NCBI GenBank assembly: GCA_036381035.1
Contig: DASVDQ010000007.1
Span: 1-42,663 of the forward strand
DNA length: 42,663 nt
Direction of reading: 5' to 3'
Source: Trueperaceae bacterium
GTDB taxonomy: Bacteria > Deinococcota > Deinococci > Deinococcales > Trueperaceae
Both the position numbers and the translations under genes were made by a program. Positions 1 through 42,663 of the stretch are shown here, one piece after another. The notes under the pieces are model-generated. The model had not been told where the DNA came from. It made no database searches and saw nothing but the letters and a program-made list of their open reading frames with translations. How positions within the stretch are numbered: position 1 is the stretch's first letter; each line of letters starts with the position of its first letter.

Positions 1-232
1 TGCAGGTGGCCAGCGACCTGGAGGTGGTGCAGAAGTCAGGCAGCTGGTTCTCCTACGGCGAGCTGCGCCTGGGCCAGGGCAAGGAGAAGGCCGTGGAGCT
101 GCTCACCACCAGACCCGACCTCGTCGAAGAGATAAGGCGGGCGGTGATGGACGCGATCTCGTCGGGCAAGCCGGGCGCGAAGCCGGCCTGGTCGACCGCC
201 TCCGACGACGACGCCTTCGCGGGAGAGCCGTC

Positions 233-236
<4 letters not shown>
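1..236 (+). CDS. recA: RecA recombinase, C-terminal fragment (5' end outside window)
   Basis: RecA forms ATP-dependent filaments on single-stranded DNA for homologous recombination and the DNA-damage response. Only the last 77 codons are visible, read in the frame that begins at base 3 and ends at TGA 234-236. The segment VVQKSGSWFSYGELRLGQG is the strongly conserved end of the RecA core, a substrate-contact and folding motif found across bacteria. It is followed by the short acidic tail DDDAFAGEPS typical of RecA C-termini. The stop overlaps the GTG start of rny by four bases (GTGA), so the two are probably co-transcribed and translationally coupled. The recA-rny neighbourhood is common in several phyla. 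Identity is secure despite the truncation; the true start lies upstream of the window. Confidence 0.95.
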
Positions 237-2844
<2,608 letters not shown>

Positions 2845-2870
2845 GCGGGGCGTCCTTGGCCCGTCCGGGT

Positions 2871-2888
2871 GCGCGCCTCCCGGCGCGT
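2871..2888. terminator. Possible bidirectional hairpin between prs and the regulator gene
   Basis: A short inverted repeat CGCGCC (2872-2877) / GGCGCG (2882-2887) with a four-base loop lies in the 57-bp gap between the convergent genes prs and the TPR/winged-helix regulator. A G-U pair could extend it. There is no T-run on either side, so terminator function is only suggested by position. Confidence 0.3.
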
Positions 2889-2901
2889 CCGCCGGCAGCC
2901 C

Positions 2902-4815
2902 TCACCTCCACGCCTCCCGCACGCGCCTGATGCGGGCCACCACCAGCGGCAGGCGGTAGTCGCCGCTCGTCAGGCTGGCGCGCGCCGACTCCCACAGCTC
3001 GAGGTCGTCGCCCACGGCGGTCGCGAGCTGGATCAGCAGGTCGGGGTCGCCGGAGCGCATGACGGCGCGCCGCAGGCACTCCTCGATGTGGAGCCTCAGC
3101 TCCACGACCGCCGGCGCCTCCGACCCCGGCAGCAGCGGCCCGGCGTAGTGCTGCACGGCCTGGTGCACCTTGCCGCCGGCGAGCAGGCCGAGCACGAGCC
3201 TGAAGTCGCACTCGCACGGCACGGTGATGCGGTAAGGGGACGGCGAGATGGGCACGAGCTGCCGCAGGCGCGACACCGTCGACTTCACGGTGCCCTCCCC
3301 CACCTCGTCGCCGAACACCAGGCGCCTCAGCTCCCCGGTCGTCACGCCCTCCTCGCGCTCGCACAGCACGGCCATGACCTCGCACTGGCGCAGCGTGAGG
3401 TCGAGCTCCCGCGCCCGGTACTCGAGCCGCGGCGCGCCGAGGAGCCTCACCTTCAGCGCCTGGCCGCCGCCGTGGGCCATGGCGTGGAGGTCGGCGTAGA
3501 CGGGGTCGCAGGCCATGAGGAGCCGCCAGCCGGGCTCGGCCAGCTCGCGCGTGCCCTCGGCGGCCTCGGCGAGCGCCCGCGACGCCTCGTCCAGCCTGCC
3601 GTCCCGCAGGCGGCAGCGCGCCAGCCACAGCAGGGCCTGCGTCTCGAGGAGCTGGAGGTTCGTCTGCTCGAGCTGCCGCGCGGCCGTCTCCAACAGCTCG
3701 CAGGCGCGCTCGGCGTCGAAGTAGGCCAGCGCCATGCCCATGCCCAGCGCGCCGATCGCGGACTGCGCCCGCGAGGCGCCGCGGGAGAGCGAGTAGGCGT
3801 ACTCGGCCGACTCGCGGGCGGCCAGGAGGTCGCCCCTGGCGATGTGGGCCTTGGTGACGTCGAGGGAGGCCGAGGCCACCTGGGTCAGGGGCGAGCGGCG
3901 CTTGAGCGTCGTGAGGAGCGCCAGGGCCTCGTCGAGGCGCCCGTCGAGGACGTGCATGTCGGCGACCGTGGAGACGACGGCCTCGTAGGTGGGCATGCCG
4001 ACCTTCGCCGGGTCGACGGGCACGGTCCTGAGCACCTCCCGCGCGGCGTCGAGCTCGCCGAGGAGGATCTGCCCGAACGCCAGCGCGGCGGCGGCCAGCT
4101 CGCGCCTGTGCTCCTCCCTGACGCCGCGCCGCGCGTACTCGTCGAGCGCCCAACGCGCCCAGTCGCGGCCGCTGCGGTACCGCCCCAGCCCGAGCTCGTG
4201 GTTGGCGACGTCGACGGCGCACGCCACGACGAGGTGGCCGGCGTCGGCGTTCTCGGCCAGCGCCAGCGCGCGCCTGAACAGCAGGATCGGCGAGCGCCTG
4301 TCGCCCTCCAGCGCCAGCGCGAACGCCCGCGCCCTGATGGTCGTCGCGGACTCGTGCGCCTCGAGCGCGCGCTGGGTCTCGGCGGCCATCTCCGCCCCCG
4401 GCTGCGTGACGGCGACGGCCGCCCGCAGCTCCGGCGCCGCCGACTCCCGGAGCACGGCGGAGACCAGCGGCATGACCTCGGCCTGGCGGTTCACGGCCGT
4501 GGCGGTGACGAACAGCCAGTAGGCGACGTTGGGGTGGGACTGGACGGCGCTCGGCAGGCCGGAGAGTGCCTGCCACAGCGCCTCGAACTCGCCGGCGTCG
4601 AAGGCGCGGTTGCCTACCTGGTCGACGACCTCGGGGACGAGCCCGACGTCGGTCTCGAGGCACGCGGCGAGGGCCTCCCGCCAGCGACCGCTCCTCAGGC
4701 AGCCGCCGACGCGCTCCCTGGCCTCCTCGAGGGCCGTGGCGGGCGCGTCGAGCGCCGCCGGAGGTACCTCGTCCCTCCGGCGGCCGTGCCCAGTCGCACG
4801 CACAGCTCCGCCCAC
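2902..4815 (-). CDS. SARP/MalT-like transcriptional regulator: TPR-like array plus C-terminal winged helix
   Basis: This 637-residue protein has a long Ala/Leu/Glu-rich helical region (about residues 20-430) with the spacing of TPR-like repeats. An OmpR/PhoB-type winged-helix domain follows (about 453-535: LKVRLLGAPRLEY, then GTVKSTVSRLRQLVP as the recognition-helix region). The first segment resembles the start of SARP/BTAD DNA-binding domains, but here the DNA-binding domain follows the TPR region, whereas classic SARPs carry it at the N-terminus. No receiver domain or P-loop is seen. The GTG start at 4815 is chosen because a purine-rich AGGGGGC lies about 6 nt upstream and an in-frame stop (TAG, 4825-4827) blocks extension. 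The gene stands alone between convergent prs and the pst operon. Its target is unknown; I infer it is a signal-dependent activator. Confidence 0.75.
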   Translation of the reverse strand: MGGAVRATGHGRRRDEVPPAALDAPATALEEARERVGGCLRSGRWREALAACLETDVGLVPEVVDQVGNRAFDAGEFEALWQALSGLPSAVQSHPNVAYWLFVTATAVNRQAEVMPLVSAVLRESAAPELRAAVAVTQPGAEMAAETQRALEAHESATTIRARAFALALEGDRRSPILLFRRALALAENADAGHLVVACAVDVANHELGLGRYRSGRDWARWALDEYARRGVREEHRRELAAAALAFGQILLGELDAAREVLRTVPVDPAKVGMPTYEAVVSTVADMHVLDGRLDEALALLTTLKRRSPLTQVASASLDVTKAHIARGDLLAARESAEYAYSLSRGASRAQSAIGALGMGMALAYFDAERACELLETAARQLEQTNLQLLETQALLWLARCRLRDGRLDEASRALAEAAEGTRELAEPGWRLLMACDPVYADLHAMAHGGGQALKVRLLGAPRLEYRARELDLTLRQCEVMAVLCEREEGVTTGELRRLVFGDEVGEGTVKSTVSRLRQLVPISPSPYRITVPCECDFRLVLGLLAGGKVHQAVQHYAGPLLPGSEAPAVVELRLHIEECLRRAVMRSGDPDLLIQLATAVGDDLELWESARASLTSGDYRLPLVVARIRRVREAWR

Positions 4816-4850
4816 GCTCGCCCCCTACGCCCGAATGCGTTGAGGGGGCA

Positions 4851-4856
4851 AGCATA
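4851..4856 (-). promoter_or_regulatory. Putative -10 box (TATGCT) of the TPR/winged-helix regulator gene
   Basis: On the minus strand TATGCT lies 35 nt upstream of the GTG start at 4815. That would give a leader of about 29 nt carrying the AGGGGGC ribosome-binding site. No clear -35 is visible. The box fits the TANNNT form seen at many other gene starts in this window. Confidence 0.4.
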
Positions 4857-5183
4857 GCGCCTCCCCGGCGAGGCGCCGTGACGAGCTGGGCAGGAGCCCA
4901 AGGCGGCCCGTCGCCGCGCGGCGAGCGCGGGCCGGCGTAGCCCCGAGGCGGGACACGGCGGCGGGAGCGGCACGAGTAGGTGTACGTGGCGGGTGGGTCC
5001 GCGAGGGTCGGGCAGGGCGCGCGAGCCGGTCGCTGGCGGCACGGGGGTCAAGCGAGGGGCGCTGCGCCGGCTCGCGCGGCGACGGGCCGGGGCCTGCCGC
5101 GGCCGCTGCGTGGCGTGATACACGCGCCGAGTAAGAATCCTGTAAGGCTCCGCCGGTAGCCTGGTCGTCGAGGACCGAGGTAA

Positions 5184-5216
5184 CCCTCCCATTACCTCTT
5201 CCCATCCTCTTCCGAG
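5184..5216. repeat. Three 11-bp-spaced direct repeats (CCCTCCC / CCTCTTCC / CCTCTTCC)
   Basis: The units begin at 5184, 5195 and 5206. The last two share CCTCTTCC exactly (5195-5202 and 5206-5213), and the first is a weaker copy. A spacing of one helical turn is typical of sites bound head-to-tail by winged-helix regulators. The block lies about 370 bp upstream of the regulator gene start. Confidence 0.4.
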
Positions 5217-5218
5217 AA

Positions 5219-5243
5219 GACCCCGCGCCTCCCACGCGGGGTC
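5219..5243 (-). terminator. Hairpin downstream of pstB, probable pst operon terminator
   Basis: GACCCCGCG (5219-5227) and CGCGGGGTC (5235-5243) form a perfect 9-bp stem with a 7-nt loop. Read on the minus strand, the stem is followed by TTCTCGG, a weak T-rich tail. It lies about 120 bp past the pstB stop. Confidence 0.5.
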
Positions 5244-5361
5244 ACCCCTTATGGGGCGCCCGAGGGCCTCCGGCGGGACCCGCACCGCGACGACCGCGAG
5301 CCGCGCGGCTCGCCAGGCCGACGGTCACCGGCGAGCCGGGGCGCCCTCGGGCCGCCGGGCC

Positions 5362-6168
5362 CTACCCGAAGCGGCCGGAGACGTAGCGCTCGGTCAGCTC
5401 GTGCTTGGGGTTCGTGAAGATCAGGTCGGTGGGGCCCTCCTCCACGAGCCTGCCGAGGTGCATGAAGGCGGTGCGGTCGCTGACGCGGCCCGCCTGCTGC
5501 ATGTTGTGCGTGACGATCAGCACCGTGTAGTCGCGCTTGAGGTCGTGGATCAGGCGCTCGATCTTGTCTGTCGCGATGGGGTCGAGGGCGCTCGTCGGCT
5601 CGTCCATGAGGATCACGCTCGGGTCGGAGGCGAGGGCCCTGGCGATGCACAAGCGCTGCTGCTGCCCCCCGGAGAGCCCCAGGCCGGACTGCCTGAGCTT
5701 GTCGGCGACCTCGTCCCACAGCGCCGCGCTCCGCAGCGCGCGCTCGACGAGGGCGTCCATGTCGCCGCGGAACCCCATGAGCCGCGGACCGAACGCGACG
5801 TTCTCGTAGATCGACTTCGGGAACGGGTTCGGCTTCTGGAACACCATGCCGATGCGCCGGCGGACCTCGACGGGGTCGACGTCCGGCCCGTAGAGCTCGA
5901 CGCCGTCGTACCTGACGCTGCCCTCGACCCTGACCCCCTCGACGAGGTCGTTCATGCGGTTGATCGACCTCAGCAGCGTGCTCTTGCCGCTGCCCGACGC
6001 CCCTATGAGGGCCGTGACCTGGTGGCGCGGGACCGTGAGGGAGACGTGGTGGATGGCCTGGAAGGCGCCGTACCATAGGCTGAGGTCGGTGATGACGAGC
6101 GCCGACTCCTCGGGCGGTACCGGCGCGCTGCGGACGGTCTCGGCGGGGATGCTGGCGGTCTCGGTCAA
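5362..6168 (-). CDS. pstB: Phosphate ABC transporter ATP-binding protein PstB
   Basis: PstB is the cytoplasmic ATPase that powers high-affinity phosphate uptake through PstC and PstA. The 268-residue protein has Walker [10 protein letters not shown] (residues 56-64), the PstB-typical [19 protein letters not shown] in the Q-loop region, the signature LSGGQQQRL, Walker [14 protein letters not shown] and the H-loop VTHNM. The start is taken as TTG at 6168 because AGAGGTGAGAGG lies directly upstream and there is no in-frame ATG or GTG nearby that would keep the N-terminus. It is the last gene of pstSCAB, 18 bp after pstA. No phoU follows, unlike many pst operons. Confidence 0.97.
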
Positions 6169-6186
6169 CCTCTCACCTCTCGCCCC

Positions 6187-7557
6187 TCACCAGCGGCTCT
6201 CGAACCGGCGTCTGAGGTACGACGCCAGCGAGTAGAGCACGACGAGGACGAGGAGCAGCACCACGATGGCCGCCGAGGCGACGTGGAGGAACTCGGCGTC
6301 GTTCTCGGAGACCCAGGTGTAGACCTGGATGGGGATCGCGGTGAAGAGCGCGAGTGGTCCGTCGGGCGGACGCGGCACGAACGCCGCCGCGCCGATCACG
6401 ATCAGCGGCGCCGTCTCGCCGATCGCCCTGGCGACGGCCAGTATCACGCCCGTCACGATGCCGCCCACGGCGTTGGGCAGGACGACGCGGGCGACGACCT
6501 GCGAGCGCGTGGCCCCCAGGCCGTAGGCGGCCTGGCGCAGGCTGTCGGGCACGGCGCGGATCGCCTCGCGCGCCGCCACCACGACGACCGGCACGACCAG
6601 CAGGGTCAGCGTGAGCGCGCCGGCCAGCACGACGGGGCCGAGGCGGAGCAGCCTGACGAACACGCTCAGCCCGAGGATGCCGTAGACGACGCTGGGCACG
6701 CCGGCCAGGTTCGCGAGGTTCAGCTCGACGAGGCGGGCGAAGCGGGTGTGCGGCGCGTACTCCTCGAGGTAGACGGCCGTGCCCACGCCGAGCGGCACCG
6801 ACATGACGATGACGAGGGCGACGAGCAGCAGGCTCCCGGCGAGGGCGGGCAGCAGGCCCGCCACCGACGGCGAGCGCGAGGCGTTCCTCGCGAGGAACGA
6901 CGCGTCGAGCCAGGCGTTGAGCACGACGACCTGCCCCGGCTCGGCCCGCTCCAGCAGCTCGCGTCGCCGCCGCAGGCCCTCGAACAGCGGCAGGTCGGCG
7001 ACGCGCTCGTCGCGGCTCGAGGTCACGATCCACCTCAGCGGCCTGCCGTCGACCCACGGCATCAGTTCGACGCGGTTGCGCGCGCCGAAGACGCGTCGCG
7101 CCTCGCGGTCGCTCAGGAGCGCCGCGACCTCGTCCTCCGTCAGGCCCTGGGCGCGCAGCTCGAGCCGCACGACGTTGTCCCAGGTGCGGAAGAACGCGAA
7201 GCCCTCGAGGAAGGAGAAGCTCTGACCAGAGTTCCGCGGCTCGATCACCTGCCACGAGAAGCTGTCCGTCACCACGTCGAACAGCAGCGTCGCGAGCAGC
7301 GCCAGCGCGAGCAGCACGGGCACCGCGACGGCCGTGCCGAAGGCGCGCGCGCCGGCGCGCCGGCGGCGCGCCTGCACGCCCCCCAGGTCGAGCATGTCGG
7401 GGCGCTCGGGGCGGTCCGACGGCTGCGGCCCCGCCCGCCGTCCCCTGCGCCGCGGACGTACGGGCCCCTCGGGGCGCCCCGCGAGGTCCGCCCGCTCGGC
7501 CGAGGACGCCTCGTCCGGCGCCGGGCGCCGGGGCTCCCGCCCGCCGTCGCCCCTCAC
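6187..7557 (-). CDS. pstA: Phosphate ABC transporter permease PstA with extended N-terminus and large insert
   Basis: PstA is one of two membrane subunits of the phosphate importer. At 456 residues it is much longer than the usual 280-300. Residues 1-70 are Arg/Pro-rich. The first membrane helix lies at about 73-95. A hydrophilic segment of roughly 140 residues (about 96-235), presumably outside the membrane, precedes the conserved permease core. That core carries PLGVGTAVYLEEYAP, GVPSVVYGILGL and the EAA-like RQAAYGLGATRSQVV, which contacts PstB. The GTG start at 7557 overlaps the pstC stop (GTGA). An ATG at 7395 (MLDLGGVQ) is an alternative that would drop the basic leader, but it lacks a ribosome-binding site. 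Family assignment is firm; the role of the insert is unknown. Confidence 0.92.
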   Translation of the reverse strand: MRGDGGREPRRPAPDEASSAERADLAGRPEGPVRPRRRGRRAGPQPSDRPERPDMLDLGGVQARRRRAGARAFGTAVAVPVLLALALLATLLFDVVTDSFSWQVIEPRNSGQSFSFLEGFAFFRTWDNVVRLELRAQGLTEDEVAALLSDREARRVFGARNRVELMPWVDGRPLRWIVTSSRDERVADLPLFEGLRRRRELLERAEPGQVVVLNAWLDASFLARNASRSPSVAGLLPALAGSLLLVALVIVMSVPLGVGTAVYLEEYAPHTRFARLVELNLANLAGVPSVVYGILGLSVFVRLLRLGPVVLAGALTLTLLVVPVVVVAAREAIRAVPDSLRQAAYGLGATRSQVVARVVLPNAVGGIVTGVILAVARAIGETAPLIVIGAAAFVPRPPDGPLALFTAIPIQVYTWVSENDAEFLHVASAAIVVLLLVLVVLYSLASYLRRRFESRW

Positions 7558-8477
7558 TCGTAGCGCTCCCGGTAGCGGCCCACCACGAGCTGCGAGGCGA
7601 GGTTGAGGAGCAGCGTGATCACGAACAGCGTGGCGGCCACCGCGTAGAGGGAGCGCGACGCCAACGACCCGGCGGGCTGGTCACCGGTGGCCGCCTGGAC
7701 GATGAACGCGGTCATCGTCGCGATCGTCTCGCGCGGGTCGAGCGTGAACAGCGGCCGCTGGCCGGCCGCCAGCGTGACGATCATCGTCTCCCCCACCGCC
7801 CGCGCCATCGCCAGGACCACCGAGGCGACGATCCCGGAGAGGGCCGCGGGCAGCACGACGCGGGATATCAGCTGCACCTTCGTCGCCCCCAGCCCGTAGG
7901 CGGCCTGGCGCAGCGACGACGGCACCGCCTGCATCGCGTCGGTGGAGATGCTCGACACCGTGGGGAGGACCATGAAGCCCATGACGAGGCCCGCGGAGAG
8001 CGGGTTGAACAGGTTCAGTCCGGGCACCACGCGCTGCAGCAGCGGCGTGACGTAGAGCAGCGCGAAGTAGCCGAACACGACCGTGGGCACGCCGGCGAGG
8101 AGCTCGAGCAGCGCCGTCACGCGCCGCCGCCGGCCGGGCGGCGCGAACTCGGAGAGGTAGACGGCGCTCGCCAGGCCCAGGGGCACGCCCACCGCGAGCG
8201 CGATGGCCGTGACGAGGAACGTGCCGGTCAGCAGGGGGAGGATGCCGAAGCTGCGGTCGGCGAAGAGGGGCGTCCAGCGCGTGGAGGTGAAGAACTCGCG
8301 GAGCGTGACGGCCGGGTCGGCGAAGAACGCGGTGGTCTCGCCCAGCAGCACGGCGACGACGCCGAAGGTCGTCAGCACCGACACGCCGGCGCAGAGCAGC
8401 AGCAGGCCGCGCACCAGCCGCTCGCGCGCCCTCGCCCGCCGACCGAGCCGCAGCGGGGCCGCGCCCGTCCTCGTCAC
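7554..8477 (-). CDS. pstC: Phosphate ABC transporter permease PstC
   Basis: PstC pairs with PstA to form the phosphate channel. The 307-residue protein has six predicted membrane helices. It carries the binding-protein-dependent permease motifs PLGLASAVYLSEFAP, AGVPTVVFGYFAL and the EAA loop RQAAYGLGATKVQLI, followed by ARAVGETMIV, all characteristic of PstC. The GTG start at 8477 has GGGAGGGG just upstream. The stop overlaps pstA (GTGA). It lies second in pstSCAB, about 50 bp after pstS. Length and motif order are normal for the family. Confidence 0.96.
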   Translation of the reverse strand: MTRTGAAPLRLGRRARARERLVRGLLLLCAGVSVLTTFGVVAVLLGETTAFFADPAVTLREFFTSTRWTPLFADRSFGILPLLTGTFLVTAIALAVGVPLGLASAVYLSEFAPPGRRRRVTALLELLAGVPTVVFGYFALLYVTPLLQRVVPGLNLFNPLSAGLVMGFMVLPTVSSISTDAMQAVPSSLRQAAYGLGATKVQLISRVVLPAALSGIVASVVLAMARAVGETMIVTLAAGQRPLFTLDPRETIATMTAFIVQAATGDQPAGSLASRSLYAVAATLFVITLLLNLASQLVVGRYRERYE

Positions 8478-8525
8478 GCCTCGCCCCTCCCGGCCCGCCC
8501 GCCGCGCGGGGAGCCCACGCCGCGG

Positions 8526-9485
8526 TCAGTCGCCCCGCACGGCCTCGAGCACGGAGTCGCCGGGCTCGAAGTCGGCGAACGCCGAGCCGGTGACGCGGTC
8601 CTCGAAGCGCTGCAGGGTGGCGGCGTAGACGTCATCGCCGTAGGTAGCGTAACCGGAGTCGGCGATGAGCTCGCGGTTGCGCTCGTCCAGGTAGAACCGC
8701 ACGAAGGCCTGCACCTCTGGTCTCTCGGCCGACCTGGCGCTGACGTAGACGAACAGCGGCCGGGACAGCGGCGTGTAGGTGTTCGCCTCTATGCTCTCGG
8801 CGCTCGGCGCCACGCAGCCGTCGCCGCCGTCGACCTCGAGCGCCCTCACGCGCGAGGCGTTCTCGACGTAGTAGGCGAAGCCGAGGTAGCCGAGCGCGTA
8901 GCGGTCCCCCTCGACGCCGGTGACCAGCACGTTGTCGTCCTCGCTGGGGAAGAAGTCGGTGCGCACGGCGCCGGCCTCGCCGTTCACGGCCTCGGTGAAG
9001 TAGTCGAAGGTCCCGGAGTCCGTGCCGGGGCCGTAGAGGACGATCTCCTCGTCGGGCCACCCGGGCCGCACGTCGCTCCACAGACGCACCCGCGAGCCCG
9101 GCTCCCAGATCGCCCGCAGCTCCGCGACGGTGAGGCACCTGGCGAAGTCGTTGGCCGCGTTGACGACGACCGTGATCGCGTCGGCGGCGACGGGCAGCTC
9201 GATGACCGCGATGCCGTGCGCCGCGCAGGCCTCGAGCTCCTCCTCCTTCACCGCGCGCGAGGCGTCGGCGACGTCGATCTCGCCGGCGCAGAGCTTGGAG
9301 AGACCGCCGCCGGTGCCGGAGAACGCCACCGCGATGCCGACGTCCGGGTTCTCGATCGAGAACTCCTCGGCCATCGCCAGCGAGATCGGGTAGACGGTCG
9401 ACGACCCGTCGACGCGGAGGGACTGGGCCGCGGCGAGGCCGAGCAGCGCGATCGCGAGGGGGAGCGCGGCGTGAGCGCTTCTCAA
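8526..9485 (-). CDS. pstS: Periplasmic phosphate-binding protein PstS
   Basis: PstS captures phosphate outside the inner membrane and delivers it to PstCA. The mature part starts with LRVDGSSTVYPIS, the classic PstS phosphate-binding strand. SGTGGGLSKLCAGEIDVADA and YGPGTDSGTFDYF follow, supplying Ser/Thr/Asp phosphate contacts. I place the start at TTG 9485 (319 residues). A perfect GGAGGT sits 5 nt upstream, and the product then begins with a compact signal peptide ending near GLAAAQS (signal peptidase I type, no lipobox). A longer reading from 9635 would add about 50 Arg/Pro-rich residues before the signal peptide and is unlikely. It is first in the pst operon. Cys residues at CAGE and CAAHG could form a disulfide. 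Confidence 0.94.
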   Translation of the reverse strand: MRSAHAALPLAIALLGLAAAQSLRVDGSSTVYPISLAMAEEFSIENPDVGIAVAFSGTGGGLSKLCAGEIDVADASRAVKEEELEACAAHGIAVIELPVAADAITVVVNAANDFARCLTVAELRAIWEPGSRVRLWSDVRPGWPDEEIVLYGPGTDSGTFDYFTEAVNGEAGAVRTDFFPSEDDNVLVTGVEGDRYALGYLGFAYYVENASRVRALEVDGGDGCVAPSAESIEANTYTPLSRPLFVYVSARSAERPEVQAFVRFYLDERNRELIADSGYATYGDDVYAATLQRFEDRVTGSAFADFEPGDSVLEAVRGD

Positions 9486-9503
9486 GCGGACCTCCGAGGG
9501 TGA

Positions 9504-9533
9504 CGGCGAGGCCGTGGCGTCACGGCCTCGTCG
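9504..9533. promoter_or_regulatory. Strong inverted repeat in the pstS leader / pstS-hutI divergent region
   Basis: CGAGGCCGTG (9507-9516) and CACGGCCTCG (9521-9530) form a perfect 10-bp stem with a GCGT loop. One G-U and two G-C pairs extend it to 13 pairs. It sits 18 nt before the pstS start, just 5' of its Shine-Dalgarno. It could be an operator or an mRNA structure; no Pho-box-like repeat was recognised. Confidence 0.45.
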
Positions 9534-9581
9534 GGGTGCGGGCCGGGGACGCGCCGGGTAAGGGCGCGGGCGGGCCCGGGG

Positions 9582-9587
9582 TATCCT
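9582..9587 (+). promoter_or_regulatory. Putative -10 box (TATCCT) of hutI, leaderless-type
   Basis: TATCCT lies 10 nt before the GTG start at 9598, so transcription would begin within a few bases of the start codon. No Shine-Dalgarno fits between them. No -35 is evident. Confidence 0.5.
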
Positions 9588-9597
9588 CGCCCAAGTC

Positions 9598-10806
9598 GTG
9601 GACGCTAGCAAGGGCCCCTGCCTCGTCACCGGCATCGCGGAGCTCTACACGCCTCACGAGCGCGTAGAGGACGCGGCGTTCGTCGTCGACGGCGGGCGCT
9701 TCGGCTGGGTGGGCCGGTCCGCCGAGGCGCCGCCCGAGGCGCACGCGCTGCCGCGGGTCGACCTGGGCGGGCGCGGCGTGCTGCCCGGCCTCGTCGACAG
9801 CCACACGCACCTCGTGTGGGACGGCAGCCGCGTCGCCGAGTACGCGCTGCGGTCGCAGGGCGCCTCGTACGAGGCGCTGCTCGCTTCCGGCGGCGGCATC
9901 CACGCGACCGTCAGGGCCACCAGGTCCGCCGGCGACGAGCGGCTCCACGGGCTGGCGCGGCGGCGCGCGGCGGCGTTCCTCCGCGGCGGCGTCACGACCC
10001 TCGAGGTCAAGTCGGGCTACGGGCTGACCACGGAGGAGGAGCTGCGACAGCTCGCCGTCGCGCGGCGGCTCGGCGACGAGGGGCCACAGCGCTTGACGAC
10101 CACGCTGCTGGCGCACGTGCCCGACCCCGAGGTCGACCGCGCCTACCACGTCGACAGGCTCGTGGCCGAGACGGTGCCGGAGGCCGCCGCGCGCGGCCTC
10201 GCCGACGCCGTCGACGTCTTCGTCGACAGGGGCGCCTTCACGCTCGACGAGGCGCGCAGGGTGCTGGAGGCCGGCCTCGCGGCGGGCCTCCAGGTCAAGG
10301 CGCACGCCGAGCAGCTCACGCGCACGGGCGCGGCCCGGCTCGTCGCCGAGCTGGGCGGCGTCTCGGCCGACCACCTGGAGCGCGCCACCGACGAGGACTT
10401 CGCGGCGCTGGCGGCGGCGGGCGTGGTGGCCACGGTGCTGCCGGGCGCGGCCGCCGTGCTGGGCGCCGGCCTGCCGGCGCCGGAGCGCTTCCGCGCCGCC
10501 GGCGTGAAGGTCGCCGTCGCCAGCGACCACAACCCCGGCTCGAGCCCGCTCTTCGGCCTGCTGCCGGCCCTGCAGCTCGCCGTGGCCGTCTACGGCTTCA
10601 CCGTCGACGAGACGCTGGTGGGCGCGACCGCGCACGCCGCCGACGCGCTGCGCCTGCCCGACGTGGGGCGCATCCGGCCCGGCGCGCACGCCGACTTCGT
10701 CGTGGCCGACGGACCGGAGGCGCTGCTGCCCCTCTACGGCTGGGGCGAGCCTCTCGTGCACGAGGTCGTGATCGGCGGCGTCACCGCCTGGCGCCGCGGG
10801 GGCTGA
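9598..10806 (+). CDS. hutI: Imidazolonepropionase (histidine degradation)
   Basis: HutI hydrolyses 4-imidazolone-5-propionate to N-formimino-L-glutamate, the third step of histidine catabolism. The 402-residue protein shows the amidohydrolase metal motif DSHTHLVWDGSR, then GGGI, KSGYGLTTEEEL, HAEQL (metal or substrate histidine), ADHLE, LPGAAAVL and SDHNPGSSP, in the order and spacing of the family. The GTG start at 9598 follows a -10-like TATCCT by 10 nt. The gene is transcribed divergently from pst and convergently with the amidohydrolase at 10875. No hutH, hutU or hutG is nearby, so the rest of the pathway, if present, is elsewhere. Confidence 0.95.
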   Translation: MDASKGPCLVTGIAELYTPHERVEDAAFVVDGGRFGWVGRSAEAPPEAHALPRVDLGGRGVLPGLVDSHTHLVWDGSRVAEYALRSQGASYEALLASGGGIHATVRATRSAGDERLHGLARRRAAAFLRGGVTTLEVKSGYGLTTEEELRQLAVARRLGDEGPQRLTTTLLAHVPDPEVDRAYHVDRLVAETVPEAAARGLADAVDVFVDRGAFTLDEARRVLEAGLAAGLQVKAHAEQLTRTGAARLVAELGGVSADHLERATDEDFAALAAAGVVATVLPGAAAVLGAGLPAPERFRAAGVKVAVASDHNPGSSPLFGLLPALQLAVAVYGFTVDETLVGATAHAADALRLPDVGRIRPGAHADFVVADGPEALLPLYGWGEPLVHEVVIGGVTAWRRGG

Positions 10807-10836
10807 GGCGGCCGGCCTCCGCTCGGCGACGGTAGG

Positions 10837-10864
10837 GCGGTCCCGCGGACGCGCGCGGGACCGC
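10837..10864. terminator. Bidirectional hairpin between hutI and the amidohydrolase gene
   Basis: GCGGTCCCGCG (10837-10847) and CGCGGGACCGC (10854-10864) make a perfect 11-bp stem with a 6-nt loop in the 68-bp gap between convergent genes. There is no long T-run, but position and stability suggest it ends both transcripts. Confidence 0.6.
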
Positions 10865-10874
10865 GCCACGCTGA

Positions 10875-12461
10875 CTACAGCTCGCCGTACGTGAACACGC
10901 CGCCCTTGACCGTCGCGACCACAGCGAGGCCGTCGAGGCTGACGAGCGGGTCGTGCGACAGCACGACCATGTCGGCGTCGTAGCCCACGGCGAGGCGTCC
11001 CGACCGGCTCTCCCAGCCGATCGCGTAGGCGGCGCCGGCCGTGTACGCCAGCAGCGCCTCGTCGGGCGAGACGGCCTCGGCCGGGTTCAGCCTCTCGCCG
11101 CCCAGGCCGAGGCGGCGGCAGGCGGCGCGCAGGCCGGTGGGCACGTCGGGCGAGGCCACGGGGGTGTCCGAGCCGAACGCCAGCCTCGCTCCGGACCTCG
11201 CCAGGGAGCGCAGCGGGTAGGCGCGCTCGACGCGGTCCGCCAGCAGCGTCCCGATGGCCCCGGCGTCGAAGGTCAGGTGGATCGGCTGCACCGAGGCGAC
11301 CACGCCGAGGCGCCGGAAGCGCGGCAGGTCGCTCGGGTGGACGTGCTGGGCGTGCTCGAGGCGCGGGCGCAGGCCCGCCGCCTCCAGCTCCGCGGCGGAC
11401 GCCTCGAAGGCGTCGAGTACCGCGCGCACGGCGGCGTCGCCGATCGCGTGCACGACGGGCGCGAGCCCGGCGCGAACCGCCAGCGGCACCCTCTCGGCGA
11501 GGACCTCGGGCCCGTCGACGGCCATGCCCACGTCGGCGGTGCCGGCGTAGGGCTCGAGCATCCACGCGGTCTTGCTCCCGAGGGCGCCGTCGGCGAAGAA
11601 CTTCGCGCCGCCCACCTGGAAGTTGCGCCCACCCTGGCCCGTGGCGAGGCCGACCTCGGCCGCGGCCTCGAGCTGCTCCTGCGGCACGCAGGCCCACACC
11701 CTGAGCGGGTAGGCGTCGTCGCTGGCGGCGAGCGCCAGCTCCCGGAAGTACCCGGCGGGCTCGGCGGCCATGTGGTGCACGGTCGTGACGCCGCGCGCGG
11801 CCAGCGACTCGCCCGCGGCGGCCAGCGCCCGCCGCAGCTCGTCGCGTCCCGGCGCCGGGACCGCGTCGGCCACGAGGCGCCTGGCGGCCTCGAGGAGCAG
11901 GCCCGTCGGCCGGCCCCCCTCGTCCCTCACGACCACGCCGTCGGCCGGGTCCGGCGTGCCCTCCCCCACGCCGGCGCGCGCCAGCAGGGCGGCGCTGGCC
12001 CAGGCCGAGTGGTGGTCCTGGCTCGCCACGAGGGCCGGCCGGCCGCCCACCGCCTCCTCGAGCGCGTCGGCCTCGCCCCTGCCGATCGTGCGCAGGCCCC
12101 AGGTGTTCAGCGCCATGCCGGTCGCGCGCAGCAGCTCACCCGCGCCGAGGTCCGCCGCGTGGCGCCTCAGCAGGTCGAGGGCGTCGTCGAACGTGCGCGC
12201 GGGGGCGAGGTCGAGGCGCGAGAGCTCGAGGCCGTGCTGGGTGAGGTGGACGTGGGAGTCGTGGAAACCGGGCATGAGGCAGGCTCCGCCCAGCTCGAAG
12301 ACCTCCGTCTCCGGCCCGGCCAGCTCGTGCAGCTCGCTCGGCGAGCCGAGCGCGAGGACGCGTCCGCCGCGCACGGCCACGCCCCCCTCGCGCGGGCGAG
12401 AGGGGTCCATCGTCAGCACCGAGCCGAGGAAGATCGCGTCGGCGTGGGCCGTCACGCTCAC
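10875..12461 (-). CDS. Amidohydrolase of the YtcJ / amidohydrolase-3 family
   Basis: This is a predicted metal-dependent hydrolase of an amide or related C-N bond; the substrate is unknown. The 528-residue protein has a small N-terminal beta domain, the HxH metal motif in GFHDSHVHL (residues 70 and 72), KFFADGALGSKTAWM, HAIGDAAV, LEHAQHVHPSD, the barrel-end aspartate in FGSDTPVASPDVP, and a closing YDADMVVLSHDPL. This pattern is typical of YtcJ-like exoenzymes and of N-substituted formamide deformylase. The GTG start at 12461 overlaps the stop of the upstream enoyl-CoA hydratase (GTGA). The same frame stays open upstream, but that part is only a shadow of the neighbouring gene. Annotated relatives are often mis-called imidazolonepropionase because of motif similarity. 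Confidence 0.88.
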   Translation of the reverse strand: MSVTAHADAIFLGSVLTMDPSRPREGGVAVRGGRVLALGSPSELHELAGPETEVFELGGACLMPGFHDSHVHLTQHGLELSRLDLAPARTFDDALDLLRRHAADLGAGELLRATGMALNTWGLRTIGRGEADALEEAVGGRPALVASQDHHSAWASAALLARAGVGEGTPDPADGVVVRDEGGRPTGLLLEAARRLVADAVPAPGRDELRRALAAAGESLAARGVTTVHHMAAEPAGYFRELALAASDDAYPLRVWACVPQEQLEAAAEVGLATGQGGRNFQVGGAKFFADGALGSKTAWMLEPYAGTADVGMAVDGPEVLAERVPLAVRAGLAPVVHAIGDAAVRAVLDAFEASAAELEAAGLRPRLEHAQHVHPSDLPRFRRLGVVASVQPIHLTFDAGAIGTLLADRVERAYPLRSLARSGARLAFGSDTPVASPDVPTGLRAACRRLGLGGERLNPAEAVSPDEALLAYTAGAAYAIGWESRSGRLAVGYDADMVVLSHDPLVSLDGLAVVATVKGGVFTYGEL

Positions 12462-13234
12462 GCCCCCGTGAACGACGGCGCGCGCTTGGCGCGGAACGCC
12501 GCCACGCCCTCCCGGGCGTCGCGGCTGGAGGCGGCGCGCGCCTGCGCGGCGGCCTCGAGGGCCAGCTGCTCCTCGAGGTCGTTGGCCAGCGTGGCGCGGA
12601 GCTGCCGCTTCACCAGCGCGTAGCTCAGCGTCGGGCCGGCGGCGAGGCCCTTCACCAGCTCCCAGACGGCCTCGGCGAAGCCCTCCGCCGGCAGGACCCG
12701 CTCGACGAGGCCGATCGCCTTGGCCTCCTCGGCGCCCAGGCGGGCGTTGCCGAGCGCCAGGTCCATCGTCCGCCCCACGCCGATCAGCCGCGGGAGGTGG
12801 TAGCTGCAGCCGGCGTCCATGACCAGCCCGATCGCCGTGAAGCCGAGGGCGAAGAGCGCCGCGCTGGAGGCCACGCGCAGGTCGCAGGCGGCGGCGAGGC
12901 TGAGCCCCGCCCCCGCGGCCACGCCGTTCACGCCCGCCACGACGGGCTTGTCGAGGTCGACGATCGCGCGCACGACCGGGTGGTATGCGAGCTCGAGGAG
13001 CGCGCCGATGTCCTCGTCGACGGGGGTCGCGGCGAGGTCGGCGCCGGCGCAGAACCCGCGGCCCTCGCCGGTGAGGAGGACCGCGCGCACCGCGGGGTCC
13101 GCCGCCTCGCCGGTGAGCGCGGCGGAGAGCTCCTCCAGCGTGCGGGGCGTGAGGGCGTTGAGCACCTCGGGGCGGTCGATGACGATGCGGAGCGCGGGCC
13201 CCTCGCGCTCCAGGCGCAGGTCCTCGTAGGCCAT
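12458..13234 (-). CDS. Enoyl-CoA hydratase/isomerase family protein (PaaG-like)
   Basis: This is a crotonase-fold enzyme acting on acyl-CoA thioesters. The 258-residue length is standard. Oxyanion-hole segments are GEGRGFCAGADL and NGVAAGAGLSLA. The region GLVMDAGCSYHLPRLIG keeps the Asp used by PaaG-type isomerases and lacks the usual glutamate pattern of classical hydratases. A PaaG-like 2-(1,2-epoxy-1,2-dihydrophenyl)acetyl-CoA isomerase is therefore a reasonable guess, but no paa genes are nearby. The ATG start at 13234 lies 9 bp after the RNHCP gene, with no Shine-Dalgarno but with a TAGACT box 6 nt upstream. It is coupled to the amidohydrolase by a GTGA overlap. Substrate is uncertain; fold and family are secure. 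Confidence 0.92.
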   Translation of the reverse strand: MAYEDLRLEREGPALRIVIDRPEVLNALTPRTLEELSAALTGEAADPAVRAVLLTGEGRGFCAGADLAATPVDEDIGALLELAYHPVVRAIVDLDKPVVAGVNGVAAGAGLSLAAACDLRVASSAALFALGFTAIGLVMDAGCSYHLPRLIGVGRTMDLALGNARLGAEEAKAIGLVERVLPAEGFAEAVWELVKGLAAGPTLSYALVKRQLRATLANDLEEQLALEAAAQARAASSRDAREGVAAFRAKRAPSFTGA

Positions 13235-13240
13235 GCCGCG

Positions 13241-13246
13241 AGTCTA
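13241..13246 (-). promoter_or_regulatory. Putative internal -10 box (TAGACT) for the enoyl-CoA hydratase gene
   Basis: TAGACT on the minus strand ends 6 nt before ATG 13234. Its first three bases are the TAG stop codon of the RNHCP gene. The same hexamer with a 7-nt spacer precedes the rluD-type gene at 39045. Confidence 0.4.
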
Positions 13247-13588
13247 CATCCGGTGCGGGACGGCTCCGGCGGCCACCCTGGCGAGGGCGGCGACGTCGTC
13301 CGGTTGGCGCGGGTCCTCGAGCGCGGCCTTGTTGCGCCTCACCTCGCCGCAGCGGCGGCAGCGGTGCACGACCACCCAGCCCTTCTTGCCGGTCAGCTCG
13401 GCGCCCACGGGCTCCATCACGCCGCCGCAGTCGTTCGCGCGGTCGCCGGGGTTCACGTCGACGTGCAGCGAGCAGAGGCAGTAGGGGCAGTGGTTGCGGT
13501 AGCCGCCGGAGACGAGGGGCAGGACGTCCGCGCCGCACTCGGCGCAGGTGAAGGGCCGGTTCGCGCCCTGGCCGACGAAGCGCTTCAC
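13244..13588 (-). CDS. RNHCP domain zinc-ribbon-like protein
   Basis: A small 114-residue protein named after its own motif, RNHCPYCLCSLHVD (about residues 32-45). Pairs of cysteines in FTCAECG, CPYC and HRCRRCGEVRRNK look like zinc-ribbon ligands. The family (RNHCP) is widespread, but its function is unknown; nucleic-acid binding is a guess from the zinc-ribbon look and the basic surface. The GTG start at 13588 is chosen because the conserved N-terminus KRFVGQGANRPFTC begins there and TATGCT lies 8 nt upstream. It is followed after 9 bp by the enoyl-CoA hydratase gene. A longer open frame upstream is a shadow of the ABC-F gene. Confidence 0.85.
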   Translation of the reverse strand: MKRFVGQGANRPFTCAECGADVLPLVSGGYRNHCPYCLCSLHVDVNPGDRANDCGGVMEPVGAELTGKKGWVVVHRCRRCGEVRRNKAALEDPRQPDDVAALARVAAGAVPHRM

Positions 13589-13596
13589 TCCCCGGC

Positions 13597-13606
13597 AGCA
13601 TACGGT
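13597..13606. promoter_or_regulatory. Overlapping divergent -10 boxes for the RNHCP and ABC-F genes
   Basis: On the minus strand TATGCT (13602-13597) is 8 nt from the RNHCP GTG. On the plus strand TACGGT (13601-13606) would serve the ABC-F gene with a leader of about 39 nt containing GGAGG. The two boxes share the bases TA at 13601-13602. Confidence 0.35.
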
Positions 13607-13651
13607 GGTGGGAGTGGTGGCGAACGACCCCGTCCTACCAGCGGAGGCGGC

Positions 13652-16108
13652 GTGGAGCTGATCGCGCTGCGCGGCGTGACGCTGGCCCGGCCCGGGGCGC
13701 CGGACGCGCCGCCGCTGCTGGCCGGGGTCGACCTGGACCTGGCGGAGGGCGCGCGCGTCGGCCTGGTGGGGCGCAGCGGCGCGGGCAAGAGCTCGCTCCT
13801 CGCCCTGCTGTCGGGCAGGCTGCCGCCCGCGTCCGGCCGCGTGGTGAAGGCGCCGGGGGTGCGCGTCGCCCTCCTCGCGCAGGCGCCGCCGCGGTCGGAG
13901 GCCGGCACGGTCTGGGAGGTCGCCGCGGCGGGGCTCGACGAGCTCAGGTCGCTCGAGCGGGCCATGCGCGCCGCCGAGCGCGACGTGGCCGCCGGCGTGC
14001 CGGGGGCGGAGGACCGCCTGGCGGCGCTCGCCTCCGAGCACGAGCGCCTCGGGGGCTACGCCGCCGCGGCGCGCCTGCGCGAGGTGCTCCACGCGCTGGG
14101 CTTCCCCGCGGCGAGACACGGCGAGGCCGCTGCCGACCTGTCGGCGGGCGAGCGCCGGCGGCTGGCGCTGGCGGCCGCGCTGGCCGCCCCCTGCGACGTC
14201 CTGCTCCTCGACGAGCCGACGAACCACCTCGACCTGCCGGCGCGCGCCTGGCTCGAGCGGCACCTCGCCGGCCGCGGCGGCGCCCTGGTGCTCGTGAGCC
14301 ACGACAGGGACCTGCTGACGGCGGCCACGAACCGCACGGCGTTCCTCGCCGGCGGACGCCTGCGTTCGTACCCCGACGGGTACGACAGGGCCGCGCGCCG
14401 CGCCGCCGCCGACGACGCGTCGTCGGAACGCAGGGCGCGCGAGCTGCGTCGGGAGGCGCGTCGCCTCGAGCGGGTCGCCGCCGAGCTCGCGCGCCACGGG
14501 CGGCGCTCGCGCGCCCGGGAGCGTCGGGCCGACGAGCTGGCGCGCTCCGCCGACGCGGCCGCCGTCGCTCGGGTTCGCGTCGACGGCCCGCGCCTCCCGG
14601 GCGCCGAGGCGAGGAGACGGCCCCGCGGGACGCTGCTCGACGCCGCGCGGCTGACGGTGCCGGGCCTGCTCGAGGGCGGCAGGGTGCGGCTGGCGGCGGG
14701 CGACAGCGTCGCCCTGATGGGCCCGAACGGCAGCGGCAAGAGCACGCTCCTCCGCCTCCTGGCCGGCGAGGCCAGGTCGGCCGACCCCGCGGCACGCGTC
14801 GAGTACGCGCCGGCCCTGCGGCTCGTCCGCGTCGGTCAGGAGGACGGGGGGCTGGCGGCGCGCGAGCCCGTGCTCGACCAGCTGGCCCGCGTGCTGGGCG
14901 CGGACGCGGCGCGCTCGCGGCTCGCCGCCGCCGGCCTGCCCCACGCGGCCTGGTCCCTGCCGCCGGAGCGCCTCTCGGGCGGCGAGAGGGCCCGCGCCGG
15001 CCTCGCGCTGGCGCTGGCGCTGTCGCCCGACGTGCTGCTCCTCGACGAGCCGGACAACGACCTCGACCTGCACGCGATCGAGGCGCTGGAGGAGGCGCTG
15101 CGAGAGCTCGTCGCCGCGGGCTGCGCCCTCGTGCTGGCCACGCACGACAGGCGGCTGGCGGCCTCCACGTGCCGCCGCGCCTGGTCCGTTGGGGGCGGCA
15201 GGCTCGCCGCCTACGCGAGCGTCAGGGCCTACCTGCGCGGCGAGGCGCCGGTGCCGCCCGAGACGTTCTTCGCCTCGGCGGGCGGCGAGGCCACGGAAGC
15301 CGCTTCTGCCGCTGGCGAGCCAGGGGAACCAGAGGCGCCGCCCGACCCGCTCGCCGAGCTGGAGTCGGAGCGCGCGGAGCTGCTCGACAGGCTGTCCGAC
15401 CCCGTGGGCCTCTCGGAGCGCGACCTCGCCCGCGCCCGCGCTCGCCTCCTCGAGGTCGAGGGCGAGGTCATGCGCCTCCTCGACGCGCGACTGCCGCCCC
15501 CGGCGCCGCGCTACGCCTTCAGGGAGCGGGGGATGGCCCTGGTCGCCGACGCCGTCCCCGAGGCCGACGAGCCGCTGTGGGTGGTGGCGCCGGCGGAGGG
15601 CGGGCCCACGGCGCGCATCGCGTCGGGCGCGGCGCCCGCGCCGGACCCCGCCTCGGGTGACGAGCCCTGTGCCGCGTCCGGCGACGAGCCGCCCCGTACC
15701 GAGGGTCCGACGCCTCCCCGCCCGCGCCTCGAGGTCAGGCTACTCGGCGACGTCGCGCACCTCGCGCTCGTCGCTCCCGACGGGGCGTGCGCGCTGCCGC
15801 ACGTCGCCGCCGCGCTGCTCGACGCCGGCACGCGCCTGGCGTTCACGGTCGCGGGCGCGGCGCGGGCGCAGGCCTGGGTCGAGGAGCGCGTCCCCGACAC
15901 CCTGCTGGCGCGCGGCGACGGCGGCTGGCGGTTCCTCGACCTGGGCGGCTACCTCGCGGCCGAGGGCTGGACGCGGGGGCGCGGCCGCTCGTCGCGACCG
16001 CGCGGCGCGCGCGGGAGACCCGAGCGGGCGGTCGACGCCGGACCGCGGCTGTCGCCCGGCGGCGCCGGGCGGAAGCGCCGGCGACCGCGGAGGAGGTCGG
16101 GGACATGA
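13652..16108 (+). CDS. ABC-F family ATPase with long C-terminal extension
   Basis: ABC-F proteins carry two ATPase domains and no membrane part; many act on ribosomes. Domain 1 has Walker A GRSGAGKSS (about residues 39-47), signature LSAGERRRLALA and Walker B LLLDEPTNHLDL (about 185). Domain 2 has GPNGSGKST (about 356), LSGGERARAG and LLLDEPDNDLDL, a divergent D-loop. The inter-domain linker is Arg/Glu-rich. About 280 residues then follow domain 2: a coiled coil (about 565-610), a YAFRERGMALVAD segment, a Pro/Ala linker, a small predicted alpha/beta module (about 690-775) and a very basic tail. The GTG start at 13652 has GGAGG 5 nt upstream. The stop overlaps the DUF3810 start (ATGA). The ATPase part is certain; the extension is unrecognised. 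Confidence 0.88.
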   Translation: MELIALRGVTLARPGAPDAPPLLAGVDLDLAEGARVGLVGRSGAGKSSLLALLSGRLPPASGRVVKAPGVRVALLAQAPPRSEAGTVWEVAAAGLDELRSLERAMRAAERDVAAGVPGAEDRLAALASEHERLGGYAAAARLREVLHALGFPAARHGEAAADLSAGERRRLALAAALAAPCDVLLLDEPTNHLDLPARAWLERHLAGRGGALVLVSHDRDLLTAATNRTAFLAGGRLRSYPDGYDRAARRAAADDASSERRARELRREARRLERVAAELARHGRRSRARERRADELARSADAAAVARVRVDGPRLPGAEARRRPRGTLLDAARLTVPGLLEGGRVRLAAGDSVALMGPNGSGKSTLLRLLAGEARSADPAARVEYAPALRLVRVGQEDGGLAAREPVLDQLARVLGADAARSRLAAAGLPHAAWSLPPERLSGGERARAGLALALALSPDVLLLDEPDNDLDLHAIEALEEALRELVAAGCALVLATHDRRLAASTCRRAWSVGGGRLAAYASVRAYLRGEAPVPPETFFASAGGEATEAASAAGEPGEPEAPPDPLAELESERAELLDRLSDPVGLSERDLARARARLLEVEGEVMRLLDARLPPPAPRYAFRERGMALVADAVPEADEPLWVVAPAEGGPTARIASGAAPAPDPASGDEPCAASGDEPPRTEGPTPPRPRLEVRLLGDVAHLALVAPDGACALPHVAAALLDAGTRLAFTVAGAARAQAWVEERVPDTLLARGDGGWRFLDLGGYLAAEGWTRGRGRSSRPRGARGRPERAVDAGPRLSPGGAGRKRRRPRRRSGT

Positions 16109-17148
16109 GACCGTTCTCGCGCTGGTGGACCTGGGCCCTCGTGGGAGCGGCCCTGCAGCTCTTCCCCTGGCCGGCGCCGGTGGCGGACGCCGTCTACCTC
16201 GGCGTCACCCTGCCGGCGTGGTCGCGCGTGACGTCGCGGGTCGTGGGCGCGGTGCCGCTGTCGGTGACGGCGGGCTTGGTCCTCTTCGGCGCGGCCGCGC
16301 TGCTCGCGCTGCTGGCCTGGCCCGGCGGCGCCCGGAGGGCCGGGCGCGCGCTCGGCTGGTGCGTCGCCGTCCTGCTGCTGACGTTCCCGTTCGCGTTCGG
16401 CCTCGGCTACCGCACGACGCCGATCGCTCCCGTGGGCGAGGCGGCGCCCCCGGAGGCCTACGCCGCCGCCCGCGAGGCGGTCCTCGACCGGCTGGCGGCG
16501 TCGGCGGGTCCGGGACGAGCCGCGCTGGCCGCCGGCGCGCCGGACGCGTCGGCCCTCGCCGCCTGCGTGTCGTCCACGGCCGCGGAGCTGCGCGAACGTC
16601 CGGCGCCGGCCGTGCCCGACGCGGTGAAGCGGCTGCCGGCCGGCTCCCTGCTGGCCCTCGGCTTCTCGGGGGTCGTGTCGCCGTGGCTGCTCGAGCCCCA
16701 CGCCGACGCCGGCTCCCCCCCTGCCGCCGCCACGGCGGTCGCCCTCCACGAGCTGGCCCACACGGCCGGCTTCGCCCGCGAGGCCGAGGCCGAGGCCGTG
16801 GCGCTGCTGGCGGGACTCGGCTGCGACGACCCGGCCGCCGCCTACGCGGCCGCCCTGCGCGCTGCCGCCCGCCTGGCGTCGCGCCTGCCCGCTCCCGAGC
16901 GCGCGGCCTACGTGGCCTCGTGGCCGGCCGGAGCGGCTGACGACCTGGAGGCCGCCGCGGCGGCCGCGTCGCGCTACCGCAGGGCCGCGCTGGCCGACGC
17001 GGCGGCGCGCGCCTACGACGCCTACCTCGTCGGCCAGGGCACCGCGGGCGGCATCGACGACTACGACAGGTCGATCGACGCGCTAGTCAGGCTCCTCGGC
17101 TCGCGCGGCCCGGCGTCCTCAGCCGGTGACGGCGTCGCCCGGCGCTGA
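16105..17148 (+). CDS. DUF3810-type membrane protein with HExxH metalloprotease motif
   Basis: This 347-residue protein has about three N-terminal membrane helices (roughly residues 8-28, 50-73 and 85-105). A soluble domain follows, with HELAHTAGFAREAEAEA at about 215-231. HExxH plus a downstream Glu is a zinc metalloprotease arrangement and is the hallmark of the DUF3810 family, whose substrate is unknown. ATG 16105 overlaps the ABC-F stop (ATGA), and GGAGG lies 10 nt upstream, so both products are probably made together. The 3' end overlaps oligopeptidase A tail-to-tail by 30 bp. The alternative is a catalytically silent relative, but the motif residues are intact. Confidence 0.8.
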   Translation: MRPFSRWWTWALVGAALQLFPWPAPVADAVYLGVTLPAWSRVTSRVVGAVPLSVTAGLVLFGAAALLALLAWPGGARRAGRALGWCVAVLLLTFPFAFGLGYRTTPIAPVGEAAPPEAYAAAREAVLDRLAASAGPGRAALAAGAPDASALAACVSSTAAELRERPAPAVPDAVKRLPAGSLLALGFSGVVSPWLLEPHADAGSPPAAATAVALHELAHTAGFAREAEAEAVALLAGLGCDDPAAAYAAALRAAARLASRLPAPERAAYVASWPAGAADDLEAAAAAASRYRRAALADAAARAYDAYLVGQGTAGGIDDYDRSIDALVRLLGSRGPASSAGDGVARR

Positions 17149-19221
17149 CACCCCCGTCGGCTCCGGCCCGAGGTTGCGCCTGATCAGGGCGGAGAGGTCG
17201 GGGTCGCGCCCCATGAAGCGCCTGAACAGCACCTCGGCGTCCTCGCTGTCCCCCGCCTCGAGGACGGCGCGGGCGAAGTCGCGGCCGGTGTCGGGGTTGA
17301 AGATCCCCTCGGCCTGGAAGCGGCTGAAGGCGTCGGCGTCGAGGACCTCGGCCCACTTGTAGGAGTAGTAGCCGGCCGCGTAGCCGCCCGCGAACACGTG
17401 CGTGAACGCCGGCATGCGACGGGCCTGCGTGAAGTCGGGACCGATGGCGAGGGGCTCCATCACGCGCTGCGCCACGGCCACGGGGTCCTCGTCCGAGGCG
17501 GGGTCGTACCTGACGTGCAGGGCCAGGTCGGCGGTGCCGAACGAGAGCTGGCGCATCTGCGCCGTTGCCTCGAGGAACGTGCGGCTGGCCTTGAGCCGCG
17601 CGAACAGCTCGTCCGGGATCGGCTCGCCGGTCTGGTGGTGCCGTGCGAAGAGGTCTAGCGCCTCCTTCTCCCAGCACCAGTTCTCCATGATCTGGCTCGG
17701 CAGCTCGATGAAGTCCCAGGCCACGGCCATGCCGCTGCGCGACCTGAGGGGCACGCGCGACATGACGTGGTGCAGCAGGTGGCCGAACTCGTGGAAGACG
17801 GTCGTGACCTCGTCGTGGGTGAGGAGCGGCTCGCCCGTCCCGTCGGGCGGCGTGAAGTTCGCGCCGATCACGCCGACGTGGGGCTCGAACCCGCCCCCGT
17901 CCGAGGGCCCGCCGGTGATCAGCGGGTTCATCCAGGCGCCGGCGCGCTTCGAGGCGCGGGGGAAGAAGTCGGCGTAGAGGGACCCGAGGTAGGTGCCGTC
18001 CTCGTGGTGCAGGTCGTAGGCGCGCACGTCCGGGTGCCAGGTGGGGGCGTCCCCGGCCTCCTCCACCCCGACGCCGAAGAGGCGTTCCACCAGCCGGAAC
18101 AGCCCGTCCAGCACGGCGCTCAAGGGGAAGTAGGGCCTGAGCGCCTCGTCGTCGAAATCGAACCTGGCCGCCCGCATGCGCTCGGCGACGTAGCTGAGGT
18201 CCCACGGACGCAGCTCGGGCAGGCCGAGCTCCTCGCGTGCGAAGCGCTCGAGCTCCCGCCGCTCGACCTCGAAGTAGGGCCGCGTGCGCGCCGCCAGCTC
18301 CTCCTCGAAGGCGTAGGCCCTGGCGCCGGTCCTGACCATGCGGTCCTCGAGCACCAGGTCGGCGTAGTCGGCGTAGCCGAGGAGGTTCGCCAGCTCGCGG
18401 CGCAGGGCGAGGATCTCCCTCAGCAGCGGCCTGTTGTCGTGCTCGCCGCCGGACGCGATCGAGTAGTAGGCCCCGAAGAGCTCGCGCCGCAGCTCGCGGT
18501 CCGCGGCGTGCTTCATGAAGGGCACGTAGGAGGGCGCCTGCAGGCAGAAGCGGTAGGCGCCCTCGGCGTGGCCGTGGGCCCGAGCGTCGGCGGCGGCGCG
18601 GCGCTTCACGCCCTCGGGCAGCCCGGCCAGCCGCGACTCGTCGCGCACGACCAGCTCGTAGGCGTTCGTGGCGTCGAGGACGTTCTCGGCGAAGCGCGTG
18701 CTGAGCTGCGCCAGCTCGACCTTCACGGCCTCGGCGCGCCTGCGCTTCTCGTCGGGCAGGTCGGCGCCGGCGCGCCTGAACTCCTCGACGGTCTTGCGCA
18801 GGTCGCGCGCGCGCAGCGGGTCGAGGCGCGCGGCGTCGTCCGAGGACGCGTAGCGCTCGACCACGCCCCACAGCTCGAGGTCCGTCGTCAGCCCCTCCAC
18901 GAACGCCGTGTACTCGGGCAGGACCTCGTTGAAGGCCGCGCGCGACGCGGGCGAGTTCATCGTGTCGTTGAGGTGCCTGACGAGCCCGAAGACGCGGACC
19001 GGCCACTCGACGAGGCGCGAGAGGCGTCCGATCACGGCGTCGTAGGTCGGTTCCGTGGGCCCGCGCTTGAGGTCCTCGAGCTCCGCGGCGGCCCAGGCGA
19101 GGGCGGAGCGGACCGCGGGCGCGTAGTGCGCGACCTCGATGCGGTCGAAGGGCACGCGGTGTCCGCGGCTCAGCAGCGGGTTCGAGGAGGCGTCCGCCTC
19201 CGCTTGGCGTCGTACTGTCAT
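17119..19221 (-). CDS. prlC: Oligopeptidase A (M3 family zinc metallopeptidase)
   Basis: This cytoplasmic peptidase degrades short peptides, including signal-peptide remnants. The 700-residue length matches oligopeptidase A/PrlC. The zinc motif is FHEFGHLLHH (HEFGH at 477-481), with the third ligand Glu in DFIELPSQIMENW about 28 residues later. The substrate-side His/Tyr motif FAGGYAAGYYSYKW is present. An N-terminal NPLLSRGHRVPFDRI resembles the conserved start of the family. ATG 19221 has AGGAGAG 5 nt upstream and a TATGAT box 41 nt upstream. A second M3 peptidase of the PepF type lies at 40113, only distantly similar to this one. The gene is alone in its transcription unit. Confidence 0.95.
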   Translation of the reverse strand: MTVRRQAEADASSNPLLSRGHRVPFDRIEVAHYAPAVRSALAWAAAELEDLKRGPTEPTYDAVIGRLSRLVEWPVRVFGLVRHLNDTMNSPASRAAFNEVLPEYTAFVEGLTTDLELWGVVERYASSDDAARLDPLRARDLRKTVEEFRRAGADLPDEKRRRAEAVKVELAQLSTRFAENVLDATNAYELVVRDESRLAGLPEGVKRRAAADARAHGHAEGAYRFCLQAPSYVPFMKHAADRELRRELFGAYYSIASGGEHDNRPLLREILALRRELANLLGYADYADLVLEDRMVRTGARAYAFEEELAARTRPYFEVERRELERFAREELGLPELRPWDLSYVAERMRAARFDFDDEALRPYFPLSAVLDGLFRLVERLFGVGVEEAGDAPTWHPDVRAYDLHHEDGTYLGSLYADFFPRASKRAGAWMNPLITGGPSDGGGFEPHVGVIGANFTPPDGTGEPLLTHDEVTTVFHEFGHLLHHVMSRVPLRSRSGMAVAWDFIELPSQIMENWCWEKEALDLFARHHQTGEPIPDELFARLKASRTFLEATAQMRQLSFGTADLALHVRYDPASDEDPVAVAQRVMEPLAIGPDFTQARRMPAFTHVFAGGYAAGYYSYKWAEVLDADAFSRFQAEGIFNPDTGRDFARAVLEAGDSEDAEVLFRRFMGRDPDLSALIRRNLGPEPTGVSAPGDAVTG

Positions 19222-19262
19222 GGCTCTCCTAGGCGCGCCGCCTGCGGCGCGGCAACGGGCCG

Positions 19263-19268
19263 ATCATA
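19263..19268 (-). promoter_or_regulatory. Putative -10 box (TATGAT) of oligopeptidase A gene
   Basis: TATGAT on the minus strand lies 41 nt before ATG 19221, leaving a leader of roughly 35 nt that contains the ribosome-binding site AGGAGAG. No clear -35. Confidence 0.45.
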
Positions 19269-19325
19269 GCCGGCCGACCGGCCGTCGCCTGCAGCGCGAC
19301 GCGCGGCGGTGCCGGCCGAGGCCCC

Positions 19326-21470
19326 TCAGGCGACGACGGGCACGTACTCGGCCGGGACGGGCTGGCTGAACAGGTAGCCCTGGCCCTCGTCGCAGCGCAG
19401 GCTGCGCAGCAGGGCGTTCTGCGCGCGCGTCTCCACGCCCTCGGCCGTGACGCGCAGCCTCAGGCTCTTGCCGATGCCGATGATCGCGCGGAGCAGGTCG
19501 ACGTCCTCGCCCGGCGCCTGGTCGCCGAGCTTGGCGACGAAGCTACGGTCGATCTTCAGGCCGTCGAGGGGCAGCTCACGGAGGTGCTGCAGCGACGCCT
19601 GGGCCACCCCGAAGTCGTCGAGTGCCACGCGCACGCCCATCTCCCGCAACCCGCCGAGGCGCTCGACGTTCGCCTCGAGCGTCGCCAGCGCCGTCCTCTC
19701 GCTGACCTCGATCTCGAGCAGCGCCGGGTGCAGGTCGTGCCTCTGCAGCGCCGCCTTGACGGTGGCGGCCAGGTCGTGCCGCTCCAGCGCCTGCGGGCTG
19801 ATGTTCACGGCCACGCGGCGCGGCACGCGCTCGTCCTGCCAGCGCTTGGCCTGGCGGCAGGCGCGCTCGAGCACCCACTCGAAGAGCGCCTGGCCGAGCT
19901 GGACCTCCTCGACGAGCGGCAGGAAGTCGGCCGGCTTGACGAGCCCGCGCTCGGGGTGGAGCCAGCGCACCAGCGCCTCGACGCTGTCGATGGAGCCCGT
20001 CGCGAGGTCGATGCGCGGCTGGTAGTGCAGGACGAGCTGGTCGGCGGCCAGAGCCTCCCTCAGCTCGGCCTCGGTCCGCACCCTGTCGGACATGAGCAGG
20101 TCGACCTCGTCGCCCGCGAACCGGTACGAGCCGCGCCGCGTCTCCTTGGCCCGCCGCAGGGCCTCCGTCGCCCTCTCGATCATCGCCGACGCCGAGCGGG
20201 CACGGCCCTCGGCCGCGTGCGGGACGCCGGGGTCGGGGTAGACGTCGACGCCCATGCTGGCGGCCAGGCGCAGGCTCAGCGAGCCGTCGAGGAAGGGCTC
20301 CTCTACCGCCGCCAAGGCCTTCCGCAGCGCCGGCAGCACGGCGAAGGGGTGCGGCAGGTCGGAGAGGAGCAGCGCGAAGCTGTCGCCGCCCCAGCGCGCC
20401 AGGGTGTCGGTCCGGCGCAGGGTGCGCTTGAGCCGGCGCGACAGCTCGAGCAGCAGGCGGTCGCCGCGGCGCCGGCTGAACGTCTGGTTGATGAAGCGGA
20501 AGTGGTCGAGGTCGAGGATCGCCAGCGCCAGGTACTGTTCGTTGCGCCGCGCCTGTAGCTGCCCCTGCTGGACCCTGTCCTCGAGGAGGTAGTGGTTCGG
20601 CAGGCCGGTCAGCGGGTCGACGTGGGCCAGGCGCCACATCTCCGACGCGCCCCGCTTGGCCCGCGTGACGTCCTGGGCCACGCCGTAGACGGCGGTGATG
20701 CCCGCCTCCTCGCTGCGCCACCGCCTCACGGCGAAGTCCTCGACCCACACGACGGCGCCGCCGCTCGTGACCAGGCGGTACTGGTCGATGCGCCGCTCCT
20801 GCCGCCTCAACGCCGCGAGGCGCTCGGCGAAGCGGGCCCTGTCCTCCTCGTGGACGAAGCGCGCGAAGCCGGAGGCGACGAGGTCGCCGACCTCGTAGCC
20901 GGTGACGATGCCGAAGCTGTCAGACGCCCACGGGACCTCGACCGTGCCGTCGTCGCGCACCAGCAGCGCGTAGTGGAAGAAGCGCCCGTCGCCCTCGAGC
21001 GTGGCGTTCAGCTCGCGCGCCACCTCCTGCGCGGCGGCGGCGTGGACCCTGTCGGTGACGTCGCTGACGAGCGTGACGACGAAGGCCACGGCTCCGGCGG
21101 CGTCCTTGATCGGGTAGAGGCGCTGCTCGGCGTAGAACAGGCCGCCGTCGGCGCGGTAGGCGCGCACGACGGCCGAGGACGCCCTGCCCCCGAGCGCGGC
21201 GGCCCTCGCCGCGGCGGCGGCGGGCTGGTCGGTGTCGTCGCGCATCAGGAAGCCGACGTCCCTGCCCAGCAGGTCGGGTGCGGCGTAGCGCGTGAGCGCC
21301 TCGAACTCGGGGCTCGCGTGGACAATCGGGTTGCCCACCTGCCGTACGTCGGAGACGACGAAGCTCTCGCCGTCGAAGAGCCTCCTGGCCGCCGCCTGCA
21401 GGTCGTCTCCCACCACCGCCATGCCCTCCAGGGCGGCGTGCTCGCTGCGGTCGTCCCCCACGGGGTGCAT
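19326..21470 (-). CDS. LOV-like PAS / PAS / degenerate GGDEF / EAL signalling protein
   Basis: A soluble 714-residue c-di-GMP signalling protein. Residues 35-142 match a LOV-type PAS: NPIVHASPEFEALT, then GRDVGFLMRDDTD where photoactive LOV domains have GRNCRFLQ, then a DVTDR end. The adduct cysteine position is Val72. A second PAS follows (about 160-272). The GGDEF domain (278-452) has VDPLTGLPN but reads GGDSF at 361-365, so the metal-binding Glu is lost and cyclase activity is unlikely. The EAL domain (465-710) keeps its key motifs: EAL (498-500), NISPQAL, EIEVSE, DDFG, KIDRSF, EGVET and QGYLF. It is probably a phosphodiesterase controlled by the PAS modules. ATG 21470 has GGAGGGA upstream, partly inside a hairpin. 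It is a monocistronic gene. Confidence 0.9.
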   Translation of the reverse strand: MHPVGDDRSEHAALEGMAVVGDDLQAAARRLFDGESFVVSDVRQVGNPIVHASPEFEALTRYAAPDLLGRDVGFLMRDDTDQPAAAAARAAALGGRASSAVVRAYRADGGLFYAEQRLYPIKDAAGAVAFVVTLVSDVTDRVHAAAAQEVARELNATLEGDGRFFHYALLVRDDGTVEVPWASDSFGIVTGYEVGDLVASGFARFVHEEDRARFAERLAALRRQERRIDQYRLVTSGGAVVWVEDFAVRRWRSEEAGITAVYGVAQDVTRAKRGASEMWRLAHVDPLTGLPNHYLLEDRVQQGQLQARRNEQYLALAILDLDHFRFINQTFSRRRGDRLLLELSRRLKRTLRRTDTLARWGGDSFALLLSDLPHPFAVLPALRKALAAVEEPFLDGSLSLRLAASMGVDVYPDPGVPHAAEGRARSASAMIERATEALRRAKETRRGSYRFAGDEVDLLMSDRVRTEAELREALAADQLVLHYQPRIDLATGSIDSVEALVRWLHPERGLVKPADFLPLVEEVQLGQALFEWVLERACRQAKRWQDERVPRRVAVNISPQALERHDLAATVKAALQRHDLHPALLEIEVSERTALATLEANVERLGGLREMGVRVALDDFGVAQASLQHLRELPLDGLKIDRSFVAKLGDQAPGEDVDLLRAIIGIGKSLRLRVTAEGVETRAQNALLRSLRCDEGQGYLFSQPVPAEYVPVVA

Positions 21471-21478
21471 CTCGTCCC

Positions 21479-21501
21479 TCCGTCCTCTTCCTGAGGACGG
21501 A
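21479..21501 (-). promoter_or_regulatory. Hairpin at the ribosome-binding site of the GGDEF/EAL gene
   Basis: TCCGTCCTC (21479-21487) and GAGGACGGA (21493-21501) form a perfect 9-bp stem with a 5-nt loop. On the mRNA the stem's second arm runs into the GGAGGGA Shine-Dalgarno 8 nt before the ATG, so folding could limit translation. Confidence 0.4.
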
Positions 21502-21644
21502 AGCTAACACGGCGCTCACGAGTCTCATATGACAAATGCCAATCCCGGCCACTTTCCGGCGCGTCCCGGACGCCACGCCATGCCGGCCGCGGCGAGAGCG
21601 CGCCAGGCGACGGCGTTCGTGCGGTACCCGCGAAGGCCGTGGTG

Positions 21645-21673
21645 CGCCGCCGGCCGCGCTGCGGCCGGCGGCG
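21645..21673 (-). terminator. 13-bp perfect hairpin, probable terminator after the mntR-like gene
   Basis: CGCCGCCGGCCGC (21645-21657) pairs perfectly with GCGGCCGGCGGCG (21661-21673) around a 3-nt loop. It lies 177 bp past the mntR-like stop and about 170 bp before the next gene on the same strand. No T-run follows, so the call rests on stability and position. Confidence 0.45.
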
Positions 21674-21748
21674 ATGCGGCTCATGAGTTCGCCCCGCCTA
21701 AACGTGAGTAGGGAGCCGGTGGGCCGGAGGTAGGGGGGCTCGGCGTGT

Positions 21749-21820
21749 GACGACCTTGGCAAGCGACGCCGACGCGGTCCGCGGGCGCGACGACCTCGGC
21801 ACGCGACGCCGACGCGGGCC
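21749..21820. repeat. Two-copy tandem repeat, 40-bp period
   Basis: The 32-bp units at 21749-21780 and 21789-21820 agree at 29 of 32 positions (shared cores GACGACCT and GCGACGCCGACGCGG), separated by GCGGGCGC. Function unknown. Confidence 0.7.
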
Positions 21821-21849
21821 GGGGCGCTACGGCGCCGGCCGGAGGGACC

Positions 21850-22572
21850 TCACGCCGGCGTGACGACGCCGAGCACGAGGGCGGCCAGGCCGCTGGACAG
21901 GCCCACCTCGGAGTCGCCGCCGCGCCGCTCGACGCGCACCTTGACGAGGCGGCCGCCCGGCTCGCGCCCGACGACCGTGAGGCGCCGCCCCGGCTCGATG
22001 CCGAGCCCGAACAGGTAGGCCAGCACGTCGCCGTCCTGGGTCAGCACGCGGTGGGCGACGAACCTCTCGCCCTCCCGCGCCTCCGAGAGCGGGGTGTCTG
22101 GCCCCTCGGGCAGGCTGCCGTCGCGGCGCGGGATCGGGTCGCCGTGCGGGTCGAACGCCGGGTCGCCGATGTGCTGGGCCAGGCGCTCGGTGAACTCGTC
22201 GGACACCACGTGCTCGAGCCGCTCGGCCTCCTCGTGCACCTCGTCCCAGCCGAAGCCCAGTTCGCCGATCATGAACGTCTCGAGCAGGCGGTGGCGGCGC
22301 AGCAGTCGCATCGCCTCGCGCCGGCCGTGCTCCGTCAGCTCGGCGCCCTTGTAGGGCCGGTAGAGCACCAGTCCCTGCGACCTGAGGCGGGCCAGCATGC
22401 CCGTGACCGAGGGCGCCGTGACGCCCAGCGCTCTGGCGATGTCGCCCGTGGCGGCGGCGCCGTCGCCGGCGAGCTGCCAGATCGCCTTGAGGTAGTCGCC
22501 GACGGCGCTCGACAGGCCGTGCTCGGCGGCGTCGGCGTGGGCGGCGGCCTGGTCCGCGCCCTTGTTAGCCAT
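21850..22572 (-). CDS. mntR: DtxR/MntR family metal-dependent repressor (manganese type)
   Basis: This is a metal-sensing transcriptional repressor. The 240-residue protein has an N-terminal winged helix (about residues 20-85; [20 protein letters not shown]). The dimer/metal domain follows with [10 protein letters not shown] and [19 protein letters not shown]. In that segment the position of DtxR Cys102 is Glu, giving the ExxEH set of manganese sensors. A C-terminal FeoA/SH3-like domain (about 160-238) completes the DtxR layout. ATG 22572 is preferred over a longer start at 22608. A near-palindromic operator and a TATCGT box sit exactly on it, and the leading extra residues are not conserved-looking. 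It is divergent from trxB. Expected targets are Mn/Fe transport genes, none of which are in this window. Confidence 0.9.
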
Positions 22573-22585
22573 GCCTAAAACGATA
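22565..22585 (-). promoter_or_regulatory. Leaderless promoter and candidate MntR operator overlapping the mntR start
   Basis: TATCGT (22585-22580) lies 7 nt before ATG 22572. The near-palindrome TTAGCCATGCCTAA (22565-22578, 6 of 7 base pairs symmetrical) covers the presumed transcription start and the start codon. Its TTAG...CTAA ends resemble DtxR/IdeR-type boxes, so it suggests autoregulation. Confidence 0.55.
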
Positions 22586-22651
22586 GCGCCGCCGCGGGGT
22601 GCGGGCAAGCGCGAGTGGCCGGGCCGACCCGGGCGGCGGGCGGACCGGCGG

Positions 22652-22657
22652 TATCAT
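22652..22657 (+). promoter_or_regulatory. Putative -10 box (TATCAT) of trxB, leaderless-type
   Basis: TATCAT lies 9 nt before ATG 22667, with no Shine-Dalgarno in between. The divergent mntR box is about 70 bp away. Confidence 0.55.
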
Positions 22658-22666
22658 GGTCGCGTC

Positions 22667-23695
22667 ATGAGCGACCGCACCCGCAGACCCGAGAAGCGCT
22701 ACGACGTCGTGATCGTGGGCGGCGGCCCGGCCGGCCTGACGGCCGGCATCTACTCCGGGCGCGCCCAGCTGGCCACGGCGATCGTCGAGCGCGCCGTCCC
22801 CGGCGGGCAGATCGCACAGACCGAGGAGGTCGAGAACTACCCGGGCTTCCCCGAAGGCATCACCGGACCGGAGCTCTCCCAGCGCTTCCTGCAGCAGGCC
22901 CAGCGCTTCGGCGCCGAGCTGATAGCCGACGAGGTCACGGCCGTCGAGCCGGTGGCGGGCGGCGGCTTCTGGGTGCGCGGCCGAGCGGCCGACTACCACG
23001 CCGGCGCCGTGATCGTGGCGGCCGGGGCGAACCCGCGCCTGCTGGGCGTCCCGGGCGAGAGCGAGTACTACGGCCGCGGGGTGTCGACCTGCGCCACCTG
23101 CGACGGCTTCTTCTACCGGGGCAAGAACGTCGTGGTCGTGGGCGGCGGCGACGCCGCCGTCGAGGAGGGCCTGTTCCTCACGCGCTTCGCCGACACCGTG
23201 ACGATCGTCCACCGACGCGACGAGCTCAGGGCCAACAAGCACGCCCAGGAGCGGGCCTTCGCCAACCCGAAGGTGCGGTTCGTGTGGAACACCGTCGTCA
23301 CCGAGGTCCTCGGGGAGGACGGCGTCGTGACGGGCGTGCGGACCAGGCACGTCGAGACCGGCGAGGAGGGCGTGATCCCCGCCGACGGCCTGTTCGTCTA
23401 CATCGGCCACGAGCCGAACACCGACTACCTGCGCGGCACCGTCAAGCTGCGCGAGAGCGGCTACGTGGACGTGCGCGACGAGGTCTTCACCGACGTGCCG
23501 GGTCTGTTCGCCGCCGGCGACGTGGCCGACGAGGTCTACCGCCAGCTCGGCACCTCCGTCGGCGCCGGCACACGCGCCGCCATGGCCGCCGAGCGCTACC
23601 TCGCCGAGACCGGCTGGCAGGCGCTGGGGCCGTCGCGCCCCGCCGAGGGCGAGGCCAAGGCGGACGAGGCGCCGACGGCGCCCCTCTACCTCTGA
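22667..23695 (+). CDS. trxB: Thioredoxin-disulfide reductase
   Basis: TrxB transfers electrons from NAD(P)H via FAD to thioredoxin. The 342-residue protein has the N-terminal FAD motif [34 protein letters not shown], the redox-active CATC within [12 protein letters not shown], the nucleotide-binding motif [16 protein letters not shown], and the closing FAD segment FAAGDVADE. The pyridine-nucleotide region continues with [11 protein letters not shown], the basic HRR pattern of NADPH-using enzymes. The last 20-odd residues after AAERYLAE are a low-complexity tail. ATG 22667 follows TATCAT by 9 nt. The gene faces the SPOR gene convergently. Identity is secure, although the tail is longer than usual. 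Confidence 0.96.
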
Positions 23696-23797
23696 AGCGC
23701 TGACCCGAGCCCCGGACGGGGACGGCCGCGTCGCCTCCGACCGGTCCGTGGCGCCGGCCAGGTCGCAGCCGGGGGACGCGCGTTGCCGACCGGACGC

Positions 23798-24844
23798 TCA
23801 CCGCGGCACGAAGCCGTAGACGAGGACCGTGTCCCCCGCCGACGCGACGAGGTGCTCGCCGTCGGTCCACAGCGGCGTGCCCAGCACGGCCCGCCAGCGC
23901 GAGCCGGAGGCCTCGAGCAGGCTGAACGCCTCGTCGGCGACGGCCACGAAGCCCTCGCCCTCGACCGAGGCGGGCGGCGCGGCGCGCAGGTCGCCGACGC
24001 GCACGGCACCCTCGGGCGGCGCCGGCAGGTCCTCCGGCGCGGTGCCCAGGTACTCGAGCGGGCCGAACTCCCCCATGCCGGCGGCGGGGAGGCCCAAGCC
24101 GAGCAGCCTGACGCCGTCCGGCTCCTGCGGCGCCTCCTGCTCGACGACGATGAGCCGGGGCGCGGCCTCGGGCGACGGACGGTACTCTGCAGCCTCCACG
24201 GCCGTCACGTCCACGCCCAGGCGCTCGGCCAGCAGCCTTAGCAGCGAGGCGCGGAAGCCCTCGTTCACCGCCTCCGGCTCCTCCCGCCACGTCGGGGGGA
24301 ACAGCAGGGTCTCGCGCACCCACAGGCGCGCGCCCTCGCGCTCGCCCAGCAGGTAGGCGTCGAAGCGCTCGACGGCGGCGCCGCTCACCAGGACGTACTC
24401 CGCCGGGCCCTCCTCGTCCGGCAGGCGCAGCGCCAGGCCGTCCTCCCAGGGGTAGACGACGGCGTCGTCGGGGGCGGCGACCTCGAGGAGCAGCGAGGGC
24501 GCCAGCGGCGTGATGCCGGGCGGTATGCCCTCGGCCAGCGCGGGCACGGGCTGGCCGCCCGCCACGGCCGGCATCGCCTCGGCGTAGAGCAGCGCGGCCG
24601 CGCGGTTCGCGAAGGCGCCGACCCTGACCCTGAAGACGTCGCCCTGGGCGCTCGTCGAGCGCACGACGTAGGCCGGGTAGCCCTGCCTCAGGAGGTCCGT
24701 CTGCACCGACAGGGCCGCCTCGCGGTCGGAGAGGGCGACGACCTGCACGGTGTAGGCGATGCTCTGGGCGAACGCCCACGGCGAGCCCCCGACCGTGGCG
24801 GCCGCGAGCAGCGTGATCGCGAGCCTGCGGGCCCGCGGGCCCAC
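23798..24844 (-). CDS. Secreted SPOR-domain protein
   Basis: A 348-residue exported protein with a signal peptide ending near AFAQS (about residue 27). A SPOR domain follows at once (about 30-95: YTVQVVALSDREAALSVQ, VFRVRVGAFANRAAAL). SPOR domains bind denuded peptidoglycan glycan strands. The remaining 250 residues are acidic, beta-rich and unrecognised, with a WRAVLGTPLWTDGEHLV segment near the end. The GTG start directly abuts the stop of the ABC permease (TAG then GTG), with AGGA upstream, so it is the last gene of that operon. The role is unknown; a cell-wall-associated function linked to the exporter is an inference from the operon. Confidence 0.8.
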   Translation of the reverse strand: MGPRARRLAITLLAAATVGGSPWAFAQSIAYTVQVVALSDREAALSVQTDLLRQGYPAYVVRSTSAQGDVFRVRVGAFANRAAALLYAEAMPAVAGGQPVPALAEGIPPGITPLAPSLLLEVAAPDDAVVYPWEDGLALRLPDEEGPAEYVLVSGAAVERFDAYLLGEREGARLWVRETLLFPPTWREEPEAVNEGFRASLLRLLAERLGVDVTAVEAAEYRPSPEAAPRLIVVEQEAPQEPDGVRLLGLGLPAAGMGEFGPLEYLGTAPEDLPAPPEGAVRVGDLRAAPPASVEGEGFVAVADEAFSLLEASGSRWRAVLGTPLWTDGEHLVASAGDTVLVYGFVPR

Positions 24845-25618
24845 CTAGAAGTCCTTGCGCTCGAACAGCACTACCGCCACCGCCGCGAACAGCGCGGCGT
24901 AGACCAGTATGAGCGCGACGACCCAGGTGACGTCGGCGAGCGGGGAGGCGTAGGCGTTGAGCTGTGTGGTGAGCAGGTACGGCTCCACGCGCGGGAACAC
25001 GACCAAGAGTTGCATGAAGATGAGCGTGGAGAGCGTCGCCAGGGCACCTCCCGCCGCGTTCATGAACAGCACCGTGAACAGCACGGCCAGCATGCCGATA
25101 GGCACCAGCGCCAGCCCGGCCACGGCGTAGCCCCTCACGAGCTCGGCCAGGGCGGCCCCGGCCGTCATCGTGCCGGTGCCGGCGAGGCCGGCGGGCCCGA
25201 GGCCGGTGCCCCCCACGAAGCTGCCGAAGCCGTAGGGGATCCCGAACAGCAGCGAGGCCGCGAGGAACACCGCCATGACCACGAACGGGTAGACGGCCAC
25301 GACGACCAGCTTCGCGGCCAGCCACTGCGGGCGGGTCACGGGCCTGAGCAGGACCGTGGGCAGGGTGCCGTGCGCCAGCTCGACGCCGAGCAGCTCGGCG
25401 GCCGTGATGGCCACGAGCAGCGGCAGCAGGAACTGCATGCTCGAGAGCAGCGACAGCGCCGGCACCTGGTAGCCAGAGACCAGGAAGAAGCCGTAGACCT
25501 CGAAGATGCCGGGAGCGTAGGCCCACAGCAGCGGGAAGACGACGAGCAGGGCCAGGCCGAACCTGACGCTGGCGAGCCGGAACAGCTTGGCGAGCTCCAT
25601 GCGCAGCAGGGTGCTCAC
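24845..25618 (-). CDS. ABC-2 type transporter permease
   Basis: The membrane subunit of an ABC exporter: 257 residues with about six predicted helices and the typical start MSTLLRMELAKLFRLASVRFG of ABC-2 permeases. A cytoplasmic stretch VELAHGTLPTVLLRPVTRP after the second helix is the usual coupling region to the ATPase. The GTG start at 25618 overlaps the ATPase stop (GTGA). The SPOR gene follows immediately. The substrate is not predictable; relatives export drugs, lipids, sodium or peptides. Confidence 0.88.
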   Translation of the reverse strand: MSTLLRMELAKLFRLASVRFGLALLVVFPLLWAYAPGIFEVYGFFLVSGYQVPALSLLSSMQFLLPLLVAITAAELLGVELAHGTLPTVLLRPVTRPQWLAAKLVVVAVYPFVVMAVFLAASLLFGIPYGFGSFVGGTGLGPAGLAGTGTMTAGAALAELVRGYAVAGLALVPIGMLAVLFTVLFMNAAGGALATLSTLIFMQLLVVFPRVEPYLLTTQLNAYASPLADVTWVVALILVYAALFAAVAVVLFERKDF

Positions 25619-26604
25619 AGCTCGCCCCCGCCCTTCGTCGGCCGCCTGGTGCCCGGCAGGGTGCCGTCTGGCCGGGCGGCGTGGAACGTGCCCGTGCGCC
25701 GCGCCCGCTCGCCCGAGACGCGGTCGCGGTAGTAGGCGCGCAGGTCGAAGATGTCGCGGCTCATCTCGAGGACCCCGATGTCGGCCCCGGCCAGCGCCAC
25801 GGAGACGCGGCCGATGGCGTCCGGCGAGGTGGGGATGAACACGACCTCGTCGCCGCGCACGGCCACGTGCCGGACGAAGGGGGCCGTCTCGAGCAGCGCC
25901 TTCGCCTGCGCCGGCTCCGTCACGCGGGCCCGGTAGCGCTCGCGCCTGTCGAAGAGGTTCACCTCGTCTATCAGCGCGCCCTCCTCGAGGATCGCCACGC
26001 GGGTGCAGTAGGCGACGACCTCGTCGAGGTGGTGCGTCGAGAGGAGCACCGCCGTGCCGTCCTGCGCCGCCTGCTGCAGCACCGAGTGCACCAGGTGCAG
26101 CGACAACGGGTCCATGCCGCTGGCGGGCTCGTCGAGGATCAGCACCTGAGGCCTGGTCAGGAGGGCTGCCGCCACGCCGAGGCGCTGCCGCATGCCGAGG
26201 CTGTAGACCCCGACCTTCCTGTCGGCGGCGTGCGTCAGCTCCATGAGGGCCAGCACCTCGTCGATGCGCGAGGGCTCGACGCCGCCGGCGAGCTCGGCGT
26301 GGAGCCTGAGGTTCGCGCGTCCCGTCAGGAACGGGTAGAACGCGGCGGGCGCCTCCACGACGGCGCCGAGCGAGCGGCGGACCTCGGGGTGCTGGTGCGG
26401 GTCCCGGCCCAGCAGGCGGACCTCGCCCGACGTGGGGAACGCCAGGCCGGACACGAGGCGTATGACCGTCGTCTTGCCGGCTCCGTTGGGCCCGACGAGC
26501 GCGTAGACCTCGCCCGGGTTCACCCGGAAGCTGAGGTCCCTGACCACCGGCCTGCCGCCGTAGGACTTCGTTAGGTGCGTCGACTCGATCGCTGGCGTTG
26601 ACAC
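25615..26604 (-). CDS. ABC transporter ATP-binding protein (ABC-2 exporter)
   Basis: The cytoplasmic ATPase of an exporter with the permease just downstream. It shows Walker A GPNGAGKTT, the Q-loop VVEAPAAFYPFLTGRANL, signature YSLGMRQRLGVAAAL, Walker B VLILDEPASGMDP and H-loop STHHLDE. A C-terminal regulatory stretch of about 100 residues follows, typical of CcmA/NatA-like subunits. The GTG start at 26604 (VSTPAIESTHLTKSYG, 329 residues) is preferred over the longer frame. It has GCAGGAG 7 nt upstream, while the upstream residues are Arg/Ala/Pro-rich shadow sequence. The frame to 26817 should not be annotated. Confidence 0.93.
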   Translation of the reverse strand: MSTPAIESTHLTKSYGGRPVVRDLSFRVNPGEVYALVGPNGAGKTTVIRLVSGLAFPTSGEVRLLGRDPHQHPEVRRSLGAVVEAPAAFYPFLTGRANLRLHAELAGGVEPSRIDEVLALMELTHAADRKVGVYSLGMRQRLGVAAALLTRPQVLILDEPASGMDPLSLHLVHSVLQQAAQDGTAVLLSTHHLDEVVAYCTRVAILEEGALIDEVNLFDRRERYRARVTEPAQAKALLETAPFVRHVAVRGDEVVFIPTSPDAIGRVSVALAGADIGVLEMSRDIFDLRAYYRDRVSGERARRTGTFHAARPDGTLPGTRRPTKGGGEL

Positions 26605-26661
26605 GGGGAGCTCCTGCGGGCAGTCTACGGACGCCGCGGCGGCGCGGGCGATAACATTCTC

Positions 26662-26717
26662 CACCCGCCGCCGCGGCGAGGCCCGGTCGACGGCCCCGGC
26701 GGGCCGGGCGGCGGGTG
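26662..26717 (-). terminator. Nested inverted repeats between the 2PGK-like and ABC genes
   Basis: CACCCGCCGCC (26662-26672) pairs with GGCGGCGGGTG (26707-26717), enclosing an inner hairpin CGGCCC/GGGCCG (26691-26696 with 26701-26706). It sits 25 bp past the kinase stop and before the ABC operon, so it probably ends the upstream transcript. No T-run. Confidence 0.45.
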
Positions 26718-26741
26718 CGCGGCCCGCCCCCCGCCGGCTCC

Positions 26742-28205
26742 TCAGTCGACGGCCTCGGCGGCGCCCAGCTCGTGGCGCTGCAGCTCGAGCAGGGCGTCGA
26801 GCACGTGGTCCACGCACCGCTCCACGGCGGTCTCGAAGTCGGTGGCGTCGACGACGAGCACGCCCTCGGCCTCGCTGCGCTCCAGCAGGTAGTCGTGCAG
26901 CACCCTGATCTCGTCGAAGTGGTCGAGGTACGGCCGCGCCAGCCTGCTGCCCGTGCGCACCTCGCGCACCGCGAAGTGCTTGCGGTGGTCGTCGACGTCG
27001 TCCACGAACAGCATCGCGCGCAGGATCGTGGCGCCGACCACGCGCTTCTCCGCCACGGTGCCCGGCACCAGGTGCACGCCCTCGATCACCAGCGAGGTGT
27101 CCTCCGCCACGGAGCGCTCGACGATCGCGGTGATCGCGGGGTCGAGCTGGCGCACCTGGGCGAGGAACCCGCGCAGGACCGCGTTGCGCTCCGGCTCGGC
27201 GCTGGCCTGCTCCTCGGGCAGCAGCTCGGCGCGCCAGGCCGTGAAGCTGGAGGCGTGCAGCGTGGGGCTGAGCTCCGGCCCGATCAGCGAGCGCAGCGCC
27301 TGCCTGACGATGTCGGTGGAGACCACGCGCGGTATGCCGAGGCGGTAGGCGACCTCGGCGGCGATCGCCGACTTGCCCACGCCCGGCGCGCCGCCGATGA
27401 GCAGCATCACCGGCCGCTCGCGCTCGTGCATCTGGCGCATGATCAGGTAGCGCCTGGCGTACTCATCGCCCGCCTCCAGGCGCAGCAGCAGCGCCACCTG
27501 CTCCAGCACCTCCGCCGTGCCCACGACGTCGTGTCCGCGGGCGTAGAGCTCCTGCTCGACGCGCTTGGCGAGGTTGTGCGAGAAGTCGGGCCCGAGGCCG
27601 ATGCCCATCAGCGAGCGCGCCAGGATCCCGCGGCTGAACGGGAACTGGATGCCGTCCTTGGCCTTGACGCGGATCTCGAACGGCCGGTGCGTCTGCGCCT
27701 CGTAGCGCAGCCGAGCCGCGCGCCCGTGACGCGCCTCCACGGTCGAGGCGACGCGCCTGGCGAGGTCGACGCGCGAGAGGCGCTCGATGCCCTCGGTCCT
27801 GATGCCCTGCTCCACCTGCCGCGTGACGGCGTGGGCGTCCTTGAAGGGCAGGCCGAGCTTCTCGAGCGAGGCCATGAGCGTGCGCCGCGAGAAGCGCATC
27901 GGCTCGTCGCCGTCCGTGGTGACGAGCAGCGGCACGAACGGGGGCGTCTGGCGCAGCAGGCGCTCGGCGGCGCCCGGGCCGGCGCGCTCGCCGGCGGCGT
28001 CGGCCAGGAGCCTGAGCAGCTCGGTCAGCTCGATGCGCCTGACCCGCGACTCCCTGATGCCCTTCTCGAACTCCTGCACGATCGCCACGGCGTCGTCGGT
28101 GGGCACGCCGGCGCTCTGCAGCGCCTCGATGCACGTGCCGCCGGAGTACGGGTAGGTCTCGGCGCCCCGCACCACCTTCAGGTCGCGTGCGGTGAGCCCG
28201 GCCAT
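26742..28205 (-). CDS. 2-phosphoglycerate kinase-like P-loop protein with three ATP-cone-like repeats
   Basis: A 487-residue protein with two halves. Residues 9-255 hold three ATP-cone-like units: YSGGTCIEALQSAGV, FSRRTLMASLEKLGL and FSRGILARSLMGIGL, each followed by a helix with a V/F-E-Q/K core. From 268 a P-loop kinase begins (LLIGGAPGVGKSAIAAEVAY), with STDIVRQALR, LHASSFTAW and SLVIEGVHLVPG. These match the 2-phosphoglycerate kinase family, known from methanogens making cyclic 2,3-diphosphoglycerate. Known family members carry one ATP cone. ATG 28205 shares one base with the NUDIX stop (TGATG). Substrate here is inferred only; the alternative is another small-molecule kinase under nucleotide control. 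Confidence 0.8.
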   Translation of the reverse strand: MAGLTARDLKVVRGAETYPYSGGTCIEALQSAGVPTDDAVAIVQEFEKGIRESRVRRIELTELLRLLADAAGERAGPGAAERLLRQTPPFVPLLVTTDGDEPMRFSRRTLMASLEKLGLPFKDAHAVTRQVEQGIRTEGIERLSRVDLARRVASTVEARHGRAARLRYEAQTHRPFEIRVKAKDGIQFPFSRGILARSLMGIGLGPDFSHNLAKRVEQELYARGHDVVGTAEVLEQVALLLRLEAGDEYARRYLIMRQMHERERPVMLLIGGAPGVGKSAIAAEVAYRLGIPRVVSTDIVRQALRSLIGPELSPTLHASSFTAWRAELLPEEQASAEPERNAVLRGFLAQVRQLDPAITAIVERSVAEDTSLVIEGVHLVPGTVAEKRVVGATILRAMLFVDDVDDHRKHFAVREVRTGSRLARPYLDHFDEIRVLHDYLLERSEAEGVLVVDATDFETAVERCVDHVLDALLELQRHELGAAEAVD

Positions 28206-28810
28206 CAGGCGGCGAACGGGTCCTCGTCGTGGCGACCGTCGATCACGTCGAAGAGGTTCCTGATCACGTTGCCGGTGAAGCCCCAGATCTCCCTGTCCCG
28301 CCAGCGGTAGAAGAAGATCCGTCGCCTCGTCTCTGGCCTGAGCTCGCGCACCTCGCTGCGGGGCGTGACGGCGCGGAGCTCGTCGAGCGGCACGAGGAAC
28401 GCCTCGGCGACCTCGCGCGGGTCGGGGCGCAGCGTCTGCGGCCACGCCACGCGGGCCACCACCGGCCTGGCCACGTACCCGGCCGGCGAGGGGTGGTCCG
28501 AGAGCTCGCCGAGCACGGCGTCGCGGGTCACCTCCAGGCCCACCTCCTCGCGCGTCTCGCGCAGGGCGGCGTCGACGCTGTCCTCGCCCGGCTCCAGGCG
28601 GCCGCCCGGCAGCGCCACCTGGCCGGCGTGGCTGCGCAGCGTCGCGGCCCGCACCGTCAGCAGGAGGCTGAGGGCGCCGGACGCCTCGACGAGCGGCAAG
28701 AGCACGGCCGCGCGGCGGAACCCGGGGATGTCCAGCGCCCTGGGCGTGGCGGCGGCGAGGGCGCGGCTCACGACCTCCAGGGTCACGCCGGAGCGCGTCA
28801 CCTGCGGCAT
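28205..28810 (-). CDS. NUDIX hydrolase, CoA pyrophosphatase-like
   Basis: This is predicted to cleave a nucleoside diphosphate linked to another group. GGRLEPGEDSVDAALRETRE is the NUDIX box start, completed by EVGL. The preceding LRSHAGQVALPG is the extra motif of the CoA-pyrophosphatase (NudL/YeaB) subgroup, so CoA or acyl-CoA is the likely substrate. The C-terminal RIFFYRWRDREIWGFTGNVI also fits this subgroup. ATG 28810 is chosen because a TAGCAT box lies 7 nt upstream, giving a leaderless mRNA; ATG 28819 is an alternative three codons earlier. The gene is coupled to the downstream kinase by a TGATG overlap. Confidence 0.9.
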   Translation of the reverse strand: MPQVTRSGVTLEVVSRALAAATPRALDIPGFRRAAVLLPLVEASGALSLLLTVRAATLRSHAGQVALPGGRLEPGEDSVDAALRETREEVGLEVTRDAVLGELSDHPSPAGYVARPVVARVAWPQTLRPDPREVAEAFLVPLDELRAVTPRSEVRELRPETRRRIFFYRWRDREIWGFTGNVIRNLFDVIDGRHDEDPFAA

Positions 28811-28817
28811 GGCGCAC

Positions 28818-28855
28818 ATGCTAGCCCCAAGCCGCGGCGTTCCTCGTAGGAACGC
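28818..28855 (-). promoter_or_regulatory. NUDIX promoter: TAGCAT box with upstream palindrome
   Basis: TAGCAT (28823-28818) lies 7 nt before ATG 28810. A perfect 8-bp inverted repeat GCGTTCCT/AGGAACGC with a 3-nt centre (28837-28855) lies 14 bp upstream of that box, across the place of a -35, so it may be an operator. Confidence 0.45.
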
Positions 28856-28967
28856 ACCTCGGCGCCGCCGCGACGGCCCGCTCGTTCGCGCGCGGCGGTC
28901 GCGCGAGCCAACGCGCGCGGGCGCCTCTCTCCCGGACGCTGCCCGCCGCGCGCTGGCCTCGGCCGCT

Positions 28968-29765
28968 TCAGCGCCCGCCGGCCGTGGGCCTCACGAAGCC
29001 CCACATGCGCCCGGTCTGGCCCCGGTCGCGTCGGTGCGAGAAGAAGACGTCGGGCTCGCAGTGCGTGCAGCGCCCCAGCGACCCCACGTGCTCCGGCCTC
29101 ACGCCGGCCTCGGCGAGCGCGTGCAGGACCGCGGCGTGGACGTCGAGCAGCACGCGGTCGCCGCCCGGCGAGAGGTCGGCCAGGTCGTCGGGCGGCTCCC
29201 CGTCCGCGACGACCGCGGCCGGGAACCCCGCCGCCAGGAACTCCTCCCCCACCGACCTTTCGACCTGGTAGCAGCGCCCGCCCACGCCCTGGCCGATGGC
29301 CACGCGCAGGTCGCCGGGGTCGCTGCCGTACTCGCGCGCCATGGCCGCTACGACGAGGGCGGGCAGGCGCCGCAGCGCCCCGCGCCAGCCGCAGTGGGCG
29401 GCGCCGGCCGCGCCGGTGACGGGGTCGTGGAGGAGCACGGGGTAGCAGTCGGCGGCGCTGACCACCAGCAGGTGGTCGGGGTCGTCGCTCACGGAGGCGT
29501 CGGCCCGCTCCTCGAACCAGCCGGGCATGGCCACCATCACGCGCGCGCCGTGCACCTGGTGGTAGCCGCACACCTGCTCGCGGCGCACGCCCAGCGCGCC
29601 CAGCAGCAGGTCGCGGTTCGCCTCGACCCTGGCGCGGTCGTCGCCCGAGGAGAGGCCGAGGTTCAGCGACGCGTACGGCCCCTCGCTCACGCCGCCCTGA
29701 CGCGTCGTGAAGCCGTGCGGGGCGGTGAAGCCAGGCAGCGTGAGGTAGGGGACCGCGGCGGTCAT
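28968..29765 (-). CDS. pgeF: Peptidoglycan editing factor PgeF / YfiH (laccase-domain family)
   Basis: A 265-residue cytosolic protein of the YfiH/PgeF family, called polyphenol oxidase or laccase domain in older annotation. Characterised members act on purine nucleosides or prevent misincorporation of serine into muropeptides. The metal-site motifs are all present: CGYHQVHGARV, SAADCYPVLL, AGAAHCGWRGALR and the closing FFSHRRDRGQTGRMWGFV with GRCTHCEPD. ATG 29765 shares a base with the trmB stop (TGATG), so it is translationally coupled to trmB. It ends the DUF4388-trmB-pgeF unit. Activity on a specific substrate cannot be decided from sequence alone. Confidence 0.94.
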   Translation of the reverse strand: MTAAVPYLTLPGFTAPHGFTTRQGGVSEGPYASLNLGLSSGDDRARVEANRDLLLGALGVRREQVCGYHQVHGARVMVAMPGWFEERADASVSDDPDHLLVVSAADCYPVLLHDPVTGAAGAAHCGWRGALRRLPALVVAAMAREYGSDPGDLRVAIGQGVGGRCYQVERSVGEEFLAAGFPAAVVADGEPPDDLADLSPGGDRVLLDVHAAVLHALAEAGVRPEHVGSLGRCTHCEPDVFFSHRRDRGQTGRMWGFVRPTAGGR

Positions 29766-30793
29766 CAGTAGTCGCGCTCCGTGACCTCAAGGCCGGCCGC
29801 GCGCGCCAGCCACTCCGCGACCTCGTGGACGGCGCCGCGCACGGCGGGCGTGACCACGGGGTCCCCGAACGTCTCGAGCCTGACGATCACCTCGTCCTCC
29901 CGGCGCTGCTGCACGAGGACGAGGAGCTGCTGCCTGATGTCGGGCTCGTCGACCGTGGCCCGCACCAGCCAGCGACGCCCCCGGTCCTCGCCCCCCGGCA
30001 TGACGGTCGCGGCCTCGTGGAGGATCACGTGGCCGCCGCCGTGCCGCGCGACGGTCTTGCTGAGCTCGGCGGACGCCGGGAGCGTCCCCTTGAGGAGTGC
30101 ATGTGGCATGTCCTTCGGCCTCTCGAGGTGGGAGAAGGCGGGCGCGGGCGCGCCGTTGCGCCTGAACACGACGTAGTGGAGCGGCTTGCCCTGCGCGCGC
30201 CACTTCAGCGCGTACTTCGTCTCGAACACGGCGGGAGGCGGCTCCGGGCGCAGCTCCTCGTAGAGGCCCGTGGCCGCGGCGCTCTCGCGCGCGAACTCCA
30301 GGTAGCCCTCGTGGTCCGTGGCCAGGCGCACCTCGCCGCGCCCCTCCAGCCTGTCGGCGGCCAGCTCGAGGAACGCTGGCCTCATGAGGCGGTTCTTCTC
30401 GTGGCGGGCCTTCGGCCACGGGTCGGGGAAGTTCACGACGATCGACGCGATGCTGCCGCGGTCGAAGAGGTGCCTTACCGCGAACTCGGCGCCCACCTTC
30501 GCGATCCTCACGTTCGCGACGCCGTGGCGCGCGACGTTGCGCAGCGCCCGCTGGACGCTGCCGCTCGAGACCTCGAGCCCCACGAAGCGCGCGCCCGGCT
30601 CGGCCAGCGCCCGACGGACCGTGAAGCGCCCGTCGCCGAAGCCCACCTCCACGTGCAGCGGCCCGTCCTCCGCGAAGACGGCGTCCCAGTCGACGGGGAA
30701 CGGCCCGGAGCGCCACGGCAGGAGGACGCGGGGGGCGCCCGCCGCCGCGGTCCCGCCCGGCTCGCGCCCCAGGGCCTCGGTCCCCGCGCTCAC
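29765..30793 (-). CDS. trmB: tRNA (guanine-N7-)-methyltransferase TrmB with C-terminal extension
   Basis: TrmB methylates G46 of tRNA using S-adenosylmethionine. The SAM site is HVEVGFGDGRFTV, followed by FVGLEVSSGSV and the TrmB signature NFPDPWPKARHEKNRLM. The Asp/Thr region VRLATDHEGYLEFA and VFETKYALKW follow. The core ends near residue 215. About 125 further residues (RWLVRATVDEPDIRQQLLVL and on) form an extension also found in thermophile and Deinococcus-group TrmB. The GTG start at 30793 keeps a poor, Ala/Gly-rich leader; a later start is possible. It lies 28 bp after the DUF4388 gene and is coupled to pgeF. Confidence 0.92.
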   Translation of the reverse strand: MSAGTEALGREPGGTAAAGAPRVLLPWRSGPFPVDWDAVFAEDGPLHVEVGFGDGRFTVRRALAEPGARFVGLEVSSGSVQRALRNVARHGVANVRIAKVGAEFAVRHLFDRGSIASIVVNFPDPWPKARHEKNRLMRPAFLELAADRLEGRGEVRLATDHEGYLEFARESAAATGLYEELRPEPPPAVFETKYALKWRAQGKPLHYVVFRRNGAPAPAFSHLERPKDMPHALLKGTLPASAELSKTVARHGGGHVILHEAATVMPGGEDRGRRWLVRATVDEPDIRQQLLVLVQQRREDEVIVRLETFGDPVVTPAVRGAVHEVAEWLARAAGLEVTERDY

Positions 30794-30821
30794 GCTGCCA
30801 CCGACCCCGCGGCTGACCCCA

Positions 30822-31661
30822 TCATCCGTCCGCCACGTACGGCCTGACCAGCAGGGCCTCGTTCGCCACGATGTCGGCGCGGAGGAAGGCGTCGCGCGAC
30901 AGCTCGAGGAACGGCCCCGCGCCCTCGAGGAGCTGCAGGTCGAAGACGAGCACCGTGCCGTCCTCGCGGCGGCAGGCGACCTGCCGCACCGGCCGCTCCA
31001 GGGCCCTCTCCCACGCCGCGACGATGTTCACGTCCACACCCGCGGCGCCGGGAGCGATGGGCAGCTGGGTCAGCCGCGCCACGAGCCGCGCCGTGCGCGG
31101 ACGCTTGCTCTGCAGCTTGAGCACGCCGGTCTTCACCAGGCGCTGCATGACGACCAGCGCGCGCTGCTCGTCGAGCCCGGCCTGCGCGGCGATGCGCGTG
31201 ACGGTGCGGGTGCCGTCGGCGTTGTCGACCAGCGCCCGCTCCTCCGGGGTCAGGGAGACGCCGCCCGTGCGCAGCATCTCCTCGGCCATCGTCGCGCGCA
31301 TGGGCACGGCGTCCCGGCTCAGGCGGGGCTCGCCCGGCTCCTCGGACGAGGTCCCGCGCCTGGCCTCGTCGAGGCGGCGCATCGCCTCGAGCACGAGGTT
31401 CTCCGTGCTCGTCGTGATCGTCTGCTCGGTCGCGGGCATGCCGATGCGGAACTCGAAGGTGCCCCGCTCGTCGGCGAAGAGCGCGTAGACGGCCTCCTCT
31501 CCCACCAGGCCGGCGAAGTCGGCGTGGACCGCCGCGCCCTTCTCGAAGTAGACGCGCGCCCGCCCCCGCGGGTGGTCGATGGTCAGCCGGCCAGAGCGAC
31601 GCGCCGACGCGAGGAGCTGGAACAGGTCGACGAGGGAGAACAGGCCCAGGGTCCCCGTCAC
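30822..31661 (-). CDS. DUF4388 (PATAN-like) protein with predicted winged-helix region
   Basis: A 279-residue protein starting with a DUF4388 domain (about residues 1-80: GTLGLFSLVDLFQLLASAR, SGRLTIDHPRGRARVYFEKG, and FADERGTFEF). DUF4388/PATAN domains occur in response-regulator and two-component contexts and mediate protein contacts. Residues 125-200 resemble a winged helix (DGTRTVTRIAAQAGLDEQRA). The end is unrecognised. The GTG start at 31661 is set by a TACGAT box 7 nt upstream and the conserved domain start; a longer open frame upstream is a shadow of lptF. It is divergent from lptF and precedes trmB by 28 bp. Confidence 0.82.
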   Translation of the reverse strand: MTGTLGLFSLVDLFQLLASARRSGRLTIDHPRGRARVYFEKGAAVHADFAGLVGEEAVYALFADERGTFEFRIGMPATEQTITTSTENLVLEAMRRLDEARRGTSSEEPGEPRLSRDAVPMRATMAEEMLRTGGVSLTPEERALVDNADGTRTVTRIAAQAGLDEQRALVVMQRLVKTGVLKLQSKRPRTARLVARLTQLPIAPGAAGVDVNIVAAWERALERPVRQVACRREDGTVLVFDLQLLEGAGPFLELSRDAFLRADIVANEALLVRPYVADG

Positions 31662-31668
31662 GCCCCGA

Positions 31669-31736
31669 ATCGTATCGCGGCGCCCGCCCCCGGCGGCGCG
31701 CCCCGCGTCGGGAGCGCGATAGGCCGCCGGTATACT
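31669..31736. promoter_or_regulatory. Divergent leaderless promoters of the DUF4388 and lptF genes
   Basis: On the minus strand TACGAT (31674-31669) is 7 nt before GTG 31661. On the plus strand TATACT (31731-31736) is 6 nt before GTG 31743. No Shine-Dalgarno or clear -35 is visible for either. Confidence 0.55.
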
Positions 31737-31742
31737 GCCTCG

Positions 31743-32804
31743 GTGCCCAAGCGCCTGGCCCGATCGCTGCTGCGTGAGACCGCGGGCCTCTACCTCTTGG
31801 GCGTCGCGGCGATCTGCCTGCTGCAGAGCGTCGACATGCTCTCCGTGCTGGCGCGCTTCCTGGTGCAGAACCAGGCGACGCTCGCCGACACCGGCCGCCT
31901 GCTCCTCTACAAGCTGCCCTGGTTCCTCCACCTCGGCCTGCCCGTGGCCGTCGTCTTCGCCGTGCTGCTGGCCTGCGGGCGCATGGCGAAGGACTCCGAG
32001 CTGAAGGCCGCCTACTCCTCTGGCATCGCGCCCCGCACGCTGTTCTGGCCGCTGGCGGCGTTCGGCCTCGCCGTGGGCGCCGTCAGCCTCGTCAACAACG
32101 GCTTCCTCGAGGCCCGCGCCGAGGCCGCCTACCAGGCGAAGGTCGACGAGTACCTCTACGTCAGGCCGCCCTCCGAGCTGCAGGTGAACGCCGCCTACGC
32201 CTACGAGGGCGGCGTCTTCTACGCGTCGCGCATGCGCTCGACGCCGGAGGACCCGAGCGTCGCCCGGCTCTCCGGCGTCCTCGTCGTGCGGCCGGACGGC
32301 ACCGTCCTCACGGCGCTCGACGGCGAGTGGGACTCCCGCGAGCGCGTCTGGCGGCTGTTCGCCGCCGAGCGCACGCCGCCGGGCGGACGACCGGAGGGCG
32401 CCGGCTCGGTGACGGTGCCCTTCGCCCTGGAGGCGACCCCGGCGCAGACGCTCACGAGGCCGGCGGAGCTGCCGCTCGACCAGCTCGTGGCGCGCATGCG
32501 CACCGTCGCCGCGGCCGGCGGCGACACGCGCGAGCTGCGCTACGACCTGCACCGTCGCCTGGCCGACGCCCTCAGCGCGCCGATCTTCGCCGCCTTCGCC
32601 GCGGCGATCGCGCTGCGCGTGCGCGGGCGCGAGGCCGGCTTCGCCTGGACGATCGTGCTCATGGTCCTGTTCTGGGCCACGTGGGTACTCTCCGGCGACC
32701 TCTTCACGTCGGGGGCGCTGGGCCCCGTCGTGGCGGCCTGGCTGACGCCCGCGGCGGCCGGCGCCGGCGCGGCGCTCGTGGCGGCGAGGACGCTGCCCGG
32801 ATGA
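31743..32804 (+). CDS. lptF: LptF/LptG family permease (first copy)
   Basis: LptF and LptG form the inner-membrane part of the ABC machine that lifts lipopolysaccharide from the membrane. The 353-residue protein has the family layout. Two helices come first (about 14-35 and 55-80), then ACGRMAKDSELKAAYSSGIAP, which matches the coupling-helix region, and another helix. A periplasmic beta domain of about 150 residues follows, then a C-terminal block of helices (RLADALSAPIFAAFAAAIAL). The GTG start at 31743 follows TATACT by 6 nt. It overlaps lptG by ATGA. Whether it is LptF or LptG is decided only by position; the two are paralogous. The substrate in this phylum is uncertain. Confidence 0.88.
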   Translation: MPKRLARSLLRETAGLYLLGVAAICLLQSVDMLSVLARFLVQNQATLADTGRLLLYKLPWFLHLGLPVAVVFAVLLACGRMAKDSELKAAYSSGIAPRTLFWPLAAFGLAVGAVSLVNNGFLEARAEAAYQAKVDEYLYVRPPSELQVNAAYAYEGGVFYASRMRSTPEDPSVARLSGVLVVRPDGTVLTALDGEWDSRERVWRLFAAERTPPGGRPEGAGSVTVPFALEATPAQTLTRPAELPLDQLVARMRTVAAAGGDTRELRYDLHRRLADALSAPIFAAFAAAIALRVRGREAGFAWTIVLMVLFWATWVLSGDLFTSGALGPVVAAWLTPAAAGAGAALVAARTLPG

Positions 32805-33871
32805 ACCGCTTCTCCCGCTACCTGCTCCGCGAGGTCATGCCGCTCTTCGTCGCCGCCCTCGTGGCGCTGCTCCTGCTCCTGATGCTGGCCGCCCTGCTCG
32901 GCGTTCTCGCCGACGCGCTGGCGCGCGGCGTGCCGCCCGGGCTGGTGGCGCGCTACATGCTCCTCAAGCTGCCCGCCGCCGTCGGTCCCGGCCTGCCCCT
33001 GGCGCTGCTCTTCGCGGCCCTCGTCGCCCTCACGCGGCTCGGGCAGGACGGCGAGGTGAAGGCGGCCCTGCTGCTGGGCATCGGCCCGCAGCGCTTCGCC
33101 TTCCCCGTCCTGGCGCTGGGCCTGGTCGTGAGCGCCGCCGCCTTCCTCAACAACGAGCTCGTCGTGCCCCGCAGCGAGCGCCTGGCGGGCGAGGTCGAGC
33201 GCGACATCCTGCTCCTCTCGCCCGAGACGGTCCTCGTCGAGGGCGCGTTCTTCACCGACGCGCTGGGCCGCAGCATCTTCATCGGCGCCATCGAGCCGGG
33301 CGGGCGGTTCGAGGACGTCACCGTCATCACCCCCGGCACCAGCCGCGGCCCGCGCGAGCTGATCAGGGCCGAGCTGGGCCGGGCCCGCCCCGACGAGGGC
33401 GTCTGGGAGCTGGAGGGCATCAGGTTCCAGGCGCTGCGGGACTCGGAGCTCACCCTCGACATCGCCGCCGCCGAGGCCGTGCTGCCGGTGCGGGGCCTCA
33501 CGGCGCGCAGCAGCGCCGTCAGCGACCTCGTCTACCTGCCGCTGGGGGAGCTCGTCGCGCGCATCCGCGCCGCCGGTGACGCCGAGGCGCCCGCGGAGCG
33601 CACCGCCCTGCAGCGCAAGTTCGCCGAGCCCCTGGCGGCCACGGCCTTCGCGCTGTTCGCCGTCGCGCTCGGCCTCTACACGTTCCGCAGCGGCGCGAAC
33701 ATCGGCTTCGTGGCGGCGATGCTCCTGACCTTCGTCTACTACGCGACCTGGAGCGTGACGAAGCTGCTGGGGGCGCAGGGCACGATCCCGCCGTGGCTGG
33801 CGGCCTGGACGCCCGTCGCGCTCTACGCCGGCGGCGGCCTGATGCTGCTCGCGCTCGCCAGGAGGCGCTGA
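32801..33871 (+). CDS. lptG: LptF/LptG family permease (second copy)
   Basis: The partner permease, 356 residues, begins MNRFSRYLLREVMPLFVAA, the typical basic-then-hydrophobic start of the family. The conserved coupling region is TRLGQDGEVKAALLLGIGPQ. A periplasmic beta-jellyroll-like domain (about 120-260) follows, then terminal helices with KFAEPLAATAFALFAVALGL. It overlaps lptF by ATGA and shares one base with the LptD-like gene (TGATG), so all three are translationally coupled. Together with lptF it would form the heterodimeric permease; the matching ATPase (LptB) is not in the window. Confidence 0.88.
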   Translation: MNRFSRYLLREVMPLFVAALVALLLLLMLAALLGVLADALARGVPPGLVARYMLLKLPAAVGPGLPLALLFAALVALTRLGQDGEVKAALLLGIGPQRFAFPVLALGLVVSAAAFLNNELVVPRSERLAGEVERDILLLSPETVLVEGAFFTDALGRSIFIGAIEPGGRFEDVTVITPGTSRGPRELIRAELGRARPDEGVWELEGIRFQALRDSELTLDIAAAEAVLPVRGLTARSSAVSDLVYLPLGELVARIRAAGDAEAPAERTALQRKFAEPLAATAFALFAVALGLYTFRSGANIGFVAAMLLTFVYYATWSVTKLLGAQGTIPPWLAAWTPVALYAGGGLMLLALARRR

Positions 33872-36756
33872 TGCGCGCCCTGGCGCTGCTCCTGCTGGCG
33901 CTGTGCGCCGGCTGGGCCGGCGCCGCGCGCATCGTCATCGACGCCGCGCACGACCCGGAGAGCCGCCTCGAGATACGCTCCGTCACGCTGCCGGGCGGCG
34001 AGGCGGTGCAGGTCTACGTCCTCACGGGCCGCGGACTGACGGTGCGCATCGACGACGACGTCCTCGTCGCCGACCACGTCGAGTTCGACCTGACGCGGCG
34101 CATCGTGCGCGTCGTCGGCCGCGGCTCCTTCACGCGGGGCGCCGAGACGATCGAGGGCGACGACCTCGTCATAGACCTCGGCCGCGAGAGCCTCGAGGGC
34201 AGCGACGTGCTCATCGTCACGCCAGAGATCGACGTGAGCGGCGACAGCGCCAGCCGCGTGCCCGGCATGATCGCCATCGCCCTGGGCGAGTTCTCGCCGT
34301 GCGGACGCTGCGGGCAGGAGGTCGAGGACTACGGCTTCAGGGCCGAGCGCATCGAGCTCTACCCCGGTGACCGGCTCGTGGCCCACGGCGTCACCGTGCT
34401 GATCAGGGAGCGCCCCGCGTTCGCCGTGCCGCTGCTGGTGCTGCCCCTCGGCCCCGAGGACCGGCGTCCCCGCCTGCTCTACGAGACCGGCACGGCGACG
34501 TCCCGGGCGCGCATCGAGCTCACCTGGCCGTACGTGGCCGGCCCCGACGCGCGCGGATCCGTGACGCTGCGCTACCACGCCGACGTCGAGCCGGGCGCGT
34601 CGCGCCTCGGCGACGCGCTCCTCGGCGGCGCCGTGCGGCGCTCCTACTTCGGCGTGAGGCTCGACCACGCCTTCTACACCGAGCGCGGCGCCGGCGACCT
34701 CGTCGTCGACCTCACGCCCGGCTACGTCGAGCCGGACGGCTGGCGCCCGCCGCGCTGGACCGTCACCTTCTCCTACGCCGACGACCCGCTGCTCGGTCCG
34801 CCCACGAACGAGGTGCTGCTGCAGCGCGACGACGAGGAGCGCCCGTTCCTCTGGGAGGCGACCCTCAGGTCGCGGCGCGTCGGCTCGGGCGTCGACGCCC
34901 TCTTCTCGAGCCAGGTGTTCGTCGACCTCGAGCCCGCCGACGAGGTCGACAGGCCCTCCTACGCCGGCGGGCGCACGCCGCTGCTCACGCCGGCGCGCCT
35001 CGAGCTGCGCCCCGAGGTCGCGCCCCTCGAGCTCGGCGCGCTCACCGTCGACGACCTCCTCCTCGACCTCGGCGTGTTCGAGGACCGCAGCAACCCCACG
35101 AACCGCTCGGCGGCGCTCACGCCCACGGTCGGCACCGGCAGGGCGCTCGAGTCGCACGCGCTGTCGCTCGGCCCGCTCGACCTGTGGAGCGGCGCGAGCC
35201 TGAGCGCCCGCACCGACTTCAGCGGCTACTACTACGGCACCGGCGAGAGGCAGGTGGACTGGCTGACGCGCGCGACCGCCGAGCAGTCGTTCGGCGGCGT
35301 CGGCTCGTTGTCGCTGACCTTCACCCGCGACGTCACCGAGGGCGAGACGCCGTTCAGCTTCGACACCCTGGCCTACCGCGCCCGCACCGACCTCCTGGCC
35401 GCCCTGCTCCTCGACCCGGCCCCGTGGCTGCGCTTCCAGCAGCGCGGCGGCTACGTCTTCCTCGACGACCGCAACCCCGACTCCGAGGGCTGGGCGCCGC
35501 TGGAGACGACGGTGACGCTGCTGGGGAACGTCGACTGGGTGACCCTGACGGCCCGCAACGCCTACGACCTGCAGGACGGCGACCCCGGCGTCATCGACCT
35601 AGACCTGGCCCTGCGCTCGCGCGGCACGTTCCGCGCCGGCCTCGAGGTCTCCCACGTCGAGGACCTGAAGGTCACCGAGGACAGGATCACCGGCCTGCCG
35701 ACCGACGACTCCGAGACGTCGGTGAGGCTCACGGCCGGCGTGCCCGGCGCCTTCGACCTCGAGGTCAGGACGGCCTACCGCTACGCGCCCCCGCCCCCGG
35801 AGCCGGGCGAGCCGCCCGACCACTTCGACGACCTCAGCCTCAGCCTCACCATCGGCACGCTGGGGCAGGATGACGGCGTGCCGGGACTATCGCTCGACTA
35901 CGCACGAGACCTGGACCGCGGCGAGTTGAGCGCTTTCGGCGTCGAGCTCACCGGCCGCGTCGGGCCCGTGAACCTCTACGCGCTCGAGCGCCTCTCCCTG
36001 CCCGCCGGAAGGGTGGCGCAGAGCCGGCTGCGGGCCGAGTGGCGCGGGGCCGTGGCCGCCGAGGCCAGGGGGCTCGAGTGGCTGCCGCCCGGCGCGGTCG
36101 GCCTGCCGACCCCCGACCCTTACTCCCGCGACCTGGAGTTCGCCGTCGAGGACGCCCCGACCGCCGGCGCGCCCACGTGGCGGGCGGCGTTCTCGACGCG
36201 CTTCGACCCCGCGCTCGAGGGCGGCGCGGGCGGCTACAGGGGCTCGACGCTGACGGCGCGGGCCCTCCTCGACTCGCGCGTGATCGGCCCCGCGCGCCTC
36301 AGCGTCGACGGCTTCGCCGAGGTCTCCTGGCGCGACTCCCTCCAGCCCGTGACCTACCTGAGGCGCGCGAACCTCCAGTTCGGCGTCGACCTCTACGAGC
36401 GCGTGGGGCTGCAGGGCACCGTCGGCTACGCGGCCTCCTTCAGCCAGTCCACGCAGGAGGTGACGAGCGCGCAGCTCACGCTCACCGACGTCGCCCTGGT
36501 CGTGAGGCCCCTGGACGAGCTCTACCTCGGCGTCGTGGTGGACGACGTCTGGGACCTCACCGGCAACGACCCCTCCAGGTCCTTCGCGCTCCAGCCGGAG
36601 TTCACGGTCGTGTGGAACAGGTGCTGCTGGGCGCTCTACGGCTCCTGGGACAGCGCCACCGGCCAGGTCTCGATCACGCTGACGACGCCCGGCGCCGACC
36701 AGGGCCTGCAGCAGGTGTTCGGCACCGGCCTCCTGCTGCCGGGGAGCGAGCCGTGA
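33871..36756 (+). CDS. lptD: LptD-like outer membrane protein (OstA domain plus beta-barrel)
   Basis: A large exported protein (961 residues) with a signal peptide ending near GWAGA. An OstA/LptA-like beta domain (about 60-200) carries VADHVEFDL, IEGDDLVIDL and YGFRAERIELYPGD, the last being an LptD-like turn. The rest is long, with repeated aromatic-ended beta strands like an outer-membrane barrel. It keeps a cysteine pattern like LptD: CGRC at 144-147 and the CC of NRCCW at 918-919, which in E. coli LptD form disulfides between domains. ATG 33871 shares a base with the lptG stop and has GGAGG 5 nt upstream. The last residue is Pro, not aromatic. Its function in LPS-type transport is inferred from family and operon. 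Confidence 0.82.
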   Translation: MRALALLLLALCAGWAGAARIVIDAAHDPESRLEIRSVTLPGGEAVQVYVLTGRGLTVRIDDDVLVADHVEFDLTRRIVRVVGRGSFTRGAETIEGDDLVIDLGRESLEGSDVLIVTPEIDVSGDSASRVPGMIAIALGEFSPCGRCGQEVEDYGFRAERIELYPGDRLVAHGVTVLIRERPAFAVPLLVLPLGPEDRRPRLLYETGTATSRARIELTWPYVAGPDARGSVTLRYHADVEPGASRLGDALLGGAVRRSYFGVRLDHAFYTERGAGDLVVDLTPGYVEPDGWRPPRWTVTFSYADDPLLGPPTNEVLLQRDDEERPFLWEATLRSRRVGSGVDALFSSQVFVDLEPADEVDRPSYAGGRTPLLTPARLELRPEVAPLELGALTVDDLLLDLGVFEDRSNPTNRSAALTPTVGTGRALESHALSLGPLDLWSGASLSARTDFSGYYYGTGERQVDWLTRATAEQSFGGVGSLSLTFTRDVTEGETPFSFDTLAYRARTDLLAALLLDPAPWLRFQQRGGYVFLDDRNPDSEGWAPLETTVTLLGNVDWVTLTARNAYDLQDGDPGVIDLDLALRSRGTFRAGLEVSHVEDLKVTEDRITGLPTDDSETSVRLTAGVPGAFDLEVRTAYRYAPPPPEPGEPPDHFDDLSLSLTIGTLGQDDGVPGLSLDYARDLDRGELSAFGVELTGRVGPVNLYALERLSLPAGRVAQSRLRAEWRGAVAAEARGLEWLPPGAVGLPTPDPYSRDLEFAVEDAPTAGAPTWRAAFSTRFDPALEGGAGGYRGSTLTARALLDSRVIGPARLSVDGFAEVSWRDSLQPVTYLRRANLQFGVDLYERVGLQGTVGYAASFSQSTQEVTSAQLTLTDVALVVRPLDELYLGVVVDDVWDLTGNDPSRSFALQPEFTVVWNRCCWALYGSWDSATGQVSITLTTPGADQGLQQVFGTGLLLPGSEP

Positions 36757-37994
36757 GGCGGCTGGCGGCGGCGCTGGCCGCAGCGCTGCTGCTCGCCTCG
36801 TGCACCGGCACGAGCGAGCCGCGGCCGACGACGCTGCTGGTCGTCGGCGCGGCGCCGGGCGGCGCGCCGCGGCTGCTGCTCGTGGAGGACGTCACCGAGA
36901 CGGCGCCGCCCGGCGACCCGCGCCTGGTCGTCGTGCCCGGCGGCGCCCGCGACCTGCCCGCGCCGGCGGTGGCGCTCGACTTCGAGGAACGCGGGCTCGA
37001 CCGGCCCGCCGCGTGGGTGCTGACGCGCGCGGTCGCCGACAGCGGCGGGACGCCGGCGGTCACCGCCTACCTGCAGCGCTTCGAGGTCGCCGACGTCGAC
37101 CCCACCGACCCGACGGCGTTCGCCGAGGACGCGCCGCGGCGCGTGACGCTCACGGAGCCCGGCGGCTCAGGCGTGCTCGACGGGCGCTCGCCCACCTCCC
37201 CGGCGACGTGCCCGACGGCGCTGCAGGTGGACGAGGACGGCACGTTCGCCGTGGTCCTCGACGACCCGCCGCGCTGCGGGAGCGGCGACCATCCGGAGCT
37301 GTGGCTGGTGCCGCTGAGGCCCGGCCTCGGCCAGCCGCGCTCGCTGCTCGGCACCCAGGACCTCGCGCCCCTGCCGCCGTACCTCGACCAGCGCTCGTCC
37401 GACCAGGTCGTGTACTTCCTGGTGGGGGCGATCGAGCGCACGCACGTCTACGCCCTGCGCGGAGCGGACGACGACGCCGCGCGGCGCCTCGAGGGCGTGA
37501 GCCTGCCCGAGCCGGCCACCGACCTCGCCGCCGCGTCCGGCGCGGGCGACCTGCTGCTCGCCCTGGCGCAGGGCGACCTGCTGGCCACGAACCTCGTGGA
37601 GCCCGGGCCCGCGCTGCGCACCGACACCGTCGACACCGCCGCCGCGCTGGCGGCCGACCCCACGGGCACCGCCCCGGAGGTGCTGGCGCTGGGGGGCGCG
37701 GTCGTGGCGTTCCACGAGGACCCAGAGGACGGCGAGCCGGACACGGCGACCCGGCCGTCCGTGGCCGCGACGATCGACCCGCTCACCCGCTTCGCCTACG
37801 CCGTCGGGGAGGGGCGACTGACGGTCCTCGACCTGCTGACGGGCGGCGACACGGACCGGTCGTTCCAGGCCTACACGGAGCCGCTGCCGGAGCTGGAGCT
37901 GCCCCGCGGCGCGCCGGCCTCCCTGGTGGGCGCCGACTCCGGTCCCGTGACGGTCATCGGCTGGGTGCGGGCGGCGACGCCTCCGGCGCCGTGA
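36753..37994 (+). CDS. Predicted lipoprotein, unrecognised (possible beta-propeller)
   Basis: A 413-residue secreted lipoprotein. The N-terminus is a short basic signal with a clear lipobox LLLASC (Cys at about residue 17). The rest is acidic, beta-rich and repetitive, with several LVVVPGG, LWLVPLRPG and VVAFHEDPEDGEP segments, like a six- or seven-bladed propeller; this reading is tentative. No domain was recognised. The GTG start at 36753 overlaps the LptD-like stop (GTGA), so it is the fourth gene of the lpt operon and may belong to the envelope machine. Its 3' end overlaps plsX tail-to-tail by 41 bp. Confidence 0.7.
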   Translation: MRRLAAALAAALLLASCTGTSEPRPTTLLVVGAAPGGAPRLLLVEDVTETAPPGDPRLVVVPGGARDLPAPAVALDFEERGLDRPAAWVLTRAVADSGGTPAVTAYLQRFEVADVDPTDPTAFAEDAPRRVTLTEPGGSGVLDGRSPTSPATCPTALQVDEDGTFAVVLDDPPRCGSGDHPELWLVPLRPGLGQPRSLLGTQDLAPLPPYLDQRSSDQVVYFLVGAIERTHVYALRGADDDAARRLEGVSLPEPATDLAAASGAGDLLLALAQGDLLATNLVEPGPALRTDTVDTAAALAADPTGTAPEVLALGGAVVAFHEDPEDGEPDTATRPSVAATIDPLTRFAYAVGEGRLTVLDLLTGGDTDRSFQAYTEPLPELELPRGAPASLVGADSGPVTVIGWVRAATPPAP

Positions 37995-38982
37995 GCCTGG
38001 CCAGCGCCTCCTTCGTGCGCTCCAGCGCGCCGGAGGCGACCGCGCGCGAGGCCGTGCGCAGCGCGCTCGCCACGGCCTTCGCGTCCGAGCTGCCGTGGCC
38101 GATGAACGCGTAGCCGTCCACGCCCAGCAGCGGCTGGGCGCCGTACTCTGACGGGTCCAGGCGCCTGGCGACCCCGCGCAGGGCCCGCCGCGCCAGCAGC
38201 CCGCCGAGCCGCGCCAGCGGGCCGCTCGACAACGCCTCCCTCACCCAGGCGAACAGCTCGCGGGCCTCGCCCTCGGCGAGCTTGAGCATGACGTTGCCGG
38301 TGAAGCCGTCGGTCACGAAGACGTCGGTGGTGCCCCTCAGCAGGTCGCGTCCCTCGACGTTGCCGTGGAAGCGTATGCCGGGGGTGGCGGCCAGCAGCTC
38401 GTGCGCGGCGCGCGTCAGCTCGTTGCCCTTGTGCGGCTCCTCGCCTATCGACACGAGGCCGACGGTGGGGTCGGCCACGCCCCACACGCTGCTGACGAAG
38501 GCGCTGCCGAGGACCGCGAACTGCCGGAGGTACTGCGGCCTGGCGTCGGCGTTCGCGCCCACGTCGAGGAGGGCTGAGAAGCCGGCGCGCGTGGGCACGT
38601 TCGCGAGGATCGCGGGGCGGTCGACGCCCGGCAGGCGCCCCAGCACGAGCAGGGCCGCGGCCATCGTCGCCCCCGAGTGGCCCATCGACACCGCGGCGTC
38701 GGCGGCGCCGTCCTTCACCAGGCGCATCGCCACCATCACGCTCGACTCGCGCCGGCGGCGGACGTCGGCGGCGTGGTCGTCCATCGAGATCGCGTCGGGG
38801 GCGTGCACGACCTCGAGCCCGGACCCGAGCCCGTCCAGCGCGGGCCTCAGCACGGCCTCGTCGCCGACCAGCACCACGCTAACGCCCTCGGCGGCGGCCG
38901 CCGACGCGCCCTCCAGCGCCGCCTGGGGCATGTGGTCGCCGCCCATGGCGTCGAGGGCGATGCGGGGCGTGCCGGCTGGCAT
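37954..38982 (-). CDS. plsX: Phosphate acyltransferase PlsX
   Basis: PlsX converts acyl-ACP and phosphate to acyl-phosphate for the first step of phospholipid synthesis. The 342-residue protein begins with IALDAMGGDHMPQAALEGA, the universal PlsX start. It also contains DHAADVRRRRESSVMVAMRL, SMGHSGATMAAALLVLGRL, LLDVGANADARPQYLRQFA and GFTGNVMLKLAEG. The start ATG 38982 follows TATACT by 9 nt; an upstream frame start at 39021 would add 13 residues and is unlikely. It is divergent from the rluD-type gene. The usual partners fabD and plsY are not nearby. Tail-to-tail overlap with the lipoprotein gene is 41 bp. Confidence 0.95.
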   Translation of the reverse strand: MPAGTPRIALDAMGGDHMPQAALEGASAAAAEGVSVVLVGDEAVLRPALDGLGSGLEVVHAPDAISMDDHAADVRRRRESSVMVAMRLVKDGAADAAVSMGHSGATMAAALLVLGRLPGVDRPAILANVPTRAGFSALLDVGANADARPQYLRQFAVLGSAFVSSVWGVADPTVGLVSIGEEPHKGNELTRAAHELLAATPGIRFHGNVEGRDLLRGTTDVFVTDGFTGNVMLKLAEGEARELFAWVREALSSGPLARLGGLLARRALRGVARRLDPSEYGAQPLLGVDGYAFIGHGSSDAKAVASALRTASRAVASGALERTKEALARLTAPEASPPAPSR

Positions 38983-38991
38983 CAGGCGCGC

Positions 38992-39037
38992 AGTATAGCC
39001 GCGCCTGCCGAAGCGGCTCACGGGGCGGGGCTAGACT
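38992..39037. promoter_or_regulatory. Divergent leaderless promoters of plsX and the rluD-type gene
   Basis: TATACT on the minus strand (38997-38992) is 9 nt before plsX ATG 38982. TAGACT on the plus strand (39032-39037) is 7 nt before ATG 39045. The -10 boxes are only 34 bp apart. Confidence 0.55.
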
Positions 39038-39044
39038 TCCCGGC

Positions 39045-40046
39045 ATGGAGGTCAGGACCTTCGACGCGCCCAGCGGGGAGAGGCTGGACGTCGCCATCGC
39101 CCAGGCGCTCGCGGTGTCGCGGACCTTCGCCAAGGAGCTGGTCAGCGAGGGCTTCGTCACCCTCGACGGCAGGCCCGTGGGCAAGCCGGCGACGAAGCTG
39201 ACCGGCAGCGAGGTCGTCTCCGTCCTGCTGCCGCCGCCCGAGCCGATGGACGTCGAGCCGGAGGACCTAGGCATACCGATCCTGTTCGAGGACGAGTACC
39301 TCGCCGCGATCGACAAGCCGCCCGGCATCGTCGCCCACCCCACGGCGACGGTGCGGAGCGGGACGGTCGTCAACGCGCTCCTCGGGCGCATACCCCTCTC
39401 GAAGGAGCGCTACCAGGACCCCGGCGACGTGCTGTACCGGCCCGGCATCGTGCACCGCCTCGACAAGGACACGTCAGGGGTGATGGTCGTCGCCAAGACC
39501 GACGAGGCGCACCGGCACCTGGCGAACTCGTTCAAGCGCCGCTTCACCGAGAAGGAGTACGTGGCGATCGCCGTCGGCGACGTCGAGGACGGCGCGATCG
39601 TCGACGCGCCCATCGGCCGTCACCCCGTCGAGCGCCAGCGCATGACGGTCGGCGGCGAGGCGCCACGCAGCGCCTCCACGCACTTCTGGGCCCTGGCGCG
39701 GGCGCCCGGCCACACGCTCGTGCGCGCCAAGCCGCACACCGGACGGACCCACCAGATACGCGTGCACCTCTGGCACCTCGGCGCGCCGATCCTCGGCGAC
39801 GAGGTCTACGGCCGGCGCAGCGGCCTCATCGGCCGGCAGGCGCTGCACGCGCGCAGCCTCACGCTGCCGCACCCGCGCGACAACGCGCCGGTCACGTTCA
39901 TCGCGCCGGTGCGCGAGGACATCGTCGAGGCGTGGCTGAGGCTAGGGGGCAAGTGGCCGGCGGAGCTCGAGCCGCCGCCTCCCCTGCTCCCCGAGGTGCC
40001 GCCGCCCGGCATGGAGCCGCCCGGGGGTCACGGCGACGAGGGCTGA
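39045..40046 (+). CDS. rluD: RluA family pseudouridine synthase (RluD-type)
   Basis: It converts uridines to pseudouridine in rRNA or tRNA. An N-terminal S4-like RNA-binding domain (residues 10-65, RLDVAIAQALAVSRTFAKEL) is followed by the catalytic motif HRLDKDTSGVMVVAK, with the essential Asp. Then come RFTEKEYVAI, KPHTGRTHQIRVH and HARSLTLPHP. The layout matches RluD/YlyB (target 23S rRNA helix 69 in relatives). The last 35 residues are Pro-rich. ATG 39045 has no Shine-Dalgarno but follows TAGACT by 7 nt. The gene precedes pepF by 66 bp on the same strand. Exact RNA target is not decided by sequence. Confidence 0.94.
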   Translation: MEVRTFDAPSGERLDVAIAQALAVSRTFAKELVSEGFVTLDGRPVGKPATKLTGSEVVSVLLPPPEPMDVEPEDLGIPILFEDEYLAAIDKPPGIVAHPTATVRSGTVVNALLGRIPLSKERYQDPGDVLYRPGIVHRLDKDTSGVMVVAKTDEAHRHLANSFKRRFTEKEYVAIAVGDVEDGAIVDAPIGRHPVERQRMTVGGEAPRSASTHFWALARAPGHTLVRAKPHTGRTHQIRVHLWHLGAPILGDEVYGRRSGLIGRQALHARSLTLPHPRDNAPVTFIAPVREDIVEAWLRLGGKWPAELEPPPPLLPEVPPPGMEPPGGHGDEG

Positions 40047-40066
40047 GACCGCGACCCGCCCGCGGT

Positions 40067-40072
40067 TACAAT
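40067..40072 (+). promoter_or_regulatory. Putative -10 box (TACAAT) of the oligoendopeptidase gene
   Basis: TACAAT lies 40 nt upstream of GTG 40113, leaving a leader of roughly 34 nt with GGGGGAAGG as a ribosome-binding site. TGAGAC, 17 bp upstream, is a poor -35. Confidence 0.4.
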
Positions 40073-40112
40073 CCCCGCGTTCCGCTTACGCGAGCGGGGG
40101 AAGGCGCCCACA

Positions 40113-41993
40113 GTGGACGACGCGGTCACGCTCACCCTGCCTCACTGGCAGCTCGACTCCATCTACCCCGGCCTGGGCAGCCCCGAGTACCTGGCCGACA
40201 AGAGCGCGTTCCTGGACGCGCTCGCCGAGCTCGAGGCCTACCTCGACGCGCACGGCATCGGGACCTCCGGCCCGCCCGACGGCGGGCGGGCGGGCGCGGC
40301 GGGTCCGCGGGCCGACGAGGCGGAGACCCTGGCCAGGGCCCTCGAACTGGTCATGCGCCTCAGCGAGCTCCAGGCCGTGCTAGCCGTCTACCTGTCGCTG
40401 CGCGTGTCGACCGACTCGTACGACGACGCGGCGCAGGCCGAGCTCTCGGCGCTGCGCGCGCTGGGGGCCCGCACCGGCGCGGCCTGGGCGCGCTTCAAGG
40501 GCTGGCTGAAGGGCGTCGACCTCGACGCCGCGGCCGCACGCTTCGAGGTCGTGGCGGCGCACCGCTACCCCCTCGAACGCTACCGCCAGGAGGCCGAGCG
40601 CATGCTAGGCCACGAGGCCGAGGCGCTGGCGGCGGCTCTCGACGGCAGCGGCGGGTCGGCGTGGGCGCGGCTCTACGACGACCTGACCTCGCGCGAGCGG
40701 GTGCGCGCCGCCGTGCTGCCTGAGGAGGTGGCGGGCGAGACGCCGGAGCGCGAGTACGGCGTGCCCGAGCTGCGCCACCTGCAGTCCCACCCGCGCGAGG
40801 ACGTGCGCCGGCGCGCCTACCGCGCCGAGCTCGAGCTGCTCGGCCGCAACCAGCTGGCCTTCGCCGCGGCCATGAACGGCATCAAGGGCCAGGTGGGGAC
40901 CCTCGCCAGGCAGCGCGGCTGGCGCGGGCCCCTCGAGTACAGCCTCTTCCAGCACGGCATCACGAGGGAGAGCCTGGGCGCGATGCACGAGGCGTGCGAG
41001 GAGCGCTTCGAGACGCTCCGCGGCTACCTGCGGGCGAAGGCCAGCCTCCTGGGCAAGGAGCGGCTCGCCTGGTACGACCTGCTGGCGCCGCTGCCCCAGG
41101 CAGCGTCCCCCGCCTTCACCTGGGAGCAGGCCAAGGACCTCGTCCTCGACCGCTTCGCGAGCTACTCCGCCGAGCTGGCGTCCTTCGCGCGACGCGCGTT
41201 CGAGTCGGGCTGGGTCGACGTGCCGCCGCGCCGCGGCAAGCGCAGCGGCGCGTTCTGCTCTGGCGTGCCGGTGCGCCACGAGTCGCGCGTGATGCTGAAC
41301 TTCGGCGGGAACCTCTCCGACGTCTTCACGCTGGCCCACGAGCTCGGGCACGCCTACCACAACGACTGCAAGTTCCGCTTCGGCCGCACGGTCCTGCAGT
41401 CGCCTACGCCCATGACGCTGGCCGAGACGGCCAGCATCTTCTGCGAGACGCTGCTCTTCGACGGCCTCATGGAGTCCGCGGGCGCGGCCGAGCGCCTGGC
41501 GGTGCTGGAGCAGAACCTGCAGCACGCCACGCAGCTCCTGCTCGACATCCACACGCGGTTCCTCTTCGAGGCCGAGGTGTTCGAGCGGCGCCGCGAGCGC
41601 GAGCTGTCGCCGGAGGAGATGAGCGACGCGATGGAGAGGGCCCAGGCGCGCGTCTTCGGCGACGCGCTGGCCGAGGGCGAGCGCCACCCGCTGATGTGGG
41701 CGCACAAGCCGCACTACTACTCGAGCGCGCGCTCCTTCTACAACTACCCGTACACGTTCGGGTGGCTGTTCTCCCTCGGCCTCTACGCCCGCTACCGCGC
41801 CGAGGGCGAGGCGTTCAGGCGGCGTTACGATGAGCTGCTGTCCGCGACCGGCATCGCCTCCGCCAGCGACCTGGCGCGGGGCTTCGGCATCGACATCGAG
41901 GACCCAGGGTTCTGGCGCGAGAGCTTGGGCGTCGTGGCGGACCGCGTCGACGCCTTCCGCGCGATCACGGCAGGGAGCGAAGGACCAGCATGA
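40113..41993 (+). CDS. pepF: Oligoendopeptidase F family (M3B) metallopeptidase
   Basis: A cytosolic zinc peptidase of 626 residues in the PepF/M3B group. The zinc motif is LAHELGHAYHND (HELGH at 409-413), with the third ligand Glu in ETASIFCETLLFDGLM. Family segments SGVPVRHESRVMLNFGGNLS, HKPHYYSSARSFYNYPYTFG and LFSLGLYARYR are all present. The N-terminal helical part starts PHWQLDSIYPGLGSPEY. The GTG start at 40113 has GGGGGAAGG about 9 nt upstream. The stop overlaps the SDR gene by ATGA. It differs clearly from oligopeptidase A at 17119 although both are M3 enzymes. Confidence 0.95.
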   Translation: MDDAVTLTLPHWQLDSIYPGLGSPEYLADKSAFLDALAELEAYLDAHGIGTSGPPDGGRAGAAGPRADEAETLARALELVMRLSELQAVLAVYLSLRVSTDSYDDAAQAELSALRALGARTGAAWARFKGWLKGVDLDAAAARFEVVAAHRYPLERYRQEAERMLGHEAEALAAALDGSGGSAWARLYDDLTSRERVRAAVLPEEVAGETPEREYGVPELRHLQSHPREDVRRRAYRAELELLGRNQLAFAAAMNGIKGQVGTLARQRGWRGPLEYSLFQHGITRESLGAMHEACEERFETLRGYLRAKASLLGKERLAWYDLLAPLPQAASPAFTWEQAKDLVLDRFASYSAELASFARRAFESGWVDVPPRRGKRSGAFCSGVPVRHESRVMLNFGGNLSDVFTLAHELGHAYHNDCKFRFGRTVLQSPTPMTLAETASIFCETLLFDGLMESAGAAERLAVLEQNLQHATQLLLDIHTRFLFEAEVFERRRERELSPEEMSDAMERAQARVFGDALAEGERHPLMWAHKPHYYSSARSFYNYPYTFGWLFSLGLYARYRAEGEAFRRRYDELLSATGIASASDLARGFGIDIEDPGFWRESLGVVADRVDAFRAITAGSEGPA

Positions 41994-42663
41994 CGACGAA
42001 CTACCGCGACCTCTTCGACCTCACCGGCAAGCACGCCCTCGTCATCGGCGCCGGGTCCGGCATCGGCAGGGCCACGGTCCACGGGCTCGCCGACTTCGGG
42101 GCCTCACTCACCTGCGCCGACCTCGACCAGGCGGCGGCCGAGTCGTCCGCGGCCGAGGCCGCGCAGCGCGGCGCCAGCGCCCGCGGCGTGAGGGCCGACA
42201 TCTCGAGCGAGGCGGACGTGCGGGCGCTGATCGGCTCGCTGGAGCGCCTCGACGTGCTCGTCTGCACGCCGTCGATCAACGTGCGCAAGCCGCTCGCCCA
42301 GGTCAGCGCCGAGGAGTTCGACCGCGTCGTCGGCATCAACCTCAGGGGCAGCTTCTTCGCCCTGCGCGAGGCCGGCGCGCGCATGGCCCAGCAGGGCAAG
42401 GGCAGCATGATCTTCTTCTCGAGCATCAGGTCGCAGGTCGTCGAGCCTGGTCAGGGCGTCTACGCCGCCACGAAGGCCGGCACTCTGCAGATGATCAGGG
42501 CCGCCGCCGCCGAGTGGGGCCCCCACGGCGTGCGCGCCAACGCCGTCGCGCCGGGCGTCGTCGAGACGCCGCTGACCAAGCAGATCAAGGACCAGCCCGC
42601 CTGGTACGACGCCTACGCCAGGAAGAGCGCGCTGGGGCGCTGGGCGCAGCCGAGCGAGCTCGT
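41990..42663 (+). CDS. SDR family NAD(P)-dependent oxidoreductase, 3' end outside window
   Basis: The first 224 codons of a short-chain dehydrogenase. The Rossmann motif is VIGAGSGIGRATVHG. An Asp at the end of strand 2 (CADLDQ) suggests NAD(H) preference. ADISSE, the active-site serine in FFSSIRSQ, YAATKAG as YxxxK, and VAPGVVETPLTKQI follow. The usual NAG motif after strand 4 reads CTPSIN, a deviation. ATG 41990 overlaps the pepF stop (ATGA), so it is coupled to the peptidase although a link in function is not obvious. The substrate is unknown. The sequence runs off the window at 42663, after WAQPSEL. Confidence 0.92.
   Translation, partial: MTTNYRDLFDLTGKHALVIGAGSGIGRATVHGLADFGASLTCADLDQAAAESSAAEAAQRGASARGVRADISSEADVRALIGSLERLDVLVCTPSINVRKPLAQVSAEEFDRVVGINLRGSFFALREAGARMAQQGKGSMIFFSSIRSQVVEPGQGVYAATKAGTLQMIRAAAAEWGPHGVRANAVAPGVVETPLTKQIKDQPAWYDAYARKSALGRWAQPSEL

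Follow-up and report, generated by a model that had tools for sequence, protein, structure and literature searches.

Here we report that a compact four-gene operon from a Trueperaceae bacterium encodes, between two Lpt permeases and a lipoprotein, an LptD that has diverged beyond the reach of the standard family models. The window analysed is the whole stretch of 42,663 nucleotides that makes up positions 1 to 42,663 of contig DASVDQ010000007.1 (GenBank assembly GCA_036381035.1). For this operon and for a comparison sample of 61 genomes from one order, which includes Trueperaceae, Thermus composti and Meiothermus taiwanensis, the analysis established computationally how the genes are arranged, that the third gene is homologous to LptD, how far the system is conserved across the order, that the lipoprotein gene is linked to lptD, and which lpx and lpt genes are present or missing. 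Orthologues of the LptD were found in 58 of the 61. We consider it probable that these genes belong to a Deinococcota Lpt bridge with a divergent LptD and a beta-propeller partner, and that its cargo is Lpx-derived in the source organism and another glycolipid in relatives lacking LpxC.

The source genome is a 3.43-Mb assembly with an estimated completeness of 96%. The features of the operon in the window are as follows.

31743..32804, plus strand: lptF, a permease of the LptF/LptG family (353 aa, GTG start, TGA stop; PF03739, 186.6 bits)
32801..33871, plus strand: lptG, a permease of the LptF/LptG family (356 aa, ATG start, TGA stop; PF03739, 241 bits)
33871..36756, plus strand: lptD, divergent (961 aa, ATG to TGA), with an N-terminal LptA-like jelly roll and a large C-terminal beta-barrel
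34288..34311, plus strand: codons of EFSPCGRC in the N-domain of lptD, with C144 and C147; aligns with E. coli SFTSC173
36622..36627, plus strand: codons of C918-C919, the C-terminal cysteine pair of lptD (NRCCWAL); compare E. coli SSCCYAI at 724/725
36753..37994, plus strand: lipoprotein (413 aa, GTG to TGA) with a signal peptide and the lipobox LLASC; the mature protein starts CTGT and is predicted to fold as a beta-propeller

Successive genes overlap by 4 nt (ATGA, lptF/lptG), 1 nt (TGATG, lptG/lptD) and 4 nt (GTGA, lptD/lipoprotein). The first-pass annotation, made from the letters of the window, had described four coupled genes with both Lpt permeases in a probable Deinococcota genome. 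Translation and sequence confirm the coupling, both permeases exceed the PF03739 cut-off of 27.9 bits, and the genome falls within the Trueperaceae, in an order that also holds Thermus and Meiothermus. In a permease tree with E. coli as outgroup, the first-position permeases form one LptF clade across the order (support 100/99), and the LptG proteins form a separate clade, likewise order-wide (96/97). Of 19 loci read in other genomes, 17 have the LptD-like gene linked to lptFG; the remaining two, L063 and L064, both come from family f2. With this linkage, and with the gene present in 58 of the 61 genomes, a chance origin of the operon can be dismissed. In the family f2 loci (L063, 7938-11910; L064, 7283-11214), lptD lies apart from lptFG and 3' of a SpoIID-like-looking gene.

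The third gene product was recognised as LptD only through profile-profile and structure comparison. The window barrel has no meaningful match among the Pfam and NCBIfam models; the Pfam LptD-barrel model, PF04453, matches none of 23 orthologues, and PF03968, which gives no match to the window barrel, matches three of the 23 with a best E of 0.049. Also, a PDB sequence search with the barrel and its profile returned no LptD, and no relative of the barrel turned up among plasmid records. We read the failure of PF04453 and PF03968 as a limit of the models and not of the homology. An LptD set was assembled from E. coli LptD and four distant LptD-like proteins, and hhalign matched the barrel profile to it at 99.7% (E 9.7e-27) over 497 columns, a score to be read with the make-up of the set, in which four of the five sequences were recruited with the barrel family's own profile, one of these four passing the PF03968 cut-off by itself. 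The match to E. coli LptD by itself was weak (2.8%, E 0.017), with the right segment aligned.

Four cysteines, C144, C147, C918 and C919, are invariant in all 23 aligned orthologues. The E. coli protein likewise contains exactly four (C31, C173, C724 and C725); GEFSPC144 of the barrel corresponds to E. coli GSFTSC173, and NRCC918-919WAL resembles SSCC724-725YAI. It is established for E. coli LptD that these cysteines form interdomain disulfides (Ruiz et al. 2010; Chng et al. 2012, both cited in PMC13067283). Furthermore, when an AlphaFold2 model of the barrel (mean pLDDT 86.1, pTM 0.50) was compared with the PDB by Foldseek, hits 1-36 were all LptD, with a best E of 6.5e-16 and about 800 aligned columns. 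Low TM-scores, of 0.2-0.3 to LptD structures, make the predicted overall shape of the barrel unreliable, and the pTM of 0.50 leaves its closure uncertain. Some other outer-membrane barrel might have replaced LptD and acquired the cysteine pattern by convergence, as the missing Pfam and NCBIfam matches and the low TM-scores would allow, but profile and structure comparisons alike match both the N-domain and the barrel to LptD, the LptD cysteine pattern is shared at both ends of the protein, and lptFG linkage holds in most families of the order; we regard such a replacement as highly improbable. The four-cysteine pattern, the profile match and the Foldseek hits thus bear out the earlier description of an LptD-like barrel, and the third gene is LptD.

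The architecture is that of the E. coli and Klebsiella LptD-LptE structures (PDB 5iv9, 8h1s, 4q35), in which LptD likewise combines a jelly roll with a barrel, carries four cysteines, two of them side by side near the C-terminus, and works with LptB, LptF, LptG, LptA and LptC. The differences lie in the N-domain cysteines, which form a CxxC (three residues apart) in the Deinococcota LptD and stand at positions 31 and 173 in E. coli; in length, 961 aa in the window as against 784 in E. coli; and in the fact that the window LptD, unlike that of E. coli, is co-operonic with lptFG and falls outside the Pfam LptD barrel model. Very divergent LptD-like proteins were also seen in Omnitrophota, Armatimonadetes, a Firmicutes MAG (UBA4882) and Atribacteria (L182, L183, L184, L185); most are under the Pfam cut-offs, and in some a lone cysteine (HC) lies close to the C-terminus.

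The lipoprotein that closes the operon gives no meaningful match to Pfam or NCBIfam models. Profiles of its own family and of two other families match each other at 96.8% (E 2.6e-10), and a profile built from the three families matched in 48 of the 61 genomes. No match to this profile was obtained in the remaining 13, which include all of family f5 and most of f2, so the lipoprotein is not required universally. Both genes could be placed in 37 genomes from three families, and in 36 of these the lipoprotein gene comes immediately after lptD, the one exception being a contig-end case; co-occurrence with LptD-like genes was a check that the first-pass annotation had proposed. The structural model (pLDDT 84.6, pTM 0.87) has beta-propellers as its Foldseek matches, namely YncE, AztD, amine dehydrogenase and WD40 proteins. 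LptE (PF04390) was found in none of the 61 genomes, with E. coli, Caulobacter and Bacteroides controls positive.

The lipoprotein had been described earlier as unrelated in size to LptE and as a possible new plug or partner of the barrel. That it is not LptE agrees with the PF04390 result, and a partner role for it is likely because of its linkage to lptD and the gene overlap. The suggested plug does not hold up as well: a predicted beta-propeller of about 400 aa is much larger than LptE, which makes a plug role unlikely, and a position under or beside the barrel appears more likely than one inside it. Where E. coli and Klebsiella have LptE, the Deinococcota operon has a beta-propeller lipoprotein, and we infer that this protein is a candidate LptE replacement. 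A lipoprotein with a predicted propeller fold next to an outer-membrane barrel machine recalls BamB and other beta-propeller outer-membrane lipoproteins, by analogy only; BamB is absent from the top 50 structural hits of the lipoprotein, which is linked to lptD and not to bamA. The lipoprotein might also be just a neighbour transcribed together with lptD, such as a binding protein of the YncE type or an enzyme, and be uninvolved in lipid export. Beta-propellers serve many functions, amine dehydrogenase, YncE and AztD are among the best structural matches, and the protein was not found in 13 of the 61 genomes. Against this stand its place directly behind lptD in three families and, in the window, its translational overlap with lptD, while the other flanking genes vary among families. 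On balance we think the neighbour-only explanation unlikely and favour an LptD partner.

Components of the rest of the bridge are encoded elsewhere in the source genome. LptB scores 329.7 bits, where the equivalog cut-off is 240, and 56 of the 61 genomes have one LptB each above this cut-off. In a three-gene cluster (L107), a protein of 188 aa that has a hydrophobic segment at its N-terminus is encoded together with two OstA-domain proteins, and this type of cluster is kept in all eight loci compared, LpxC-negative ones included. The two OstA-domain proteins match the PF03968, LptC and LptA models, and the 188-aa protein matches none of the three; we read the cluster as a putative LptC followed by two LptA-like proteins, LptC being assigned from position and the hydrophobic segment only. 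The proposed search for lptA, lptB and lptC therefore yielded lptB, LptA-like proteins and a putative lptC, and LptB, the LptA/LptC-like bridge proteins, LptF and LptG are all present in one genome.

A second Lpt-like operon is found in the same genome.

G000:C48 (L109), 6210-10239, minus strand: LptA-like protein, LptD-like barrel and a third LptF/G-type permease

The second barrel, of 709 aa, is encoded 5' of the third permease and shows a cysteine signature like that of the first LptD, with LTTC in its N-domain and ITCC near its C-terminus. Its profile matches that of the first LptD at 97.2% (E 3.7e-11) and that of the LptD set (E. coli LptD plus the four distant sequences) at 80.5% (E 1.3e-5). 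The 226-aa protein, likewise encoded 5' of the permease, has no model match; its sequence pattern and its position are our sole grounds for reading it as LptA-like. The second barrel is matched in 57 of the 61 genomes; it adjoins the third permease in 25 of 34 genomes compared, and in six more the two lie less than 6 kb apart on the same contig. Some of its members (L186, L196) are missing the full cysteine set. Across the order the third permease groups in a clade by itself (support 100/98); as the same holds for LptF and for LptG, the second system is ancient. Given the single LptB above cut-off per genome, both systems may share one ATPase. A DegT/DnrJ-type sugar aminotransferase gene was seen near the second operon in three relatives (L186, 8540-9634; L188, 8854-9960; L194, 3308-4477).

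To establish what such machines might carry, the genes for lipid A synthesis must be considered. The first-pass annotation had started from the reported lack of LPS in Deinococcus and Thermus. For the source organism this premise fails: LpxC is matched at E 6.7e-63 in an lpx cluster, early lipid A synthesis is encoded, and a source organism devoid of lipid A genes was rejected on that match.

G000:C124 (L108), 7544-13527: lpx cluster, lpxD-lpxC-Gfo/Idh oxidoreductase-fabZ-lpxA-lpxB-like, close to mreB

The LpxA, LpxC and LpxD matches are strong and the LpxB match is weak. LpxK and the Kdo transferase KdtA were each found in 0 of the 61 genomes, with the control genomes positive. The pathway comparison covered LpxA, LpxC, LpxD, LpxB, LpxK and KdtA, and over these six steps the full Raetz lipid A pathway is not present in the source genome; of the lpx genes that had been suggested for a search, the early ones were thus recovered and the later ones were not. 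Because LpxK and the Kdo transferase were found in none of the 61 genomes, canonical Kdo-lipid A is unlikely; the product in the source genome is probably not Kdo-lipid A, and probably an unusual lipid A analogue. The oxidoreductase of the cluster scores 154.7 bits against a UDP-GlcNAc 3-dehydrogenase model, under the cut-off of 450, and suggests a modified sugar; together with the DegT/DnrJ-type aminotransferase, it could provide a diamino sugar in a GnnA/GnnB-like manner.

Across the order, LpxC is matched in 42 of the 61 genomes. Among the 19 without a match, some of which are incomplete assemblies and several of which are 97-100% complete, 18 keep LptD and 16 keep the lipoprotein. Since LptD persists in 18 of these 19, the Lpt machine is retained beyond the loss of lipid A synthesis, and in the LpxC-less relatives it must transport something else. 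The alternative glycolipid cargo of the first-pass annotation therefore gains from the missing LpxK and Kdo transferase and from these relatives, and loses its original argument from a lack of LPS. One single-contig genome from the family of the source organism (G016) gives no LpxC match though most of the family is positive; both LptD proteins and the lipoprotein are retained in it, and it may have lost lipid A synthesis recently. The system could still be the standard Lpt pathway exporting ordinary LPS, with LptD and LptE merely too diverged for the family models; LpxA, LpxC, LpxD and an LpxB-like gene are present, and LptB, LptF and LptG are recognised. However, the failure to find LpxK, Kdo transferase or LptE in any of the 61 genomes, with positive controls, and the retention of LptD in genomes without an LpxC match make ordinary LPS export rather improbable.

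The operon would encode the two membrane-bound ends of an Lpt bridge in Deinococcota. Together with the single LptB encoded elsewhere, LptF and LptG would form the inner-membrane ABC extractor, and the LptC-LptA-LptA-like cluster would supply the periplasmic jelly-roll bridge. The lipid would be received by the N-terminal jelly roll of LptD and then put into the outer leaflet by the barrel, the two domains being tied, as in E. coli, by predicted disulfides from the N-domain CxxC to the Cys-Cys pair of the barrel. The beta-propeller lipoprotein would be an outer-membrane-anchored partner in presumed contact with LptD, with an assembly or stabilising role like that of E. coli LptE. The cargo in the source genome would most likely be an Lpx-derived acylated glucosamine, lipid A-like and without Kdo, and in LpxC-less relatives such as Thermus it may be another outer-membrane glycolipid. 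More tentatively, and with somewhat less than even confidence, we propose that Deinococcota have two ancient parallel Lpt-type bridges that share one LptB and carry different glycolipids, at least one of them working after lipid A loss: the first made of LptF, LptG, LptD and a propeller replacing LptE, the second of the LptA-like protein, the LptD-like barrel and the third permease.

A precedent for Lpt without LPS exists in another phylum, in Borrelia burgdorferi, where Lpt orthologues including LptD are kept and glycolipids have been proposed as cargo from modelling (PMC10353723). In contrast to Borrelia, the Deinococcota Lpt system persists across a split between LpxC presence and absence within one order, and has a linked lipoprotein. 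Loss of LPS inside the phylum was proposed earlier (PMC5007114). A survey of "atypical diderms", Deinococcus-Thermus among them, described a reduced Lpt system in which lptD and lptE were never found (PMC8871954); LptE was indeed not found here, but the reported absence of lptD is contradicted by our sequence comparisons, with LptD in 58 of the 61 genomes. No description of a Deinococcota LptD was found in a literature search for which most subscription journals were outside reach.

The absence of LptD from Deinococcus-Thermus has been used within the case for an independently built outer membrane (PMC8871954). The present finding is a genuine surprise at the level of the phylum, yet it is a variant of the known Lpt system. 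The propeller lipoprotein gives a candidate substitute for LptE, and we offer this substitution and the second bridge as hypotheses. The cargo of Lpt machines in the absence of LPS could be studied in Thermus, Meiothermus and Truepera, all of which can be cultured.
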